The notes below the pieces were generated by a model. It saw only the letters and a list, made by a program, of their open reading frames with translations, did no database searches and was not told the DNA's origin. 64,000 nt of DNA from an uncultured Flavobacteriales bacterium (GTDB lineage: Bacteria > Bacteroidota > Bacteroidia > Flavobacteriales_D > Crocinitomicaceae): the NCBI GenBank assembly GCA_913054135.1, contig CAJXJK010000010.1, positions 1 through 64,000 on the forward strand, written 5' to 3'. Below are positions 1-64,000 of the stretch, one piece after another. A program made the translations under genes and the position numbers. How positions within the stretch are numbered: the first letter of the stretch is position 1; every line of letters begins with the position of its first letter.

Positions 1-53
1 CAATGTCTGATAAGAGATATAAAGAACGAGGTCACGTGACAGTATTGAAATAA
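1..53 (+). CDS. 3' end of a T9SS type B cargo protein (partial)
   Basis: The reading frame with codons starting at base 3 runs open from the left edge to a TAA at 51-53 and ends in the residues RGHVTVLK. The same kind of ending (GHVTVIK, GHVLLMK, GHVQLIK) closes the three complete type B gliding-motility-associated C-terminal domains in this window, so this is most likely the last few codons of another T9SS type B cargo gene that lies to the left. Too short for the ORF track. The strong hairpin just downstream fits as its terminator. Only the tail is visible, so nothing can be said of the rest of the protein. Confidence 0.7.
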   Translation, partial: MSDKRYKERGHVTVLK

Positions 54-56
54 GAC

Positions 57-87
57 AAAAAGGAAAGCGATTTTAGCTTTCCTTTTT
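57..87. terminator. Bidirectional intrinsic terminator
   Basis: A 12-bp perfect inverted repeat (57-68 against 76-87, loop of 7) is flanked by an A-run on one side and a T-run on the other, so it can stop transcripts from both sides. The stop codon of the minus-strand GH3 gene (73-75) lies inside the loop, and the plus-strand partial gene ends four bases before it. Confidence 0.85.
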
Positions 88-1683
88 TTTGATCTCGCTT
101 TGCCATTTCACGGCCATTTTTGCATTTTCTTCTTCTATAATAGCAATATACCTTTCCCAATCAAGGGCTAGTTGTCCTTTTAATACTCTTGGAAACTTAT
201 GTTGTGATCCGTACTTGTCTATTAGTTTTAGAAAGTCATAGAATACAGAAGTAGGAAGAACTTCAATCTCCATCAATTTGAGTGTAAATAGTCGTTCTAC
301 TTTGTAGTCTGCATTTAACTCACAGAGCTTTTCATCAAGCTCATGTTTTAGACTTACCGAATTTATTGGAGAGTTGCTCGCGATATACCATTTGTGGTAG
401 AAATTCCCGTCTTCGAATGTGCCGCCAACAACTGCAAATTCGTCTATTCGCAAATTTTTCTCATATGCAATCGAGGATATGGCTTCAGTCATATTGTCAA
501 CTGAAAGATGTTCTCCGCAAAGGCTTAAGAAGTGCTTGGTTCTGCCGGTAATTTTAAAAGAGAGGTCTTTTAAGTTTGTAAATTGAATGGTATCGCCTAG
601 TAAATATCTAAAAGCACCACTATTAGTTGTAATAAGAAGTGCGTAGGTCGTGTTTTCTTTCACCTCTGAGATGGTCAGTGCTGAATTATATTCCCGAAGG
701 TTTCCATCCTTATCGAAATGATCCAAATTGAAAGGGATGAATTCATAATACGTTCCATCTTTAATGTTCAATTTAAGCTGAGTTGATGTGCTTGATTGAT
801 ATCCAAAAAATCCTTCAGAAGCCAAGTAGGTGTCAAGATAGATGACTTTCTCATTGAACAAACGATTAAAGGAGTTGATGTATGGGTCAAATTGAACTCC
901 ACCATGAATGTAAAAACGTATGTTAGGCCAAATTTCGAATATAGAATTTAGCTGGTACCGATCAAGGATTTTGTTAATTAGAATTTGAACCCATGAAGGC
1001 ACTCCACAAATAATCCCAATGTCCCACTTAGGTGCCATATCAACAATGCGATTCAGTTTTTCATCCCAATCAGCAATGGCCCTGATCTTCTTAGATGGTT
1101 TTGTAAATGGGTTAAGCCATGACGGAACCTTGCCAGTTAATATTCCTGATAGATCGCCTTCAAATTGAGTATTCACTTTCGTTAGGTTGGTACTTCCACC
1201 TACGAATAACACCTCTTTTTCGAAGAAAGAGACAGGAAGTTTTAATTCACTCAAAGAGCTTAACTGTCTCATGCATGTTTTACGAATACTTTTGACCATC
1301 TCGTCAGAAACCGGAATTCTTTTACTTGATGCATTAGTGGTTCCTGATGTTAGTGCAAAGTTGGAAATTTTTCCAGGCCAAGAAACGTCTGAAACTCCAT
1401 TTAACGTTTTGTGCCAGTACTTTTTGTACATGTAATCGTACTGAAAAATCGGAACGCTTTTAGCGAAATAATTCTCTAATTGATTCGATTTATAAAAATT
1501 TTGAAAGTTGTGATCTTTACCGAATTCAGTTTGTTTGGAGTAGCTCAGAATATCTTTGAGAACTCTTTGTTGAATTGCTTGATGGCTTTCCGATTCAAGA
1601 TTTTTTGTATTCTGTTTATGTGCAAATTGAGTAGCACCTTTAACAATTGGTCCAACAATCATTCTGGATAGTTTAATTTTCAA
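73..1683 (-). CDS. GH3-like acyl-adenylating protein
   Basis: A 536-residue protein of the GH3 (auxin-responsive promoter) superfamily, a branch of the ANL adenylating enzymes widespread in Bacteroidota. The three GH3 nucleotide-binding regions are visible: ALTSGTTNASSKRIPVS near residue 111 (phosphate-binding loop), YLASEGFFGYQ near 286, and TNSGAFRYLLGDTIQF near 356. Plant members conjugate acyl acids to amino acids after adenylation; the substrate of the bacterial enzymes is not established, so no specific reaction is assigned. No signal peptide or membrane segment is seen, so it should be cytoplasmic. It stands alone, facing the same way as the helicase gene behind it but separated by about 90 bases. 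Confidence 0.9.
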   Translation of the reverse strand: MKIKLSRMIVGPIVKGATQFAHKQNTKNLESESHQAIQQRVLKDILSYSKQTEFGKDHNFQNFYKSNQLENYFAKSVPIFQYDYMYKKYWHKTLNGVSDVSWPGKISNFALTSGTTNASSKRIPVSDEMVKSIRKTCMRQLSSLSELKLPVSFFEKEVLFVGGSTNLTKVNTQFEGDLSGILTGKVPSWLNPFTKPSKKIRAIADWDEKLNRIVDMAPKWDIGIICGVPSWVQILINKILDRYQLNSIFEIWPNIRFYIHGGVQFDPYINSFNRLFNEKVIYLDTYLASEGFFGYQSSTSTQLKLNIKDGTYYEFIPFNLDHFDKDGNLREYNSALTISEVKENTTYALLITTNSGAFRYLLGDTIQFTNLKDLSFKITGRTKHFLSLCGEHLSVDNMTEAISSIAYEKNLRIDEFAVVGGTFEDGNFYHKWYIASNSPINSVSLKHELDEKLCELNADYKVERLFTLKLMEIEVLPTSVFYDFLKLIDKYGSQHKFPRVLKGQLALDWERYIAIIEEENAKMAVKWQSEIKKKES

Positions 1684-1771
1684 TCCAAATGTATGTCACC
1701 TATGTTATTCTAATCAATTCTATTGAATATCAAAATGTTAAGAGAAGTGAACAAATTGTTACGAGCGCTAG

Positions 1772-3007
1772 CTAACGTTTTTTCTTTTTACGTTTCTTCT
1801 TTTTCTCCTCTTCGTTAGAGTCGATAAGCTTTTGCCAATCATTTGAGCCATCATCTGTGTATTGTATGGTCTCTTTATATTCACCTTTGTCTACGATTGC
1901 TCTTTCTACAGGAACAGAAATATAGTTTTCAATCGCTTCTAGCAATTCTTTTTCTTCCTTTGCACAAAATGCAAGTGCCTTTCCACGATCTCTTCCTCGC
2001 CCTGTTCGTCCAACTCTATGAACATAATTCTCTGCTAATTCAGGAAGGTCATAATTCACCACAAAATCAATATTCGGAATATCGATCCCTCTCGCAGTGA
2101 CGTCAGTAGCGATTAGAATTTTATTGTTACCCTTTTTAAAGTTAGCAAGCACATCTTCACGTTCTCTTTGTTCCTTATCTCCATGAATAGTATCGCTTGA
2201 AACGGCAACTCTCGCCATTGCAGCCTTTACTCTTTCAGCTCTAACTTTTGTTCTAACAAAAACCAAAAACTTTAAGTCCTCATTCTCTTTGATCAAACGT
2301 TCTAGAAAAAATCGCTTGTCATCCATTTCAACAAATGCCACTGAGTGTGCAACATTTTTTGAAACAGGGTCTTTAGGAGATATTTGAATTCTAATGGCAT
2401 TACGAACAAGAGAATAAGCTAGTTTCTTAATCTTCTTATCAATAGTCGCAGAAAAGAATAGTGTTTGTCTATTTTTTGGAAGATACTTTATCAAATCTTC
2501 AATGTCTTTATAAAAACCGAGGTCTAACATGTGGTCAGCCTCATCAAGAATTAATGTTTGAATCTTATCCATTTTCAGAAAACCTTGACTTGCCAAATCA
2601 AACATTCTTCCCGGGGTTGTGACAATAATGTCTACACCTCTTATAAGTGCGTCAATTTGATCATCTTGTTCAACTCCGCCGTAGATACACTGAGTTCTTA
2701 TTCTTGTGTTTCGACATAAAGAATGAAACACTTCAGTTATTTGTATTGCCAATTCTCTAGTTGGAACCATTACAATAACCCTTGGTACAGTTTCTTTCGT
2801 TTTTTTCTTGGCGAATTGTAGTTTATCGATAATAGGAATAGCAAAAGCCGCCGTTTTTCCGGTACCTGTTTGGGCAATTGCCAATAGGTCTTCCCCTTTT
2901 TGAATATGTGGGATACATTTGAATTGAATATCAGTGGGTCTTTTGAACCCCATGTTATGAAGGTTATCCTTCAGTTGGTCTGATATTCTATAGTCGTCAA
3001 ATCTCAT
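1772..3007 (-). CDS. DEAD-box ATP-dependent RNA helicase, RhlE type
   Basis: A 411-residue helicase core with all motifs in order: Q-motif (GFKRPTDIQ), Walker A AQTGTGKT, PTRELA, TPGR, DEAD, SAT, then the second RecA domain with TDVTARGIDIP and HRVGRTGR, ending in a very basic lysine tail (EEEKKKKRKKKKR), which probably helps bind RNA. Role in the family: unwinding RNA in ribosome assembly, RNA decay or cold growth. The ORF track begins nine codons upstream, but the start at 3007 (MRFDDYRISDQ) fits the family and lies eight bases after a perfect TAnnTTTG promoter box, so the upstream codons are probably untranslated. Cytoplasmic. Confidence 0.95.
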   Translation of the reverse strand: MRFDDYRISDQLKDNLHNMGFKRPTDIQFKCIPHIQKGEDLLAIAQTGTGKTAAFAIPIIDKLQFAKKKTKETVPRVIVMVPTRELAIQITEVFHSLCRNTRIRTQCIYGGVEQDDQIDALIRGVDIIVTTPGRMFDLASQGFLKMDKIQTLILDEADHMLDLGFYKDIEDLIKYLPKNRQTLFFSATIDKKIKKLAYSLVRNAIRIQISPKDPVSKNVAHSVAFVEMDDKRFFLERLIKENEDLKFLVFVRTKVRAERVKAAMARVAVSSDTIHGDKEQREREDVLANFKKGNNKILIATDVTARGIDIPNIDFVVNYDLPELAENYVHRVGRTGRGRDRGKALAFCAKEEKELLEAIENYISVPVERAIVDKGEYKETIQYTDDGSNDWQKLIDSNEEEKKKKRKKKKR

Positions 3008-3015
3008 TCTAAGTG

Positions 3016-3023
3016 CAAAGATA
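3016..3023 (-). promoter_or_regulatory. Promoter -7 box for the helicase gene
   Basis: The minus strand reads TATCTTTG, a perfect match to the Bacteroidota -7 consensus TAnnTTTG. It ends only eight bases before the chosen ATG at 3007, implying a very short or no 5' leader. No convincing -33 TTTG was found at the usual 19-base spacing. Confidence 0.6.
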
Positions 3024-3098
3024 GTCAAGGTCAAAGAACTTCTAATTTAAATGACCTAATAACAACATTCAGTTAACATCTCTAGAACTCAATCCACC

Positions 3099-3106
3099 TA
3101 ACTTTG
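3099..3106 (+). promoter_or_regulatory. Promoter -7 box upstream of the candidate small RNA
   Basis: TAACTTTG matches the TAnnTTTG consensus and is identical to the box at 3217-3224 in front of the DUF2480 gene. No good -33 element is seen. Transcription from here would run into the terminator at 3180-3212, about 100 bases later. Confidence 0.45.
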
Positions 3107-3212
3107 ATCCAACGATTAAAGCCAACGGGCTATCGAGTTTCTTAATCGGCATTTTTGCTGGTAGATTTTTTCATGTAAGATACCTCTCATCCCCTGAGAG
3201 GTATTTCTTTTT
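3107..3212 (+). ncRNA. Candidate small RNA or leader RNA of about 100 nt
   Basis: Between the divergent helicase and DUF2480 genes lies a promoter-like box, then an RNA that could fold into a long hairpin (CGATTAA 3113-3119 pairing with TTAATCG 3142-3148, with an inner AGCC/GGCT helix 3120-3123 with 3128-3131), then a strong intrinsic terminator. No ORF of useful length lies inside. A second identical promoter box follows the terminator, so the downstream gene need not depend on read-through. Alternative: an attenuator-type leader of the DUF2480 gene. No known RNA family was recognised. Confidence 0.4.
3180..3212 (+). terminator. Intrinsic terminator without an upstream protein gene
   Basis: A 10-bp perfect stem (3180-3189 with 3195-3204, 5-base loop) is followed by TTCTTTTT. 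It faces the plus strand, yet no plus-strand coding gene lies upstream: the next gene to the left is on the minus strand. It therefore most likely ends a small RNA. Confidence 0.8.
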
Positions 3213-3216
3213 ATCA

Positions 3217-3224
3217 TAACTTTG
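3217..3224 (+). promoter_or_regulatory. Promoter -7 box for the DUF2480 gene
   Basis: TAACTTTG matches TAnnTTTG and sits eight bases before the ATG at 3233, the same geometry as on the helicase side. The expected -33 position would fall inside the terminator hairpin and shows no TTTG. Confidence 0.6.
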
Positions 3225-3232
3225 CATCATAG

Positions 3233-3736
3233 ATGTCTGATGAAATTGTAAATAAAGTAGCTAAAGCCCAAATTGAACAAATTGATTTGAAAGATTTCCT
3301 CTTTAAGGGTGAAATCAAAGAAATTGATTTAAAAGATCAATTATGGAATGAGTTAGTATTGAAAGAATCTGATTTTCGCGCTTGGGTTAAAGAACATGAT
3401 TGGGATTCTTATTCAGATCAAGTAGTGTGCGTCTTCTGTTCGGCTGATGCAATAGTTCCTGCCTGGGCCTTTATGTTGGTGACCGCCGAACTAAAGGATC
3501 CTAAAAAAGTAGTTTTCGGTTCGAAAAAAGACGCAGACAAACAATTGTTTTTTGAAGCTATTGCAAATTGGGATGTATCCGATCTAACAGACAAGCGAGT
3601 TATGGTGAAGGGTTGCTCAGATATTCCTGAACCTAATCAGGCATACGTTGAATTCACGGCGAAACTTTTACCAGTTGTGAAGAGTTTGATGTTCGGTGAG
3701 CCTTGTTCGGCTGTTCCGGTCTACAAAAAAAGATAA
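3233..3736 (+). CDS. DUF2480 family protein
   Basis: A 167-residue soluble acidic protein that I recognise as the Bacteroidota-specific DUF2480 family; no biochemical function is known. Visible features are a repeated ID/EIDLKD motif near the N-terminus (residues 17-34), a central VVCVFCSADAIVPAWAFML segment containing a Cys-rich turn, and a second Cys pair region (VKGCSDIPEPNQ, GEPCSAVPVY) towards the end. No signal peptide. Its stop codon at 3734-3736 directly abuts the stop of the convergent giant adhesin gene, leaving no intergenic base. The promoter box at 3217 supports this start. Confidence 0.8.
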   Translation: MSDEIVNKVAKAQIEQIDLKDFLFKGEIKEIDLKDQLWNELVLKESDFRAWVKEHDWDSYSDQVVCVFCSADAIVPAWAFMLVTAELKDPKKVVFGSKKDADKQLFFEAIANWDVSDLTDKRVMVKGCSDIPEPNQAYVEFTAKLLPVVKSLMFGEPCSAVPVYKKR

Positions 3737-6700
3737 CTACTTAATCACTGTAACGTGACCATGGTATTCTTTGAGGTCGGCCTCATTATCAAGTGGAGCT
3801 CCAATGATTTTCCAAACATAGACACCATCTTGTACAATAACATCTTGATAAGTTCCATCCCATCCTTGTTCTAAGTCTTCTGTCTGAAAAATGAGTTCGC
3901 CCCATCTATTGAAGATGTATAGTTGATACCAATCAGGGTGGAAGTAGTTCGCCACTGGTTTGAAAATGGTATTGTCTGAATAACCATCTAATATGATAGT
4001 GTTCGGAACGAATAAGAATAATTCATTGCTTATTTCAATTGGTCCACAAGTGGTATCTGTACATCCATAATCATTTTCAGCAACCAAACAAACGGTAATT
4101 GCACTTTCAGTTGGCAAGTTGATGAGACTCATTGTTGCATCATTTGTAGTAACTGTATCGCCTAACAAAAACCATTGGCTCATAGTATAATTAGTTGAGT
4201 TATTAATCAAGTCTACTTCCGTATCATAAATTGTTAAGTCGGATGGACTGACCGTAAAGTTGGCTTCAGGTAATCCGAATATTTGAATTGGATTAATGAA
4301 TGAAGTATCAACAGGACATCCATTTGCTGAAGTGAAATTCAAGTTAATATTCCCAAATCCAGGGTCAGAATAAGTAATGTACAGATTATTGAAAGTCGCA
4401 GAATCAATTACTCCATAAGACGTATCCCAGAATAAATCAGAACCAATTTCAGCCAAATTAACTCCAATTGTATAGTTCACTTGGAAAGGAGGGCATCCAC
4501 CAGTTACACCTGGTGTAAGAGTAATAATTGGGTCAGGGAATATACTTACATGAATAGTGTCAGATGTTGTGAGATTACATTCATCAGTAACATCAATGTA
4601 GAATGTCGTGGATGTTCCTGGAGAAGGATAAATATATGGGATTGTATCGCCGGTATTCCATAAGTAGCTGTAATCTTCTAATTGATCAGTAGCTAAAGAA
4701 GAAAGTATTAGCGGTTCATTTGGACAAATAATTGTATCGTTCGAAGTAATCAATACAGGAGCTGGAGCGACATCAACAACCATTGTGTCTGATTGAACCA
4801 TACATCCATTTGCATCTGTCACAGTAGCATAAAAAATAGTGTCCACCAAAATAGGTTCAAATATCAATTCATCAGTTGACTGCCCATTATTTATGTCAAA
4901 AATATAAGGCTGTGTACCTCCGGTTGCAACAACAGAAAAGTAGACAGAGTCACCCAAACAGATGTAAGTGTCTGGTGTTACAAAGGCTTGCATAGGTTGT
5001 GGGGTCGGAACAAATACTTGCATACTATCGCCAGGACAACCATTAGCATCTTGAACATAGGCCCAATAAGTATCAGAAGGTAGGCCCGTATAATTTGTAT
5101 TTGCTGTAAATGGTCCACCATTTAAAGAATAGAATCCTGCATTCGCACTATAGATATCTACAATTCCGTCTGAATCTCCAAAACAGCTTACACCTTGAGC
5201 AAGAACGCTATCAATGTTAGCTTCAATTGGTTCATTCACCACAAAATTCAATGAATCAAGTGTACAGTTATTGTCGTCAGTCACAATTAATGAATAGGTG
5301 CCGTCACATACATTCGTAGCAACTGCATCAGAGTTTCCTGCAATTCCGCCACTCCATGAGTAGCTATAAGTACCTCCAATTGGACCTCCAATAACGTTTG
5401 GAGTAATTACACCATCACATAATCCATAACAACTGGCGTCTTGAATAACGAAAGGATCGAAAGCTAACACATCAGGCTCAGTGATATTCTGAATCATTGT
5501 CATTTGACAACCATTGGCATCAGTTACCATAATATCATAGGCTCCTGCCGAAAGACCGTTAAATTCACCTACACCTTGAGATGTGACACCATTATCAATA
5601 CTAAATTCAAACGGAATCGTTCCACCTGTCGCAGATAGCGAAATCTCACCACTTAAATCTTCAAAGCAAAGAAGATCTTGAGGAGTTGAGAGAATTACAA
5701 TTTGATCAGGCTCAGTTAAATCAACCATAGAACTTGTGATACATCCATTTCCATCTTGAAGGAAGACAACATAAGAACCGTCAGTAAGACCAGTAAAATT
5801 ATTTGAAACTTGGAAAGCCGGAGATCCATTGATTGCATACATATGAACCCCAACTCCACCTGAAGAAGTAACAGTAATAGTACCTTCATTTCCACCAAAA
5901 CATAATGGATTTGTGAAGGCAACATTATCTATTTGTGGCTCAGGGTCGGCCAGTATCGTTACGGTAGAATCAATTTGACAAAGGTTATTGTCCTGTAGCA
6001 CTAAATCATAATCTCCCGGAGCTAATCCTACAAAGTTATTTGATGCTTGGAAGGTTGAGCCTCCATCTATACTATAGTCATAGGTTGGTGTTCCGTTGGC
6101 TGCAACAATTGAAAGGTCGGCATTGTTGTTACCACAAGTTGCAACAGATGTCACAATATCCATACTGAGTTCAGTTGGTTCATTTACACATTCATTAATA
6201 GTCAGATTACAACCATTATCATCTTCTAAATAAACATCATAACATCCGGCAATTAGATCTGTCAAAATGTTAGATGATTGCTGAGTTATACCTCCGTCAC
6301 TAGAGTAGATATAAGGAGGTGTTCCTCCTGAGGGTGCAACAGTAATTGATCCTTCGTCAGATCCAAAACATTGAGTGTTGACTATTGCATTCACCATGTC
6401 TAATACTAATGGTTCAGTTAGTGTTTGCGTGGTATCGAAAGTACATCCTAAATCATCAGTTACTGCAATGTTATGCACTCCCGCATCCAAATTCAAAAAT
6501 ACTCCAGTAGTGTTAGTTGCGACTAAAGTATATTCATAAGGTGCAGTTGCGCCATTAGCCCCAATTTGTATGAAACCAGTTCCGTCTCCGTTGCAGGCCA
6601 AATTGCTTGGGTTGATTAGTGCAGACCAAGGCGCAGGCTCAACAAGGGTCACTTGAATTGCACCCAAACATCCAACTCCGTCTTGCACTACCAAGTCATA

Positions 6701-9700
6701 ATCTCCTGATGTGAGTCCTGTAAATGTTGTTGTCGCAAAGAAATTGATTCCGCCGTCTATTGAGTAAGTATAGTTTCCGTCTCCACCAGTAATATTTGAA
6801 AAATTAATTTCACCATCTGCTCCATCAGGGCAAGTAATGTTTGTGAGGGTGTTGTCGAAAATAACAGAATCAGGTTGAGTAATATTAATTTCTTGGATGC
6901 TAACGCAAAGACCATTATCCACAACAGTAACATAATGCTGTCCCGCACATAGCCCAAAGAAAGATCCATTACCCTGAGAACCTCCTGTATTTATTGAGTA
7001 GTTGAATGGAGGAGTACCGTTAGTTTGTGATATTTGGGCACCACCATTACATGAGTTGAAACAAGTAGCAGGAAATTGAAAATCAATTTGAGTGGTCATT
7101 ATATTATCAGATAATGCCGAGAAAGTAGAATCAAAGCAGCCATTATCATCTTCAACCACTAGATTGTATAATCCTGAAAACAATGAACCGAAGAAGCCAT
7201 TCCCAACTTGAGTTGTTATACCTCCATCAATCGAATACACATATGGTGCTAGACCACCACTTGCAATGATTTCAAAAGATCCATCATTGGCTCCACAATT
7301 TGACGGGTTATTCGCAACAAATGTAAAGTCAAATGGTGGTGGGTCAATAATAGAAATCAGCTCTGTGAATTCGCAACCATTGTCGTCTTGAATCACGACA
7401 TTATAATCCCCCGCCATAAGGCCAGTAATTGGAGAAGCTCCTGTAAATGCTGTTCCATTATCAACACTGAATTGATATGCTGGAGTTCCGCCGGACGGAG
7501 CAAATGAGATCTCACCTCCAGGAGTTTGATGACATAAAGGATCAACAGTTCCTTGGACAGATGACAATGCTGTTGGCTCGGTGATTACTTCAACTGAATT
7601 TGCCAAACAACCATTTGCATCTTTAACCACTACACTGATGTTACCATCACACAAACCTGTCAAGGTTGGAAATAATGAAAAGGTAACTCCGTTATCGTCA
7701 CTGTACTCATAAGGGGGATTTGCACCACTCGCCACAATATCGATTTCTCCGTCACAAATGTCAAAACAACTGGCATTTGAAACAGTAGTATTGTATGATA
7801 AAACTGTTGGTTGGTCTATCACGAAATCAACTGAACCAGTGCAGCCATTTGCATCCGTGACCACAACTGTATGGTTGCCTGCCCCAACTGAAGGGAAGCT
7901 GTTTGACGGTTGATTTGGCCCAGCATTTAAACTATATTCTAAAGGTGCAGTTCCGAAATTTACTCCAATAATAACCGAACCATTAAGTCCACCAAAACAG
8001 GTAACATCATTTAAAACATCAACGAATGGATCTGGTGAAGGTTCGTCAATAATATCAAGTACAATGGATGCTGTGCATCCGTTTGCGTCAGTTACATCAA
8101 TTGTATAGTTACCTTGATCTAAATTTGAGAATAATCCTGAGGCCTGTCCCGGAGCAGCATTAAGTGAATATGAAAATGGTGCTGTTCCGCCAATTGCATC
8201 AACTTCTATTTCACCATTGTCTAACGAACAAGTTTCATTTGTTAATGATATTTGAACTAATTGAAGTACGTCTGGCTCAAAAATAGTGTTCGGAAATACT
8301 GCCTGACAATTATTGACATCTGTAATCGTTATTACAGCCGCTCCTGTACAAAGCCCTGAATATGTGTCAGAAACTTGACTTGGAGCGCCACCTAATGAAT
8401 AATTATAGGGAATGGTTCCTCCTGTTGTGTTTGCTTGAATTTGCCCATCACATAAACCATTACAACTAACAGAGTCGATAGTGAATGTGGCATCTAGCAA
8501 ATCAGGTTGATTCAAGACAATGGTCGTGTCGAATATACAATCAGGACCAAAACTTAATTGCACGTCATAGTTGCTAGCTCCAATAGTATTAAAACTGCCG
8601 GTTGCTTGACTTGATGTTCCTCCATCAATACTATAATCTGTAGCGTAAATATCTGTAATCAAAATAGAACCATCAGTTAAGCCAAAACATGTTGGGTCGG
8701 CCAAAATAAAATCTGGATCAATAGAACAACACTCAGAGGTTGTCATTGGCTGCACGTTAACTGTTACAATTGTAGAATCTATACAGACACTTCCGCCCTC
8801 AATGAAGTAAGTGTAATGATAAACTCCTGGCAATAATGAACTAACTGCAATTGAGTCTCCAAATAAGGCTCCAGAGTTGTCTGTATCTTCCCAATATCCT
8901 CCAGGATCGGATGTTCCGATTAGAAGATTTGGTAGTGCAATGTCTGCTGTATCGGCGCAGGCTGAAATCGAGTCGCCAACACCTATTTCAATATCTTGAA
9001 TGTTCGTGAACACTAATGTGGACATTTCGCAGATGGTATCGGGAGCAGCTCCACAGCAATCCAAGATTTTGCAAACAGTGAGGTCTAAAGTATCAGGCCC
9101 GGTTGTGGTAAGATCTCTGGTATAAGTAAAGAATAGAGAGTCGGCATTGAAGCCATCAATGGTCACCATTCCTCCTAAAGATGGATCATGAAACTCGGCT
9201 GAAACATCTATGTAAGGACCTTCAATTGAGTAGGTCGTGAAGGTACTTGATTCACTTTCACAAACTATAAATGATGTAGTGTCCCCTTGATCAACTTGAA
9301 CAAATTGTGAAAATCCGGTAAAGTAACCGGCTGATCCCCTTGGCCCTTGAAGAGTCAATAATGCTACATTAATTATACTGTCAGATTCTACTACAAAATC
9401 TCCAGTTCCGCCCGGAATTTTATAGGTCAACCAGCAGCTATTTCCAGGTACTGTGAGTCCGCCAGTCAATGGTGTAGCAGATCCGTTAACCCATACACTT
9501 GCGTTTGCTCTGGCAGTGATGCTCACTGTTGGCACTCCGATTAAATTAATTGAAGGGATAACTACTTTTTTAAATCCGTTACATCTTAAGGGCGGAATAA
9601 AATTCAAACTTGTAGCGGCCGGACTTGTTCCAGAAAGAGACTGGTACATGAATACTGGCTGTGATGTTTCTATATAAATATTGTCATTCGCAGAGTATGC

Positions 9701-10636
9701 TGTTTGCGGAAGATAGACGTATTCACCAGCATTTATATTTGCTACGGCTACAGGGTTTCCGTTCACGAAAATATCTGTATTGTCAACATCAGCGACAATT
9801 AACGGTCGCTCGGTATTTGCGTTTCCGTTTCCTTCTAAAAAAATGTATTCAGTACCTGTTAAGTTTGAAGGCACAATTTGATCAACACCAATGTCTCTCC
9901 AGTTACCATGTGCGCCTCCAAGCCAAGACCCAGTATTACATGCGATCGGTTTGTCAGAAGTAATGAGTGATCCGTTTACGTCATTAATGTTTCCTGTTGC
10001 TCCAGGCTCATCCAACCAAGCAGCAATTGTGTATGATTCTCCCGCATTCAAAACCACTACGATATCGTCAGAGGTGCCCGCCGTTACAGGTGTACCTCTA
10101 AAAATCACATTCGGCTTGAAATCAGAAAAAGTCACTGTAGTATTATCTTCAGAAGCCATCACTGAAATTTCACTTGCTTTCACATAAGGAATTCCGGTAT
10201 TGTTAAAAATATGGCCAGATCTAAATCTTGTTCCCAGCCCGGTACTGGCACCTTTTGAGTTTAGGCTTAAACCTTGATAAGTTTGTGAATGTCTTAAGTT
10301 CGCATAAATTGGAGCTGTGGCATCAATGATAAATCCATCAGTCGGGTTCACAGTGTTTAATTCTGCAGTGTTAATCATTCCCGGAGCGGCATAACCTGTA
10401 CCTAGAAGGTATGTTGAAGGAGCAACATCAGTAATTGTAACCGAATAAATAATTGTCCCTTGTCCATTTTTAACATCAACGTCAACAGGAGCTGTAGATG
10501 GTGTACTCAAAATCAAGTAGTGATTCTGAACATTTGTACGTCCGTAAAGAGGTGGTATATAGTGCTTTACATCCAGCTGCGCATAGCCAGTTGAGACCGA
10601 TAGTAAGCAAAATACCGCGAGAATTAGGTTTTTCAT
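3737..10636 (-). CDS. Giant secreted adhesin: IgGFc-binding-like, SprB repeats, T9SS type B
   Basis: A 2299-residue surface protein. Order: Sec signal peptide (cleavage after about residue 20, ending TGYAQ), an IgGFc-binding-protein-like N-terminal region to about residue 450, a linker with Cys pairs (450-640), about sixteen SprB-type repeats of roughly 77 residues (about 645-1884; each with a Cys after the start, GG(T)xPYxYSxDGG in the middle and (D)xNGC near the end), an Ig-like region, and a type B gliding-motility C-terminal domain (YQLYIFNRWGELIFQ...WDGTYQ...GHVTVIK). Known SprB is the motile flavobacterial adhesin moved by gliding machinery; here the repeats suggest adhesion, but ligand and motility role are inferred. 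It is a single-gene unit. Confidence 0.9.
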   Translation of the reverse strand: MKNLILAVFCLLSVSTGYAQLDVKHYIPPLYGRTNVQNHYLILSTPSTAPVDVDVKNGQGTIIYSVTITDVAPSTYLLGTGYAAPGMINTAELNTVNPTDGFIIDATAPIYANLRHSQTYQGLSLNSKGASTGLGTRFRSGHIFNNTGIPYVKASEISVMASEDNTTVTFSDFKPNVIFRGTPVTAGTSDDIVVVLNAGESYTIAAWLDEPGATGNINDVNGSLITSDKPIACNTGSWLGGAHGNWRDIGVDQIVPSNLTGTEYIFLEGNGNANTERPLIVADVDNTDIFVNGNPVAVANINAGEYVYLPQTAYSANDNIYIETSQPVFMYQSLSGTSPAATSLNFIPPLRCNGFKKVVIPSINLIGVPTVSITARANASVWVNGSATPLTGGLTVPGNSCWLTYKIPGGTGDFVVESDSIINVALLTLQGPRGSAGYFTGFSQFVQVDQGDTTSFIVCESESSTFTTYSIEGPYIDVSAEFHDPSLGGMVTIDGFNADSLFFTYTRDLTTTGPDTLDLTVCKILDCCGAAPDTICEMSTLVFTNIQDIEIGVGDSISACADTADIALPNLLIGTSDPGGYWEDTDNSGALFGDSIAVSSLLPGVYHYTYFIEGGSVCIDSTIVTVNVQPMTTSECCSIDPDFILADPTCFGLTDGSILITDIYATDYSIDGGTSSQATGSFNTIGASNYDVQLSFGPDCIFDTTIVLNQPDLLDATFTIDSVSCNGLCDGQIQANTTGGTIPYNYSLGGAPSQVSDTYSGLCTGAAVITITDVNNCQAVFPNTIFEPDVLQLVQISLTNETCSLDNGEIEVDAIGGTAPFSYSLNAAPGQASGLFSNLDQGNYTIDVTDANGCTASIVLDIIDEPSPDPFVDVLNDVTCFGGLNGSVIIGVNFGTAPLEYSLNAGPNQPSNSFPSVGAGNHTVVVTDANGCTGSVDFVIDQPTVLSYNTTVSNASCFDICDGEIDIVASGANPPYEYSDDNGVTFSLFPTLTGLCDGNISVVVKDANGCLANSVEVITEPTALSSVQGTVDPLCHQTPGGEISFAPSGGTPAYQFSVDNGTAFTGASPITGLMAGDYNVVIQDDNGCEFTELISIIDPPPFDFTFVANNPSNCGANDGSFEIIASGGLAPYVYSIDGGITTQVGNGFFGSLFSGLYNLVVEDDNGCFDSTFSALSDNIMTTQIDFQFPATCFNSCNGGAQISQTNGTPPFNYSINTGGSQGNGSFFGLCAGQHYVTVVDNGLCVSIQEINITQPDSVIFDNTLTNITCPDGADGEINFSNITGGDGNYTYSIDGGINFFATTTFTGLTSGDYDLVVQDGVGCLGAIQVTLVEPAPWSALINPSNLACNGDGTGFIQIGANGATAPYEYTLVATNTTGVFLNLDAGVHNIAVTDDLGCTFDTTQTLTEPLVLDMVNAIVNTQCFGSDEGSITVAPSGGTPPYIYSSDGGITQQSSNILTDLIAGCYDVYLEDDNGCNLTINECVNEPTELSMDIVTSVATCGNNNADLSIVAANGTPTYDYSIDGGSTFQASNNFVGLAPGDYDLVLQDNNLCQIDSTVTILADPEPQIDNVAFTNPLCFGGNEGTITVTSSGGVGVHMYAINGSPAFQVSNNFTGLTDGSYVVFLQDGNGCITSSMVDLTEPDQIVILSTPQDLLCFEDLSGEISLSATGGTIPFEFSIDNGVTSQGVGEFNGLSAGAYDIMVTDANGCQMTMIQNITEPDVLAFDPFVIQDASCYGLCDGVITPNVIGGPIGGTYSYSWSGGIAGNSDAVATNVCDGTYSLIVTDDNNCTLDSLNFVVNEPIEANIDSVLAQGVSCFGDSDGIVDIYSANAGFYSLNGGPFTANTNYTGLPSDTYWAYVQDANGCPGDSMQVFVPTPQPMQAFVTPDTYICLGDSVYFSVVATGGTQPYIFDINNGQSTDELIFEPILVDTIFYATVTDANGCMVQSDTMVVDVAPAPVLITSNDTIICPNEPLILSSLATDQLEDYSYLWNTGDTIPYIYPSPGTSTTFYIDVTDECNLTTSDTIHVSIFPDPIITLTPGVTGGCPPFQVNYTIGVNLAEIGSDLFWDTSYGVIDSATFNNLYITYSDPGFGNINLNFTSANGCPVDTSFINPIQIFGLPEANFTVSPSDLTIYDTEVDLINNSTNYTMSQWFLLGDTVTTNDATMSLINLPTESAITVCLVAENDYGCTDTTCGPIEISNELFLFVPNTIILDGYSDNTIFKPVANYFHPDWYQLYIFNRWGELIFQTEDLEQGWDGTYQDVIVQDGVYVWKIIGAPLDNEADLKEYHGHVTVIK
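4985..8705 (-). repeat. About sixteen SprB-type protein repeats
   Basis: Within the adhesin gene, units of roughly 230 bases encode diverged copies of a 77-residue module (start C-(F)G..DG, middle SIDGG, end DxNGC followed by xEP). Divergence between copies is high at the DNA level, so this is an old array rather than a recent expansion. The last recognisable unit is followed by an Ig-like domain rather than another repeat. Confidence 0.75.
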
Positions 10637-10768
10637 AGGTTTCAGTACTATACAAAATAAGTACTTGGTTGGTATATTAGACGCTAAATTTGTTAATTGG
10701 TTGCTCTATATCGATTAAAATAAAGAAGTTAAGTGATGAGTAGACAAAATTTAAACGATAAAACTAGT

Positions 10769-11779
10769 TCAATAATGGTTCTTGAAAAAATGAACAGATT
10801 CAGAAATGATGTTGTCAATTGGTGTGAATTCAAAGTCAATTTTGTCGATTAATTTTTGGCTCGAATATTTGGTGATCTTCATTGAGCTTTTTGCTGTTTC
10901 TTTGGTTATGTTTTGTTTCTTTCTGAACAGAAAATGAAGAAAGCCTTCAATCCTCCATGCCAGGCCTGCCATCCATTTTTTCACTAAAATTGAAGGTGGT
11001 TTCACTTTAAATTCTTTAGCGATCATTTGAAATAAATCTTTGAAGTATAAATTCTCAGATGTCACTAAAAAACGCTCATTGTAAATTTTGTTTTCAGCCA
11101 ATAAGATCATGGCTTTTGAAACATCTTTTACTCCAACAAAAGCGTTCATTCCGGGAGTATAAAATTTCAATCCTTTTTTAACGACTTTGAAAATACTCAA
11201 TGAACTTTCGTTCCAATTTCCAGGTCCTAAGATTACACATGGATTGACAATTACACAATTCAAGCCTTCTTCAACCCCTCTCCAGACCTCAAGTTCGGCT
11301 GAATATTTTGTCACGGCATAATTAGAATTATCACTGCTATTCACCCATTTGTTATCTTCAGTATAAAATTCTTTGTTAGGATTTCTCCCGATTGCTGCAG
11401 TTGACGAAACGTAAATTAATTCATCAATTCCTTCGGCCAAACAACAATTAACAACATTGGCAGTACCATGCTTATTAATTTTCATCATCTTCTTGAAATC
11501 CCTTTTAGCAAAAGAAACCATTGCTGCACAGTGATAAACCGATTTGCAACCTATCATCCCATCACTCAATGAAGTGATATCTAGAACATCACCTTCAATC
11601 CATTCAATGCTTTCAAACATGGCCACGCCATTTTTTGGATTATAATGATTGAAGATTGATTTTACATGATGCATGCTTGAAGTGGCTCTTCTCAATGCTC
11701 TCACTTCTTCTCCTTTTGTAAGAAGGTCATAAATTACGTGAGAACCTAAGAGCCCTGTTGCACCTGTGATGAAAATCAT
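10769..11779 (-). CDS. NAD-dependent epimerase/dehydratase-like protein (extended SDR)
   Basis: A 336-residue extended short-chain dehydrogenase. The Rossmann dinucleotide loop TGATGLLGSHV is at the very N-terminus and the catalytic YxxxK appears as NYAVTKYSAE; the general shape resembles dihydroflavonol-4-reductase-like and sterol-dehydrogenase-like bacterial proteins. The substrate cannot be read from the sequence. The ORF track start is 17 codons upstream, but the family begins immediately before the Rossmann strand, so the ATG at 11777-11779 (MIFITGATG) is chosen. It is transcribed away from the prolyl isomerase gene, with about 100 bases of shared upstream DNA. Likely cytoplasmic. Confidence 0.85.
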   Translation of the reverse strand: MIFITGATGLLGSHVIYDLLTKGEEVRALRRATSSMHHVKSIFNHYNPKNGVAMFESIEWIEGDVLDITSLSDGMIGCKSVYHCAAMVSFAKRDFKKMMKINKHGTANVVNCCLAEGIDELIYVSSTAAIGRNPNKEFYTEDNKWVNSSDNSNYAVTKYSAELEVWRGVEEGLNCVIVNPCVILGPGNWNESSLSIFKVVKKGLKFYTPGMNAFVGVKDVSKAMILLAENKIYNERFLVTSENLYFKDLFQMIAKEFKVKPPSILVKKWMAGLAWRIEGFLHFLFRKKQNITKETAKSSMKITKYSSQKLIDKIDFEFTPIDNIISESVHFFKNHY

Positions 11780-11853
11780 GTTCAAATTTACATATTTAAC
11801 AATTAGAAAAGCTTTAAGTTGAGCAGTCAATTAAGTCGCGGCATGTAAATTGT

Positions 11854-11861
11854 TATATTTG
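11854..11861 (+). promoter_or_regulatory. Promoter -7 box for the prolyl isomerase gene
   Basis: TATATTTG matches TAnnTTTG and ends 17 bases before the ATG at 11879. No -33 TTTG was found at the usual distance. Confidence 0.5.
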
Positions 11862-11878
11862 TTATCAAATAAATTGAA

Positions 11879-13285
11879 ATGAAGAAAATATTTATGTTAC
11901 TCGCCTTATTTGCGAGTGTGGCTGTTTTAGCTCAAGATAAATTGTCAGACGGGATTTATGCTGTCTTTAATACTTCTAAGGGAAAAGTTGTGGTTGACCT
12001 TGAGTTTGAAAAAGCTCCTATGACTTGTGCAAATTTTATTGCTCTAGCTGAAGGAAAACAAGAAGTTGATACAATTGAAATTGACGAACCATTTTTTGAT
12101 GGATTAAAATTTCACAGAGTAATTAGTGATTTTATGATTCAAGGTGGTGACCCTTTGGGTAATGGATCTGGGAACCCTGGATACTTTTTCCCAGATGAAT
12201 TTGACACTACTCTAATTCACGAAGGACCTGGTATTTTATCAATGGCTAATTCTGGACCTAATACAAATGGTTCACAATTCTTCATTACACACAAATCAAC
12301 TCCTTGGTTAAATGGAAAACACTCTGTTTTTGGAAAAGTAGTTGAAGGAATTGATGTTGTAAATAAAATTGAGAAGGATGATGTGATGGAAAGTGTAGAG
12401 ATTTTGCGAATCGGAAAAGCTGCAAAGAAGTTTAAGGCGTCCAAAGTATTTGCTGCAGAATTGGAAGAATTTAATGAGAAAGTAAAAGCAGAGAAACTTG
12501 CTAGAAATAAGAAGTTCAAAGAAGAAAATTCTGCGACTTATCCGAATGCTGAACAAACAGAATCTGGTCTTTTGTATATCCACACAAAAGTTGGAGACGG
12601 AGCTAAACCAGTTAAGGGAGATCAGGTTGAATTACATTATACAGGTTTCTTACCTGACGGCAAGAAGTTTGAATCATCTCATGATAGAGGAGAGGCCTTC
12701 AAGTTTGCTTATAAGGTTCAACCTGTTATGCCAGGTTGGGAAGAAGGAATTGCGTTGATGAAGGCAGGTGGAGAAATGAAAATAATTATGCCGCATTGGC
12801 TTGGGTTTGGAGCTCAAGGAAAAGGAGTTATTCCACCTAATGCTACATTAGTTTTTGACCTTGAATTATTGAGTGTTAAAAACATGGAAGAGGAAACGAA
12901 GAGAATTGCGAAAGAGTTTAAAGATGAGATGATCGCCGATTATCCTGATGCTAAGCAAACGAAATCTGGCTTAATGTATATCATAGAGAAAGAAGGAAAT
13001 GGCGTGCATCCTTCAAATGGTCAAACTGTTGTTGTTCATTATACAGGAACATTGACAAATGGCGAAAAATTTGATTCTTCAAGAGATAGAGACGCACCAT
13101 TTGAAACTCCAATAGGAGTAGGAAGAGTGATTAAAGGATGGGATGAAGGTATACCATTGGCTTCTCCAGGTGGAAAAATCAAATTGATTATTCCTTATTG
13201 GATGGCTTATGGACCTAATGCAAGACCAGGAATCCCTGCAAATTCTCACCTCATTTTTGAAGTTGAGATGTTAGAGATTAAGTAA
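11879..13285 (+). CDS. Three-domain peptidyl-prolyl isomerase (cyclophilin + two FKBP)
   Basis: A 468-residue exported protein-folding enzyme. After a signal peptide (to about residue 18, VAVLAQ) comes a cyclophilin domain (about 25-180) with FHRVI, DFMIQGGDP, MANSGPNTNGSQFFIT and LNGKHSVFGKV, then a charged linker and two FKBP domains (about 225-335 and 355-468). The first FKBP reads LGFGAQGKG where the active-site Tyr of FKBP12 (AYG) is expected, so a Phe replaces it; the second keeps Tyr (MAYGPN) with GxGRVIKGWDEG. Both classes catalyse cis-trans proline isomerisation; having them in one chain suggests an envelope chaperone for large secreted proteins, which is inference. Own promoter box and terminator. 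Confidence 0.9.
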   Translation: MKKIFMLLALFASVAVLAQDKLSDGIYAVFNTSKGKVVVDLEFEKAPMTCANFIALAEGKQEVDTIEIDEPFFDGLKFHRVISDFMIQGGDPLGNGSGNPGYFFPDEFDTTLIHEGPGILSMANSGPNTNGSQFFITHKSTPWLNGKHSVFGKVVEGIDVVNKIEKDDVMESVEILRIGKAAKKFKASKVFAAELEEFNEKVKAEKLARNKKFKEENSATYPNAEQTESGLLYIHTKVGDGAKPVKGDQVELHYTGFLPDGKKFESSHDRGEAFKFAYKVQPVMPGWEEGIALMKAGGEMKIIMPHWLGFGAQGKGVIPPNATLVFDLELLSVKNMEEETKRIAKEFKDEMIADYPDAKQTKSGLMYIIEKEGNGVHPSNGQTVVVHYTGTLTNGEKFDSSRDRDAPFETPIGVGRVIKGWDEGIPLASPGGKIKLIIPYWMAYGPNARPGIPANSHLIFEVEMLEIK

Positions 13286-13307
13286 GCTCAAACAAAAAAC
13301 TATATTT

Positions 13308-13341
13308 AAGGTATGTTTCAGTTGAAAACATACCTTTTTTT
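13308..13341 (+). terminator. Intrinsic terminator of the prolyl isomerase gene
   Basis: An 11-bp perfect stem (13308-13318 with 13326-13336) with a 7-base loop and a T-run lies 22 bases after the stop codon. It overlaps the first codons of the degenerate gene described next. Confidence 0.85.
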
Positions 13342-13599
13342 ATGCGCTCTAATCTCTATTTCGATTGGTTTTGCGCAAGGGAATAGCAAAGTGGATTCTT
13401 TAGAAAATGCAATTTTATCTAGCATATAATATGGATTCTAAATGTTAAATATCAGAAGAGCTAAATGAACAAATATAGATCTGACGGAGTCACAATTGGA
13501 TCAACCATGACTGTAAGTTCTTTGTCAGAAGTTTTGTATCTTCCAGAAGACGGAACCAAAGGATCAGCAGATGTAATGATTCACAGTATTAAAGAATAA
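13313..13599 (+). pseudogene. Remnant of a small secreted-protein gene
   Basis: This 328-base space without an ORF-track gene is not empty. From 13313 (or a TTG at 13322) a reading frame gives a convincing signal peptide, MKTYLFLCALISISIGFAQ, then GNSKVDSLENAIL, and stops at 13429 after only 38 codons. In a different frame, ATG 13465 opens a 44-codon ORF ending at 13599 (SEVLYLPEDGTKGSADVMIH). An in-frame TAA directly precedes that ATG. The pattern of an export signal with nothing to export and a detached tail suggests a gene broken by deletion or frameshift. Two unrelated tiny genes remain possible. Confidence 0.4.
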
Positions 13600-13613
13600 T
13601 AAAAACTAAAACT

Positions 13614-14051
13614 ATGGAACCTACTTGGGAAAACATAAAATCATTAATCGTTTCGCAAGAACAAGACGGAATGATGATCAAATTAAAGTTTCAAGCTGAA
13701 GGTCAAACAACACCTTTAGAGACAATGGCGGTAGTAACTCCCGACCAAGATGAAATAATGAAAAATGCAATGAAGCAAGCCGGAAAAGCTGCTGTCGTTA
13801 GTACAGGAATTAGTATGGCCTCTGGGGCACTTGGTGGCCTTGTTGGTGGAGTTGGAGGACAAGCTGTGAGAGCGGCAGGCTCAGCTGCGGGATCAGCTGC
13901 TGCATCAAAATCTATGAACATGGATAAGATCATGCAAACTGAACAAACGGATGAGAAAACTCAAGCTGCAATTGTTACTGCATTTGGCCATCTCTCAATG
14001 TATTACAAATGGGAAAATGACAAATGGGTGTATCAACAGCCAGGTGCATAA
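13614..14051 (+). CDS. Small protein with glycine-alanine-rich core, function unknown
   Basis: 145 residues with no family I recognise. The N-terminal third is polar (IKSLIVSQEQDGMMIKLKFQ), the middle (about 60-100) is a long stretch of Gly, Ala, Ser and Val (SGALGGLVGGVGGQAVRAAG) of the kind that can form a helical hairpin in membranes or a glycine-zipper, and the C-terminal end carries aromatic residues (LSMYYKWENDKWVYQQ). No signal peptide. It begins 14 bases after the upstream gene remnant and ends shortly before a terminator, so it may be a monocistronic gene or the last piece of a former operon. Confidence 0.6.
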   Translation: MEPTWENIKSLIVSQEQDGMMIKLKFQAEGQTTPLETMAVVTPDQDEIMKNAMKQAGKAAVVSTGISMASGALGGLVGGVGGQAVRAAGSAAGSAAASKSMNMDKIMQTEQTDEKTQAAIVTAFGHLSMYYKWENDKWVYQQPGA

Positions 14052-14070
14052 AAAAAGAAAATTGATTAGG

Positions 14071-14100
14071 AAAGGGCGATACTTATGGTGTCGCCTTTTT
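14071..14100 (+). terminator. Intrinsic terminator after the small Gly/Ala-rich gene
   Basis: An inverted repeat (5' arm 14071-14082, 3' arm 14088-14098, one bulged G and one G-U pair) is followed by a run of T. It lies 19 bases after the stop at 14051 and reaches the stop codon of the convergent minus-strand gene. Confidence 0.7.
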
Positions 14101-14479
14101 AGTTTAAATGAGCCTCTAAGTTTTTGAAGTATTCTTCAAATCTAGTGTTCTCAATTAGCTTAGGATCTCCGACCATTAAAATTGCCTCTGGGTTATTGTT
14201 TTCAATCCAAAATCTCAATGAAGAAATTGAAGCATTCATAGTACCGTTAATGTCAATCTCTTGAGTTGGTTTGTGATGCTTATCCATAGCATCTCTTAAG
14301 TCTTTATTCTCCCTTGAAATATTATGATCTGAATGCATGATAACTAAGGCAGAAACAACATCATACAAACTTTCTTTACCGTCAAAAACTTCAACTACAA
14401 CTTTATTTTTGTTGCACCAATCAGCTATCGCAGATTCGAATGGCTCAGAGTTTCTCAGGATGATTTTTTTTAGAAGCAT
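14099..14479 (-). CDS. Hypothetical protein, 126 residues
   Basis: A soluble protein of 126 residues with no family I recognise and no signal peptide. It alternates short hydrophobic strands (KVVVEVFDG, SALVIMHSD, EAILMVGDPK) with helices, which looks like a small alpha/beta fold, but no catalytic motif is visible. Its own upstream region (14480-14596) holds a 6-bp hairpin (GTCCAA/TTGGAC, 14518-14536). It converges on the Gly/Ala-rich gene with 47 bases between the stops. Codon use looks like that of neighbouring genes, so a real gene is likely. Confidence 0.55.
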   Translation of the reverse strand: MLLKKIILRNSEPFESAIADWCNKNKVVVEVFDGKESLYDVVSALVIMHSDHNISRENKDLRDAMDKHHKPTQEIDINGTMNASISSLRFWIENNNPEAILMVGDPKLIENTRFEEYFKNLEAHLN

Positions 14480-14578
14480 GTATCGTAATGTTTCGCTAAA
14501 AGCAGACGCAAATTTAAGTCCAATTTTTCATTGGACAGCTCAAAGTGTCGTTTTTTTATCAAAAAATTATTGAATCTG

Positions 14579-14598
14579 AAAAAAACACTCAAAGTGTT
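14579..14598 (-). terminator. Intrinsic terminator of the heme A synthase gene
   Basis: On the minus strand AACACT-TTG-AGTGTT is followed by seven T. The stem starts inside the stop codon of the gene (14597-14599), so termination is immediate. Confidence 0.65.
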
Positions 14599-15628
14599 AA
14601 CGAATTAGACTTTCTCTTTTGTGCTTGAAATAGCCCAGAGTGTAGTACTGAAACCCCAGTAAAACTGATGCCGTCAGCAAATGAACTGGCTGAGTGAAGG
14701 CAGGCATATTGGCATATGAAAATAAAACGCCTGTGATGAATTCAATTAATATTAAGCCTACAATTATTTTAATCGTTGGGATACCATATTTTGATTTATG
14801 ATTCAAATAAAGTAAACCTACGTTGGCGGCAAGTAATACCCAAGAAAATGATCTGTGAAAAAGAAAATCACCTTCCATTTGGGAGATCCAAGATGATCTG
14901 TCTACCATGTCCTTGACCATAAAGTCAATTTCTTGTCTCACTTGAGCGCCCAAAATGATTTGAATAAAAGTCAGTGCAAGAGTAAAGTAAAAAAGATATT
15001 TAAAGCTCTTGGGTAACTGAAATGAATAAGATTTATCCTTAATTATTCTGATAATTTTAATGTGAATTCCGACAATTACCAGAGCTAAAAACATATGAAG
15101 TGTAATCGTCCACGGAACCAAATTGGTTGCAACTACAATCGAACCAAACCAACCTTCAATTCCCATTAAAATTAGATTGACAAAAGTTAAAATGAGAAGA
15201 GCTCTTTTCTTTCTATACCTGATAACTGTCCAAACAAACAGAATTAAAACCATGTTACCCGCAATGAAACCGACAAGCCTGTTGCCGTATTCAACCCAAG
15301 TTTTGCGAGCATTGAAGTCTTGTTCAATTAAAAGACTATCGTCATTCTTTAATTGTTCAGCAGTTTCACTGAATCCGATTGAAGTCAAGAATTTGGCGAA
15401 CTTTTCAACCTTTTTAATTCTATATTCTCTGTAAGTGTCTTTGTAATCAACTGGTAATTGATCAGCTGAGGTAGGGGGAATATATTGATCAAAACACTTT
15501 GGCCAGTCAGGGCATCCCATCCCTGAACCTGAAGTTCTAACCACAGATCCAGCAATGATTACCAAATAAATAAAGGCCAAGGTAACCCATGAAAATCTAA
15601 GATATGCTCTGCTGAAATTCTGTTTCAT
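14597..15628 (-). CDS. ctaA: COX15/CtaA family heme A synthase
   Basis: A 343-residue integral membrane protein with about eight transmembrane helices. It oxidises heme O to heme A for aa3-type cytochrome oxidase. Visible signatures are VVRTSGSGMGCPDWPKC after the first helix, the loop-plus-helix VEYGNRLVGF, TLHMFLALVIVGIH, HRSFSWVLLAANVG and QPVHLLTASVLLG, which carry the later heme-ligand histidines. The motif that in the Bacillus enzyme reads Glu-x-x-His keeps the Glu but has Asn for His. Compared with Bacillus CtaA there is an insertion of about 60 charged residues in the first extracytoplasmic loop. It stands alone with its own terminator. Confidence 0.92.
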   Translation of the reverse strand: MKQNFSRAYLRFSWVTLAFIYLVIIAGSVVRTSGSGMGCPDWPKCFDQYIPPTSADQLPVDYKDTYREYRIKKVEKFAKFLTSIGFSETAEQLKNDDSLLIEQDFNARKTWVEYGNRLVGFIAGNMVLILFVWTVIRYRKKRALLILTFVNLILMGIEGWFGSIVVATNLVPWTITLHMFLALVIVGIHIKIIRIIKDKSYSFQLPKSFKYLFYFTLALTFIQIILGAQVRQEIDFMVKDMVDRSSWISQMEGDFLFHRSFSWVLLAANVGLLYLNHKSKYGIPTIKIIVGLILIEFITGVLFSYANMPAFTQPVHLLTASVLLGFQYYTLGYFKHKRESLIR

Positions 15629-15714
15629 GTCATTAATTGCTTCTGCAAAATTAACAGTTAACTGCTATGTTTTGTTCCTTATCCAATGAAATTGCCATTT
15701 ATCCAAACAAGAGC

Positions 15715-15909
15715 TCACCGTTTATCAATAAACCAATTGAAATTGACCATTCGTAAAGATTCATTAGAATGAGATAAAAACTCAAGATAAATTTGACCCA
15801 TAACCTTTTTCATGGGCAGAGGGATCTGCTGATTTATAGGGAGCTCTGAAATAACGGTTAGGTTGAGGAGCTCCCGCTTTTTTACAAAAGGATCTAGATT
15901 ATAATCCAT
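15715..15909 (-). CDS. Doubtful small ORF after the DUF1801 gene
   Basis: The ORF track gives 75 codons; a start at 15909 (MDYNLDPFVKKREL, 64 residues) would overlap the preceding gene by 11 bases, a spacing common in this window. Against it: no recognisable family or domain, and a plus-strand terminator-like hairpin (15839-15883) lies inside. It may be a small translationally coupled gene or chance. Low confidence. Confidence 0.25.
   Translation of the reverse strand: MDYNLDPFVKKRELLNLTVISELPINQQIPLPMKKVMGQIYLEFLSHSNESLRMVNFNWFIDKR
15839..15883 (+). terminator. Terminator-like hairpin facing the plus strand
   Basis: GGGAGCTC (15839-15846) pairs with GAGCTCCC (15868-15875) and is followed by seven T on the plus strand. 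No plus-strand gene precedes it, so what it would terminate is unclear; the 21-base loop is long for a terminator. Confidence 0.35.
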
Positions 15910-16285
15910 CAATTTCATTCGCTTCTTGTAGTAAAGAAACAAGAATATCTAAATCTCTTTCAACTTCTTCAATGGTATTAAAGGTTTTATAATATACCTG
16001 CTTTCTATTTCCTTTATTCAAGTACTTATTAGGTGTCATCTTGTTCGCATGACTAAATCCAAATTGCACTCCCTCAGAAGTCATTTCACCCCAAGCAACA
16101 CTGCCTGGCCATATATAGCAAATGCTTCGCTTCTTATAAAAGGCTGGAATATTCCAACTCAGCTTAAACTTGACATCCGGTATAGTGTCTTCAATAATCT
16201 CTTTCAAAGTTTGAACAATGAGCTGCTCATTTGCTGGCAATGAATCAAAAAGTTCTACATAAGACTCAAATTTGAAGTCTTGCAT
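15899..16285 (-). CDS. DUF1801 domain-containing protein
   Basis: A 128-residue protein resembling the YdhG/DUF1801 fold: an N-terminal helix with EQLIVQTLKEIIEDTIPDVKFKLSWNIPAFYKKR, then beta strands (CYIWPGSVAWG, VQFGFSHANKM) and a C-terminal helix. The biochemical role of the family is not settled. The ORF track begins nine codons earlier inside the upstream gene; the ATG at 16283-16285 lies four bases after that gene's stop with AGGTAA in front of it, so this start is preferred. It forms an operon with the YbjN-like gene. No signal peptide. Confidence 0.7.
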   Translation of the reverse strand: MQDFKFESYVELFDSLPANEQLIVQTLKEIIEDTIPDVKFKLSWNIPAFYKKRSICYIWPGSVAWGEMTSEGVQFGFSHANKMTPNKYLNKGNRKQVYYKTFNTIEEVERDLDILVSLLQEANEIDGL

Positions 16286-16289
16286 TTTT

Positions 16290-16745
16290 TTACCTGCCTG
16301 CGCCATTGGCATCTGCAGTTTCTACACTTGCGCTTGCTTCATAATGTTGCTTAAGCATGTCGTCATATTGATCGGCGTAATGACCAACTCTTGTGATAAT
16401 TGCAAAGGCTGCATCTTCGTCAAGTCCTTCACACTCTCTAATCATTTTAATCCAAGCCCAATCCTTAAACAATGCAAAGGCACATGAATATAAGCGGTCA
16501 TTGAACGATAGTAAATCAAAATAAAAAGATTCCTTTTTGTCAGCTGGAACTTGCATTACCGGGCTCATTACCTGAAAATACGCTCTGCCTTCGCTTTCAA
16601 TCATCCAGCAATCAATGTAAACCTTTGCACTCCCTTTCATAAGCGACCATTGTCCAGCATTTTGTCCTCTTGTTGTAGTCGGATCAATACCAAGTTTTCT
16701 TATACATGCCTCAATCATGTCATAAGAGTTTTGAATATTACTCAT
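16290..16745 (-). CDS. YbjN-like protein
   Basis: 151 residues resembling the YbjN family, whose fold is like type III secretion chaperones; members are small alpha/beta proteins thought to assist other proteins, with no enzyme activity known. Visible are VYIDCWMIESEGRAYFQVMSPVM as a beta hairpin, then a helix LYSCAFALFKDWAWIKMIRE and a helix with ITRVGHYADQYDDMLKQHY. The C-terminal tail is Ala/Ser/Gly-rich. First gene of a two-gene unit with the DUF1801 protein; its promoter region is the 139-base space shared with the divergent beta-barrel genes. Confidence 0.65.
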   Translation of the reverse strand: MSNIQNSYDMIEACIRKLGIDPTTTRGQNAGQWSLMKGSAKVYIDCWMIESEGRAYFQVMSPVMQVPADKKESFYFDLLSFNDRLYSCAFALFKDWAWIKMIRECEGLDEDAAFAIITRVGHYADQYDDMLKQHYEASASVETADANGAGR

Positions 16746-16884
16746 CTTGATTAATTTTTTAGTTCCTTCTAATCTAATGATTTATCTTCATTTTTTTATA
16801 GTCTAAACGATTAAGTGGAGCACTTCTTGCTAAAATTCTCTACCTTTAAAAGCAATAAACTCAGCACGCAAAAGTTTATTTAAT

Positions 16885-17541
16885 ATGAAAAGAACAGTTT
16901 TAACCATTATTTGTGTTTCGCTATTCAGCTTGGGTAGCCAAGCACAAGAAGACACACTAGAGCCGATTTCATTTGTTCAAAAGGGCCAGTTTTCTGCCGG
17001 AATGAGAACGACAACAAGTTTATTTGGACATGATAGAACTCCTGGATTAGGAGTTGGAGGTCAAATGAGATGGCAAATTTTTGATTACTTGAATACAGAA
17101 TGGTTTGCCGATTGGATTACAATTGACTTGAGTGGAGCTGGAACTAGAAACAATGCTCACATTGGTTGGTCGGTGATGTTTTACCCAACAAGAACTGGTA
17201 GAATTATTCCTTATGCAATTGCAGGTCATTGTTTTGATTTTGCGAAAGTGACACCCTTGAGTACACCTTATTTAGATCGAACGGCTGATGTCGTGACTCG
17301 TTGGAGTTCTGCAATCCAAGGAGGTTTGGGGTCACATTTTTATTTGACTGACAGATTTGACTTAAGCTTATCGGCGCAATACATGTTGCATTTAGGAAAT
17401 CATCTTGATTATGAAGTTCAACAAACTGGTGCTGGATATTATTTAGAAACCAATCATCACACAGGTGCCACTGAAGTAGGTTTAGAAGGTCACATTTTGA
17501 TAACTGCAAGTATGAACTTTAAAATTGCTGACTTATGGTAA
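16885..17541 (+). CDS. Secreted, probably outer-membrane beta-barrel protein
   Basis: 218 residues starting with a clear signal peptide (cleavage after SLGSQAQ, residue 21). The rest alternates polar and hydrophobic residues typical of amphipathic strands (GQFSAGMRTTTSLFG, LGVGGQMRWQIF, IGWSVMFYPT, ASMNFKIADLW) and ends in an aromatic residue, as outer-membrane beta-barrels do. It overlaps the next gene by seven bases (ATGGTAA), so the pair is co-translated. No ligand is suggested by the sequence. The two neighbouring barrel-like proteins are not obviously alike beyond strand pattern. Confidence 0.65.
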   Translation: MKRTVLTIICVSLFSLGSQAQEDTLEPISFVQKGQFSAGMRTTTSLFGHDRTPGLGVGGQMRWQIFDYLNTEWFADWITIDLSGAGTRNNAHIGWSVMFYPTRTGRIIPYAIAGHCFDFAKVTPLSTPYLDRTADVVTRWSSAIQGGLGSHFYLTDRFDLSLSAQYMLHLGNHLDYEVQQTGAGYYLETNHHTGATEVGLEGHILITASMNFKIADLW

Positions 17542-18086
17542 AAAGTAGATTACTTACAATAACAATCCTTCTATTCAGCTTGAATTCATTCAGCCAAGAA
17601 AAAGATTGGAAACTTAATGCCGCACTTTCTTTTGCTCCAGGTTTTTTAACTGAGAATACGCAAAGCATTCAGCTGCACGGCTACCTTGGTTTTTTGAAGG
17701 ACAGGATTCATGTACGGGGTGATGGTTATTATTTTCTAGGAAATAAAGGTGACAGACCAAGATTTAACATGAACCATCAACTTTATTTTGGTGCATTTTA
17801 TCATTTTTCAGATAAGGCATTTCAACCTTATGTTGGCTTTCAACCCGGAATTGCTTTAACACAATCATCAGAGTATGGCAGCTGGAATGAGGCCACTCAA
17901 GAGCTAGAATATAAAAAGGCAATTAACCCAGTGGGATCGCCTGCTGCGGGGTTTACTTATTATGGAGAAAAGCTCTTTTTTCTCTTTGCTGAAACCCGAT
18001 ATATTTTCGGAAAGCATAAAACAAACTCATATCCAGTTTTTTTGGATGAATGGCGTTTTTCTTTCGGACTCGGATTTGTTTTCTAA
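17535..18086 (+). CDS. Secreted, probably outer-membrane beta-barrel protein (second of pair)
   Basis: 183 residues with a signal peptide (cleavage after LNSFSQ, about residue 21). Strand-like segments follow each other (LNAALSFAPGFL, LYFGAFYHFSDKAF, PYVGFQPGIALTQSS, KLFFLFAETRYIFG) and it ends FSFGLGFVF, the terminal Phe typical of barrel assembly signals. Size fits a barrel of about eight strands. It overlaps the preceding gene by seven bases and is followed 101 bases later by the first tandem PKD gene with a separate promoter. Substrate or partner unknown. Confidence 0.65.
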   Translation: MVKSRLLTITILLFSLNSFSQEKDWKLNAALSFAPGFLTENTQSIQLHGYLGFLKDRIHVRGDGYYFLGNKGDRPRFNMNHQLYFGAFYHFSDKAFQPYVGFQPGIALTQSSEYGSWNEATQELEYKKAINPVGSPAAGFTYYGEKLFFLFAETRYIFGKHKTNSYPVFLDEWRFSFGLGFVF

Positions 18087-18150
18087 ATAGTAAACTTTTG
18101 GCCCACTTTTTGCGTTTAATAGATGAGAACAACACTTCATCATTAATCTC

Positions 18151-18180
18151 TTGACTTTGAGGGCTTTTTGAGTAAATTTG
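18151..18180 (+). promoter_or_regulatory. Bacteroidota promoter of the tandem PKD genes
   Basis: A TTG (18151-18153) is followed after exactly 19 bases by TAAATTTG (18173-18180), matching the -33/-7 pattern TTTG-N19-TAnnTTTG apart from one base in the -33 box. The TTG start codon of the next gene comes seven bases later, so the leader is very short; this also supports the TTG start. Confidence 0.7.
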
Positions 18181-18187
18181 TTAACCA

Positions 18188-20338
18188 TTGTCACGAATTC
18201 TAGTCATAGCAATTGCATTACTAATGCATTTTGGTGCTTCTGCCTCTCATATTGTGGGCGGAGAGATCTATTATGACCAGCTTGGAGTGAGTCAATATCG
18301 CGTAACCGTAAAACTTTATAGAGATTGCCTTTCTGATGGAGCTGAGTATGATGCCAACCTTCCGATAACCGTATTTGATGGTAGCGGAAATCAAATTGAC
18401 AATTTTACAATTCCTTTTCCTGGTTCAAATGTATTGCCACCAGCATTCTCAAATCCTTGTGTGACTATTCCTTCAGATATTTGTGTTGAAGAGGCCATCT
18501 ATCAAAAAACGATAACATTACCACCTTCGGCTAATGGCTATACTTTATCTTATCAAAGATGTTGCAGAGGACCAAACGTAACGAACTTAACTGATCCGGG
18601 TGATCAAGGTTTAACATTGACAATTGACATCCCACCTACTATTGATAATAATAGTCCGAGATATAATAATTTCCCACCGCTACTTTTATGTGCGAACACT
18701 GAGTTGGTTTTTGATCATTCAGCAACTGACCCTGACGGAGATGTTTTAGAATACAGCTTATGTACTCCTTTTCAAGGCGGAACATCATTTGCTCCTGCGC
18801 CGAATCCTGCATCTGCACCACCTTATGCTGATGTAGTTTGGGCTGGTGGCGCATCTGCGACTAATCCGTTTATAACAGGTACAATTTCTCTTGACGCTAA
18901 TACAGGATTAATGATTGCTGAACCGGGCCAACCAGGATTATTTGCTGTGGGAGTTTGTGTCTCAGAATACAGAAACGGCGTTCTAATTGGAGTGAATAAA
19001 AGAGACTTTTTGTTTAGAGTAATGAATTGTGAAGTGGAGCTTGAGGCTGAAATTACTCCTCAAAATGAACTCAATACTTTCGTTTCTTTTTGTCAAGGTT
19101 TAACCATTGATTTTGAAAATGAAAGCTGGGGTGGTGAAAATTATCTTTGGGACTTTGGTGTTGACGGAATCAATTCTGATATCTCAGCTGAGTTTGCACC
19201 ATCATATACTTATCCAGGACCTGGAACTTATGAGGTAATGATGATTGTGAATCCGGGATGGCCCTGTACTGATACTGCTATAGGAACTTATATTGTGAAT
19301 AATGAAATTGAGGCTAGTTTTGAAGTTCCTCCCGTGCAATGTGTGATTGGCAATTCGTATGATTTTGAAGGGGAAGGAACCTTCCCGGCCGTTGGCTCCA
19401 CATTTGAATGGACATTTGATAATGCAGTTCCTGGTACCTCCACAGATCAAGACCCAACAGATATTGTTTTTCAAAGCCCAGGCTGGCATAATGTGAAGTT
19501 CAAAGTGATGTTTGATCAATGTGTGACACAGGTTAGTGAAATGGTCCAGGTTGCTGGTCCGCCAACAATTAATTTCGGAATTGCTGATGAATTAAGATGT
19601 GTGCCTTATACAGCTGAGTTCGTGAATTTATCACAAGCAGCTACGCCAATCATTTCACTTTGGAATTTAGGAGATGGAACAACATCTACTGAAACGCATC
19701 CAACACATGTTTATGATGAGGTAGGCACCTATACGGTTTCTTTAACCATTTGGACTGAAACTGGTTGTATTGATACACTAACTATGACAAGGCCAAACTT
19801 GATTGAAGTATTTCCAAGACCAACTGCTGGCTTTGTAGTATCACCTAATGAGCAAAATGAGTATGAAGCCAATTTCTTTTTTGAAGATGAATCATTTGAT
19901 GGAGTAGAGAGCTGGTATAATTTCGGAGACGGAACAACATCCAGTCAAGATACGACTTGGCATTTTTACAATGAACCTGGAGTTTATCACCCTTGGCAAA
20001 TAGTTTATAATGAGCACGGATGTTCTGACAGAGCTCAGGCTCAATTAACCGTGACACCAATTATTCCGATTATGGTGCCTAATGCTTTTACACCAAATGG
20101 TGACAGCTATAATGGAGTATTTCAACCGGTTCTTTATCAAGATCAGGTTTATGAATTACAGATTTATAATCGCTGGGGAGAACTCATCCATAAGTCAAAA
20201 GAATGGAATGCTAATTGGGATGGAAAATACCAAGGCGTTCTTGTTAAGGATGACGTCTATATATGGAAAGTTATCTATACAGATTTCAAAACAGAAGTTC
20301 CAGTTGAGGTTCAAGGGCATGTACTTTTGATGAAGTGA
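18188..20338 (+). CDS. PKD-domain surface protein with T9SS type B C-terminal domain
   Basis: A 716-residue exported protein. The start codon is TTG: an in-frame TAA lies two codons upstream, the next ATG would destroy the signal peptide (residues 1-20, ILVIAIALLMHFGASAS), and a promoter box sits seven bases ahead. After a Bacteroidota-specific N-terminal region with paired Cys (about 20-285) come PKD-like modules marked YLWDFGVDG, FEWTFDNAVPG, SLWNLGDGTTST and SWYNFGDGTTSS, then the type B sorting domain (about 630-716) with FTPNGD and IYNRWGELIHKS. T9SS carries such proteins across the outer membrane. It is translationally coupled to a paralogue by a TGATG junction. Confidence 0.9.
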   Translation: MSRILVIAIALLMHFGASASHIVGGEIYYDQLGVSQYRVTVKLYRDCLSDGAEYDANLPITVFDGSGNQIDNFTIPFPGSNVLPPAFSNPCVTIPSDICVEEAIYQKTITLPPSANGYTLSYQRCCRGPNVTNLTDPGDQGLTLTIDIPPTIDNNSPRYNNFPPLLLCANTELVFDHSATDPDGDVLEYSLCTPFQGGTSFAPAPNPASAPPYADVVWAGGASATNPFITGTISLDANTGLMIAEPGQPGLFAVGVCVSEYRNGVLIGVNKRDFLFRVMNCEVELEAEITPQNELNTFVSFCQGLTIDFENESWGGENYLWDFGVDGINSDISAEFAPSYTYPGPGTYEVMMIVNPGWPCTDTAIGTYIVNNEIEASFEVPPVQCVIGNSYDFEGEGTFPAVGSTFEWTFDNAVPGTSTDQDPTDIVFQSPGWHNVKFKVMFDQCVTQVSEMVQVAGPPTINFGIADELRCVPYTAEFVNLSQAATPIISLWNLGDGTTSTETHPTHVYDEVGTYTVSLTIWTETGCIDTLTMTRPNLIEVFPRPTAGFVVSPNEQNEYEANFFFEDESFDGVESWYNFGDGTTSSQDTTWHFYNEPGVYHPWQIVYNEHGCSDRAQAQLTVTPIIPIMVPNAFTPNGDSYNGVFQPVLYQDQVYELQIYNRWGELIHKSKEWNANWDGKYQGVLVKDDVYIWKVIYTDFKTEVPVEVQGHVLLMK
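20117..20209 (+). repeat. Near-identical sorting-domain segment, copy 1
   Basis: These 93 bases match 22036-22128 at all but four positions, all four silent, while the rest of the two genes is far more diverged. They encode VFQPVLYQDQVYELQIYNRW and following residues of the type B sorting domain. Confidence 0.85.
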
Positions 20339-22257
20339 TGAAAGTTCTGATCCTAATCTTTTCAGTATTAATAAGTTCAATTTCGTTGGCTCAACTTTGC
20401 CCTGGCCCTAACGGTCCAAATTTATTTCCTGAAGGAGATTTTGGTTCAGGAACAAGCAATATTCTTCAAACCGACCCTGGAATTGCACCAGGATACGGAT
20501 ATACAACAAGTCCTCCACCAGATGATGGTTTTTACTGCATTACAAATGACATTAGCGTATGGAGTTTTGGATGGAATTGGCATTTGCCTCAGGATAATAG
20601 TTCTGATCCAAATGGATATATGATGGTCGTCAATGCCAGTTATGAAGCCGGATTATTTTATGAATATGAAGTAGATGGTTTATGTGAGAATTCAACATAT
20701 GTTTTTTCATGTGACATTTATAATCTTGCGGGAGATAATGATCATATTAAACCCAATGTTTCTTTTTTGATAGATGGTTCTGATAATTATAATACTGGCG
20801 ACATTTCTTCTACCGGACAATGGGAAACATATGGATTTTTGTTCACGACTGGGGCTGGACAAACATCAGTGATCTTGTCTTTAATGAATAATGCAGATGG
20901 CGGATATGGGAATGACTTGGCCATTGATAATATTACTTTTAGTCAATGCGGCCCAGAAGCTATTTTGCCCGCTCAGGAAGACATGAGTTATTTTGAATCG
21001 TATTGTCAAGGGCTCGACATTCAATTTGATAATCTTTCATATGGCACATCAGTTTATGAATGGGATTTTGGAGTAGAAGACACTGATGATGATGTAGCAA
21101 TTGGACTATTACCAAGCTATACTTATCCTGCGCCGGGCACTTATACTGTCATGCTGGTCGCAAATCCAGGAGCGGCGTGTACCGACACAACTTATGCTGA
21201 TATTACAATCTATGAAGAAATTGAGGCATCTTTTTTAGCTCCTGAACCGCAATGTGTGAGTTCTAATAGTTTTGATTTCGTAGGCGAGGGTGTTTTCCCA
21301 GCTTCAGGAACCGCATTTCAATGGGATTTTGGAACAGATGCAAATCCCTCGAGCTCAAACATTCAGAATCCACAAGGGATAATTTACTCTAGTAGTGGAA
21401 TTAAAGAAATCACTTTAACCATAAATTATGAAGAGTGTGATGCCTCCCAAAGTGAAGAAGTGTTTGTTGCTTCGCCTTCCACCATTAATTTTGGAGCTCC
21501 AGATGAATTAAGATGTATACCATATGAATTACAGTTTTCAAATTTCTCTGAATCGAGCACTGAAATGTTTTCATATTGGGATTTTGGTGATGGAAGTTCT
21601 TCCTTTGATTTGCATCCGTTCCACACATATCTCGATCCTGGAGTTTATGATGTAAGTTTAACCACTTGGACGACTTCGGGCTGTATCGACACTCTGACAA
21701 TGGTAAGGCCCAATTTAATAATGGTTCATCCCAGACCAACGGCAGCTTTTTCAATTGAGCCAGATGAACAAATAGAGTTCAATCCTGAATTTGAATTTAT
21801 CAATATGTCAACTGATGCCATTAGTTCACAAATTTTCTATTCTGATGGAAATTCAACTGCCGACGATTATTCAATTTATACTTATCAAAATCAAACTGGT
21901 GTTCTGGTTCCATGGCAAATTGTTTACAATGAGTTTGGTTGCTCTGATGTTGCTTATAATGCCCTAAAGATTATTCCTGTTCTGGATGTTATGGTTCCTA
22001 ATAGTTTCACACCAAACGGAGACGCAATGAATAATGTATTTCAACCCGTTCTTTATCAAGATCAAGTTTATGAATTACAGATTTACAATCGCTGGGGAGA
22101 ACTCATCCATAAGTCGAAAGAATGGAATTCTTTCTGGGATGGTTCATCTCAAGGGGTTATTGCTGAAGATGGCGTTTACATTTGGCGATTAATATATACA
22201 GATCTGCGAAGCGGAAACTTGACAGAATTAGAAGGTCATGTTCAGTTGATCAAGTAA
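20338..22257 (+). CDS. PKD-domain surface protein with T9SS type B C-terminal domain (paralogue)
   Basis: A 639-residue paralogue of the preceding gene. The track starts at a GTG one codon upstream, but the ATG at 20338 overlaps the upstream TGA by one base and is the better start. Signal peptide to about residue 19 (ISSISLAQ). The N-terminal region differs from the paralogue: it reads GPNLFPEGDFGSG...YEYEVDGLCENSTYVFSCDIYNL, which looks like a carbohydrate-binding or jelly-roll module. Then follow PKD-like modules (YEWDFGVEDTD, FQWDFGTDANPS, SYWDFGDGSSS) that align with the paralogue, and the type B sorting domain ending GHVQLIK. Duplication followed by N-terminal replacement is the simplest history. 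Confidence 0.9.
   Translation: MKVLILIFSVLISSISLAQLCPGPNGPNLFPEGDFGSGTSNILQTDPGIAPGYGYTTSPPPDDGFYCITNDISVWSFGWNWHLPQDNSSDPNGYMMVVNASYEAGLFYEYEVDGLCENSTYVFSCDIYNLAGDNDHIKPNVSFLIDGSDNYNTGDISSTGQWETYGFLFTTGAGQTSVILSLMNNADGGYGNDLAIDNITFSQCGPEAILPAQEDMSYFESYCQGLDIQFDNLSYGTSVYEWDFGVEDTDDDVAIGLLPSYTYPAPGTYTVMLVANPGAACTDTTYADITIYEEIEASFLAPEPQCVSSNSFDFVGEGVFPASGTAFQWDFGTDANPSSSNIQNPQGIIYSSSGIKEITLTINYEECDASQSEEVFVASPSTINFGAPDELRCIPYELQFSNFSESSTEMFSYWDFGDGSSSFDLHPFHTYLDPGVYDVSLTTWTTSGCIDTLTMVRPNLIMVHPRPTAAFSIEPDEQIEFNPEFEFINMSTDAISSQIFYSDGNSTADDYSIYTYQNQTGVLVPWQIVYNEFGCSDVAYNALKIIPVLDVMVPNSFTPNGDAMNNVFQPVLYQDQVYELQIYNRWGELIHKSKEWNSFWDGSSQGVIAEDGVYIWRLIYTDLRSGNLTELEGHVQLIK
22036..22128 (+). repeat. Near-identical sorting-domain segment, copy 2
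   Basis: The partner of 20117-20209; 89 of 93 bases are the same and the four differences are third-position silent changes. Confidence 0.85.
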
Positions 22258-22345
22258 ACTTGCATTCTTGCTTCTTTGAAATATTGGAGTGTGATGAAGG
22301 TCTGAATGATCAAGAAGATTCTAAAAATTAGAAGGAGAACCAACC

Positions 22346-23884
22346 TTAAGCAACCCTCAATTCCTCTTGTTTCAATTCAGCAAATGACTTTTGCTTCAAC
22401 TTACTTTTCACCCAATTGTGAAAGTCAAAGTATTCGAATACTATTTGCTCTTTCGGGTCTTTCTTCAGCTTAGCAAGCTCGGCCTCAATTGGCTCCAGCT
22501 TTTCTTGAATGTCAAATACATTAGTTGTTTTAGAGATTTGCGTGATCAGCTTCAAGAAGATTTCTTCAAACTTGTAAATACGATTTCTGTTCTTCAAATA
22601 ACGCTTAGTTGAGGTAATAGCGTAAGGTAAAAAACGACTGTTATTCAACTCAAAGTGTAAGATGAGGTTAATCAATTGAGCAAAGCAAAAGATGTCTTTC
22701 TTTTGATCAATCTTAGCCTCGTTTAAAATTTTATTCATCCAGCTTAATGCCTGGTTGTAGTCTCCTAAACTCAGGTAAATAACTCCCACTTGAAAGTCAA
22801 TATATGCCTTGCGCAGGCTACTTATGTGACCTTCGTATAATCTATAGCCTTCTTCAATTTGTGGTACTAAATCTAAAGCTGCTTTAAAGTCGCCTTTTTC
22901 GGCTAACAATGAAAGCTCAAGGCTATAAGTACTAGAGAAATATTTTATATCCAAGTCAATGTTTTTGCCTGGGTTAGAAAGAGCTTTTAACTTGCTCAGG
23001 TTTTCTTGAGCCAAGTCATACTTCTTTAATTTCGTTGATATGTAAATGAAGTTGGTTAATGAAGAGAAGTACAAATTTGGTTGCGATTTCATCATTACTG
23101 CATTCTCTTCAAAGAGATCTGTAATTGCTGCTAAGTGATAATGAGATAGAGATAAGTCATTCACTGAGAAGTAATAGGCACTTTGAATATGATGAAAAAG
23201 GTATTTGTTTTTTGTTCCGGCTTTATTGATATCAATCTCCTTCACTTGCTCTACCAAATCGTGAAGCTTTAGAGTGTCTTCTTCATCTCTAACTTTTCCG
23301 TTTTTATTGATCTCTTGAAACAACAAGCTTTTGATATTCCAAAGTTGATGATGACGAGCAATTTCGTCAACCACTTCTTTTTCCTCATCAAACATTTTCG
23401 TGATCTCAGTGGCCTTAACTTCAGTGTAAAGGTCGTTCTCAATTAGTTTCTTTTGCTTCTCTTTAATCTCCAAAAGCAAGTTGTAGTTTTCATGTTTACG
23501 CGCTTGCTTTTCAGCTGAGTGCAGAATCTTCTCCGATTGCTTGTATAAACCTTTGTTGTAAAGAATCTCAGCACTGTGTATTGATCTAAATATTTGTGCG
23601 TCAATTGAAGAAGTAGAATGAAATGTGTCTAGGCTTTTAAGAATGTTGGCATATAATCTAGCCTTCGTAATAGAGAATTTGTTTAGCAATGCTTGCCCTT
23701 TGAATTTTGCAAAGACATCTTCTTCGTCATACTCATCCATTTTGTCTAAAAAATCAAAGAGTTTGATGTAAGAATTCTCTTCACCAATGGTATGTCTTGA
23801 TGAGAACACTTTGAAATACCTTTTCTCACTCTTGTTTAAGCTTTTGATCAGCTCATGTAAACTATTAGACGCTTTGTTAGACAT
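22346..23884 (-). CDS. Large helical protein, probably TPR-like, function unknown
   Basis: A 512-residue soluble protein without signal peptide. The sequence is almost entirely helical with degenerate tetratricopeptide-like pairs, for example AEILYNKGLYKQSEKILHSA, SLELSLLAEKGDFKAALDLV and VGVIYLSLGDYNQALSWMNK. The N-terminus (SNSLHELIKSLNKSEKRYFKVF) and the C-terminal segment (FEYFDFHNWVKSKL) are features I associate with a conserved Bacteroidota family of unknown role. Likely a scaffold or binding protein. It is divergent from the hemA operon, with a long shared upstream region, and converges on the PKD gene pair with 88 bases between stops. Confidence 0.6.
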   Translation of the reverse strand: MSNKASNSLHELIKSLNKSEKRYFKVFSSRHTIGEENSYIKLFDFLDKMDEYDEEDVFAKFKGQALLNKFSITKARLYANILKSLDTFHSTSSIDAQIFRSIHSAEILYNKGLYKQSEKILHSAEKQARKHENYNLLLEIKEKQKKLIENDLYTEVKATEITKMFDEEKEVVDEIARHHQLWNIKSLLFQEINKNGKVRDEEDTLKLHDLVEQVKEIDINKAGTKNKYLFHHIQSAYYFSVNDLSLSHYHLAAITDLFEENAVMMKSQPNLYFSSLTNFIYISTKLKKYDLAQENLSKLKALSNPGKNIDLDIKYFSSTYSLELSLLAEKGDFKAALDLVPQIEEGYRLYEGHISSLRKAYIDFQVGVIYLSLGDYNQALSWMNKILNEAKIDQKKDIFCFAQLINLILHFELNNSRFLPYAITSTKRYLKNRNRIYKFEEIFLKLITQISKTTNVFDIQEKLEPIEAELAKLKKDPKEQIVFEYFDFHNWVKSKLKQKSFAELKQEELRVA

Positions 23885-24177
23885 ATATAAAAATTGGGTT
23901 GTTCTTTCATCTTTAGTTGGGCTTCAAGATGTTTTTAGAACATGAATTACTACTTATTCTTCTTTCAATCTAAGACAAACAATTTGATTTGATTGACAGA
24001 AATGATATTAATGAGCATATAATCGATTGAATAGACATGTTTATTTATTTAACGGTAATTTTGAGTTAACAGTAATAATTGGTCCTGATTTTCAGCTGTT
24101 TGAGAACACTTTTATTTTCATGACATTACTGTGACAAAAGCAGAAAAGAGATTGACGATTTTTGCAACCCAATTGTT
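23885..24177. other. Divergent intergenic region, nothing firm recognised
   Basis: This 293-base space separates the helical-protein gene from hemA. I see no ORF of useful length, no strong hairpin and no repeat. A weak match to a -7 box (GATTTTTG, near 24155) lies ahead of hemA but lacks the leading T of TAnnTTTG, so it is not called as a promoter. Confidence 0.5.
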
Positions 24178-25422
24178 TTGAAACGGTTTAATGTCATAGC
24201 ATTCACGCACCACACCATAGGTGTTGAAGAGATAGGAAAATTTCATCTTGAAGATGATCAAATCCAATCTAAAATGGAGCACCTCAAGTCTCAGCTAAAT
24301 TTAGACGAGCTAATGTATGTTTCTACTTGTAACAGGGTAGAGTTCATTTTTGTTTCAACCTCAGAGCTTAATGACAGTTTTATTACGCACTTCTTAAATG
24401 AATTCAATGAAGACTGGGATCAGAAACACCTGAGCTTACTGGTTGAGAATTGTAAGTTATGGAATGGCATTAATGCTGTGAATCACCTAATAGAAGTAGC
24501 ATCTTCTCTTGATTCAATGGTAATTGGTGAAAGGGAAATTATTACGCAAATGAAAGATGCCTTTGATCTTTCAAGAAAACTCAAACTTTCTGGTGACACG
24601 ATAAGAATAGTCATGAGACAAGTGGTGCAAACTGCAAAAAAGGTTTATTCTGAAACGAACATTGCAACAAAGCCTGTATCTGTTGTTTCATTGGCATATC
24701 ATGAGTTAAAGACGAGAGATTTAAGTGCTGATGCAAGAATATTGTTTGTTGGGGCAGGAGTGACCAATACGAATATGGGCCGTTTTTTATTGAAACACGG
24801 CTTCACAAATTTTACAGTTTTTAATCGATCATTAGAGCGAGCAGAATTGTTAGCAAATTTGGTAAAAGGTAAGGCTTTGACTTTAGATGAAATGCCAAAC
24901 TTTACTGAAGGATTTGATTTATTAGTGTGTTGTACCGCCGCCAAGAATTCTGTTATTACGCCTTCGATTTATAAAGCTTTATTGGCAGGTGAAACTGACA
25001 ATAAGATTGTAATCGATTTGGCAGTGCCAGCTGATTTGAGCAAAGAAGTGAAGAATGATTTTGAAGTTGACCACATCTCTGTTGAGCATCTGAAAACAAT
25101 TTCAGAGAGTAATATCAAGGAAAGAAAAAAAGAACTCATTAAGGTTCGACAAATTATATACGAAGCGGTTGAAGAGTTTAAGCAAATCTTCAAAATGCGC
25201 CAAGTAGAAATTAAAATGCGCGAAATTCCTGAGCGTGTTAAAGAGATTAAGAAAAAAGCCATTGAAGAGGTTTTTAGTAAAGAGCTAGATGCTTTAGATG
25301 ATGATTCGAGAGAGGTGGTAGATAAGATTCTAGATTATATGGAAAAGAAATACGTCAGTGTACCAATGATCATGGCAAAAAACATGATTGCAAAAAACGA
25401 AATTGAACACAATGAAGATTAG
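24178..25422 (+). CDS. hemA: Glutamyl-tRNA reductase
   Basis: 414 residues; reduces glutamyl-tRNA(Glu) to glutamate-1-semialdehyde, the committed step of C5-pathway tetrapyrrole synthesis in the cytoplasm. Seen are the catalytic Cys51 in YVSTCNRVEF, the substrate-binding segment ASSLDSMVIGEREI, the NADPH-domain ARILFVGAGVTNTNMGRFLL (about 185-205) and a C-terminal dimerisation helix rich in charged residues. The start codon is TTG; no in-frame ATG occurs before residue 33, and the N-terminus KRFNVIAFTHHT is what the family needs. It overlaps hemC by 11 bases and is the first gene of hemA-hemC-hemD. Confidence 0.95.
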   Translation: MKRFNVIAFTHHTIGVEEIGKFHLEDDQIQSKMEHLKSQLNLDELMYVSTCNRVEFIFVSTSELNDSFITHFLNEFNEDWDQKHLSLLVENCKLWNGINAVNHLIEVASSLDSMVIGEREIITQMKDAFDLSRKLKLSGDTIRIVMRQVVQTAKKVYSETNIATKPVSVVSLAYHELKTRDLSADARILFVGAGVTNTNMGRFLLKHGFTNFTVFNRSLERAELLANLVKGKALTLDEMPNFTEGFDLLVCCTAAKNSVITPSIYKALLAGETDNKIVIDLAVPADLSKEVKNDFEVDHISVEHLKTISESNIKERKKELIKVRQIIYEAVEEFKQIFKMRQVEIKMREIPERVKEIKKKAIEEVFSKELDALDDDSREVVDKILDYMEKKYVSVPMIMAKNMIAKNEIEHNED

Positions 25423-26302
25423 AATCGGATCAAGAGGAAGTGACCTTGCCTTGTGGCAAGCCAATTTCGTAAAAGATGAATTAACCAAGGCTGGTCATGA
25501 AGTTGAGATTAAGATCATCATTACAAGAGGTGATAAAATTCAAGATGTAAGCTTTGATAAAATTGAAGGCAAGGGATTCTTCACCAAAGAAATTGAAGAG
25601 AGCTTACTAAACAATGAAGTTGATTTGGCTGTTCATTCTCACAAAGACCTAGAAACATCTTCACCTGACGGATTAACAATTGGAGCAGTCTCATACCGAG
25701 AAAACCCTGCAGATGTTTTACTGATCAATAAGAACGCCGTTTCAGAAATCAATGTGTTAGATATTAAAGAAGGTGCTGTGATTGGTACGTCAAGCGCGAG
25801 ACGTCAAACTCAATTGAGAAGATTACGACCAGATATTGAATTGAAAGATTTGAGAGGTAATGTACCTACAAGAGTGAATAAATTGAGAGATGGAGGATAT
25901 GACGGAATCGTTTTAGCAGCTGCTGGTTTGAAAAGATTAGAATTAGATCTTTCTGATTTGAAGGTAGTTGAGTTGATTCCAACTGCATTTGTTCCGGCAC
26001 CAGCTCAAGGTGTTTTGGGCTTACAGATTAGAGAAGGAGACAATGATGTTAAGGCGGCATTGAGCATCTTACATAATGATGAAGTTGCGAAGCAAATTGA
26101 AGTGGAGAGATTGGTTTTAAAAGGAATGGATGGCGGATGCCAATTACCTTTAGGAGTGTATTGCGTAAAATCTGAAGGTGACTTTGTCGTCTATACAAGT
26201 TATGCGAACAATAAGGACGGAGTAGCTGAGGTGAATTCGTTTAAATCAGCTGACCCAAAAAATTTAGTAGATACGATAGTACACGACTTAAAATATGAGT
26301 AG
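25412..26302 (+). CDS. hemC: Porphobilinogen deaminase (hydroxymethylbilane synthase)
   Basis: 296 residues from the ATG at 25412; the track's start eight codons earlier lies deep inside hemA and is not needed. Condenses four porphobilinogens into hydroxymethylbilane. Motifs: IRIGSRGSDLALWQ at the N-terminus, GKGFFTKEIE, VHSHKDLETS, GTSSARRQTQLRRLRPD, DLRGNVPTRVNKL and the dipyrromethane-cofactor Cys in GGCQLPLGVYC. All key residues are present. It overlaps hemA by 11 bases and hemD by 8, so the three are one translationally coupled unit. Confidence 0.96.
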   Translation: MKIRIGSRGSDLALWQANFVKDELTKAGHEVEIKIIITRGDKIQDVSFDKIEGKGFFTKEIEESLLNNEVDLAVHSHKDLETSSPDGLTIGAVSYRENPADVLLINKNAVSEINVLDIKEGAVIGTSSARRQTQLRRLRPDIELKDLRGNVPTRVNKLRDGGYDGIVLAAAGLKRLELDLSDLKVVELIPTAFVPAPAQGVLGLQIREGDNDVKAALSILHNDEVAKQIEVERLVLKGMDGGCQLPLGVYCVKSEGDFVVYTSYANNKDGVAEVNSFKSADPKNLVDTIVHDLKYE

Positions 26303-26966
26303 CGAGAAAAACATATTGGTTTCTCGAAATTTGAAAACGGATTCGCCTTTGCGAATTTGGGCTCAAGAAAAAGGACATTCTCTGATTGAACTTCCGTTCA
26401 TTAGAATTGACCCTGTAGTTGGTGTAGAAATTCCGGCTACTGATTGGGTATTTTTCTCTTCACCTAACGGCTTAGATATTTACTTTAAACATTATCCTTT
26501 ATTGGCTCCGAAAATTGGCGTTTACGGTGAAGGCACAAATAGCCGACTCAAGCGATTGGGTATGGAGGCAAATTTTGTTGGAGATACGTCAAAAAATCCT
26601 GCTGAAATTGGAGAAGAATTTTTTAACTCTATATCTCCAAAAGATTCAGTATTGTTTCCGCAAAGTCAGTTATCTAAAAAGAGTATTGTCGGATTGAACA
26701 AGATGAACGACTGCATTCAAAAAGTTGTTTATGAAACGGCTCTTGAAGCCAGTGAAATTCATGAAGTTGATGTTGCAATCCTTTCTTCTCCTTCAAACAT
26801 TGATGGCTATTTAATACAAAATGAAGTTAGAAATACAACCTTTATTGTATTGGGTGAAACTTCTAAAAATCACTTTAATTCTTTAGGATTAACTGATAGA
26901 ATACATGTGCCTGAGTCGGCAAGTGAAGAAGCCGTTATTATTCTTCTTGATCGTTTGCTGAAGTAG
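26295..26966 (+). CDS. hemD: Uroporphyrinogen-III synthase
   Basis: 223 residues in the two-domain alpha/beta fold of HemD, which cyclises hydroxymethylbilane with ring D inversion. The family is poorly conserved; the call rests on FFSSPNGLDIYF and AILSSPSNIDGYL (the two SP-N segments of the active-site cleft), GVYGEGTNSRLK, FIVLGETSKNH and above all on position directly after hemC with an 8-base overlap. Its 3' end overlaps the convergent lspA gene by 29 bases, so both coding sequences share DNA and no terminator can lie between them. Confidence 0.88.
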   Translation: MSSEKNILVSRNLKTDSPLRIWAQEKGHSLIELPFIRIDPVVGVEIPATDWVFFSSPNGLDIYFKHYPLLAPKIGVYGEGTNSRLKRLGMEANFVGDTSKNPAEIGEEFFNSISPKDSVLFPQSQLSKKSIVGLNKMNDCIQKVVYETALEASEIHEVDVAILSSPSNIDGYLIQNEVRNTTFIVLGETSKNHFNSLGLTDRIHVPESASEEAVIILLDRLLK

Positions 26967-27675
26967 TTTCTTCAGAGCTTTCTGCAGCTCCTTTTTCACC
27001 ATACATCAATTGTTCTTCGTGCGCAGCTAATGCCGCTTCAGGAGTGGGCTTTTTAAAGAACTTCTTATAATTCAGAATAACCAATCCTACCCCGAGAGAA
27101 ATCGCAAAGTCTGCGACATTCCAAATAGCTGCAAAGATTTCTTGACCACCTAATCCAAACGGCATCCAGCTAGGCCAGGTAGCCGTAAATTGAAACATGT
27201 CAACTACGCTTCCTAATAAAAATCCATTGGGTCTCAATTGAGGATTTCCAGTAGCATCAGTCACCCATTGATTATTTCCGTCAAGAGCCCAGTTCCAGGC
27301 GATATCAGGATCTAAAGGCCAAATAAAGTCGTAGAACATGCCGTCAATTAGGTTGCCGGCAGCACCCGCGAATATTAATCCAACAGACAAAACCATTCCC
27401 AAAGTGACATCTTTCTCTTTGAGTAATTTTTTGATGTAAAAGCCAATACCAACTATGGCAAGTATCCTGAAAATGGTGAGCGCATATTTTGCTAAAGCAC
27501 CCGAACCAAGAGTGGTTCCGAAGGCCATTCCTCTATTCTCAATATAATAAAGTTGAAAAAAGCCGTCTACAACACTCATTTGTTCATGAGGTGCAAACTG
27601 CGTTTTCACTAATACTTTGACAATTTGGTCTAGAATTAGAATTCCAACTATGAGGAGAATGACTTTTTTTCCCAA
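26938..27675 (-). CDS. lspA: Signal peptidase II (lipoprotein signal peptidase)
   Basis: 245 residues, longer than the usual 160-200, as Bacteroidota members often are. It cleaves prolipoproteins in the inner membrane, which fits the many lipobox proteins in this window. Four membrane helices are visible. Key motifs: ILDQIVKVLVK, YYIENRGMAFG, GAAGNLIDGMFYDFI with the first catalytic Asp and IWNVADFAISLGVG with the second. An insertion of about 60 residues (DPDIAWNWALDGNNQWVTDA...) lies between the two, facing the periplasm, and a charged C-terminal tail follows the last helix. It is preceded six bases upstream by the DksA-like gene, likely one operon. Confidence 0.93.
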   Translation of the reverse strand: MGKKVILLIVGILILDQIVKVLVKTQFAPHEQMSVVDGFFQLYYIENRGMAFGTTLGSGALAKYALTIFRILAIVGIGFYIKKLLKEKDVTLGMVLSVGLIFAGAAGNLIDGMFYDFIWPLDPDIAWNWALDGNNQWVTDATGNPQLRPNGFLLGSVVDMFQFTATWPSWMPFGLGGQEIFAAIWNVADFAISLGVGLVILNYKKFFKKPTPEAALAAHEEQLMYGEKGAAESSEETTSANDQEE

Positions 27676-27681
27676 AGCTAA

Positions 27682-28059
27682 TTACCCTTGGGCGTTTTTA
27701 GCTTCAATACTTAAAGTAGCATGAGGCACTAATTTTAATCTTTGTTTCTGGATTAATTTACCAGTCACACGACAAATTCCGTACGTTTTGTTTTCAATTC
27801 TGATGAGCGCATTACTCAAGTTCACAATAAACTTTTCTTGTCTTACTGCAAGCTGTGCCATTTCTTCACGAGACATTGTCTCTGAACCATCTTCCATCAT
27901 ATTAAATGAACGTCCAGTATCATCAGTTCCGTGATCGTCACTGTGATCTAATTGTCCCTTTAATAATTTTAAATCTTCTTTCGCTTCAATCAATTTCTTA
28001 TCGATAATATCACGAAACTCTTGTAAATCTTTATCTGAATATCTTGTTAACTCTGCCAT
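27682..28059 (-). CDS. TraR/DksA-like protein lacking the zinc-finger cysteines
   Basis: 125 residues. The N-terminal two thirds form a helical coiled-coil hairpin (DLQEFRDIIDKKLIEAKEDL...REEMAQLAVRQEKFIVNL), as in DksA, and the C-terminal globular part reads YGICRVTGKLIQKQRLKLVPHAT. The four-Cys zinc site of classical DksA is reduced to one Cys, a pattern known in Bacteroidota. DksA-type proteins bind RNA polymerase through the secondary channel to modify initiation; the role here is inferred. A TAnnTTTG box stands 23 bases upstream. First gene of a two-gene unit with lspA. Confidence 0.85.
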   Translation of the reverse strand: MAELTRYSDKDLQEFRDIIDKKLIEAKEDLKLLKGQLDHSDDHGTDDTGRSFNMMEDGSETMSREEMAQLAVRQEKFIVNLSNALIRIENKTYGICRVTGKLIQKQRLKLVPHATLSIEAKNAQG

Positions 28060-28082
28060 GAGCTTTAATTTTTGAATGGAAA

Positions 28083-28090
28083 CAAATATA
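28083..28090 (-). promoter_or_regulatory. Promoter -7 box for the DksA-like/lspA unit
   Basis: The minus strand reads TATATTTG, a perfect TAnnTTTG match, 23 bases before the ATG at 28059. A convincing -33 box at 19 bases was not found. Confidence 0.55.
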
Positions 28091-28181
28091 ATTCAATTAA
28101 ACATAGGTTTTACGCCAAAATTAATTTTTAAAGAAAAAGTAACAAAAACGTTTTAAATGAATAATATCGGGACTTCTGGCT

Positions 28182-28189
28182 TATCTTTG
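28182..28189 (+). promoter_or_regulatory. Promoter -7 box for the nitroreductase gene
   Basis: TATCTTTG is a perfect TAnnTTTG match, 19 bases ahead of the ATG at 28209. Confidence 0.55.
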
Positions 28190-28208
28190 TTTTTTAAATT
28201 TTATTAAA

Positions 28209-28838
28209 ATGGACTTGATATCATCTCTAAATAAGCGTTACGCCTGCAAGAAATTTAATCCTAACAAAGTACTTTCTCAACTTCAAGTTGATGAGATTAT
28301 TGAGGCAGGAAGATTGACAGCAACTTCATATGGTGCGCAATTGATGAAATTCGTCTTGGTTGAAGACAAGGAGTTGAGAGAAAAACTGGTGAACTGTTCT
28401 TTTGGTCAAAGACAAGTGGCAGATGCATCTCATTTGTTAGTCATTTGCCGTGAACGTGATATTGATTTATCTCACTTTGAAGATTATATTTCAAGGGTAG
28501 CTGAGGTTAGAGGAACCGAAATTGAAAAGTTGGACGGATTCAAGAATATGATGGCAAATTCTATTCTTACAAAATCAGAAGAAGATCAAGAAATCTGGAT
28601 GAATAAGCAGTGCTATATCGCTTTAGGGAACCTCTTAACTGCATGTGCGATAATGGGGATTGATTCATGTCCTATGGAGGGCTTTTTGCCTGAAGAGTAT
28701 GACGAAATCCTTGATTTAGAAAAGCAAAATTTAGCTTCAGTATTGGTATTACCAATTGGTTTTAGAGCAGATGACTGCCCAAATGCTTCAAATAAAAAAG
28801 TAAGAAGAAAGACCGAAGATTTTTTAGTTAAAATCTAA
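28209..28838 (+). CDS. Nitroreductase family NAD(P)H oxidoreductase
   Basis: 209 residues of the FMN-binding nitroreductase family (NfsB/FRP-like). The N-terminus SLNKRYACKKFNPNKVLS contains the RY/R-xxK residues that bind the FMN phosphate, followed by EAGRLTATSYGAQ; later segments ALGNLLTACAIMGIDSCPMEGF and VLVLPIGFRADD match the family's helix and final strand. It probably reduces quinones, nitro- or flavin-type substrates; the physiological substrate cannot be told. Cytoplasmic. Its last four bases overlap the end of the convergent metalloprotease gene. Monocistronic with its own promoter box. Confidence 0.88.
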   Translation: MDLISSLNKRYACKKFNPNKVLSQLQVDEIIEAGRLTATSYGAQLMKFVLVEDKELREKLVNCSFGQRQVADASHLLVICRERDIDLSHFEDYISRVAEVRGTEIEKLDGFKNMMANSILTKSEEDQEIWMNKQCYIALGNLLTACAIMGIDSCPMEGFLPEEYDEILDLEKQNLASVLVLPIGFRADDCPNASNKKVRRKTEDFLVKI

Positions 28839-30106
28839 AGTACTACTAGCTTTTTCGTAATTGTAGCAGCTTCATTAGAAAGCTGCACGAAGTACAATCC
28901 TGACGGTAAGCCTTCAATTTTTTGCTGAGAATTGATTGTCATTTCTTTGACTAGTTTACCACTTTCAGTAAAGATTCTCAAGTAAGCACTTTCGTTTGGA
29001 ATGTTCCCAATAACGATTGTTCCGTTTGATGGATTCGGATATACATTAAATTCAAATTCACCAACATCTGATATGCTAGCAGGATTGCCGCTAATTAAAT
29101 CGATTCTCTCGTTTTCAAGAACTCCTCTCATTAAGTCAACTTGACCAAGAGTAAATGAGTTTTGACATGTCTCTGCCGAATAATCCATGTAGTTTTCAAC
29201 CATATCAGGCAGATCTCCTAAAGTTGTAATGTTATCGGTACAAGTGTTTTTTGTGGTATCGCAATCTTGATTTGATTGGTCATCAGCATTTGGCGTGTCA
29301 TCAATCCCGTCTTCTTCAGTGCAATCGCCATCTCCCCAAATATGTCTTAATCCTAAGTAGTGACCTACTTCGTGAACACAAGTTTTACCTTCAACATCTA
29401 CCGGTCCACCACCTAAATCTAAAGTATTAGGGTTATTAGAACCAAAAGCTTCAAATTCTATCACAACACCATCACTTAAGTTATCTGCTGAACCTGGAGG
29501 CCAGTTCGGTAAATTATTTGGTGGACTCGCATATCCTAACAAAAATGGAGTACTAAAAAGCTGCATATTACAAACCCAGATATTTAAATATCGTGATTGA
29601 TCCCAAGGGTCAATTCCGCCGTCGGCGTCACTTTTAACTCCTTCTGCCGGACTGCCGCCAACACCTAAGAATGATGTTTGAGTGGTATTGGTTCTTGTAA
29701 TTCCTGTTGTAGGTTGTCCGCTTGGGTCAATTTGTGCTAATTGAAATTGAATATATGAATCACCAACAATGGTGGTGTAATCATCTCTCATGTTAACGGT
29801 ATCGGCATTTGTTCTTCTGAAAGATTCGTTTAAAATGTCAATTTGATTGAAAACGACACTGTCATCTAAATTCTCCGAAGCATCATTGTACACTATATGA
29901 ACTACTACCGGAATCGTATATACCGTTGATCGATCTGTACTTACAGATGTTTTTGCTCTTTGAAAAGACTCTTCAACCGAGTTTAAATAACCAGGAGTCA
30001 ATTCTTCTTGATGAAGCATAGCTTCATGTGTATAGCATTTATGTACATTTTGTGCAGCTGCATTTAAAGATGTAAAAACTGCAATGAGGATTAGAATTCT
30101 ATTCAT
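28835..30106 (-). CDS. Secreted M43-type zinc metalloprotease with T9SS type A sorting domain
   Basis: 423 residues: signal peptide to about residue 19 (SLNAAAQ), a propeptide, then a pappalysin/cytophagalysin (M43) catalytic domain with the zinc motif HEVGHYLGLRH at 245-255 and the Met-turn VENYMDYS near 309. The C-terminus is a type A sorting domain (FNVYPNPSNGTIVIG... LRIFTESGKLVKEM... GLYFVQLSN... KKLVVL, about 355-423). Such enzymes are exported through T9SS to the cell surface or medium to digest protein. All metal-binding residues are present. It is preceded by 274 bases of DNA with no recognisable element and ends four bases inside the convergent nitroreductase gene. Confidence 0.93.
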   Translation of the reverse strand: MNRILILIAVFTSLNAAAQNVHKCYTHEAMLHQEELTPGYLNSVEESFQRAKTSVSTDRSTVYTIPVVVHIVYNDASENLDDSVVFNQIDILNESFRRTNADTVNMRDDYTTIVGDSYIQFQLAQIDPSGQPTTGITRTNTTQTSFLGVGGSPAEGVKSDADGGIDPWDQSRYLNIWVCNMQLFSTPFLLGYASPPNNLPNWPPGSADNLSDGVVIEFEAFGSNNPNTLDLGGGPVDVEGKTCVHEVGHYLGLRHIWGDGDCTEEDGIDDTPNADDQSNQDCDTTKNTCTDNITTLGDLPDMVENYMDYSAETCQNSFTLGQVDLMRGVLENERIDLISGNPASISDVGEFEFNVYPNPSNGTIVIGNIPNESAYLRIFTESGKLVKEMTINSQQKIEGLPSGLYFVQLSNEAATITKKLVVL

Positions 30107-30380
30107 GACAAAGGGATTTAATACAAACTAAATAAATTATGCACACATAACGATAAGGAGATTTATTAACGGTTGTAAATAAATTATAGGAGGTGATTTT
30201 TCTTGCCCCCATCAATTTATTGAAAGATTTCAATCGCGAACTCAGTCATGAAAAGTGAGCTATTTGAGGGTTACGAAGATGCCCTGCGTTCTCAGAATTT
30301 AAACAGTGTTAATCACTGAAAGTCATCAAAAAATAAGGGTGTTAAGAAAGGAAATAAGAGGTGTCAAAGATTTGAGAGAA

Positions 30381-30794
30381 TTACTTTCTCATGAAAATTA
30401 ATCTGTGATCACCTTTGGTTACAAATAGGGCGTCTGTTGCTGGGTCAAAAACGCACTTGATTTCAATTGTTTTGATTTCGTTTTTTGTCAAGGCTCCACT
30501 TCCTGAAATGCTTGAAGCTGTGATTCCGTCATCTGATTTGGTAGCAATGAACTGGTCACTTGGTTGAAAGTGGTTGTAATCGTAATAAGTTCCTAAAATG
30601 ATTGTTGACTTATTTTCACCAGCCACAAATTCTATACGGCTCAATTTTTCATCTGCTAAAAAGACAGGAGCATCTTCTAAATCTCCAACGTATGCCCAAG
30701 TTCCGATCAAGGGATCACCTTCTTTAAGGGTTTCTTGAGAGTAAGAGCTCACACTCAATAGGGCAACAAACAAAAATACAATAGTCGTTTTCAT
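30381..30794 (-). CDS. Small secreted lipocalin-like protein
   Basis: 137 residues with a signal peptide (cleavage after VSSYSQ, about residue 19). The mature part begins GDPLIGTWAYVGD, the G-x-W signature at the first strand of lipocalin-like small barrels, and continues as alternating strands (KLSRIEFVAGENKSTIILG, TIEIKCVFDPATDALFVTKG, HRLIFMRK). Lipocalin-like proteins bind small hydrophobic molecules; that is only the fold's usual role and no ligand is indicated. It lies downstream of the giant HYR/propeller gene on the same strand, but a strong terminator separates them. Confidence 0.55.
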   Translation of the reverse strand: MKTTIVFLFVALLSVSSYSQETLKEGDPLIGTWAYVGDLEDAPVFLADEKLSRIEFVAGENKSTIILGTYYDYNHFQPSDQFIATKSDDGITASSISGSGALTKNEIKTIEIKCVFDPATDALFVTKGDHRLIFMRK

Positions 30795-30900
30795 ACCCCC
30801 AATTTATGGATTTTATGTGACTTATGAAATAATAAGAATGACACTTTACTCATTTAGAGTAGATTGTGAAAAGATAAACAAATGACATTTTAGTCCATAA

Positions 30901-30932
30901 AAAAAGGGTCTACCATTTGGCAGACCCTTTTT
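30901..30932 (-). terminator. Intrinsic terminator of the HYR/propeller gene
   Basis: An 11-bp perfect stem (30901-30911 with 30922-30932) with a 10-base loop and A/T-runs on both flanks lies just after the stop of the minus-strand gene at 30950. Confidence 0.88.
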
Positions 30933-30949
30933 GTAAATAAGCTTTTTGT

Positions 30950-33900
30950 TTATTGCAAGATTATTCTTGTAGGAATTTTGTAATCATTTCCTGTCAATTC
31001 AATAATGTAAATTCCTTTCGAAAGTCCATTCAAATCAAGTTTAATTTTTTCTTGATTAACAGAAGTTGATTGAATTAATTTACCATCTAATGAAAGGATA
31101 TTAATGCTTGCATTAAGTGGGTTTCCTTCAATATCAATTGTTACCATTCCGTTAGTCGGATTAGGATAAACACTGTATGAAAAGTCAGCATCAGCAATTG
31201 ATAATTGTGAATTCACAGTAACAACAAGTGTTTCAGTACATCCATTGGCATCAGCAACTTCAACTGTATAAGTTCCAGCAATTAATCCTGTTAAATCTTC
31301 AGTATCATCAGTGTCTCCTGTTCCGTCATTATCCCAATCATATGTGTATGGAGATGTTCCACCAGAAACCGTTAAATCAATTTCTCCATCACTCCCAGCC
31401 AGCTCATGAGTAATTACAGAGCTTAAAGTCATTCCAGCAGGATCAGTAAGCGTCACTGCCAATAAAGTAATACATCCTCCAGCATCCATTACTGATACAT
31501 TGTAAGTTCCAGCACTTAAGGCAATCAAGTCTTCATTATCATCAAAATCTCCAGTTCCGTCTGTGTCCCAATCGTAAGTATAGGGTGCAGTCCCACCAGT
31601 AACAGTTACATCTATGGTTCCGTCAGCACCCCCATTACAAGTTGGGTCTACACTAACTCCTGTTACAGTTGCTGCGCCGATATTTACTAAAGTGACATTA
31701 ACTGTGTCAGGACACATATTCGCATCTTGAACAATCAACTCAAAATCTCCAATGTCTAGGCCAGCTAAGTCTTCTGTGTCATCAAAATCACCCGTTCCAT
31801 CATTGTCCCAGTCAAATGTATATGCCCCAGTACCCCCAGTCGTTTGAATGTCTATCGCACCATCAGTTCCTCCGCAAGTCACATCAGTTTGAGTTAATAT
31901 TGTCGCGTCTATAGCAGTAGCCGGTTCGTTAATAGTGACTGTTCCGCCATCAGTACAACCATTATCATCCATTAATTGTCCAATATAGGTTCCAGCACCA
32001 ATGTTTATTAAATCTTCAGTGTCATCAAAATCACCCGTTCCGTCATTGTCCCAATCATAGGTGTAAGGAGCGGTACCTCCAGTGACTGTAATGTCTATTG
32101 ACCCTGTAGTGTCCCCAAAGCAAAGCACATCAACTTGTGTAGCAGCAACCGCTAAATCAGATGTTACAATTACATCAAATGTACATACAGAACCATTACT
32201 TGATCCGTCAGTTGCAGAATAAGTCACAGTTGTAGTTCCTAATGGGAAGGTATCGCCTGAATTGTGTGATGATACCATTATTACAGCACCACAGTTATCT
32301 GTTGCTGTAGGAGTTGTCCATGTCACTATAGCAGCACAACCAGCAGTATTTGTTGTCACAGAGATATCTGCTAAACAGTCAATAACTGGTGGAATGTTAT
32401 CTTCAACGGTTACGTTAGAAACGCAAGAAGAAGAATTTCCAGATTCATCAGTAAATGTTGTGGTCACAGCAATTGTTGAACCTATATCAGAACAGTCAAA
32501 GGTAGCTGGGACAGTAGTTGCTGTTAAAGAACCACAGTTATCAGTTGAACCATTATCAGTTATAGCATTACCAACACCATTCACAGCTAAAACACCTCTT
32601 AAGCCACCAATTCCAGTAGCAATACTAATTGGTGTTCCGGTACCGTCACCTAAAGCCTTTCTAACTTCACCACTAGTGTTAGCCCAAAACAGCATCTCCG
32701 AATTTGGTTCATAGTCAATTCCGAAAGGGCTATTTTCACCAGAGTATATAGCTGTTAAAGTAGCGACTCCATCTAAACTTCCCATAAGTATTTCGTCATT
32801 TCCATAATTGGTTACCCATAATCTATTGTTGGCAGGATCAATATCAATTTGTCTTGGATCAGAAAGACCATCTGCGTTATCATATATTAGTGTGCCTCCT
32901 GTTCCATCAGGGTTTACAGAAAAAACTTCATCACTATTGTCTACGTAATAAACTTTGTCACCTATTGGATCATACGCTACCCCTCTAATTGCATTGTTTG
33001 AAGTTGCAATTTGAACAGCTGGTGCAATACCATTTAAATCGGCTGCATAAACACCATCATAAGAACTTGTGAAAAAGTACCTGTTATTTGTGGCGTCAAC
33101 AGCAACATCATGAGTTGAGTTAAATGTGCTTGAATTTCCTAAGTTAGAGAGCAATCCACTTTGAAGATCACCTTTTTTTATGTTTTGTGATTGTCCACCA
33201 CCGAAAAAGATTTCTCCAGCTTCATAGTCCATACCAATCGCATGCGATCCTGTACTTGGGAAAACTGTTGTTGGAGAATTTCCATCTTGAGTAATCGAAG
33301 AAATACTACCCGATTGAACAGTTGAATAAAAAACTAGGTTTTCAAATATAATTCCATTGCCATTTTGGTCAATTTCCACGATTCCATCTTGGCAATTGGC
33401 AATTGGAGAAATGGTATCTAAAACTGTTATAGTTGCTGAACACGTATCCGAATTACCTGCAACATCTAGAGCTACAAGATCTACAATATTAGCACCAAGA
33501 TCATTGCAATCAAAATCAAGAGAAAGAGCAGGTGTTGTTGATCCTGCAATTGTCACATCTCTGAATCCACCATATGAACCAGAGATTAAAGTAGTAACTA
33601 CCCCAGACCCATCTGACGCCCCTGAATGTACTTCGTCATTAGCCCCAAAAGTTACCCAAAGAAGACCATTCGTTATTGGATCAAAGTGAATACCATATAT
33701 CCCAGATTGGCCACTCCATGTTACATTAGCAGTAGCTAATCCATCAAGAGTTCCGTCATAAATTTCATCCGTATCTCTGTTTGTCCACCAAACTCTATTT
33801 GTTGCGGGGTCTATTGCAACTTGTCTAGGACCTGAAACACCATCAGCATTATCATATAAAACAACTGCACCAGTTCCGTCAGGATTCATTGATACGATTT

Positions 33901-34549
33901 CATTATTTCCTAAATCGCAGATGATTACTTTATCATTTATTGCATCATATTCAACGCCTGTTATTTGACCAGAGTTATCATAAATTTGAAGGGCAGTTCC
34001 TGTACCATCAAGGTTACCACTATAAAGTCCACCTCCACTGGCAGTGAAAAACATTCTATTATTAGCCGCGTCTATGTCTAAATCGTGATGTTCACAACAC
34101 ATTCCACTTGCATTAGGCAGTGTAGCATTACCTCCACCTCCAAAGGCATCTGCTGTCATTATTTCCCACTCGTTTCCACCAGGAACATAAATTTGCTCAT
34201 TTGTAGGTTCAAATTCTATTCCTACCGGACCTTCAGATTGACCGATAAAAGAGCTATATAATACCGTCATATTCGATCCATCTGGGTCAGAAGTCCAAAC
34301 CTGATCACTATTTACAGCTGTAATCACAAGTTTTATTGGTTTCGCAAAATATACGCTCGCTAGAGCACAAAAATCAGTAGAAGCATTATCAACTGATGTT
34401 GCTGGAACGGTAACATTTCCTGTTCCATCTAAATAAACTGTAATGTCTTGACAAATTGCTGTCGGTGCCGTTACGTCCGGAGCACATTGAGCTTGAGCAC
34501 CCAATGAAGCTAGGATTAAACTACCACACAATAAAATATTTTTAGTCAT
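30950..34549 (-). CDS. Large secreted protein: HYR domains split by beta-propellers, SprB repeats, T9SS type A
   Basis: 1199 residues. After a signal peptide (to about 20) come a first HYR-like half (28-67), a YWTD/NHL-like beta-propeller (about 68-337; repeats such as GVEYDAINDKVIICDLGNN, QVAIDPATNRVWWTNRDTD), the remaining HYR half (LDFDCNDLGANIVDLVA, 338-379), a second HYR half and a second propeller (405-657), its remaining half (658-718), one uninterrupted HYR (720-800), four SprB repeats each carrying an Asp-rich insert like DWDNDGTGDFDDTEDL, and a type A sorting domain (about 1125-1199). Surface adhesion or calcium-dependent structure is a reasonable guess. The two propellers are paralogous copies. 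Single-gene unit with promoter box and terminator. Confidence 0.88.
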   Translation of the reverse strand: MTKNILLCGSLILASLGAQAQCAPDVTAPTAICQDITVYLDGTGNVTVPATSVDNASTDFCALASVYFAKPIKLVITAVNSDQVWTSDPDGSNMTVLYSSFIGQSEGPVGIEFEPTNEQIYVPGGNEWEIMTADAFGGGGNATLPNASGMCCEHHDLDIDAANNRMFFTASGGGLYSGNLDGTGTALQIYDNSGQITGVEYDAINDKVIICDLGNNEIVSMNPDGTGAVVLYDNADGVSGPRQVAIDPATNRVWWTNRDTDEIYDGTLDGLATANVTWSGQSGIYGIHFDPITNGLLWVTFGANDEVHSGASDGSGVVTTLISGSYGGFRDVTIAGSTTPALSLDFDCNDLGANIVDLVALDVAGNSDTCSATITVLDTISPIANCQDGIVEIDQNGNGIIFENLVFYSTVQSGSISSITQDGNSPTTVFPSTGSHAIGMDYEAGEIFFGGGQSQNIKKGDLQSGLLSNLGNSSTFNSTHDVAVDATNNRYFFTSSYDGVYAADLNGIAPAVQIATSNNAIRGVAYDPIGDKVYYVDNSDEVFSVNPDGTGGTLIYDNADGLSDPRQIDIDPANNRLWVTNYGNDEILMGSLDGVATLTAIYSGENSPFGIDYEPNSEMLFWANTSGEVRKALGDGTGTPISIATGIGGLRGVLAVNGVGNAITDNGSTDNCGSLTATTVPATFDCSDIGSTIAVTTTFTDESGNSSSCVSNVTVEDNIPPVIDCLADISVTTNTAGCAAIVTWTTPTATDNCGAVIMVSSHNSGDTFPLGTTTVTYSATDGSSNGSVCTFDVIVTSDLAVAATQVDVLCFGDTTGSIDITVTGGTAPYTYDWDNDGTGDFDDTEDLINIGAGTYIGQLMDDNGCTDGGTVTINEPATAIDATILTQTDVTCGGTDGAIDIQTTGGTGAYTFDWDNDGTGDFDDTEDLAGLDIGDFELIVQDANMCPDTVNVTLVNIGAATVTGVSVDPTCNGGADGTIDVTVTGGTAPYTYDWDTDGTGDFDDNEDLIALSAGTYNVSVMDAGGCITLLAVTLTDPAGMTLSSVITHELAGSDGEIDLTVSGGTSPYTYDWDNDGTGDTDDTEDLTGLIAGTYTVEVADANGCTETLVVTVNSQLSIADADFSYSVYPNPTNGMVTIDIEGNPLNASINILSLDGKLIQSTSVNQEKIKLDLNGLSKGIYIIELTGNDYKIPTRIILQ

Positions 34550-34573
34550 AACTTTTGTTTAAGCGTTGAAGCC

Positions 34574-34581
34574 CAAATATA
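34574..34581 (-). promoter_or_regulatory. Promoter -7 box for the HYR/propeller gene
   Basis: The minus strand reads TATATTTG, matching TAnnTTTG, 24 bases before the ATG at 34549. Confidence 0.5.
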
Positions 34582-34729
34582 ATTAAGAAGCTTCGTTAAA
34601 CCTATTTAAGTCAACTGATTGTTGTCATAAATTAGTTTTTATGGAATTTAGGTTCCTTTTGAATCAATGTTATGTACACTTCAAGTTTTTTAGAACTGAT
34701 GTATATAGCTTATCCATTAAATTGAAAAT

Positions 34730-35707
34730 ATGAAACCCATCATACTAATCCTTGCTTTCTTTTGCTCTGTGCTTTCTTTTGGAAATGATATTCTTCAAAA
34801 GACCAATATGCAGTCATATGAGATTAGTATTAAAACAACAGTTGAACATTGGGGCATGGGTGATTCTGAAACCAATTTGTTTTTGGCCTATTTAAAATCT
34901 AACGAGTATCAAAATTGTAAGAAATCGAAGGTGGATGAAACCGCTAAACTGGCGCCTTTAGGAAGGGTAGGAGATTCTTGCATTTACTATAATATCCCTC
35001 TAGGGAGAAAAAAGCTGTTTGGTAAAAAAGCGACTTTTCACAATGCGTTTGAACTAGAAACTTATGACGTTGAAGTTGATTTTGATAAGATTGACAGTCT
35101 TTATGAATATGACCCTTGTGACCCAAATGTTATGTTGTACACAAGTTCAAGCAAGCCGTTTATAGATATTGAGCAACCTTATCTTTTTGATATCTCTCAG
35201 GCTATCATGAACGAAAGCAGTGACATTTTAGATTATGCCGAAAGATGTTATTTATTTGTGGCAAGTAGGTTTGAGTATGGTGAACGAGAGTCTGGCTTCA
35301 AAACTTTGAATTATACCTTATTGAATCGTAAAGGTGATTGTGGCAACTTAAGTTCTGTTTTTATCACACTTTTAAGAATGCAAGGTATTCCTGCTAGACA
35401 CCTAATGGGTTTTAGACCAGATGGTGGTTTGCATGTTTGGGCAGATTTCTATCTTCAAAACTATGGATGGATTCCTGTTGATGTGACTTACAAACATGAT
35501 TATCCTTCTCAAGATTATTTCGGCAAAATAAAATTTGAGCACAATGGTTTTATTGTTCAAAGAGGAATTGCGCATCAAATTGACGTCTTAGATAGTCCTA
35601 AAAGAATTGCAGGCCTGCAAACATATACTTATGAGGTATCGTATAATAAGCCTCATCATGCAAAGGTCTACATTTCAAGAAAGGTAGATTGCGTTAAGAA
35701 GAGCTAG
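34730..35707 (+). CDS. Secreted transglutaminase-like (papain-fold) protein
   Basis: 325 residues with a signal peptide (about 1-18, VLSFG). The C-terminal half carries the transglutaminase-core triad: Cys in RKGDCGNLSSVFITLLR, His in GGLHVWADFYL and Asp in WIPVDVTYKH, spaced as in the family. Microbial members are often proteases or amide-bond enzymes rather than cross-linkers, so the reaction is left open. The N-terminal 150 residues hold strands with paired Cys (NCKKSK, DSCIYYN) and match no domain I know. It precedes the sigma factor gene by 121 bases on the same strand; a functional link is not shown by the sequence. Confidence 0.85.
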   Translation: MKPIILILAFFCSVLSFGNDILQKTNMQSYEISIKTTVEHWGMGDSETNLFLAYLKSNEYQNCKKSKVDETAKLAPLGRVGDSCIYYNIPLGRKKLFGKKATFHNAFELETYDVEVDFDKIDSLYEYDPCDPNVMLYTSSSKPFIDIEQPYLFDISQAIMNESSDILDYAERCYLFVASRFEYGERESGFKTLNYTLLNRKGDCGNLSSVFITLLRMQGIPARHLMGFRPDGGLHVWADFYLQNYGWIPVDVTYKHDYPSQDYFGKIKFEHNGFIVQRGIAHQIDVLDSPKRIAGLQTYTYEVSYNKPHHAKVYISRKVDCVKKS

Positions 35708-35828
35708 TTTACTTTATCTTCCTGACCACTTACTTCTCGGTTTAAATCAGTATCTTAAAAAATAATTTTCGATTAATGGGGTTACCTTTTTAAAAGGATG
35801 ACATAAAGAGGTACAAACTTCCCAAGTA

Positions 35829-36377
35829 ATGACAGATAACGAAATAATATCAGCTTTAAAATCGGGGCACAGAGAGGCCGCGCTTAAAGAGTTGTATAAG
35901 GAGTTTCCGAAAATTAAGGTGAATATCTTATCGTCTGGTGGAGACGAAGAAATCGCTCGTCATCTATTTCATGACAGCCTTATTCTTCTTATCGAGAAGG
36001 TAAACAAACCAGATTTTAAATTAACGGCGAAACTTTCTACTTTTTTATATGGAATCAACCGTTTTTTATGGAAAAACGAACTTAGAAAAAGACATAGAAG
36101 TCCAGAATTGGAATGGAAAGACACTTTGATTTTAACCGCAGATGAGATTGGATATAACGAGGAGAAAGAGGAAAAAATGCAAGTTTTAGAGAAGGTCTTA
36201 AATCAAGTTACAGAGAAGTGTAAAAAGATATTTGAACTCTTTTATTTTAAAAAGGAGAGTATGACAGACATTGCTAAAAAACTAGAGTTTTCTTCAGTGA
36301 ATTCAGCAAAGACACAAAAGTACAAGTGTATGGAGAAAGCCATACAGTTAGCCAAACAAAGTTTACCACAGACATGA
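35829..36377 (+). CDS. ECF-type RNA polymerase sigma factor
   Basis: 182 residues. Region 2 is seen in LFHDSLILLIEKVNKPDFKL followed by LSTFLYGINRFLWKNELRKR, the -10 recognition helix and its YGI-RFLWKNxLRK variant of the usual IARN motif; region 4 with its helix-turn-helix is in CKKIFELFYFKKESMTDIAKKLEFSSVNSAKTQKYKC. The order and size fit an ECF (group IV) sigma factor. Its stop overlaps the start of the next gene by ATGA, so the two are made together, the classic arrangement of sigma factor and membrane-bound regulator. Target genes are not apparent. Confidence 0.88.
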   Translation: MTDNEIISALKSGHREAALKELYKEFPKIKVNILSSGGDEEIARHLFHDSLILLIEKVNKPDFKLTAKLSTFLYGINRFLWKNELRKRHRSPELEWKDTLILTADEIGYNEEKEEKMQVLEKVLNQVTEKCKKIFELFYFKKESMTDIAKKLEFSSVNSAKTQKYKCMEKAIQLAKQSLPQT

Positions 36378-37453
36378 GATCAGAACTAGAAACATTAGAA
36401 CAAATAGACCAATATTTGGGAGGCAAAATGACCGCAGAAAATGCGGCTTCTTTTAAGGCTGAAATTGCTGCTGATCCTAAGTTGCAATCTTTGGTGAAAG
36501 ACCAACAACTATTAATTCAAACAGTAAATCGTCAAGCTTTAATGGCTGAAATTAATTCAGTTGCTGGATTAGGAGCTGCAGGTGGCGCCGCAGGAGCCGC
36601 CGGCTGGGGCATTGCGCAATGGGCTATAACAGCTCTAGTAGTAGCGGTAGTTGGAGTAGGTGGATACTTCATTTACGACAATTATCAATCAGAAGATTTG
36701 CCTGTTGATTCATCCGAAGAGTTTCTTGCTGAGAATTCAGTTGAAGAGTTTGCATCTGATACAGGTGATATCATTTCATTTGCAATGGAAGATGGGCTAG
36801 ATTCAGAATTGGAAGAAGAGGTGATTGACGCAAATGTTGATCATGAAGTTACCGACCGCAGTGATGGCGGAAATATTTCTGTTGACAAGAACATTGACAG
36901 AAATGATAATGTGAACACTATGGTTCCCTTCGTGACTGCTAATGACGTGAATGCAGTGAACAATAATGAAAAGGACGAAAAAGATCTTTCTCAGACGCCA
37001 GTACACAGTGTTGCCAAAAATAGAAAAGCAACTTATCCTGGAGGATTACTAAAGATGAAAGAATTCTTTAAAAAAGAAATGCGCTATCCAAGAACTCCAC
37101 GAGATAAAGGTCTTGCTGGTACCGTGAAAGTAAATTTCTTGGTGACTGCTGACGGGAAAATAATGGAGCTAGCATCAAATTGTTTTATTTTAAAAGATGC
37201 TGAAGGATTGAAATTGTCGCAGTTTAAGTATTCAAGTAACGGTAAATCTCGTAGAATCTTTGAAGACAAGGCTGAGGCCATTTTTAGAAAGTCTTCGCCT
37301 TGGACGCCGGCAACTAACGCTGAAGGAAATCCTACTCTATCAGAACAAACTTGGTATGTCAATTTTGATTTGAAAGGAGAGAGCTCTATTTATCAATTAG
37401 AGGAGGATGTTCTGCATGATGATTCAAAAATTATGATTGAAAGAAATCAATAA
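36374..37453 (+). CDS. Membrane protein with anti-sigma-like N-terminus and TonB-like C-terminal domain
   Basis: 359 residues from the ATG at 36374 (the track's start lies within the sigma gene). Residues 1-60 form a soluble acidic helical region (LEQIDQYLGGKMTAENAASFK) like the cytoplasmic part of Bacteroidota anti-sigma proteins, then a Gly/Ala-rich stretch and one membrane helix (WAITALVVAVVGVGGYFIYD, about 90-110), a long acidic periplasmic linker, and a TonB C-terminal fold (GGLLKMKEFFKKEMRYP...LAGTVKVNFLVTADGKIM). Coupling with the sigma gene makes an anti-sigma role likely; the TonB-like domain may sense an outer-membrane partner. No zinc-finger motif is present. Confidence 0.75.
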   Translation: MRSELETLEQIDQYLGGKMTAENAASFKAEIAADPKLQSLVKDQQLLIQTVNRQALMAEINSVAGLGAAGGAAGAAGWGIAQWAITALVVAVVGVGGYFIYDNYQSEDLPVDSSEEFLAENSVEEFASDTGDIISFAMEDGLDSELEEEVIDANVDHEVTDRSDGGNISVDKNIDRNDNVNTMVPFVTANDVNAVNNNEKDEKDLSQTPVHSVAKNRKATYPGGLLKMKEFFKKEMRYPRTPRDKGLAGTVKVNFLVTADGKIMELASNCFILKDAEGLKLSQFKYSSNGKSRRIFEDKAEAIFRKSSPWTPATNAEGNPTLSEQTWYVNFDLKGESSIYQLEEDVLHDDSKIMIERNQ

Positions 37454-37462
37454 GTCTTGATA

Positions 37463-38689
37463 TTACTTATACAACCAGTAAGTGGGGTTGATATTCGAAA
37501 TTCGTCCATCTGTGGTGATTTTTCTGATCTCAAAGTGGACGTCAGAAGTTCCAGATGAATTTATGAGTAGTGAGCCAATTTCTTTCTTAGCTACCACGTG
37601 ATCTCCTGCCTTAACATAGGTTTCTTGAAGATTAGAATAGATGGTTCTATAATTACCATGTTTAATGATTACGGCTTTTCCAGCACCCGGAATTACAATG
37701 ACAGAAGTCACATCACCCTCATACACTGCTCTCACAGTTGATTGTTTCACGGTAGTTATATCTACGCCATTATTTTGAGTAAAAACGTTCACATGAACGG
37801 GATGAGGTTGCTTCCCGAATCCTTTTGTAATCTCTCCTTTTTTAACTGGCCATGGCAAGCGCCCTTTGTTCGCCTCAAAGCCTTTGTTGTTAAGTTCAAC
37901 TTCTTTGGTGTCAGCTACCGAAGGTGGTTTTGAGTTATTCTTTTTTCGTTCAGCTAATATTTCTTTATTGATGGCGGCATTAATGGCTGCTTGAATTTCT
38001 TGAGATTTCTTTCTTTGTTGTGCCAATTCTTGCTTTAATTGTTGCTCTTTACCTTGCAAATTCTGAATGGTTGACTTTTGTTTCTCACGATCTCTAACGT
38101 AATTCTTTTGTTCTGAAACTTTACTACTGGCTAAATCTTGCTTTTCAATTCTTTTGTTTTCAAGTTCTTTTAAATTAATGCTGAGCGTTTCAATGTTCTT
38201 CTGAATTTTCAATATCTGGTCTTCTCTATATTTCTTGAGCTGATTGATATATTCCATTCTTTTATTCGCCTGATTAAAAGACTCTGAAGAGAGAATGAAT
38301 ACCAAAGAGGCGTTTTCATCACGCATTTTATAGGCCTGGCGAATCATCCTGCGATATTGTTCTTTTTGTTGTTCAATAAGAAGTTCAAGAGATACCACTG
38401 CCTTTGACATCTCATTAATATCTGAATCAAGATTAGCTAGTTGCTGCTCAATGGTATTTAGAAGGTCTTGTCTGTATTCAATTTTACGCTCAATTAAACC
38501 CAAATTGGCAGCTAAATTGTCTTGATCTTGTTTTGTGCTTTGTAATAATTTTTCAGTGAAATCAATTTTCTTGGCAAGTTCTTGCTGTTTCTTTTTTAAG
38601 CGGTCTGATTCTTTTTGCTGCGCAAATGAATAGCCAGAAAACAGCAGTAAACAAATCAATATGATCTTTGAGCCTTTCACTTTTTGCAT
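37463..38689 (-). CDS. EnvC-like murein hydrolase activator with degenerate LytM domain
   Basis: 408 residues: signal peptide (to about 23, GYSFAQ), a long coiled coil (about 25-250; ESDRLKKKQQELAKKI...), then an M23/LytM domain (about 285-408). The zinc motif expected as H-x-G-x-D reads NNGVDI, and the expected H-L-H-F-E reads DVHFEI, so two of the catalytic histidines are replaced. Such proteins do not cut peptidoglycan themselves but activate amidases at the division site. It overlaps the DUF4292 gene upstream by 13 bases and belongs to the TPR-DUF4292-EnvC run, an arrangement I know from other Bacteroidota. Periplasmic or envelope location. Confidence 0.9.
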   Translation of the reverse strand: MQKVKGSKIILICLLLFSGYSFAQQKESDRLKKKQQELAKKIDFTEKLLQSTKQDQDNLAANLGLIERKIEYRQDLLNTIEQQLANLDSDINEMSKAVVSLELLIEQQKEQYRRMIRQAYKMRDENASLVFILSSESFNQANKRMEYINQLKKYREDQILKIQKNIETLSINLKELENKRIEKQDLASSKVSEQKNYVRDREKQKSTIQNLQGKEQQLKQELAQQRKKSQEIQAAINAAINKEILAERKKNNSKPPSVADTKEVELNNKGFEANKGRLPWPVKKGEITKGFGKQPHPVHVNVFTQNNGVDITTVKQSTVRAVYEGDVTSVIVIPGAGKAVIIKHGNYRTIYSNLQETYVKAGDHVVAKKEIGSLLINSSGTSDVHFEIRKITTDGRISNINPTYWLYK

Positions 38690-39498
38690 TCACTGTATGA
38701 ATCAGGAATATTAAGTTTGATTGTTTTAGGGTCGTTGAGTTTCGGAGTGCCGTAATCTAAATTGATGAAAGTAGAATCCATTGGATTCAAAATTTTAATC
38801 TTCGTCTCTTTCGGAAAGTCAGAGCCATCAACTTCTTGACGTTCAGTATAGTCAATGACAATGTGTGTAAGCATAGATGGCGCATTAATTTCAATTTGTG
38901 CCAGTGCTAAAGTGCCACAATCCAACTTGTATTGTATGAATATTTCAGCTGCCTCTTCGTCTGACAAATTTTTCTCAACTAACTTCTTCATCATCTTTTT
39001 ATCATGAGATGCAAGCACGTAATAGTTTTCATTTTTGTGCGGATAAAGTTCAGTAGAATCTGTTAGGCCAAACGGTTTACCCAGAATCATATCTTGCAAT
39101 AATTTATAATCTAAAGCAATTCCGAATTGATCAGAAAATGACTTGAAGGTATTCTTAGAATAACACTTAGTGAGTTTATTGGTGAATGCTACTGTATCTT
39201 GATCTGCCAAATAAGCTGCACCAACAATTCCAGCTACTTTGAGCACCCCTGAAAAGGCTGAATCAGGCCTCATTTTCAAAGTTGTTTTGAATGATTGAGA
39301 TTTTTTGCTGTCCTTAACCTGACATGAAATTTTTGAATAGTAAAAAGTGTAATTTGTTTCACTCTTTGATTTCAAGAGATTCACTAATTCATCTGCATCT
39401 TTCTTGGGGCAATCAGCAGTTCCGCCAACTTTTCCAGTTTTACAGCCAATCAACAAAAAAATGGCAAAAAGGGTAGGTATGGCTATTCTATTCAGCAT
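38677..39498 (-). CDS. DUF4292 lipoprotein
   Basis: 273 residues with a lipoprotein signal (LLIGC, Cys19). I recognise the Bacteroidota DUF4292 family; its beta-rich fold recalls LolA/LolB-type lipoprotein carriers, but function is unproved. Visible are the strands around FYYSKISCQVKDSKKSQSF, MRPDSAFSGVLKVAGIVGAAY and FPKETKIKILNPMDSTFINL. Its position between a TPR lipoprotein and an EnvC-like protein, each overlapping by 11-13 bases, points to an envelope role. Probably outer- or inner-membrane anchored facing the periplasm. Confidence 0.82.
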   Translation of the reverse strand: MLNRIAIPTLFAIFLLIGCKTGKVGGTADCPKKDADELVNLLKSKSETNYTFYYSKISCQVKDSKKSQSFKTTLKMRPDSAFSGVLKVAGIVGAAYLADQDTVAFTNKLTKCYSKNTFKSFSDQFGIALDYKLLQDMILGKPFGLTDSTELYPHKNENYYVLASHDKKMMKKLVEKNLSDEEAAEIFIQYKLDCGTLALAQIEINAPSMLTHIVIDYTERQEVDGSDFPKETKIKILNPMDSTFINLDYGTPKLNDPKTIKLNIPDSYSECKK

Positions 39499-41221
39499 AG
39501 TAAGTTTTATCTGTCAATTTCTTATTAAGAAGTTTAGTATCTCGTCCGGCATTTTTGGCTTCTTGCCATTTTTCAAAGCTTTTTTCAGTTTCTCCTAATT
39601 TGAAAAGGGCGTCACCTAAATGCTCAATGAACATTGGGTCTTTTTCATAAATGAGTGCATTTTCAAAGTACTTTTTAGCGCTTTCAAATCCTTCAGATTT
39701 AAAGTGAATCGTGCCCATTGCATCCAATAAGTAAGAATTTGTTGGAGATTCAGCCAAGGCATTTTCTAAGGTTTTAATTGCACCATCTTTATCCCCAGTT
39801 TCCAGTTGAGTGTTTGCTTTAGAAGCATATAAATTACCATTGTAAGGATCTAGCTTTTGTGCTTCATCAAAGCTTTTAAAGGCTTGATCAAAATCTTTTG
39901 ACATAGCTGAGTTCTTACCCATTTGATGAAAAAACTCTGCTTTTAATGGGTCGTCATTTACTACCAAATCTTTACCAAGAAATAGCCATTCTTCAGCCGT
40001 CTCAAACTTTCCTGTTTCTCTGGCTCCGATTCCTGTCAGTAAGTATACTTCAGGTTGTGAGGGGTAAACATCTATTGCCTTTTCGCCATAAACTCTCATT
40101 TCTTCGTAATCTTCTAATTGGTAGTTAATGAATAATAGTTGTCGCCAGCTGTTATAGTTTCCTGGATTTATATCCGTCACAATTTTGAATTGTTTAGCCG
40201 CTTTTCTTTGTTCACCAGATTCTCTTAAAAATATGCCGTAAGCATAATGCATGGTGTCATTTTTAAGGTCTTCATCATAGATTATTGAATACAGTTTTTC
40301 AAGCCCAGTTTTAATTTGAGCCGCATCTTCATTTTCATTGAATGCGTATGGTTCTAGACCTTGAATGAGGGCGATTTTACGACTCATAATAACGTCATCT
40401 TCGGCAAATCCTTTTTCTAAGTATTCAAATGAACTTTCTAAATCACTATCTCGCAATTTGATATCTGCCATCATCAATAAAGCCTCACCTGATTTTGGAT
40501 GTGTGATTAAAATATCTTTTAAAGCTTTCTCGGCTTTGTCTTTTTGATTTGTTTTAAGAAAGTAATCAGCAATTACTAATCTATTTTCAATATTGTTTGG
40601 GCTGTCATCAATTAAAGACTGAAGCTCATTTGCAGCTGATTCTTCATCTTTTAGCTGCAGGTATAGATCATGTTTCGTTAAGCTCAGGTTAGGAGATTTA
40701 CCTGTTTCCACTTCTATTTCATCAAGCATTGCAATGGCTTTTTTGAATTGATTTGAATGAATCAAGCTTTCGGCATATCTAAACTTGATATCTAGGTTCT
40801 TTTCATCTTCAATGATTTTTGATAAGAAGTCGGCACTTTTGTGATAATCTCCCTTGTTGTAGTAAAGCTCACCCAACTTAATGATGTACCATTTGTTCTC
40901 ATTATCAATTTCGTAAGCCGCTTGTGCGTGAGATAATTCTTTATCAGGATGTCCCATCATTTGATGCAAATCAGATAAGGCATAATGGGCAGCATCACTA
41001 GATTGGTTTATGCTCAAGCACTTTTCAAAATGTCCCTCAGCTAAATCATAATTACCTCTCATTTTCTCAAGAATACCGAGATGAAAGTTCTTCTTGTATT
41101 CATCTTCAACAGCATGTTTCAGCTCTTTTTCTTTCAAGTCTTTTCCTCCTTTGCAAGAAGTCAAAAACGTGCCCGAAACGAGAGTTAAGGCTAAGAGTAG
41201 ATATGTGAGTCTTTTTGTCAA
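39488..41221 (-). CDS. Tetratricopeptide-repeat lipoprotein
   Basis: 577 residues. A lipobox (TFLTSC, Cys23) follows the signal sequence, then about twelve to fourteen TPR units run to the end, for example ILEKMRGNYDLAEGHFEKCLSI-type units, AHYALSDLHQMMGHPDKELS and AMGTIHFKSEGFESAKKYFE. TPR arrays bind other proteins, so this is probably an envelope scaffold. It overlaps the DUF4292 gene by 11 bases and starts directly after the nucleotidyltransferase gene (one base between coordinates), all on the minus strand. Similar genes lie next to DUF4292 in other Bacteroidota. Confidence 0.87.
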   Translation of the reverse strand: MTKRLTYLLLALTLVSGTFLTSCKGGKDLKEKELKHAVEDEYKKNFHLGILEKMRGNYDLAEGHFEKCLSINQSSDAAHYALSDLHQMMGHPDKELSHAQAAYEIDNENKWYIIKLGELYYNKGDYHKSADFLSKIIEDEKNLDIKFRYAESLIHSNQFKKAIAMLDEIEVETGKSPNLSLTKHDLYLQLKDEESAANELQSLIDDSPNNIENRLVIADYFLKTNQKDKAEKALKDILITHPKSGEALLMMADIKLRDSDLESSFEYLEKGFAEDDVIMSRKIALIQGLEPYAFNENEDAAQIKTGLEKLYSIIYDEDLKNDTMHYAYGIFLRESGEQRKAAKQFKIVTDINPGNYNSWRQLLFINYQLEDYEEMRVYGEKAIDVYPSQPEVYLLTGIGARETGKFETAEEWLFLGKDLVVNDDPLKAEFFHQMGKNSAMSKDFDQAFKSFDEAQKLDPYNGNLYASKANTQLETGDKDGAIKTLENALAESPTNSYLLDAMGTIHFKSEGFESAKKYFENALIYEKDPMFIEHLGDALFKLGETEKSFEKWQEAKNAGRDTKLLNKKLTDKTYYAE

Positions 41222-41222
41222 T

Positions 41223-42224
41223 TTAATCTATAGTTGTATAGTCTCCAATACTGATATCTCTTGCTGAACTTAATACGTTAGCGTGGTTACCTATCATTGA
41301 ATCTTTGATGTTTGCATTTTGGATTGTTGCATCCTTTTGTATGTTAGAATTCACAATTACCGAATTGGTTACCGAAGTATTTGCACCAACCGACACATGA
41401 GGTCCTATTACAGAGTTTGCAATTACTGCGCCATCCCCAATAAAACAAGGGGGTATGACAACTGAATTCTCTATTTTGGCCGAGTCAGAAACTAATTTAG
41501 TGTCTTTATCAAATTCTAAAACTCTTTGATTAGTATGTACCGTAACTACTTTATTACCACAATCAAGCCATTCAGTAACTTCTCCCGGTTTGAACTTGGT
41601 TCCTTTTTCAGTTAATCTTCTAAATCCGTCAGGTAATTGATATTCACCACCTTTCATGATGTTATTATCAATTAGATATTGCAATTCGGTTCTTAAACCT
41701 GCTCCATCTTTGATATAGTAAATACCAATCATTGCAAGATCAGAAACGAATTCTTTCGGTTTCTCAACAAAGTCTGTTATTGTCCCTTCTGCATCTAGTT
41801 TTACAACTCCAAAAGCTGAAGGATCCTCAATTTGTTTTACCCAAAGAACACCATCAACATTAGGGTCCATAGTAAAATCTGCTCTAAATAAAGTATCCGC
41901 AAATGCAACTACTACCGGTCCGTCAAGCATTTCTTGTGCACATAAAACAGCATGGGCTGTTCCAAGGGCTTCGTCTTGATAGTAGATGTTTCCTTTTGCG
42001 CCAAGTGATGCTGCTACTTCTTTCAATTCTGCTTCCACTTCAGCTCCAAAATCTCCAATAATGAATCCTATTTCAGTTACTTTTTCGGTAGATGTTTTAG
42101 CAATGTCTTCAACTAATCTATGAACGATAGGTTTTCCACCAACCGGTACAAGCGGTTTAGGAACGGTTAAGGTATGAGGTCTCAATCTAGATCCTCTTCC
42201 CGCCATGGGTACTATTATTTTCAT
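41223..42224 (-). CDS. Sugar-phosphate nucleotidyltransferase with left-handed beta-helix tail
   Basis: 333 residues from the ATG at 42222-42224; the ORF track extends 21 codons upstream into a repeat region and reads KRSTKSPAKRGRTK, which is not part of the family. N-terminal pyrophosphorylase signature IVPMAGRGSRLRPHTLTVPKPLVPVGGKP (Rossmann-like GT-A fold), then EALGTAHAVLCAQE and VAFADTLFRAD; the C-terminus has hexapeptide-type repeats (IENSVVIPPCFIGDGAVIANSVIG...) typical of a beta-helix. It makes an NDP-sugar from a sugar-1-phosphate for glycan synthesis. Which nucleotide and sugar cannot be read. First gene before the TPR-DUF4292-EnvC run. Confidence 0.87.
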   Translation of the reverse strand: MKIIVPMAGRGSRLRPHTLTVPKPLVPVGGKPIVHRLVEDIAKTSTEKVTEIGFIIGDFGAEVEAELKEVAASLGAKGNIYYQDEALGTAHAVLCAQEMLDGPVVVAFADTLFRADFTMDPNVDGVLWVKQIEDPSAFGVVKLDAEGTITDFVEKPKEFVSDLAMIGIYYIKDGAGLRTELQYLIDNNIMKGGEYQLPDGFRRLTEKGTKFKPGEVTEWLDCGNKVVTVHTNQRVLEFDKDTKLVSDSAKIENSVVIPPCFIGDGAVIANSVIGPHVSVGANTSVTNSVIVNSNIQKDATIQNANIKDSMIGNHANVLSSARDISIGDYTTID

Positions 42225-42230
42225 ATTCTT

Positions 42231-42309
42231 TTCGTTTTTCGTGCGTCCTCGCTTCGCGGGACTTTTCGTGCTTCGTTTTTCGTACATCCTCGCTTCGCGG
42301 GACTTTTCG
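42231..42309. repeat. Two 38-bp direct repeats with hairpin core
   Basis: Two 38-base units (42231-42268 and 42272-42309) with two mismatches contain CCTCGCTTCGCGGG, which folds into a short hairpin with one bulged T. A further inverted match, CGTTTTTCGTG at 42233-42243 with CACGAAAAACG at 42353-42363, encloses the second unit. They fill the space between the nucleotidyltransferase and dut genes. Confidence 0.8.
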
Positions 42310-42372
42310 CAATATCAGTTTATTTGTATCACATCAAAATTGAAAAACGGAACACGAAAAACGCATTCTTCG

Positions 42373-42807
42373 TTATTTAACTCCTGTACTTCCAAATCCG
42401 CCTTCACCTCTTTCGGTTTCAGACAATTCAGAAGTTTCAATAAATTCGGCCTGCTCACATTTAGCTACAACTAACTGAGCAATTCGTTCGCCATCTTCAA
42501 CTACAAAATCTTCATCAGATAAGTTGACAAGTATTACCCCAACCTCTCCTCTATAATCAGCATCAATTGTTCCTGGTGAATTGAGAACAGTGATTCCCTT
42601 TTTAAATGCAAGTCCTGATCTTGGTCTCACTTGGGCTTCATATCCTGCCGGAATAGCCATGAAAAGTCCTGTTTTAACTAGGGATCTTTGCAATGGTTTT
42701 AAAGTAATGGCTTCATCAATGTTAGCACGCAAATCTACTCCGGCCGACAAAGGTGTTTCGTACTGCGGAATCGCGTGTTTTGATTTGTTGATTAATTCAA
42801 TCTTCAT
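42373..42807 (-). CDS. dut: dUTP diphosphatase
   Basis: 144 residues; hydrolyses dUTP to dUMP and pyrophosphate, keeping uracil out of DNA and feeding thymidylate synthesis. All five trimeric dUTPase motifs are seen: AGVDLRAN (motif 1), [12 protein letters not shown] (2), [19 protein letters not shown] (3), GERIAQLVV (4) and the C-terminal glycine-rich [10 protein letters not shown] (5). A TAATTTTG promoter box stands 20 bases upstream. It is followed on the same strand by the repeat region and then the nucleotidyltransferase gene. Confidence 0.97.
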
Positions 42808-42827
42808 TTAGCTTGTTTGTTGACTAC

Positions 42828-42835
42828 CAAAATTA
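42828..42835 (-). promoter_or_regulatory. Promoter -7 box for dut
   Basis: The minus strand reads TAATTTTG, a TAnnTTTG match, 20 bases before the ATG at 42807. Confidence 0.5.
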
Positions 42836-42980
42836 CTGAAATAAAAGGCTTGGCAGCTAAAAAATGTGATGAGATGTTCACAGTTGAATTTTAGTTATGA
42901 AATCATCCAAAATTATACAGGTCTAAGGCTTATGGCAAAGGCTTTGATGCTATAAATGTATCGCAAAAAATACATGAATT

Positions 42981-44273
42981 ATGAAAGTCTATGTTTTATT
43001 ATTAGCTCTTTTGTGGGGAGGATTTTCCTATTCGCAAGAGCTAGACACTTTAGAAGATTGTAAAAAATATAAGAGCCTTTACTATCAATATCTCCGTCAA
43101 GGGATGTATGAAGATGCACGAACGTTTTGGGTGAAAGCCAGAGAGACTTGTGCACTTTGTGATCAATTAGATTATAAATTGTTTAAAAATGGGCGGGTGA
43201 TTTACTTGCAACTTTATAAGAAGATTGAAAAGATAGACACCCTATCATTGAATGCTAATATGGACACTGTCAATTGGATTTATGAAGAAGGACGTGAATA
43301 TGTTGAAGCAGACATGTGGGGGTATGATTATGCCTCATTCTTGATGGGCAGAGAACAATACAGTAAAGCTGAGTTGGTGGATACATTAATGCGCCCTATG
43401 ATATTGGGAGGTGAATTACCCAGGCCTTCAACCATTGAATTGTACAACAGATGGTTACTATCAAAAAAGAGAACGGGCAAAATTGAAGGTCATTTTGGGG
43501 TTTCAGATGATGAAGCCTTGTCTGTTTATTGTGAGTTGTCAAAAATTTGTCATAAAGGAATGGAGAGCTCAGAAGACTCAACTGATTATTGGGGAGTAGA
43601 TATGCGAATGAAGGTTAATTTAATGAAGTACGCACCCAAAAACGCCTTGGCTTTAGAGCAGATATTGGATTTACATGAAGAATATTCTCAAAACAAAACA
43701 GTACTCAAAAGTCAGCTCGAAAGAAATAGAGATTTACTAGAAGCTTGTGGGCAAATAGAATCTGATTTGTATTCAAGAGTACTCTTGAAAATGTTAGAAG
43801 AGTTCCCGAACGCTTATGGATATTCAGATTATGCTGCTACTAATTACAGATTGGGTCGCTTTGGAATTGCGATTGAATATTATGAAAAAGCGCTTGAAAA
43901 CACCCAAGATACTTCTGTAATTGATATCTGGATATTTAAGCTTGCAATGTCGTATTACGGAGCAAAAGAATACAAGAAAGCCTTTAAATATGCTAAGCTT
44001 GTCGAGGGCAAAAACAGAGCTTCGGCTATGAAAATATGTGGTGATTGTATTGCAGTTACGGCGAATGTATGCGGTAATTCAACCTTTGAACGTAAGGCCA
44101 ATTATTGGTTGGCAAATGATTATTACAAAAAGGCCAAAGCTTTGGGAATCGATGTTTCGACTGCTAAGTATTTGAACATGGCTCCAACTGTTGGTGAAGT
44201 ATTTGACCAGGGCTTAAATATGGGAGATTCGATACATTTAGATTGTTGGAACGAAAGGAGTGTTATTCGCTAG
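42981..44273 (+). CDS. Secreted tetratricopeptide-like protein, function unknown
   Basis: 430 residues with a signal peptide (cleavage after GGFSYSQ, about residue 19). The sequence is helical with TPR-like pairs, clearest near the C-terminus (YAATNYRLGRFGIAIEYYEKAL, FKLAMSYYGAKEYKKAFKYAKL), and contains scattered Cys (ETCALCDQ, MKICGDCIAV) that could form disulfides in the periplasm. The end (KATNYWLANDYYKKAKAL-type region) resembles the tails of other Bacteroidota TPR proteins. Likely an exported scaffold. Its last 11 bases overlap the convergent flippase gene. Alone on its strand. Confidence 0.65.
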   Translation: MKVYVLLLALLWGGFSYSQELDTLEDCKKYKSLYYQYLRQGMYEDARTFWVKARETCALCDQLDYKLFKNGRVIYLQLYKKIEKIDTLSLNANMDTVNWIYEEGREYVEADMWGYDYASFLMGREQYSKAELVDTLMRPMILGGELPRPSTIELYNRWLLSKKRTGKIEGHFGVSDDEALSVYCELSKICHKGMESSEDSTDYWGVDMRMKVNLMKYAPKNALALEQILDLHEEYSQNKTVLKSQLERNRDLLEACGQIESDLYSRVLLKMLEEFPNAYGYSDYAATNYRLGRFGIAIEYYEKALENTQDTSVIDIWIFKLAMSYYGAKEYKKAFKYAKLVEGKNRASAMKICGDCIAVTANVCGNSTFERKANYWLANDYYKKAKALGIDVSTAKYLNMAPTVGEVFDQGLNMGDSIHLDCWNERSVIR

Positions 44274-45744
44274 ATTGACTTTTCTTCAACAACTTCAATG
44301 GTCGTTCCATCATCATGAAGAGCCCTAGGAATATTAAGATGAGAATAGAAGATATAATTGTATTCACGAGAATAGATCCGAAATCAATGAAGTATCCGAT
44401 TGAAAAAAGAACGAGCGAAGAGACTATATAGAGTCCGGCCTTTCTGAGGTTGTATTTAATAGGGTAGTACTTTTGTCCTAGGATGTGAGAAGCCACCATC
44501 ATTGCAAAATAGACGGAAAGTGTTGTCCAGGCCGCACCCATGTAGCCCATAATTGGAATCAGAGCGAAGTTCAACCCTAAAGTTAAGAGTGCACCTCCGA
44601 TAGCAATGTAGGCGCCAAATTTTGTTTTGTCGGCAAGCTTGTACCAGATAGATTGATTATAATAAATCCCTAGGCAAATATTTGCAAGAAGTAAGATAGG
44701 CACCACCTTCAAACCTTCATGAAAATCTGTGTTGGGTATGAACCATTTAAATAGATCTAAGTTTAGGGCAATCACTAAAAACATCAAACAAACAATGGCG
44801 ATAAAATAGGTCATCACTTTTGAATAAACCTTGTCTTTATCCTCACTCTTTTCCTGAGCAAAAAAGAAGGGTTCAGCCGCATATCTGAAAGCTTGAATGA
44901 ATAGGGTAATGAGTATTGAAAGTTTATAGTTTGCCGAGTAAATACCGACATGTTCTTGGGCAAACTTGAGTTCTTCAGCTGAGCCATCCCCCATCATCAA
45001 TCTCTTAATTAATATCCGATCAACTGTTTCGTTAACGATTCCTGCAAAACCGGCTATCGCTAATGGAAGGGCAAATATGAGCATGGCTTTTGCTAAAGCT
45101 CTATCCAAGATAAATTTGAAAGCAGAAATCTCTTTGTAAAGCATGAGAGGTTTGACAAAACTTGCGATCAAGTTGGCTAAGAAAATAAAACCAATTCCCA
45201 TTGATAATTCGGGATGTTGCTTATCCCAAAAGCCTAGAATTAAGATGAGGTTTAGAATGATATTTGCTCCTATTGAACTTAATTGAATCAGTGCAAATTT
45301 CTTAGGCTTATCTTCGGCTCTAAGTTTGGCTAAGAATAAAGATGTTGTGGCGTCAACGGCAAGTATTGCTCCAAACCAAATCACATAGTTTTTGAAATCC
45401 GGATATCCCATCCAATCTGCAATTGACTGGGCGAAAATCACAACAAGAATCAGAAACAATCCGCTCAATGTCATTACGATTGAAGCGGCTTGATTGAACG
45501 TTTTCTCTTTATCGTCTGATTTATTTAAAAACCTGAAAAATGTAGTTTCTAAACCGAATGTCAGCAAAACTATGAAGAAGGCGACATAGGCATAAAACTC
45601 AGAGATTACTCCATAGTCAGCTTTGTCAAAACCAAGAGTTTTATGTGTGTGAAGCGGAACAAGCAAATAATTAAGCAGTCTTCCCAAAATTGAGGAGACT
45701 CCATAAATGGCTGTTTGGCCTGCTAGTTTCTTAATTACACTCAT
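44263..45744 (-). CDS. Oligosaccharide flippase (Wzx/MATE-like)
   Basis: 493 residues with about fourteen membrane helices in the two-bundle arrangement of the polysaccharide flippase branch of the MOP superfamily. The start matches the family (AGQTAIYGVSSILGRLLNYLLVPL), followed by TFGLETTFFRFLNK. Such proteins move lipid-linked sugar units across the inner membrane. Next to no glycosyltransferase gene here, the substrate is unknown, although the nucleotidyltransferase a little upstream suggests glycan synthesis in the area. It overlaps the convergent TPR gene by 11 bases. Confidence 0.88.
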   Translation of the reverse strand: MSVIKKLAGQTAIYGVSSILGRLLNYLLVPLHTHKTLGFDKADYGVISEFYAYVAFFIVLLTFGLETTFFRFLNKSDDKEKTFNQAASIVMTLSGLFLILVVIFAQSIADWMGYPDFKNYVIWFGAILAVDATTSLFLAKLRAEDKPKKFALIQLSSIGANIILNLILILGFWDKQHPELSMGIGFIFLANLIASFVKPLMLYKEISAFKFILDRALAKAMLIFALPLAIAGFAGIVNETVDRILIKRLMMGDGSAEELKFAQEHVGIYSANYKLSILITLFIQAFRYAAEPFFFAQEKSEDKDKVYSKVMTYFIAIVCLMFLVIALNLDLFKWFIPNTDFHEGLKVVPILLLANICLGIYYNQSIWYKLADKTKFGAYIAIGGALLTLGLNFALIPIMGYMGAAWTTLSVYFAMMVASHILGQKYYPIKYNLRKAGLYIVSSLVLFSIGYFIDFGSILVNTIISSILILIFLGLFMMMERPLKLLKKSQSSE

Positions 45745-45771
45745 AGTCGTTTGACTTCAGTCGAAAGGTTT

Positions 45772-45847
45772 GTTCGAGTGATTTTTGGGTCATCTCGATA
45801 TGTTCAACAAAGTCGAACACTCGATAAAACCAAAAATTATATCGAGA
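45772..45847. repeat. Nested inverted repeats between flippase and crotonase genes
   Basis: TCTCGATAT (45793-45801) is exactly inverted as ATATCGAGA (45839-45847), and within and around it TCGAGTG (45774-45780) faces CACTCGA (45818-45824). The pair of arms overlaps in a nested, not simple, pattern. The 106-base gap between the genes is almost filled by them. Confidence 0.65.
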
Positions 45848-45850
45848 ACC

Positions 45851-46624
45851 TTATTTTCTAAACTCTGCTTTTCTCTTTTCAACAAATGCTGTTGTTCCTT
45901 CAATAAATTCTGGAGTACCAAAACATTTTCCAAATTCTTCAATTTCAGTTTGCATTCCGTTTACTCCGTCAACATAATTTGCATTTATTGCTGTAATTGC
46001 GGCTCCAATTGCGTTTGGAGAATTCTTTAAAATCTTACCGGCTATTTTGTTCGCTAAATCCATTAATTCAGCTTGAGGAACAACATGATTAACAAGGCCC
46101 CAAAATTTCGCGTCTTCAGCTGAAATCATTCCGGCAGTTGTTACCATTTCCATTGCTTTTCCTCTTCCAACTAGTTGAGCCAGTCTTTGTGTTCCACCAT
46201 ATCCTGGAATTACTCCCAAAGAAACTTCTGGTAAACCTAAACGAGAGTTATCTGAAGCGACTCTGATGTGAGCACACATAGCTAATTCTAATCCACCTCC
46301 TAATGCGAAACCATTAACGGCAGCTATTACCGGAGTGGTCATTTTTTCAATAAAGTTGAATAATAAGTCGTGCCCAACAGCACTTAATTCTTTTCCTTTT
46401 TCAACTGAAAAATCAGCAAACTCTTTGATGTCTGCTCCTGCAACAAATGCTTTTTCTCCAGATCCTGTAAGAATTACTACTCCAACATTTGAATCATTGT
46501 TTGCAGCCGAAAGCGCCTGATTTAATTCAGAAATTGTTTCTTTATTTAAAGCGTTTAGCTGGTTCGGACGATTGATCGTAATCGTTAAGATATGTCCGTC
46601 TTGTTCTGTTAAAATGTTATTCAT
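45851..46624 (-). CDS. Enoyl-CoA hydratase/isomerase family protein
   Basis: 257 residues of the crotonase superfamily. The oxyanion hole is formed by GEKAFVAGADIKEFAD (Ala) and AAVNGFALGGGLELAMCAHIR (Gly), and both catalytic glutamates of classical enoyl-CoA hydratase are present, in GGGLELAM and LPEVSLGVIPGYGGTQRL. It therefore should hydrate short-chain trans-2-enoyl-CoA, probably in fatty acid or branched-chain breakdown. Cytoplasmic. Both flanks hold short palindromic repeats. It is alone, divergent from the YHYH operon. Confidence 0.93.
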   Translation of the reverse strand: MNNILTEQDGHILTITINRPNQLNALNKETISELNQALSAANNDSNVGVVILTGSGEKAFVAGADIKEFADFSVEKGKELSAVGHDLLFNFIEKMTTPVIAAVNGFALGGGLELAMCAHIRVASDNSRLGLPEVSLGVIPGYGGTQRLAQLVGRGKAMEMVTTAGMISAEDAKFWGLVNHVVPQAELMDLANKIAGKILKNSPNAIGAAITAINANYVDGVNGMQTEIEEFGKCFGTPEFIEGTTAFVEKRKAEFRK

Positions 46625-46648
46625 TTGTTCTTTTATATAATATGCCGG

Positions 46649-46726
46649 GACTTCGAGGGCCTCAGTCGCCTAGCGTTTTTCAATCAGTTTCTTTTCATAA
46701 TGGACACCGAGGCTCTCGAGGTGTCC
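46649..46726. repeat. Pair of related quasi-palindromes (REP/BIME-like)
   Basis: Two hairpin-forming segments, 46649-46667 (GACTTCGAGGGCCTCAGTC) and 46702-46726 (GGACACC...GGTGTCC), share GAGGC/CTCGA cores in opposite order and are about 34 bases apart. They occupy the upstream part of the 291-base space between crotonase and the YHYH gene; the rest (46727-46915) shows nothing recognisable except a weak TTATTTTG before the YHYH start. Confidence 0.6.
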
Positions 46727-46915
46727 AATAAGGTTTAACCTATAAAAGTAGAGAATGTTGTGCCCGCCTTAGTTTAAAGCCCATGTTTTTTTGAACAGTT
46801 TTTTGTGTGCTGCTGGTTAAGTATTATTTGAAGCTTATATCAATAGAAATTGTGTTGCATTAAACCTTTTCATTATTTTGTGGTCATACAATCTCAATCT
46901 CAAAATCTATTCATA

Positions 46916-47743
46916 ATGAAATTCAAACTATTTAACTACTCTATACTTTTGTCAGGCTTAGTTCTTTTTACTGCAACATCTTGTAAAAAAGAGGGTTGCA
47001 CAGACGCTAATGCATCAAATTATAGCGAAAAAGCAAAAGAAGATGATGGCTCATGTACTTATGATGCTGGATCTTTACCAACTGGTTATGATAAATTTTA
47101 CAACATAACTGATATCTATGTGGATGGAGGAAACATCATCATTAAAACCACTGATGAACCTGATCACGTTTCACCATTTTACCCGACAGGACATGCTTTA
47201 TACGCACCATATGACGGAACCAACACTAATTTTTCAACTGAAATAAGTTTGATGGGACAAGCGGAAGACCCAGACATTCAAGCACAGAATATTACATTTA
47301 CAGTTCCTGTCAATGCGGCTGAAAATTCAAGTCATGAAGCTACAGGAGGAGGACCAATTGGTGTTGCAATTAACGGAGTTGTATTTTATAGCCAATACAA
47401 TGGAGCTCAGCAATTACTAGATGACTTAGAATTTGATAATACTGATCAATATAGTGGACACCCTTCTCCAACAAACGGACAGTATCATTATCATATTGAG
47501 CCAGCTTGGTTGACAAGTCAAAATGGAGATGATGCATTAATCGGAGTTCTGTTAGATGGTTTCTTTGTTTATGGACCGAAGTGTAATGGTGTTACCATGA
47601 CGAATAGTGACTTAGATGCTTATCACGGTCACAATTCTGCTACTTCTGATTTTCCTGATGGCGTATATCACTATCATTGCACAGATGATGCTCCTTGGAT
47701 AAATGGAGATGGTTATTGGGGAACACCTGGTACCGTTAACTAA
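46916..47743 (+). CDS. YHYH-domain lipoprotein
   Basis: 275 residues from the ATG at 46916; the track's 22 extra codons have no signal-sequence character. Lipobox TATSC (Cys22) and a Cys-rich linker (GCTDANASNYSEKAKEDDGSCTYD) resembling the short repeat after lipoboxes of other marine Bacteroidota. The main domain (about 50-275) carries two YHYH motifs (GQYHYHIEPAWL, GVYHYHCTDDAPW) that give the family its name, and further His in YHGHNS; clusters of His suggest metal binding, which is inference. Its TAA overlaps the ATG of the next gene by one base. First gene of a three-gene lipoprotein operon with an SCO protein. Confidence 0.85.
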   Translation: MKFKLFNYSILLSGLVLFTATSCKKEGCTDANASNYSEKAKEDDGSCTYDAGSLPTGYDKFYNITDIYVDGGNIIIKTTDEPDHVSPFYPTGHALYAPYDGTNTNFSTEISLMGQAEDPDIQAQNITFTVPVNAAENSSHEATGGGPIGVAINGVVFYSQYNGAQQLLDDLEFDNTDQYSGHPSPTNGQYHYHIEPAWLTSQNGDDALIGVLLDGFFVYGPKCNGVTMTNSDLDAYHGHNSATSDFPDGVYHYHCTDDAPWINGDGYWGTPGTVN

Positions 47744-48318
47744 TGATCAAATTTTACTTTCTATTTCTTTTAGTGGGCCTGATTTCTTGTTCTTCGGAAG
47801 AGGGAGAAGTAAAAGCTGATGAAACATCAGCTAGTGTAAAAGAGTTTTACCTTGATAACACTTTTGTTCAAGATTATGGAGTTTTCTACCATAATGAAGA
47901 ACCATTCACGGGTGCAGTTCTCGATACCTTTGAGAATGGTGAGCTTGAATTGCGGATTGTTTATTTGGATGGACAAGAAAATGGTCTTTCTCAAAAGTGG
48001 TATGCAAACGGCCAAATCTGCTGGGAGAATAATTATCTCAAGGGAAAAAAAGAAGGCAATCAACAATCATGGTGGAGTAATGGGCAAATTAAATATGAAG
48101 GCTCAAGTCATCTTGATTTGAAAGAAGGAGAACAACTTTCATGGCATCAAAATGGAGTAATGGCAGAGGCCAAATATTACACAGATGGTCGAGAAGATGG
48201 AAATCAAAAAAGTTGGAATTCAGAAGGAAAGTTGATCTCTAATTATACTTTTAAAAATGGTAAAAGATATGGCATTGTTGGAAGGCAGGATTGCTATTCA
48301 GTTATTGAGGCTGAATAG
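47743..48318 (+). CDS. Lipoprotein with YwqK-like (MORN-type) repeats
   Basis: 191 residues; lipobox VGLISC (Cys16). The body consists of repeats of the form NG(x)xxWxxNGQ(x)xxxxYxxGxxxG, e.g. QKWYANGQICWENNYLKG, QQSWWSNGQIKYEG and QLSWHQNGVMAEAKYYTDG, the pattern annotated in many genomes as the YwqK antitoxin family although most exported copies have no toxin partner. No toxin-like neighbour is seen here. The repeats probably form a beta-hairpin stack. It overlaps the YHYH gene by one base and the SCO gene by 14, so co-translation is likely. Confidence 0.8.
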   Translation: MIKFYFLFLLVGLISCSSEEGEVKADETSASVKEFYLDNTFVQDYGVFYHNEEPFTGAVLDTFENGELELRIVYLDGQENGLSQKWYANGQICWENNYLKGKKEGNQQSWWSNGQIKYEGSSHLDLKEGEQLSWHQNGVMAEAKYYTDGREDGNQKSWNSEGKLISNYTFKNGKRYGIVGRQDCYSVIEAE

Positions 48319-48976
48319 TATAATAGTGCTACTTTTTTTGTTCCTAGGTTGTGCAGAAGAAGTCCCAAATGAAGAGATGACTGATACTGTTATTGAGGAT
48401 GAGGTTTTGCCTTTTTTTAATACGGCAGATTTGACGCCTGAATGGGTTTACAAAACAGACGCAGGTTTTGACGAAATACATACAATTGGGGACTTTTCGT
48501 TTTTAGATCAGAAAGGTGAGGTGTTTGATGAATCAAGTGTTGAAGGCAAAATATATGTCGCCAATTTTATGTTCACGACATGTGGCGGGATTTGTCCTAA
48601 AATGACTTCAAACATGAGTACGGTACAAGATGCAATAATTGACAAAAAGGATGTAATGTTATTGTCTCATTCAGTGATGCCTTGGGTTGATGATGTAGAT
48701 AAGTTGAGTGAATACGCGGATCTTAAGGGAGCTGATTACGATAAATGGCGCTTTTTAACGGGTGAGAAAGAGAAAATTTATGATTTGGCCAGAACCTCTT
48801 ATTTTGCTGAGAAACGCTTAGGACTGCAAAAGGACTCTTCAGAGTTTTTGCATACAGAAAATTTCTTTTTAATTGACGGTAAACGCAGAATACGAGGCGT
48901 ATATAATGGAACCCTTCCTGCAGAGATTAATCGTTTAGTTGAAGCAATAGAAATATTGCAAAAAGAAGAGAGTTAA
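48305..48976 (+). CDS. SCO family copper-handling lipoprotein
   Basis: 223 residues with a TTG start at 48305. The ORF track's ATG 16 codons upstream gives no signal sequence, while from the TTG a clean lipoprotein leader follows (RLNSIIVLLFLFLGC, Cys16). Thioredoxin-like fold with the SCO metal motif FTTCGGICPKM (CxxxCP) and a downstream His in EFLHTENFFLID, the expected third copper ligand. SCO proteins deliver copper or act as thiol reductants in assembly of the CuA centre of cytochrome oxidase. It overlaps the YwqK-like gene by 14 bases. ctaA is elsewhere in this window, consistent with an aa3 oxidase. Confidence 0.9.
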   Translation: MRLNSIIVLLFLFLGCAEEVPNEEMTDTVIEDEVLPFFNTADLTPEWVYKTDAGFDEIHTIGDFSFLDQKGEVFDESSVEGKIYVANFMFTTCGGICPKMTSNMSTVQDAIIDKKDVMLLSHSVMPWVDDVDKLSEYADLKGADYDKWRFLTGEKEKIYDLARTSYFAEKRLGLQKDSSEFLHTENFFLIDGKRRIRGVYNGTLPAEINRLVEAIEILQKEES

Positions 48977-49033
48977 GCCAATCCAATCTTGTTCAGTGCT
49001 TAGAAGAATTTGCAAGACAATTCTCTTATCTTT

Positions 49034-49777
49034 ATGTTCAAAATCAAACAGATGGGATATTGGTTAAAGCGATTAGGTTATCTAGTAACCAAAGGAAAAT
49101 TTAGAAGTTCAGTTGCTGAGCATAAACACTCTAAAGGAATTGTTGATCCTGAAATGTTGTTGCCAACTATTACCATTGAAGAAGCGACGGACGACTCAGA
49201 ACCAATCTTATCAGAGGTTGTGCATGCTGACGGAAATGTTTCAGAAGAGGAGCTAAGATGCATTGCCAAACTTGTCAAGTTTCATCAACCAAAAGGCATA
49301 TTTGAAATCGGAACCTTTGACGGACGAACTACTTTGAATATGGCGCTCAATGCACCCGAAGCAAAAGTCGTAACAATTGATTTGCCACCCGAAGAGTTGC
49401 ATTCAACTTCGTTTAGAATTAAGAAAGCAGATCATTCGTTTATTAAGAAGGATATATCTGGATCTCGATTTATTGGCACAGATACTGAAAGTAGAATTAC
49501 TCAAATTTATACTGATTCAGCCAAGTTTGATTACTCTAAATACGCATCTCAAATGGATGTTGTTTTTATTGACGGAGCGCATACTTACGAATACGTATTG
49601 TCAGATACTGCTAACTCAAGAAAGCTATTGAGAGATGGTAAAGGATTATTGATTTGGCATGACTACGGATGGCGAGAAGTGATTCAAGCTTTGAATGAGT
49701 ATTATGAGAATGATCCTTATTTCAAAGGGCTCAAAAACATCAAAGGAACATCACTAGTTTATTTGGCAGTAGAGTAA
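49034..49777 (+). CDS. Class I SAM-dependent methyltransferase (Methyltransf_24-like)
   Basis: 247 residues. The Rossmann SAM-binding motif is IFEIGTFDGRTTLNMAL, acidic end of strand 2 VVTIDLP, and the later VVFIDGAHTYEYVLSDTANS and LLIWHDYGWREV match family 24 methyltransferases, often linked to carbohydrate or small-molecule modification. The track's start is a TTG inside an AT-rich leader; the ATG at 49034 (MFKIKQMGYW) or the ATG at 49052 is more natural. A TATCTTTA box-like sequence touches the first of these, so the second cannot be excluded. Substrate unknown. Ends three bases before the convergent hemJ gene. Confidence 0.8.
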   Translation: MFKIKQMGYWLKRLGYLVTKGKFRSSVAEHKHSKGIVDPEMLLPTITIEEATDDSEPILSEVVHADGNVSEEELRCIAKLVKFHQPKGIFEIGTFDGRTTLNMALNAPEAKVVTIDLPPEELHSTSFRIKKADHSFIKKDISGSRFIGTDTESRITQIYTDSAKFDYSKYASQMDVVFIDGAHTYEYVLSDTANSRKLLRDGKGLLIWHDYGWREVIQALNEYYENDPYFKGLKNIKGTSLVYLAVE

Positions 49778-49779
49778 AC

Positions 49780-50319
49780 CTATTTCTTCTCCCTGAGTCT
49801 CTTGTAGATTTTGATCGCAAGCATTAATGCAAACCCGAATAGGATAAAACAGATTGTTCCTAACCACCAATTTCCATTTTCTTTGAGAATCACTAAGAAG
49901 ACAATTGCTACCAAAAAAAGAGTTGCAACTTCATTCCAAATTCGATAAAAATTTCCTGTTCGTGTATCAGAGTTTGACTGCAGTTTTTTGAAAAAGGCAT
50001 GGCAAATGAAATGGTAGATGATGAGTCCTGCAACGAATGATAGTTTGATATGCATCCAAGGTCTAGTCAATAATGCGGGTTGGTCAATAATCATCCAAGT
50101 ACCAAAAGTTGTCGCTAGTATCATTGACGGCCAGGTGATACCATACCAAAGCCTTTTTGCCATTAATTGATATTGCGGAATCAAGATGTCTTGTTCGTTT
50201 TGGGGACGTTCTTTCGCCTCAGCTTGGTAAACAAACAAGCGAACAATGTAGAACAGACCTGCGAACCAAGTGACCACAAAAATGATGTGCAAAGCTTTTA
50301 TTTCGAAGAGTGTGCTCAT
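49780..50319 (-). CDS. hemJ: HemJ-type protoporphyrinogen IX oxidase
   Basis: 179 residues, four to five membrane helices. The beginning KALHIIFVVTWFAGLFY followed by RLFVYQAEAK and the later GTWMIID and WMHIKLSFVAGLIIYH are characteristic of the HemJ (UPF0093/CopD-like) family, which oxidises protoporphyrinogen IX in the penultimate step of heme synthesis. A conserved N-terminal His and a Lys in the middle, seen here in ALH and HIK, are known to matter in cyanobacterial HemJ. It overlaps nadD by four bases at the end of yicC-gmk-nadD-hemJ. General CopD membership would be the alternative call. Confidence 0.8.
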   Translation of the reverse strand: MSTLFEIKALHIIFVVTWFAGLFYIVRLFVYQAEAKERPQNEQDILIPQYQLMAKRLWYGITWPSMILATTFGTWMIIDQPALLTRPWMHIKLSFVAGLIIYHFICHAFFKKLQSNSDTRTGNFYRIWNEVATLFLVAIVFLVILKENGNWWLGTICFILFGFALMLAIKIYKRLREKK

Positions 50320-50921
50320 TTATAATAATTCATTTCGTCTAAATACTTGAATACGGCTTCAGACAATAAATACTTTACATCCTTACCTTCTTTCACGGCT
50401 TTTCGAATATAGCTAGATGAAATCTTCATCATGGGCACATCCTTCAAAACCTTGATGCTGTCGTGCTTTTCCAATTCGTTTTCTGAAGTTGTTTCGGCTT
50501 GTTTTTCTTGAATAGTCTCTACTCTTGGATAGACATAGATTTCATGGTTCTTCAAAATATATTCGTGATTCTTCCATTTATGAAAACTGCGTAAATTATC
50601 TTCCCCCATGATGAGAACGAACTCTTTATCAGGATGGTCCTCTTTTAATTTTTGAAGTGTAAAAACGGTATATGATGGTTTCGGTAAATCAAATTCTACA
50701 TCTGAAGCCTTGAGTTTATTATTGTCTTCAACCGCAATTCTAACCATTGACAAACGGTGATGATCATCTAATAAATTAGCCTTTTTTTTGTGTGGATTAT
50801 GTGGTGAAACTACGAACCAAACTTCATCCAAATCAGAATTGTCAGCCATGTAGTTCCCTAGGATCAAATGTCCAATGTGAATAGGATTAAATGAGCCAAA
50901 AAACAATCCTACCTTTTTCAT
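50316..50921 (-). CDS. nadD: Nicotinate-nucleotide adenylyltransferase
   Basis: 201 residues; makes nicotinic acid adenine dinucleotide from nicotinate mononucleotide and ATP in NAD synthesis. The nucleotidyltransferase signature GLFFGSFNPIHIGHLIL with the HIGH-type motif is at the N-terminus, VSPHNPHKKK gives the second substrate loop, and KISSSYIRKAVKEGKD is the C-terminal ISSTxIR phosphate-binding motif. Full length and all motifs intact. Overlaps gmk by four bases and hemJ by four. Confidence 0.95.
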   Translation of the reverse strand: MKKVGLFFGSFNPIHIGHLILGNYMADNSDLDEVWFVVSPHNPHKKKANLLDDHHRLSMVRIAVEDNNKLKASDVEFDLPKPSYTVFTLQKLKEDHPDKEFVLIMGEDNLRSFHKWKNHEYILKNHEIYVYPRVETIQEKQAETTSENELEKHDSIKVLKDVPMMKISSSYIRKAVKEGKDVKYLLSEAVFKYLDEMNYYK

Positions 50922-51502
50922 CCATTAATGAATTGAGTTACCAAATCTTTGGCTTCATGACAAGCCTTTTCAAGATTGTCATTTAATAAGATGTAGTCAA
51001 ACTTTTCAGCTTTGTCTAATTCCCCCTGAGCTTTACCTAGCCTTTTTTGAATGCTATTTTCAGTTTCAGTTCTTCTGTCTCTCAATCTCTGCTCTAAAAC
51101 GAACAAAGATGGAGGCTTTACAAAAATTGAAAGTGCGTGATTTCTAAAGATGTTTTTCAAGTTGATTCCGCCTTCGGCGTCTACATCAAACACAACCGTT
51201 TTTCCTTTGCTCCAAGCTTTTTCAACTTCAGATTTTAAGGTTCCGTAAAACATATCAGTGTATACTTCTTCCCATTCTACGAAGGCATCAGCTTCAATTC
51301 TGCTTTTAAATTCATCAACCGATAAAAAGTGATAGTCTTCACCATCTACTTCTCTTCCTCTTGGTTCTCTGCTGGCCGCCGAAATGGAGAATTCAAGCTC
51401 ATCCATGTTTCTTAAGAGGTAATGAACCAATGTCGTTTTACCAGCACCAGATGGAGCTGAAAAAATTAGACACTTTCCTTTTATTTCAAAACTTTGACTC
51501 AT
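50918..51502 (-). CDS. gmk: Guanylate kinase
   Basis: 194 residues; phosphorylates GMP to GDP. P-loop FSAPSGAGKTTLVHYLL, GMP-binding SREPRGREVDGEDYHFL and EWEEVYTDMFYGTLKSEVEKAW, and the lid region LRDRRTETENSIQKRLGKAQ are all present in the right order. Six bases separate it from yicC and it overlaps nadD by four. A typical yicC-gmk pairing for bacteria. Confidence 0.96.
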   Translation of the reverse strand: MSQSFEIKGKCLIFSAPSGAGKTTLVHYLLRNMDELEFSISAASREPRGREVDGEDYHFLSVDEFKSRIEADAFVEWEEVYTDMFYGTLKSEVEKAWSKGKTVVFDVDAEGGINLKNIFRNHALSIFVKPPSLFVLEQRLRDRRTETENSIQKRLGKAQGELDKAEKFDYILLNDNLEKACHEAKDLVTQFING

Positions 51503-51508
51503 TATCGC

Positions 51509-52381
51509 TTACAAGGTGTTCAACACTTGTTCTTTAATTTTCTCTAATTCATCTTTCATTTCAACCACCAATTTTTGCATTTCAGGATGATATGATTTTG
51601 AACCTAGTGTATTAATTTCTCTTCCAATTTCTTGAGATATGAAACCTAATTTTTTTCCTTGAGATTTTGGTGCATCCATGATTTCAATGAAATATTCAAG
51701 ATGCTTTCCTAGTCTTTGCTTTTCTTCAGCAATATCAATTTTCTCTATGTAGTAAATGAGCTCTTGCTCAAATCTGTTTTTGTCAACTTTAGCCCCACCT
51801 ACGAATTCTTCTAGGTTGTTTTCAATACGGCTTTTAATACTATCAATTCTTGCTTTCTCGTATTGCGGTACTTGTTCAAATGCATTAGAGATATTGGTTA
51901 TTCTCGTTTTGAATTCGTCATATAATCCTGACCCTTCTTGACCCCTAAATTCTAAATGATTCTTAGTTGCTTCTTTTACTAAAGAGAAGATGTAGCTCCA
52001 TTCTTCAGGATCTTCTTCTTCAGTTTCAGATGAGAAAATATCTGGCATTTTAAGAATTGTTGCCATTACGTCATCAGTCTTAATTTCAAGGTGATGCCCT
52101 AGGTCTACAATTTGTGAATAATACCTTCCTGCTAATTCTTTGTTGATAGAGTATGACTTTGATTCGCCATTAGTCTCCACATTAATGTTGCACTCAATTT
52201 TACCTCTATCTAACTGCTCTGCGATATATTTTCGCAATGAGATTTCATGCTCTTTATATTGAGGAAGCATTCGGATATAAAGGTCAAGATTTTTACTATT
52301 GAGCGATTTTATCTCAACTGTAATTTTCTTGTTTTTAAATGTTCCGGTAGCTTTTCCGAAACCTGTCATTGATTGCAACAT
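51509..52381 (-). CDS. yicC: YicC family protein
   Basis: 290 residues, the usual length. Starts LQSMTGFGKATGTFKNKKITVEIKSLNSKNLDLYIRMLP, the N-terminal signature of YicC, and ends with SQEIGREINTLGSKSYHPEMQKLVVEMKDELEKIKEQVLN. Family members in other bacteria act on RNA as endoribonucleases or adaptors; the exact role here is not known. First gene of the yicC-gmk-nadD-hemJ operon, and the upstream gene's terminator lies 70 bases ahead. Confidence 0.93.
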   Translation of the reverse strand: MLQSMTGFGKATGTFKNKKITVEIKSLNSKNLDLYIRMLPQYKEHEISLRKYIAEQLDRGKIECNINVETNGESKSYSINKELAGRYYSQIVDLGHHLEIKTDDVMATILKMPDIFSSETEEEDPEEWSYIFSLVKEATKNHLEFRGQEGSGLYDEFKTRITNISNAFEQVPQYEKARIDSIKSRIENNLEEFVGGAKVDKNRFEQELIYYIEKIDIAEEKQRLGKHLEYFIEIMDAPKSQGKKLGFISQEIGREINTLGSKSYHPEMQKLVVEMKDELEKIKEQVLNTL

Positions 52382-52451
52382 GAACGATTAATTTCTACGA
52401 AAATACGATTTTAAAAGAGAACGCCTATAAATGCTGAGGTCTAGAAATAAA

Positions 52452-52481
52452 AAAGGCCTTCATCAAGAGATGAAAGCCTTT
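52452..52481 (-). terminator. Intrinsic terminator of the LVIVD-repeat gene
   Basis: A 13-bp stem with one mismatch (52452-52464 with 52469-52481, four-base loop) is followed on the minus strand by a T-run. It lies between the stop at 52502 and yicC. Confidence 0.8.
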
Positions 52482-52501
52482 CTTTGCCAATAATTGCCTT
52501 A

Positions 52502-53761
52502 TTAGAAATAAAGCAGACTTATCATGTGCAGGTTGCTTGGGTTAGTGTAATCATATTGATACACGCCCTCTTCTGCGATCATAATAGCAGTTCCGTTATT
52601 TAAGATCAAATCTGAAGTTTGAATAGCAGGGAAATTGTATAATAAATTGTCTCCGCAATCAAGTGGGTCAGAGTTATCGTAAACTTTTAATCCTGAATTT
52701 CCATCACAGATAAAAAGTAAATCTCCTTCAACAGCTAAACCATGCGGATCAGACATATCGTATTGTCTTTTCAACTTAGGCCACCATTTTTTAGATACAT
52801 CAATTACTTGTAATTCATTTTCAACTCCACCACATTCTGAACCAGATCTTAGAGTTACATAAGCGTAATCTCCTTGAACAACAACTGGGTCACAAGACTC
52901 AACATGTTCAACTTCACCAGTTTCATTTGGACGCTCAGGGTTAGCACCTGCGTCAAAAATTTTCATTCCGGTTGTAGTTCCTACGTATAAGAATTCTCCG
53001 TCAGGGAATAATGTTTCAGGATCAGACCAAGTGTTTTGACTTTGCGCAAATACAGGGTCAGTTTGGTTAGAGATGTTGAAAGATTTCAATTCATCTTGAT
53101 CTAACACATATAAGTGATTATTGATGATTGCCATTTTACTTCTTGATCCAGCCAAATTAACTCTCACTGAAGCCGAAGATTTAGTTTGCATTTCAGTTTG
53201 CTCACATTCTTCACAATCAGAAACAAACCATTTCGCTCCAAATCCAGAAACGTCTTTAGTCATTTCAATATTCCAGTCAACAACAACACCTCTATCTTTG
53301 TAGATGTCTGCTATTGGATATTCGTCATTTGAAATAGGAGTTGAGTAAGTAAACACATCCTCATCTCTGTTTATCATTTTAGGATCATTGATATTTGAGA
53401 TATCAATAGTTACTAAATCAATAAAGCTATTAGCATATAAAGTTGTCCCGTCAACTGACACTTGAGTAGCACCCGGAATATTCATAAATCCTAAAAAGTA
53501 AGGATTTGTTTTATCGTGATTATCTAAGATGTGAATACCTTTATCTTCATCAACAACAAAAATATATTGATTGTGAATGTAGATGTTACCTGGGTGTTCA
53601 ACAGGAACTGCTTCGGCTTCATAATAAAATGAAGTTCTAAAAGCGTCATAGTCCATATACACAGGTACATTGGCGTAAACCTCTTTGTTATCGTATTTTT
53701 TACATGAAGTAAATGATCCAGCAATAATAAGTGCGGATAAGAAAAGTAGCGATCGTTTCAT
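52502..53761 (-). CDS. LVIVD-repeat beta-propeller lipoprotein
   Basis: 419 residues from the ATG at 53761; the track starts 52 codons earlier, overlapping the preceding gene and lacking a leader. Lipobox AGSFTSC (Cys20). The rest shows LVIVD-type propeller blades, for example YIFVVDEDKGIHILDN, LYVLDQDELKSFNISNQTDP, LYVGTTTGMKIFDAG and LFICDGNSGLKVYDNSDP. This is an exported surface or periplasmic protein; propellers bind partners but no enzyme residues are visible. Paired Cys (SDCEECEQ) may form a disulfide. It is followed by a terminator. A general-purpose role only. Confidence 0.85.
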   Translation of the reverse strand: MKRSLLFLSALIIAGSFTSCKKYDNKEVYANVPVYMDYDAFRTSFYYEAEAVPVEHPGNIYIHNQYIFVVDEDKGIHILDNHDKTNPYFLGFMNIPGATQVSVDGTTLYANSFIDLVTIDISNINDPKMINRDEDVFTYSTPISNDEYPIADIYKDRGVVVDWNIEMTKDVSGFGAKWFVSDCEECEQTEMQTKSSASVRVNLAGSRSKMAIINNHLYVLDQDELKSFNISNQTDPVFAQSQNTWSDPETLFPDGEFLYVGTTTGMKIFDAGANPERPNETGEVEHVESCDPVVVQGDYAYVTLRSGSECGGVENELQVIDVSKKWWPKLKRQYDMSDPHGLAVEGDLLFICDGNSGLKVYDNSDPLDCGDNLLYNFPAIQTSDLILNNGTAIMIAEEGVYQYDYTNPSNLHMISLLYF

Positions 53762-53867
53762 AATTCGTAATTTTTTGGTTAACTCAATCTGTGCAAAAAG
53801 CTTGCCAAACAGGGAGTTAATGAATCTAACACGGTTTAGGAAAGTTACGAAATTTGCGGTTATGTTC

Positions 53868-54872
53868 CTAACTCTCTGTCCCGTACTTTGTTTTATACCT
53901 CTTTTTAGCGATTCCATTTGAGATGAGCAGTACTAAAATTGCAGGACCGAATAACAGGACTGCAGAGAAAAGAAACAATCCTAAGTAAGAGAAACCTCTA
54001 ATGATGTCAGCCGCATCAGTTGGTTTTATCCCTTTTTTTCTGCACTCAATAAAATATTGACGAGAGTTCACTATTGATGCAGACAAAACTATGAAACCTA
54101 TTATTGCAGGAATAATTGCCACAAAAAGAAAGGCTACATCAACAAACGCAAGTAAGGCGAGGACCGCAATGATGGGTAGAAAAATACAAAGCCCTATTAA
54201 AAATAGATTTTTTGATTTGACATATTGTTCAGATTTATGAACCGGATGCTCAGGATTTTCGGCTAAGTCTTCTATTAATATTTGTCTTACTTCTTTAAAT
54301 GAAGCGTGGTCTTCATTTTTATCACTTTCGCTTAAATCAGCTATGAACTTTTTACCTCCTTTAATTTTTTTGACATCTTGATATTTTATTGTCGTATTGA
54401 GGGCTTCATCTTTAGTGACCTCATCCACTCTAATCCTTAGGTCTTCCATATCAACGGGCTCATTGGCACAGTTGCGTAATTTACCTTTGAGTTCACCTTT
54501 GCTTTCATCAAGCTCAGGGTTCATAAGTTCAAAGCGTTCATCTTTTCCCAGAATAATGATTTTTGTTCCGGCCTCAATTTGACTTTTTAGAGTACTAATG
54601 AACTCTTCTTTGTCGTCTAGCAATACTTTTTCGGGTTCATAGACTTCCTCAACTTCATCAGTAGAGTTTATTTCAATTTCATCATTGTTTTCTGACTCAG
54701 AGAAGTTATCCGTCAAAAGATTGTCAGATTGATTATTGACATTGTCAGAATCTTCAACATTCTCTGGATAGCTAGATTGATGTTTGAGATTCGTGAATTT
54801 CTGTTTATTGAAGTTGGAGCTAGCGCATCCGGTGAGGAACAAAAGAGAAAAGAGGATAACTACGTATTTCAT
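53868..54872 (-). CDS. Membrane lipoprotein, function unknown
   Basis: 334 residues. A lipobox (LFLTGC, Cys16) comes after the leader; the next 60 residues are a disordered Asn/Asp/Glu/Ser-rich linker. A small domain (about 80-165: IEAGTKIIILGKDERFELM...) is followed by three or four strongly hydrophobic helices (FLIGLCIFLPIIAVLALLAF, FLFVAIIPAIIGFIVLSA, LFLFSAVLLFGPAILVLL) in the C-terminal half. A lipid anchor plus several membrane helices is an unusual combination. No family recognised. No overlap with neighbours once the LVIVD gene's start is corrected. Confidence 0.65.
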   Translation of the reverse strand: MKYVVILFSLLFLTGCASSNFNKQKFTNLKHQSSYPENVEDSDNVNNQSDNLLTDNFSESENNDEIEINSTDEVEEVYEPEKVLLDDKEEFISTLKSQIEAGTKIIILGKDERFELMNPELDESKGELKGKLRNCANEPVDMEDLRIRVDEVTKDEALNTTIKYQDVKKIKGGKKFIADLSESDKNEDHASFKEVRQILIEDLAENPEHPVHKSEQYVKSKNLFLIGLCIFLPIIAVLALLAFVDVAFLFVAIIPAIIGFIVLSASIVNSRQYFIECRKKGIKPTDAADIIRGFSYLGLFLFSAVLLFGPAILVLLISNGIAKKRYKTKYGTES

Positions 54873-54975
54873 TTTATTTGTTTTACCTCACAAATATCAA
54901 TGATCTGATGCCGATCTAATAATTGAATATTACATCACCCAAAAGGTCTTTGCGTTTAACGCAAGTTAAAACAAA

Positions 54976-57000
54976 TTACTGCTTTACCAACTTCATGTAG
55001 TCAAAGTTATAGCCGCCTCCGTACACCTTAACGATATAAGTTCCAGGTTTAAGATTTGACACATCTACCCTTTCTTGAGGACTGTTTTGATAGTGCTCTA
55101 CCTGAACCAATTGTCCATTTAAATTAAAGATTTGAATTGACCATTCTTCTTGCAGTTGAGATGAAAGTTGAATATTAGTGAAGTCTTGAGCAGGATTTGG
55201 GAACATCTTAACCGCAAAGCTTGGTGGTTGATTAACGCTAGCAGTATCTTCAACAATTGGAGTCTTTTGAATTTCTTCTTCCTCTTCAAAGTCTTGAATC
55301 GTATTATCAATTACATAGCCGGTCCACATTTGATAAGCACGTTCCATTAATCCAACAAATTCAACTCTTTTTTCATGACCGAGCTCATCTGACTCTGGAC
55401 CCAGATTTTCTTTTCCTCTTTGAATGGCTTTTTCCATCAATGCTTTATCTCTGTATTCACTTTCTCTTAAGCATAATCCAAATTCAATTACACAAGAAGC
55501 AAATTTGAAATCAGAAGAAGATTTATCTGCCTTTCCATCAATTTTTTGACTTAACAAAACGCTTGACTCTGAATCCACATCTTTATATCTAAAATCTATT
55601 TTTCCTAAAGAACCATCAGTATTTTCTTTTCGCTTTACCTGATAAAATGCAATCACATTATGACCATATCCCAAATCACCAGCATCAATTGAATCATCTG
55701 AAAATTGCCAGTTTTCAAGCACTCTGTTTTCGTAACCAATCAATCTATATTGATCGACTTGACTCTCATCAAAAGTGAGCTGTAATTTCACATCCTTAGC
55801 AATAGTAAACATGGTGCCAGCAAATTCAGAATCAAATAATCTTTTGGCTTCTTTCTCTTGGTCAATATAGCCGTAATTACCATTACCATTATCGGCCAAC
55901 TGCTCCATCATGGCATCATTTAAGTTACCCATTCCAAATCCTAGAACGCTTAAAAATATGCCCGACTTCTTCTTTTCAGAGATGAAGTCAACCAATTTGT
56001 CTTTGTTCGTTATTCCAACATTCCAATCACCATCAGAAGCCACAATGATTCTATTGTTACCACCATCAATTTTATATTGTTCAGCTAGTTTATATGCCGT
56101 TTGAATTCCGTCAGAACCAGAGGTTGAACCACCGGCTACTAAATCATCAACTGCCTTTTTTATTTTGTCTTTTTGATCTCCAGAAGTTGGATCTAATATC
56201 ACTTTTGAATTTGAAGCGTAAGTGACAATGCTAATTCTATCATTTGATCTTAAATTGTCGGTGAGTTCGTAGATTGATTTTTTAACCAGATCAAGTTTGT
56301 TTTTTCCTCCCATTGATCCACTTACATCTATTAAGAACACCAAATTTGAAGAAGGTAAATCAGTTTTAGGCACTTCTTTACCCTTCAGTTTGATCATCAC
56401 GAGTTCATCTTCGGGATTCCATGGGCAAGGACTTATTTCAGTCGTGATTTTAAGTGGATGTTCATCAGCTACTTCTGGTGCTTCAAGTTCGTAATTGAAA
56501 AAGTTCAACCATTCTTCAATTCTGATTGCATCTTTTGGAGGCAATTGATTGCGATTGATAAATCGTCTGAAATTCGTGTATGAACCATTGTCTACATCAA
56601 TTCCAAATGTGCTTTGAATTTCATCTAAAGTTTTTACCCATTCGTTTTCGGCATATGACTCATAACGTTCATATTGTGATGCTACCTCAGGCGCAGATTT
56701 TTTACCTGCAGTTAAAGGGTAATATATTTGTTGTTGACTAACATCAATAGAATCACTGCCTGAGTATTCCAAGTTAGACATTACATCTGCCTCTCCCAAA
56801 TGTGAATAAGGAACCACTCTTTTTGTTGGGGTATGAGGATTGACGTAATATGAAGAATTTCCGCTACTTGATCCACCTCCATATGACCATCCGGTTGAAC
56901 CGCTATAGGCATAACATCTTCCAGATCTTCCGCCGCAAGAGCTAAGAATTAATGAAATACTAAGGAAAGAAAACGTCAGGAATTTTGAGAAAGAAATCAT
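54976..57000 (-). CDS. VWA-domain lipoprotein with T9SS type A sorting domain
   Basis: 674 residues from the ATG at 57000. A lipobox (LILSSC, Cys22), then a Gly/Ser/Tyr-rich spacer, a YfbK-type N-terminal domain (NGSYTNFRRFINRNQLPPKD), a von Willebrand A domain with the metal site DVSGSMGG (Asp225, Ser227, Ser229; about 220-395), a YfbK-like C-terminal region, and at the end a type A sorting domain (FAVKMFPNPAQDFTNIQL... QIFNLNGQLVQVEHY... YIVKVYGGG). Having both a lipoprotein signal and a T9SS C-terminal domain is unusual. Binding role inferred from VWA. Confidence 0.87.
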   Translation of the reverse strand: MISFSKFLTFSFLSISLILSSCGGRSGRCYAYSGSTGWSYGGGSSSGNSSYYVNPHTPTKRVVPYSHLGEADVMSNLEYSGSDSIDVSQQQIYYPLTAGKKSAPEVASQYERYESYAENEWVKTLDEIQSTFGIDVDNGSYTNFRRFINRNQLPPKDAIRIEEWLNFFNYELEAPEVADEHPLKITTEISPCPWNPEDELVMIKLKGKEVPKTDLPSSNLVFLIDVSGSMGGKNKLDLVKKSIYELTDNLRSNDRISIVTYASNSKVILDPTSGDQKDKIKKAVDDLVAGGSTSGSDGIQTAYKLAEQYKIDGGNNRIIVASDGDWNVGITNKDKLVDFISEKKKSGIFLSVLGFGMGNLNDAMMEQLADNGNGNYGYIDQEKEAKRLFDSEFAGTMFTIAKDVKLQLTFDESQVDQYRLIGYENRVLENWQFSDDSIDAGDLGYGHNVIAFYQVKRKENTDGSLGKIDFRYKDVDSESSVLLSQKIDGKADKSSSDFKFASCVIEFGLCLRESEYRDKALMEKAIQRGKENLGPESDELGHEKRVEFVGLMERAYQMWTGYVIDNTIQDFEEEEEIQKTPIVEDTASVNQPPSFAVKMFPNPAQDFTNIQLSSQLQEEWSIQIFNLNGQLVQVEHYQNSPQERVDVSNLKPGTYIVKVYGGGYNFDYMKLVKQ

Positions 57001-57054
57001 GTTTGAGGGTTTTGGTTGCAATCTATAACTAACAGCCCTCAAATTAGTTACAGC

Positions 57055-58848
57055 CTAATTCTTTTCAAAATAGTTTAACAATATTTTGGCTTTTGCTTGC
57101 CCAACAACCTTTTCAATTTGCTCAGGGTCAGCTTCTTTTAATCGCTTTACCGATTTGAAAGTTTTAATTAAGTCTTCAAAGCTCTTCTCTCCAATTCCGG
57201 GAATACTGGTGAGCTCATTAGTAAGAGCATTCTTACTTCTTTTATCTCTGTGATGGGTGATTCCGAAACGGTGAGCTTCGTTTCTTAAATGCTGAATAAT
57301 TTTTAATGACTCAGATCTTTTGTCAATATAAATTGGAACCGAATCGCCAGGAAAGTATATTTCTTCTAATTTTTTAGCTATCCCAACGAAGGTGATTTTA
57401 CCTCTCAGGCCTAATTTATCAATACTCTTTAAGGCTGAACTTAGCTGACCTTTTCCACCATCAATAATCACAACTTGCGGTAATGGTTGGTTCTCTTCTT
57501 TGAGCCTTTTATATCTTCTGTAAACAACCTCTTCCATTGAAGCAAAGTCATCTGGCCCTGTTACCGTTTTAATATTGAAGTGTCGGTAATCTCTTTTTGA
57601 AGGTTTTCCATTCTTAAAAACCACGCAAGCTGCCACGGCATTTGTTCCCTGAAAATTTGAATTATCAAAACACTCAATATGAGTTGGCCATTCTTTCAAC
57701 CTTAAATCCTTTTTCATGGTCTCCATGATTCTCTCAAGATTTCGGTCAGGATTTTTAACCTTTTCTTGCTTATGCTTTTCAAGCATATAGAACTTTGCGT
57801 TACGCAGTGACAATTCAAGCAAAGCTTTTTTATCTCCTCTTTGAGGGTTGGTTACTTTGAAGGCGGGCAAGTCGTCTGCAACATCCGCCTCCGTAATAAT
57901 TTCTTTCCCTTCATTACCGAATCGTTCACGCATTTCTGTGAGTACAATGGGTATAATTTGTTCAGGGGTTTCATCTAATTTCTTTTTCACCTCAACAGTA
58001 TAACCATGTATGATAGCACCATTATTCATTTTGAGATAATTCACATAAGCGAACTTGTCATCTTCAACCAATGTCATCACATCAACATTATGAATAGTAG
58101 GACTCACAATTGCTGATTTTGAATAATAACCTTCTAAAGACCGAATCTTCTCTTTTATATCTTGAGCCTCTTCGTACTTCATGTCATCAGACAACTCTGT
58201 CATCCATTTTTTAAGGGCTTTAATAACTGTGCTGATATTTCCTTTCAGGATGTTTTTAATTTCATCCATGTATCGGTTATACTCTTCTTCAGTTTCTTCT
58301 CCTATGCAAGGCCCTTTACAATTGCCAATATGATATTCAAGACAAACTTTGTAGTCTTTTTTTGCGATTGCTTCGGCGGATAAATTAAGATTACATGTTC
58401 GCAGTGGATACACTTCTTTAATCAAGTCCATCAAAGTGTACAACATTTTCACAGATGCATAAGGACCGTAATATTTAGAGCCATCCTTAACGACTCTTCT
58501 CGTTTTAAACAATCTCGGAAAAGCTTCATTCTTGATACATATCCAAGGGTAAGTTTTGTCATCTTTAAGTTGGATGTTATACTTAGGTTGGTATTTTTTT
58601 ATCAAGTTGTTCTCCAACAAAAGTGCATCCATCTCAGTGTCTACTACCAAATATTTGATGTCTACAATTCGCTTTACAAGCAATAATGTTTTACCATTAT
58701 CTTGAGATTTTGTGAAGTAAGACGCTACTCTTTTTCTCAAATTCTTTGCTTTACCTACATAGATTATCTTGCCTGTTTTATCATAGTATTGATAAACTCC
58801 AGGAGAATGAGGAATAGCACTGATTTTATCTTTGAGATGTTCAAACAT
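57055..58848 (-). CDS. uvrC: Excinuclease ABC subunit C
   Basis: 597 residues, normal length for UvrC, from the ATG at 58846-58848 (MFEHLKDKISAIPHSPGVYQ); the 22 codons upstream in the track are non-coding leader. Nucleotide excision repair: cuts both sides of a lesion after UvrAB. Domains: GIY-YIG nuclease (about 10-90, GVYQYYDKTGKIIYVGKAKN), Cys-rich region (YHIGNCKGPC), UVR motif (about 200-235), RNase H-like endonuclease (HIECFDNSNFQGTNAVAACVVF, VVIDGGKGQL) and C-terminal helix-hairpin-helix (LTSIPGIGEKSFEDLI). Promoter box six bases before the start. Confidence 0.96.
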   Translation of the reverse strand: MFEHLKDKISAIPHSPGVYQYYDKTGKIIYVGKAKNLRKRVASYFTKSQDNGKTLLLVKRIVDIKYLVVDTEMDALLLENNLIKKYQPKYNIQLKDDKTYPWICIKNEAFPRLFKTRRVVKDGSKYYGPYASVKMLYTLMDLIKEVYPLRTCNLNLSAEAIAKKDYKVCLEYHIGNCKGPCIGEETEEEYNRYMDEIKNILKGNISTVIKALKKWMTELSDDMKYEEAQDIKEKIRSLEGYYSKSAIVSPTIHNVDVMTLVEDDKFAYVNYLKMNNGAIIHGYTVEVKKKLDETPEQIIPIVLTEMRERFGNEGKEIITEADVADDLPAFKVTNPQRGDKKALLELSLRNAKFYMLEKHKQEKVKNPDRNLERIMETMKKDLRLKEWPTHIECFDNSNFQGTNAVAACVVFKNGKPSKRDYRHFNIKTVTGPDDFASMEEVVYRRYKRLKEENQPLPQVVIIDGGKGQLSSALKSIDKLGLRGKITFVGIAKKLEEIYFPGDSVPIYIDKRSESLKIIQHLRNEAHRFGITHHRDKRSKNALTNELTSIPGIGEKSFEDLIKTFKSVKRLKEADPEQIEKVVGQAKAKILLNYFEKN

Positions 58849-58854
58849 GAGTAA

Positions 58855-58862
58855 CAAAAATA
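58855..58862 (-). promoter_or_regulatory. Promoter -7 box for uvrC
   Basis: The minus strand reads TATTTTTG, a TAnnTTTG match, ending six bases before the ATG at 58848. This short spacing supports the corrected start. Confidence 0.6.
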
Positions 58863-58914
58863 CGGCTTGAATTCTAAGTTCTGTTAAAATTTCGAATAGA
58901 AATATACATTTCAA

Positions 58915-58922
58915 TATCTTTG
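58915..58922 (+). promoter_or_regulatory. Promoter -7 box for the OmpA-family gene
   Basis: TATCTTTG matches TAnnTTTG and stands 15 bases before the ATG at 58938. It overlaps the TTG that the ORF track uses as start, which supports the downstream ATG. Confidence 0.55.
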
Positions 58923-58937
58923 TACAAAATCACTGCA

Positions 58938-61031
58938 ATGAAAAATATTTTAGCCTTATTCATTTTAGGCCTTACTTCTTTAAGTGTTAACGCACAAGGA
59001 TATACTATTATCAATGAAGACTTTAACAATAATGACCGTGGTTGGTTAGAAGAAGATAATGACGAAAGATCGTCGATAGTAAAAGATGGAAAATTCATTG
59101 TAGATCAAAAAGAAGATGCTGCCTGTGGTTTTTGGAGAGAGTTAACTGTTAACCCACATCATGATTATATGGTAGAGGCAAGCTTTACCCAAATTAGTGG
59201 AGTAGATAATAACGGCTACGGATTGATGCTTGGTAGATACGACTGGGATGATTATTATGCCTTTGTAGTGACATCAAATGGTTATGGAAAAATCTATTGC
59301 AAAATTGATGGAGAGAGAACTGGTATTGTAGAGTGGAAGTTGTTTGGCGCGATAAACGGCATGGGTGAAAGAAACATTTTGAAGGTGTCTCAAACTGATG
59401 GTGTTGTCGGTTTTTACATTAACGGAAAATTATTTCACTCTCAAGAAAGTGTTCCTTTAGTGGGAGAATTGACAGGATTTAAGTTTGATGATATGATGAA
59501 GGTTGAAATTGACTTTTTGAATATGAAATACAAGAAAAGAGTCATTAATTTAATTGATGATCCTGAAAACGGATACGTTAGAGAAAACTTGGGTACCAAT
59601 ATTAATACTAAGAATGAAGAGAAGAGTCCATTCATTACTGCAGATGGTCACCACCTTTATTTTAACCGAAAAAACGATCCGCAAAATTTTGCTCCTGACA
59701 TGACTGATATTTGGATTTCAGAATATGATTCAATTAATGATGAGTGGAAACAAGCAGTACACCCAGGCCAACCATTAAACAATGCAGGTCACAACTTTGT
59801 AATCTCAATTACACCTGATGGCAATAAAGCTTTGCTCGGAAACACTTATAAAGAAGATGGCGGAGTTGGATATGCAGGCGTTTCTTTAGCTCATAAGAAA
59901 AATGGAAATTGGGGTCATCCTGTTACTCAAACTGTAAGAGACTTTGTTAACAATGATAAGTACGTTAATTACTTTTTAACGGCTGACGGAACGAAACTTT
60001 TAATGTCAATTGATGATGGTGAATCGCATGGAGACAAAGATTTATACATTAGCTTTTTACAGGGAGATAGTACTTGGACGAAACCACTTAATATGGGAAA
60101 CACCTTGAATTCATTCATGACTGATTTCTCACCTTTCTTAGCACCTGATAATAAAACAATTTACTTCTCTTCTTATGGACATCCTGGTTATGGAAGTTCT
60201 GACATCTTTGTTTCTACAAGAAAAGATGAAAGCTGGACAGAATGGACGACTCCTAAAAATTTGGGGCCAGAAGTGAATACTGAGAAATGGGATGCTTATT
60301 TCGTGATGCCAGCTGAAGGAGATTTGGCTTATCTAGTTTCTTCTCAAGAATCAGGATATGGAAAAGGAGATATCTACAGAATTAGAGTACCTAAAGACGT
60401 TAAGCCTGAACCAGTATTAATAGTAAAAGGAAAAGTGGTAGATAAGAAAACAAATGAGCCAATTGATGCCATGGTTGAGTACGAAAATTTAAGTTCACAA
60501 GAACGTGAAGGTATCGCTCATTCTTACGGTTGGGATGGATTTAAGATCGTATTACCAGCTGGTAAAAACTTCGGATTCAGAGCAGAGGCTGAAGGTTATA
60601 TCCCAGTTTCAGAGAACATTGACTTAAGTACTCTTGCAGCTTATTCAGACACGACAATCAATCTGTTCATGGTCCCTATGGAGAAAGGACAGACGATAGC
60701 TCTTAATAACATCTTTTTTGATGAAGGAAAATCAACTTTAAGAGGTGAGTCAGAATTGGAGTTGAGAAGAATGATTGACATCCTTGTGACAAACAATAAT
60801 CTTCATTTTGAAATTCAAGGGCATACAGATAATAGCGGCGAGGATAAAGTGAATAAAAATTTATCTACTAACAGAGCCAAGACCGTATTCAAGTTCTTAG
60901 TTGAACACGGTATTCCTCAAGACAGATTATCTTACAAAGGCTATGGCCATAAGCGTCCTATTGATACAAACGATACTGAAATCGGTCGTCAAAACAACCG
61001 AAGGGTAGAGATTAAGATTAAGAAAGACTAG
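58938..61031 (+). CDS. OmpA-family envelope protein with PorE-like domain order
   Basis: 697 residues from the ATG at 58938. Signal peptide (to about 19, SLSVNAQ); a jelly-roll/LamG-like domain (about 20-200, GWLEEDNDERSS...GFYINGKLFHS); a PD40/TolB-like propeller (about 210-490; ITADGHHLYFNRKNDPQN, FFSSYGHPGYGSSDIFVS); a carboxypeptidase-regulatory-like domain (about 497-580, VKGKVVDKKTNEPIDAMVEY); and an OmpA C-terminal peptidoglycan-binding domain (about 590-697, IFFDEGKSTLRGESELELRR...GHTDNSGEDKVNKNLSTNRA). PorE of the T9SS has propeller, regulatory-like and OmpA domains in this order; here a LamG-like domain stands where PorE has TPRs. Its stop abuts the PorP/SprF stop. Confidence 0.88.
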   Translation: MKNILALFILGLTSLSVNAQGYTIINEDFNNNDRGWLEEDNDERSSIVKDGKFIVDQKEDAACGFWRELTVNPHHDYMVEASFTQISGVDNNGYGLMLGRYDWDDYYAFVVTSNGYGKIYCKIDGERTGIVEWKLFGAINGMGERNILKVSQTDGVVGFYINGKLFHSQESVPLVGELTGFKFDDMMKVEIDFLNMKYKKRVINLIDDPENGYVRENLGTNINTKNEEKSPFITADGHHLYFNRKNDPQNFAPDMTDIWISEYDSINDEWKQAVHPGQPLNNAGHNFVISITPDGNKALLGNTYKEDGGVGYAGVSLAHKKNGNWGHPVTQTVRDFVNNDKYVNYFLTADGTKLLMSIDDGESHGDKDLYISFLQGDSTWTKPLNMGNTLNSFMTDFSPFLAPDNKTIYFSSYGHPGYGSSDIFVSTRKDESWTEWTTPKNLGPEVNTEKWDAYFVMPAEGDLAYLVSSQESGYGKGDIYRIRVPKDVKPEPVLIVKGKVVDKKTNEPIDAMVEYENLSSQEREGIAHSYGWDGFKIVLPAGKNFGFRAEAEGYIPVSENIDLSTLAAYSDTTINLFMVPMEKGQTIALNNIFFDEGKSTLRGESELELRRMIDILVTNNNLHFEIQGHTDNSGEDKVNKNLSTNRAKTVFKFLVEHGIPQDRLSYKGYGHKRPIDTNDTEIGRQNNRRVEIKIKKD

Positions 61032-61958
61032 TTACAATCTTGGGAAAGCAATTGTCGGATTTGTAGAGTTGATTCTATAAATCATCATCACTTCATGCGT
61101 TCCGCTATAAAAATCATTTAAAGCTGAGAATCCATACTCATAACCATATGAGATGAGTAGCTGAGGTACAACATACATTTGTACGTTAGCCATCAATTCA
61201 TTACTAGTTCTATATGATAACCCTAATCCAAATCTATCCTTAAACATAGTATTGATGTTAAAGTCAATTTGAAGAGGTGCTCCTGCAACTTGCTTAATCA
61301 ATGAAGAGAAGATGACGTTATGCTTATCTTTAATTCTCCATCTGTATCCACCATGTAAATAGTAGTGCAAATTGGCTGCATTGAATCCAAATTCTCCGTC
61401 AGGAATTCCATTTAACTCAACCACTCTGTTTTCAAGAATGTTTGGCATAACGAATCCAACATAGAAGTTGTTTCTGTAAAAGTATGATCCAAATTTAAAG
61501 TTCGGCAAGGCAAAAGTCGGGCTGTTTGCCGTATATAATGGATCATTTGCATCAATTGCAGTAATGTTTGCCAAGTCAGCTTGAATTAAATTCAATGATG
61601 CAGATAGACCAAAGATTAAACGACTGTTTTCACCAGTTGTAATTTTGTATGCATATGAACCTGAAACTTCAGTAGAAGTGTTCACGCCAATTTTATCCAT
61701 AATTGCATTTACACCAATGAAGTTTTTGTGTTGTTTGCCCACCGGCATGTTGTAGTTGAAGCCTCCTAAATGCGGAGCTCCTTCAAATTTTACCCATTGG
61801 TTTTTGTATACCAAGGCCATATTGATTTCATCAAAGGTCCCTATTGAAGCCGGGTTGATAAATGGCTGGTGAATTGCATATTGACCAATGTGAAATTGGT
61901 TTTGAGAAATACCGTTAAACCCAACTAAAAAGGCAATGATTGCTAGATACTTTTTCAT
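61032..61958 (-). CDS. PorP/SprF family T9SS membrane protein
   Basis: 308 residues with signal peptide (GFNGISQ, to about 18) and a barrel of repeated strands. The N-terminal QYAIHQPFINPASIGTFDEINMALVYKNQWVKFEGAPHL is diagnostic of the PorP/SprF family. Such outer-membrane proteins are needed for secretion and surface attachment of type B cargo, and usually the cognate cargo gene is adjacent, as here: the gene immediately upstream (61981 onward) ends in a type B domain, 22 bases away. The stop at 61032 directly abuts the stop of the OmpA-family gene. Confidence 0.93.
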   Translation of the reverse strand: MKKYLAIIAFLVGFNGISQNQFHIGQYAIHQPFINPASIGTFDEINMALVYKNQWVKFEGAPHLGGFNYNMPVGKQHKNFIGVNAIMDKIGVNTSTEVSGSYAYKITTGENSRLIFGLSASLNLIQADLANITAIDANDPLYTANSPTFALPNFKFGSYFYRNNFYVGFVMPNILENRVVELNGIPDGEFGFNAANLHYYLHGGYRWRIKDKHNVIFSSLIKQVAGAPLQIDFNINTMFKDRFGLGLSYRTSNELMANVQMYVVPQLLISYGYEYGFSALNDFYSGTHEVMMIYRINSTNPTIAFPRL

Positions 61959-61980
61959 CTTTCTAATTTTAATTGGTTTC

Positions 61981-64000
61981 TTATTTTCTTCTTAAGTCAA
62001 CAAATCCGTTTATCGGATCATCTCCGTTTCCTAAATCAAGAACAAAGAAATATGTTCCGTCTACCACATTGTCTCCGGTAATTTTCATTTTAGCGCCAGC
62101 AGAGTTTCCGTCCCATTCACTTTGGTAGGGTTCGGCTGCATAAACTTGATCACCCCATCTATTGAAAATCACAATTGCATTATCAGGGTATTGCTCAATG
62201 TTTACAATAACAAAGAAGTCATTAAATCCATCTCCATTTGGTGTGAAACCGTTCGGAATGATTACATCTAATGCGCCTTCAACAGTGAAGTAAATTGTTG
62301 CTCTCTCACACTGTGTTACACAAACAGGATCACAGATTTCGTAAACTAAACTGTCAAGACCTAAGAATCCGAGATTTGGTGTGTACTCAAATTCTCCTCC
62401 TCCTAAATAGTCTGCTGTTCCGTTTTGAGGATCATCAATAATGCTAATTGTTGAGACATCACCAGTATCATTCAAATAGGCGTTTGTTACAACTGCCACA
62501 TTTGGGAAAGTAGAAACCGAATCATTGTTTGCAGCTACACTCGATAAATCTGAGAAGTCAACATTTACTAAGATTGAATTAATACATCCGTTTCCGTCAG
62601 TTACCGTTAAAGTGTAGTCACCAGGTAACAAATCACCAACTGATGCCGTGTTACCCACATTATTTAATCCATCATTCCATAAGTAAGAATAATTAGGAAC
62701 TCCGATTACAGTAATACCTGAAATAGTCCCACCACCATTTACACAGTTACCATCTGTAATGGCAATGCTAGATGTATCAATTTGTGGAGTAGGATTCACA
62801 TTAATTTGTAACGAATCAATTGCAGAACAGTTGTTAGCATTGGTTCCCGTAATATAGAAAGTAGTCGTTAATGTTGGGCTAACCGATTGGTTTTGTCCTG
62901 TATAAGTGTTTGATTGATCGTCTGACCAATCATAATTTGTAACTCCGGTTCCGTTTGCTGTAATATCAGCCGATTCACCTTCACAAATAGTTTGATCTGC
63001 ACTTGCTAAAATTGTAGGATTTGGATTTACTGTTACAACTATGTCATCAGTATCTGTACAAAGATTTGCATCTGATACAGTAACGATATAAGTTGTAGTT
63101 GAGGCAGGAGTGACATTTTGATTTTGTCCATTTCCTAATCCATTATCCCAATCGTAAGATGTTCCACCACTTGCAGCTAAGTTTGCAGTTTCTCCTTCAC
63201 AAATAGTAATATCAGTTCCGGCATCAGCTGTTGGGTTTGCGTTCACAGTAATTGTTACGGAGGCAGAACCTGAGCAACCTGCACCATCATCAACGTTCAC
63301 TGTGTAAGTCGTAGTTGAAGCTGGCGTAATTGATTGAGAAGATCCAGCACCTAAGCCTTGATCCCAAGCATAATTAACACCACCTGATGCATTTAAGGTA
63401 TGTGATTCACCTGCACAAAGATCAGTGTCTGCACCCGCGTCAGGAGTTAAAGCAGATCCTACATCAATGAAGATGTCATCAGTTGCCTGACACATATTAA
63501 GATCAGTTACCGTTACCGTATAGGTAACAGGAACAGTAATGTTTGTAATAGTATGAGAAGCTCCAGCACCTAAACCACCATCCCATAAATAAGTTGACCC
63601 ACCTGAACCAGTGATCGAAGCAGTTCCTCCATTACATACGGTAATGTCATTACCCGCAAAAGCATTCGGTAATGCATTTACTGTGACAAGAACATCATCA
63701 GTATCGGTACATGAAAATCCATTTGTTACTGTAAGAGTATAAGTTGTATTTGCAGTTGGACTCACACTTTCAATTGCAGCCGATCCTCCTGAACTCCATG
63801 AGTAGCTTCCTCCACCAGAACCAGATAAGTTAGCTGATTGTCCGTTACAGATTTCTTGGTCTAAACCTGCACTAGCGGTAGGTGATGGGTCTACATTAAT
63901 AAGAACACCGTCAGTATCTTGACATCCGTTTGCGTCAGTCACAGTTACATTATAAGTCGTATTTGAATTGGGTGAAACAGTTTGTGAAGCTCCTGCTGCC
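61981..64000 (-). CDS. T9SS type B cargo protein with PKD-like repeats (5' end outside window)
   Basis: The track starts at an internal GTG (63942), but the reading frame stays open to the right edge and the upstream codons (AGASQTVSP, NTTYNVTV) continue the repeat pattern, so the gene runs off the window. At least seven or eight Ig/PKD-like repeats of about 80 residues appear, each with ICEGESANL-type and SYDWDNGLGNGQ-type segments and TTYTVTVSDANLC ends. Then comes a linker with an SprB-like unit (SYLWNDGLNNVG...TVTDGNGC) and a type B sorting domain (VIIPNGFTPNGDGFNDFF, VIFNRWGDQVY) at the C-terminus. It is likely co-transcribed with the PorP/SprF gene downstream. Confidence 0.88.
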   Translation of the reverse strand, partial: AAGASQTVSPNSNTTYNVTVTDANGCQDTDGVLINVDPSPTASAGLDQEICNGQSANLSGSGGGSYSWSSGGSAAIESVSPTANTTYTLTVTNGFSCTDTDDVLVTVNALPNAFAGNDITVCNGGTASITGSGGSTYLWDGGLGAGASHTITNITVPVTYTVTVTDLNMCQATDDIFIDVGSALTPDAGADTDLCAGESHTLNASGGVNYAWDQGLGAGSSQSITPASTTTYTVNVDDGAGCSGSASVTITVNANPTADAGTDITICEGETANLAASGGTSYDWDNGLGNGQNQNVTPASTTTYIVTVSDANLCTDTDDIVVTVNPNPTILASADQTICEGESADITANGTGVTNYDWSDDQSNTYTGQNQSVSPTLTTTFYITGTNANNCSAIDSLQINVNPTPQIDTSSIAITDGNCVNGGGTISGITVIGVPNYSYLWNDGLNNVGNTASVGDLLPGDYTLTVTDGNGCINSILVNVDFSDLSSVAANNDSVSTFPNVAVVTNAYLNDTGDVSTISIIDDPQNGTADYLGGGEFEYTPNLGFLGLDSLVYEICDPVCVTQCERATIYFTVEGALDVIIPNGFTPNGDGFNDFFVIVNIEQYPDNAIVIFNRWGDQVYAAEPYQSEWDGNSAGAKMKITGDNVVDGTYFFVLDLGNGDDPINGFVDLRRK

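What the first reader, a model, noticed from the sequence alone, without database searches (positions are those of the whole stretch)
3099..3232. Candidate small RNA with its own promoter box and terminator between divergent genes
A TAACTTTG box is followed by a region able to fold into a hairpin, then by a perfect 10-bp terminator, then by a second identical TAACTTTG box that serves the next gene. No protein gene explains the plus-strand terminator. The two identical boxes flanking the terminator suggest a free-standing RNA rather than only a leader.
Basis: partly seen in the sequence, partly recalled or inferred. Interest (0 to 1): 0.6.

Follow-up and report, generated by a model that had tools for sequence, protein, structure and literature searches.

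The report
Multi-copy small RNA targeting start codons
Between two genes of a Bacteroidota bacterium lies a free-standing small RNA that belongs to an undescribed family with several copies per genome, and its exposed segment looks built to pair with the start codons of secreted surface-protein messages and switch them off.

Summary
A TAACTTTG box (3099-3106), a structured stretch and a perfect 10-bp terminator (3178-3206) lie before a second TAACTTTG box (3217-3224) that serves the next gene (DUF2480). The DUF2480 promoter box is also present in relatives without the RNA, and in one relative the RNA stays with the DEAD-box helicase although DUF2480 is elsewhere.

The RNA belongs to an unlisted family (no Rfam match) of Crocinitomix-like Crocinitomicaceae. 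Members share an exposed core, GUAGAUUUUUUCAUG, between a hairpin and a terminator. Most genomes carry one sigma-A-type copy (the window's) and one copy with an ECF-sigma-like promoter; the 3' UTR of a secreted-protein gene carries a related version.

The core is antisense to start codons reading ATGAAAAA(A)ATCTAC. In the window's genus every non-sRNA occurrence of ATGAAAAAAATCTAC lies at a start codon, nearly all in T9SS-exported protein genes. The fifth codon stays TAC in 26 of 26 homologues (37% elsewhere in these genes).

Most likely mechanism: start-codon pairing that represses translation of surface and secreted proteins, without Hfq. Existence and family are well supported. The target mechanism is inferred (about 0.5). 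There are no RNA data.

The parts
3073..3078 (+). TTAACA, -33-like promoter element of the small RNA, 20 bp before the -7 box
   Evidence: Same TTAACA-N20-TAnnTTTG in L009; TTAACA also stands before the box in most sigma-A-type copies read
3099..3106 (+). TAACTTTG, sigma-A -7 box (TAnnTTTG) of the small RNA; start of transcription inferred at about 3111
   Evidence: TAnnTTTG at -12 to -5 is the sigma-A consensus mapped in Flavobacterium psychrophilum (PMC9723704); conserved in L006 and L009
3111..3212 (+). Small RNA gene (about 102 nt; ends inferred), member of a multi-copy Crocinitomicaceae sRNA family
   Evidence: Fold z -3.7; covariance model hit E 1.1e-7 (the window sequence was in the model); relatives L006, L009, L068 at the same helicase locus
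3120..3131 (+). 5' hairpin AGCC-AACG-GGCT, also in L006 (AGCC-AGCG-GGCT)
3145..3162 (+). Hairpin ATCGGCA-TTTT-TGCTGGT directly before the core; replaced by different but pairing sequences in relatives
3161..3175 (+). Conserved core GTAGATTTTTTCATG; the U6CAUG part is predicted unpaired (mean 0.91); proposed seed
   Evidence: Recurs before terminators at other loci; accessibility
3178..3206 (+). Intrinsic terminator hairpin; U-run follows to 3212
3217..3224 (+). TAACTTTG, -7 box of the DUF2480 gene (inferred start of transcription about 3229, so near-leaderless mRNA)
   Evidence: Box kept before DUF2480 in relatives with and without the RNA
3233..3736 (+). DUF2480 protein gene (PF10652), downstream neighbour, not part of the RNA
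   Evidence: E 1.6e-64
1772..3007 (-). DEAD-box RNA helicase gene, divergent neighbour; the RNA stays beside it in G003

Best explanation
The stretch 3111-3212 encodes a free-standing trans-acting small RNA made from its own sigma-A promoter and ended by its own terminator. It is the housekeeping copy of a multi-copy family of sibling RNAs; another copy in the same genome (contig C9) has an ECF-sigma-like promoter, and the 3' UTR of a T9SS-sorted protein gene (contig C1) carries a related element. All present the same single-stranded segment, (GUAGA)UUUUUUCAUG, between a hairpin and the terminator. The segment is antisense to translation starts of the form ATGAAAAA(A)ATCTAC and most likely blocks initiation on mRNAs of T9SS-exported and other signal-peptide proteins. 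This is Hfq-independent or uses another chaperone. Shown here: anatomy, copies, conservation, antisense match at start codons, codon constraint. Inferred: transcription, pairing in vivo, repression, ECF control of the sister copy.
For: Free-standing RNA. Family: the core with a strong terminator right after it recurs at unrelated loci. Model R1 scores E below 1e-4 in all 4 same-genus genomes, in G010 and in all 9 Crocinitomix-genus (g11) genomes of the 120 family genomes scanned, including copies not used to build it (G032:C6 2.7e-15, G127:C234 3.8e-14, G070:C12). Paired copies: the ECF-like TGTAAC-N15-GTGTCHTA pattern gives 10 hits in 8 genomes, 7 of them directly before an sRNA copy. Seed exposed: mean unpaired probability 0.77-0.93 in 10 of 13 members and 0.47-0.60 in 3. 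Targets: ATGAAAAAAATCTAC occurs, apart from sRNA copies, twice in each same-genus genome, always at a start codon; 11 of 11 sites read in all are start codons, and most open genes with a T9SS sorting tail. Homologues of these genes found by protein search keep TAC as codon 5 in 26 of 26, against 37% TAC elsewhere in them. Core-only duplex energy ranks the two target genes 3rd and 4th of 373 starts. Hfq not found.
Against: No transcript data. The seed is U-rich and ATGAAAAAA starts are common in signal-peptide genes, so start-codon matches arise easily by composition. The shuffled-core test is only mildly favourable (5 starts at or below -12 kcal/mol against a mean of 0.6, but up to 9, in shuffles). 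The 26 homologues are not independent, and MKKIY starts in control genomes lacking the family also use TAC often (25/54 against 44/57). The exact-match search required ATCTAC. In Crocinitomix the closest homologues start MEKLY and fit poorly. The window's core pairs with the A7 targets only with one bulge.
Confidence: 0.6

Rival explanations
1. The RNA is a family of free-standing sRNAs, but the U6CAUG(G) core works as a protein-binding site (a sponge, or a chaperone or RNase landing site next to the terminator), not as an antisense seed.
For: The core always sits immediately 5' of the terminator, the usual place for chaperone-binding U-runs, and also in 3' UTRs. A second conserved loop motif AGTAAGCRT in most copies has no assigned partner.
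Against: Conservation extends beyond the U-run to GTAGA and CATGG, which match start-codon contexts. Exact antisense partners lie at starts of orthologous secreted-protein genes. Hfq was not found. A second unrelated RNA of the genus carries the same UUUUUUCAUGG at its 5' end, away from its terminator.
Confidence: 0.25
2. It is a 5' leader or attenuator of the DUF2480 gene: transcription from the first box ends at the terminator unless a signal lets it run through.
For: Same strand, immediately upstream, in three genomes of two genera.
Against: The gene has its own box 8 bp before ATG, kept where the RNA is missing. In G003 the RNA is beside the helicase and DUF2480 is elsewhere. Paralogues stand at loci without DUF2480.
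Confidence: 0.06
3. Orphan terminator acting as an insulator, with no functional RNA.
For: A strong terminator and a sigma-A-like box alone could arise by chance; TAnnTTTG is frequent.
Against: Conserved internal core, hairpins and paralogues with their own promoters.
Confidence: 0.05

Closest known systems
Sigma-E-dependent sRNAs of enterobacteria (MicA, RybB) and FoxI/FoxJ of Fusobacterium nucleatum (from general knowledge; FoxJ paper PMC11005410 listed, not read)
   Same: Short terminator-ended RNAs with an exposed seed that pair near start codons of envelope-protein mRNAs; one copy here has an ECF-like promoter.
   Different: No sequence relation by Rfam; no Hfq found in this genome; the window's copy has a sigma-A-type promoter; proposed targets are T9SS-exported proteins, not porins.
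Rfp18 of Flavobacterium psychrophilum (PMC9723704)
   Same: Bacteroidota sRNA with predicted targets among secreted proteins (metalloproteases, adhesin), needed for normal protease mRNA levels.
Multi-copy sibling sRNA families with a shared seed (LhrC in Listeria, AbcR in rhizobia; general knowledge)
   Same: Several near-redundant RNAs per genome sharing one unpaired seed, under different promoters.
   Different: Those use C-rich anti-Shine-Dalgarno-type seeds; here the seed is antisense to AUG plus the first codons.
6S-Flavo RNA (RF01685)
   Same: Similar length (108 positions) and host group.
   Different: Not matched; the genome search was uninformative about absence because no control genome rang.

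Membership tests
Trans-encoded base-pairing bacterial sRNA | Own promoter and intrinsic terminator | tested here: met
   TTAACA-N20-TAnnTTTG and 10-bp terminator; expression not tested
Trans-encoded base-pairing bacterial sRNA | Conserved exposed seed | tested here: met
   Core conserved across loci and genera, mostly unpaired
Trans-encoded base-pairing bacterial sRNA | Complementary mRNA sites under constraint | tested here: inconclusive
   Exact sites at starts of orthologous T9SS genes and TAC 26/26, but composition and phylogeny confound
Trans-encoded base-pairing bacterial sRNA | Regulates targets in vivo | not testable with these tools
   Needs experiment
Hfq-dependent sRNA | Hfq encoded in the genome | tested here: not met
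   PF17209 absent in G000 (98% complete), controls ring
ECF-sigma-dependent sRNA (for the window copy) | ECF-type promoter | tested here: not met
   The window copy has a sigma-A-type box; the sister copy G000:C9 has the ECF-like pattern
Known Rfam families | Score above gathering cut-off | tested here: not met
   None in the window or in 14 loci that hold members; best sub-threshold hit trpB, 18.3 of 59 bits
Cis-acting leader of DUF2480 | Co-transcribed with and tied to the downstream gene | tested here: not met
   RNA and gene separated in G003; gene keeps its own box without the RNA

The most novel reading that the evidence does not exclude
A whole regulatory network in Crocinitomicaceae uses one shared anti-start-codon seed (UUUUUUCAUG): sigma-A and ECF-driven sibling sRNAs, a second unrelated sRNA and 3'-UTR versions from T9SS cargo genes all silence mRNAs that begin ATGAAAAA..., giving Hfq-free, Shine-Dalgarno-independent control of the secreted proteome, with 3' UTRs feeding back on other cargo genes.
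Probability: 0.35. Interest if true: 0.8.

Novelty: new member of a known kind. Interest (0 to 1): 0.6.

Why it matters
Few regulatory RNAs are known in Bacteroidota, which mostly lack Shine-Dalgarno-led initiation and, here, Hfq. A multi-copy sRNA family whose seed reads as the antisense of AUG plus the first lysine codons gives a concrete, testable model for post-transcriptional control of type IX secretion cargo. It also gives paired housekeeping and stress-type copies to compare.

Tried and rejected
I first guessed that the downstream gene was SufE-like; Pfam shows DUF2480. Rfam matches below threshold (trpB, S15 leader) were rejected as chance. RNAalifold on the MAFFT alignment gave no structure because loop lengths shift the arms; structures were checked member by member instead. 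Most exact core matches outside Crocinitomicaceae lie in coding sequence or lack a terminator, so the family is not widespread; an order-level scan found only Crocinitomicaceae members plus one borderline hit. Genome-wide ATC preference at MKKIY starts is not clade-specific, so only the TAC and orthologue evidence is used. Papers: no report of an sRNA in Crocinitomicaceae in the held library; T9SS plus sRNA searches gave nothing on point.

Full report
OBSERVATION. The upstream TAACTTTG at 3099-3106 has TTAACA 20 bp before it. The stretch 3107-3212 folds significantly (z -3.7, 0 of 200 shuffles). The terminator at 3178-3206 has 10 perfect pairs and a U-run, and the second TAACTTTG at 3217-3224 lies 8 bp before the ATG at 3233. 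The 8-mer itself is not rare, so the case rests on comparison. The neighbours are a divergent DEAD-box RNA helicase (1772-3007, -) and a DUF2480 gene.

SAME LOCUS IN RELATIVES. In same-genus G001 (L006) and in G010 of another genus (L009) the order is the same: TAnnTTTG box, RNA, terminator, TAnnTTTG box, DUF2480. The stem sequences differ, but GTAGA[T/A]TTTTTC[A/T]TG followed by a hairpin and U-run is kept. Relatives L003, L004, L005 and L007 have DUF2480 with its box but no RNA. In G003 the RNA (L068) lies beside the helicase while DUF2480 lies elsewhere, behind a gene whose end matches the window's 3737-10636 gene (L002). RNA and DUF2480 are therefore separable, which argues against a leader.

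A FAMILY. The core recurs with a terminator directly after it at other loci. In the window's genome the copies are this one, G000:C9:8999 (L061) and a 3'-UTR version at G000:C1:88312. A covariance model built from 16 members finds strong hits in all four genomes of the genus, in G010 and in all nine Crocinitomix-genus genomes among the 120 family genomes scanned, with many hits outside the training set. An order-level scan of 150 genomes adds one borderline hit outside the family. A scan of about 85,000 species genomes with the exact 17-mer gives terminator-bearing members only in Crocinitomicaceae-type records. Rfam has no match.

TWO PROMOTER CLASSES. Stand-alone copies fall into a sigma-A class (TAnnTTTG-like box, often with TTAACA; the window's copy) and a class with TGTAAC-N15-GTGTC. 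The latter pattern has 10 hits in 8 genomes, of which 7 stand directly before an sRNA copy; two others precede genes of apparent envelope proteins. At least nine genomes carry one copy of each class (G000, G001, G003, G010, G070, G082, G093, G103, G127). TAnnTTTG as the sigma-A box at -12 to -5, and CGT-type -10 boxes for ECF promoters, are mapped in Flavobacterium psychrophilum (PMC9723704). Which ECF factor acts is unknown.

ANATOMY. Most copies read: 5' hairpin(s), a hairpin CTATT..AATAG with loop AGUAAGCRU, the core, a terminator. The core's U-run and CAUG are predicted unpaired in 10 of 13 members tested. The hairpin before the core and the terminator keep pairing through changed sequences, though the counts come from single-sequence folds and are not a formal covariation test.

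WHAT THE CORE COULD PAIR WITH. The reverse complement of the core is ATGAAAAAATCTAC, i.e. a start codon plus lysine codons. Apart from sRNA copies, ATGAAAAAAATCTAC occurs twice in each same-genus genome, and all 11 occurrences read are start codons. They fall mainly into two homologous groups of ~600-aa proteins with a T9SS type A sorting domain. Homologues found by protein search, hence not selected for this string, keep TAC at codon 5 in 26 of 26 genes, while TAC is 37% of tyrosine codons in the rest of these genes and 37% on contig C1. Four of four window-genus orthologues of the first group read ATGAAAAAAATCTAC although the proteins are only 43-62% identical. Counter-evidence: MKKIY starts in genomes without the family also use TAC often (25/54 against 44/57, Fisher p = 0.0009, not corrected for ancestry). 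Duplex-energy enrichment at starts is modest. Crocinitomix homologues start MEKLY.

3' UTR VERSIONS. Orthologous T9SS-tail genes in G000, G001, G003 and G022 (L193, L185, L189, L188) carry the U-CAU core plus terminator directly after the stop codon, some with the GTAAGC motif. This suggests that cargo mRNAs may themselves release, or act as, such RNAs.

MECHANISM. Most likely the RNA pairs with the AUG and first codons of target mRNAs and blocks initiation. Since no Hfq was found, pairing would be unaided or use another protein. Existence as a free-standing RNA gene: about 0.9. Membership in the multi-copy family: about 0.95. Start-codon pairing as the mode of action: about 0.5-0.6. T9SS cargo as main targets: about 0.45.

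VERDICT. A new sRNA family of a known kind, with an unusual seed and a testable target set.

Noticed in passing
G000:C3:282223-282348 (L213/L366); L367, L368, L369 in G002, G001, G003: A second, unrelated stand-alone RNA: TATATTTG box, then AGAGTTTTTTCATGGTTTTC at the 5' end and a GGCCCAAC..GTTGGGC terminator; 83-87% conserved in all four genomes of the genus while the flanks are not. It carries the same UUUUUUCAUGG seed; its Rfam matches are all below the gathering score.
   Followed up: partly
window 3217-3236: The DUF2480 -7 box lies 8 bp before the ATG, so its mRNA would have a 5' UTR of about 4 nt; the short spacing is kept in relatives.
   Followed up: no
L184 (G010:C198), L186 (G010:C341), L190 (G003:C359): Further 3'-UTR-like occurrences of the U-tract-CATG core with a hairpin after other genes, suggesting that the element is spread among 3' ends.
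   Followed up: partly
L073, L176-L180, L182, L187: In Crocinitomix and G022 the sigma-A copy stands downstream of an outer-membrane beta-barrel gene (PF13568 in L177) of a different locus, several next to a gene resembling a polysaccharide deacetylase; G070 has two tandem copies in L182.
   Followed up: partly
window 3737-10636: 2299-aa repetitive secreted protein gene (-), convergent with DUF2480; its end resembles the gene preceding DUF2480 in G003 (L002).
   Followed up: no
most stand-alone copies, loop before the core: Conserved AGUAAGCRU loop motif with no assigned function; absent from the three DUF2480-locus copies (window, L006, L009).
   Followed up: no
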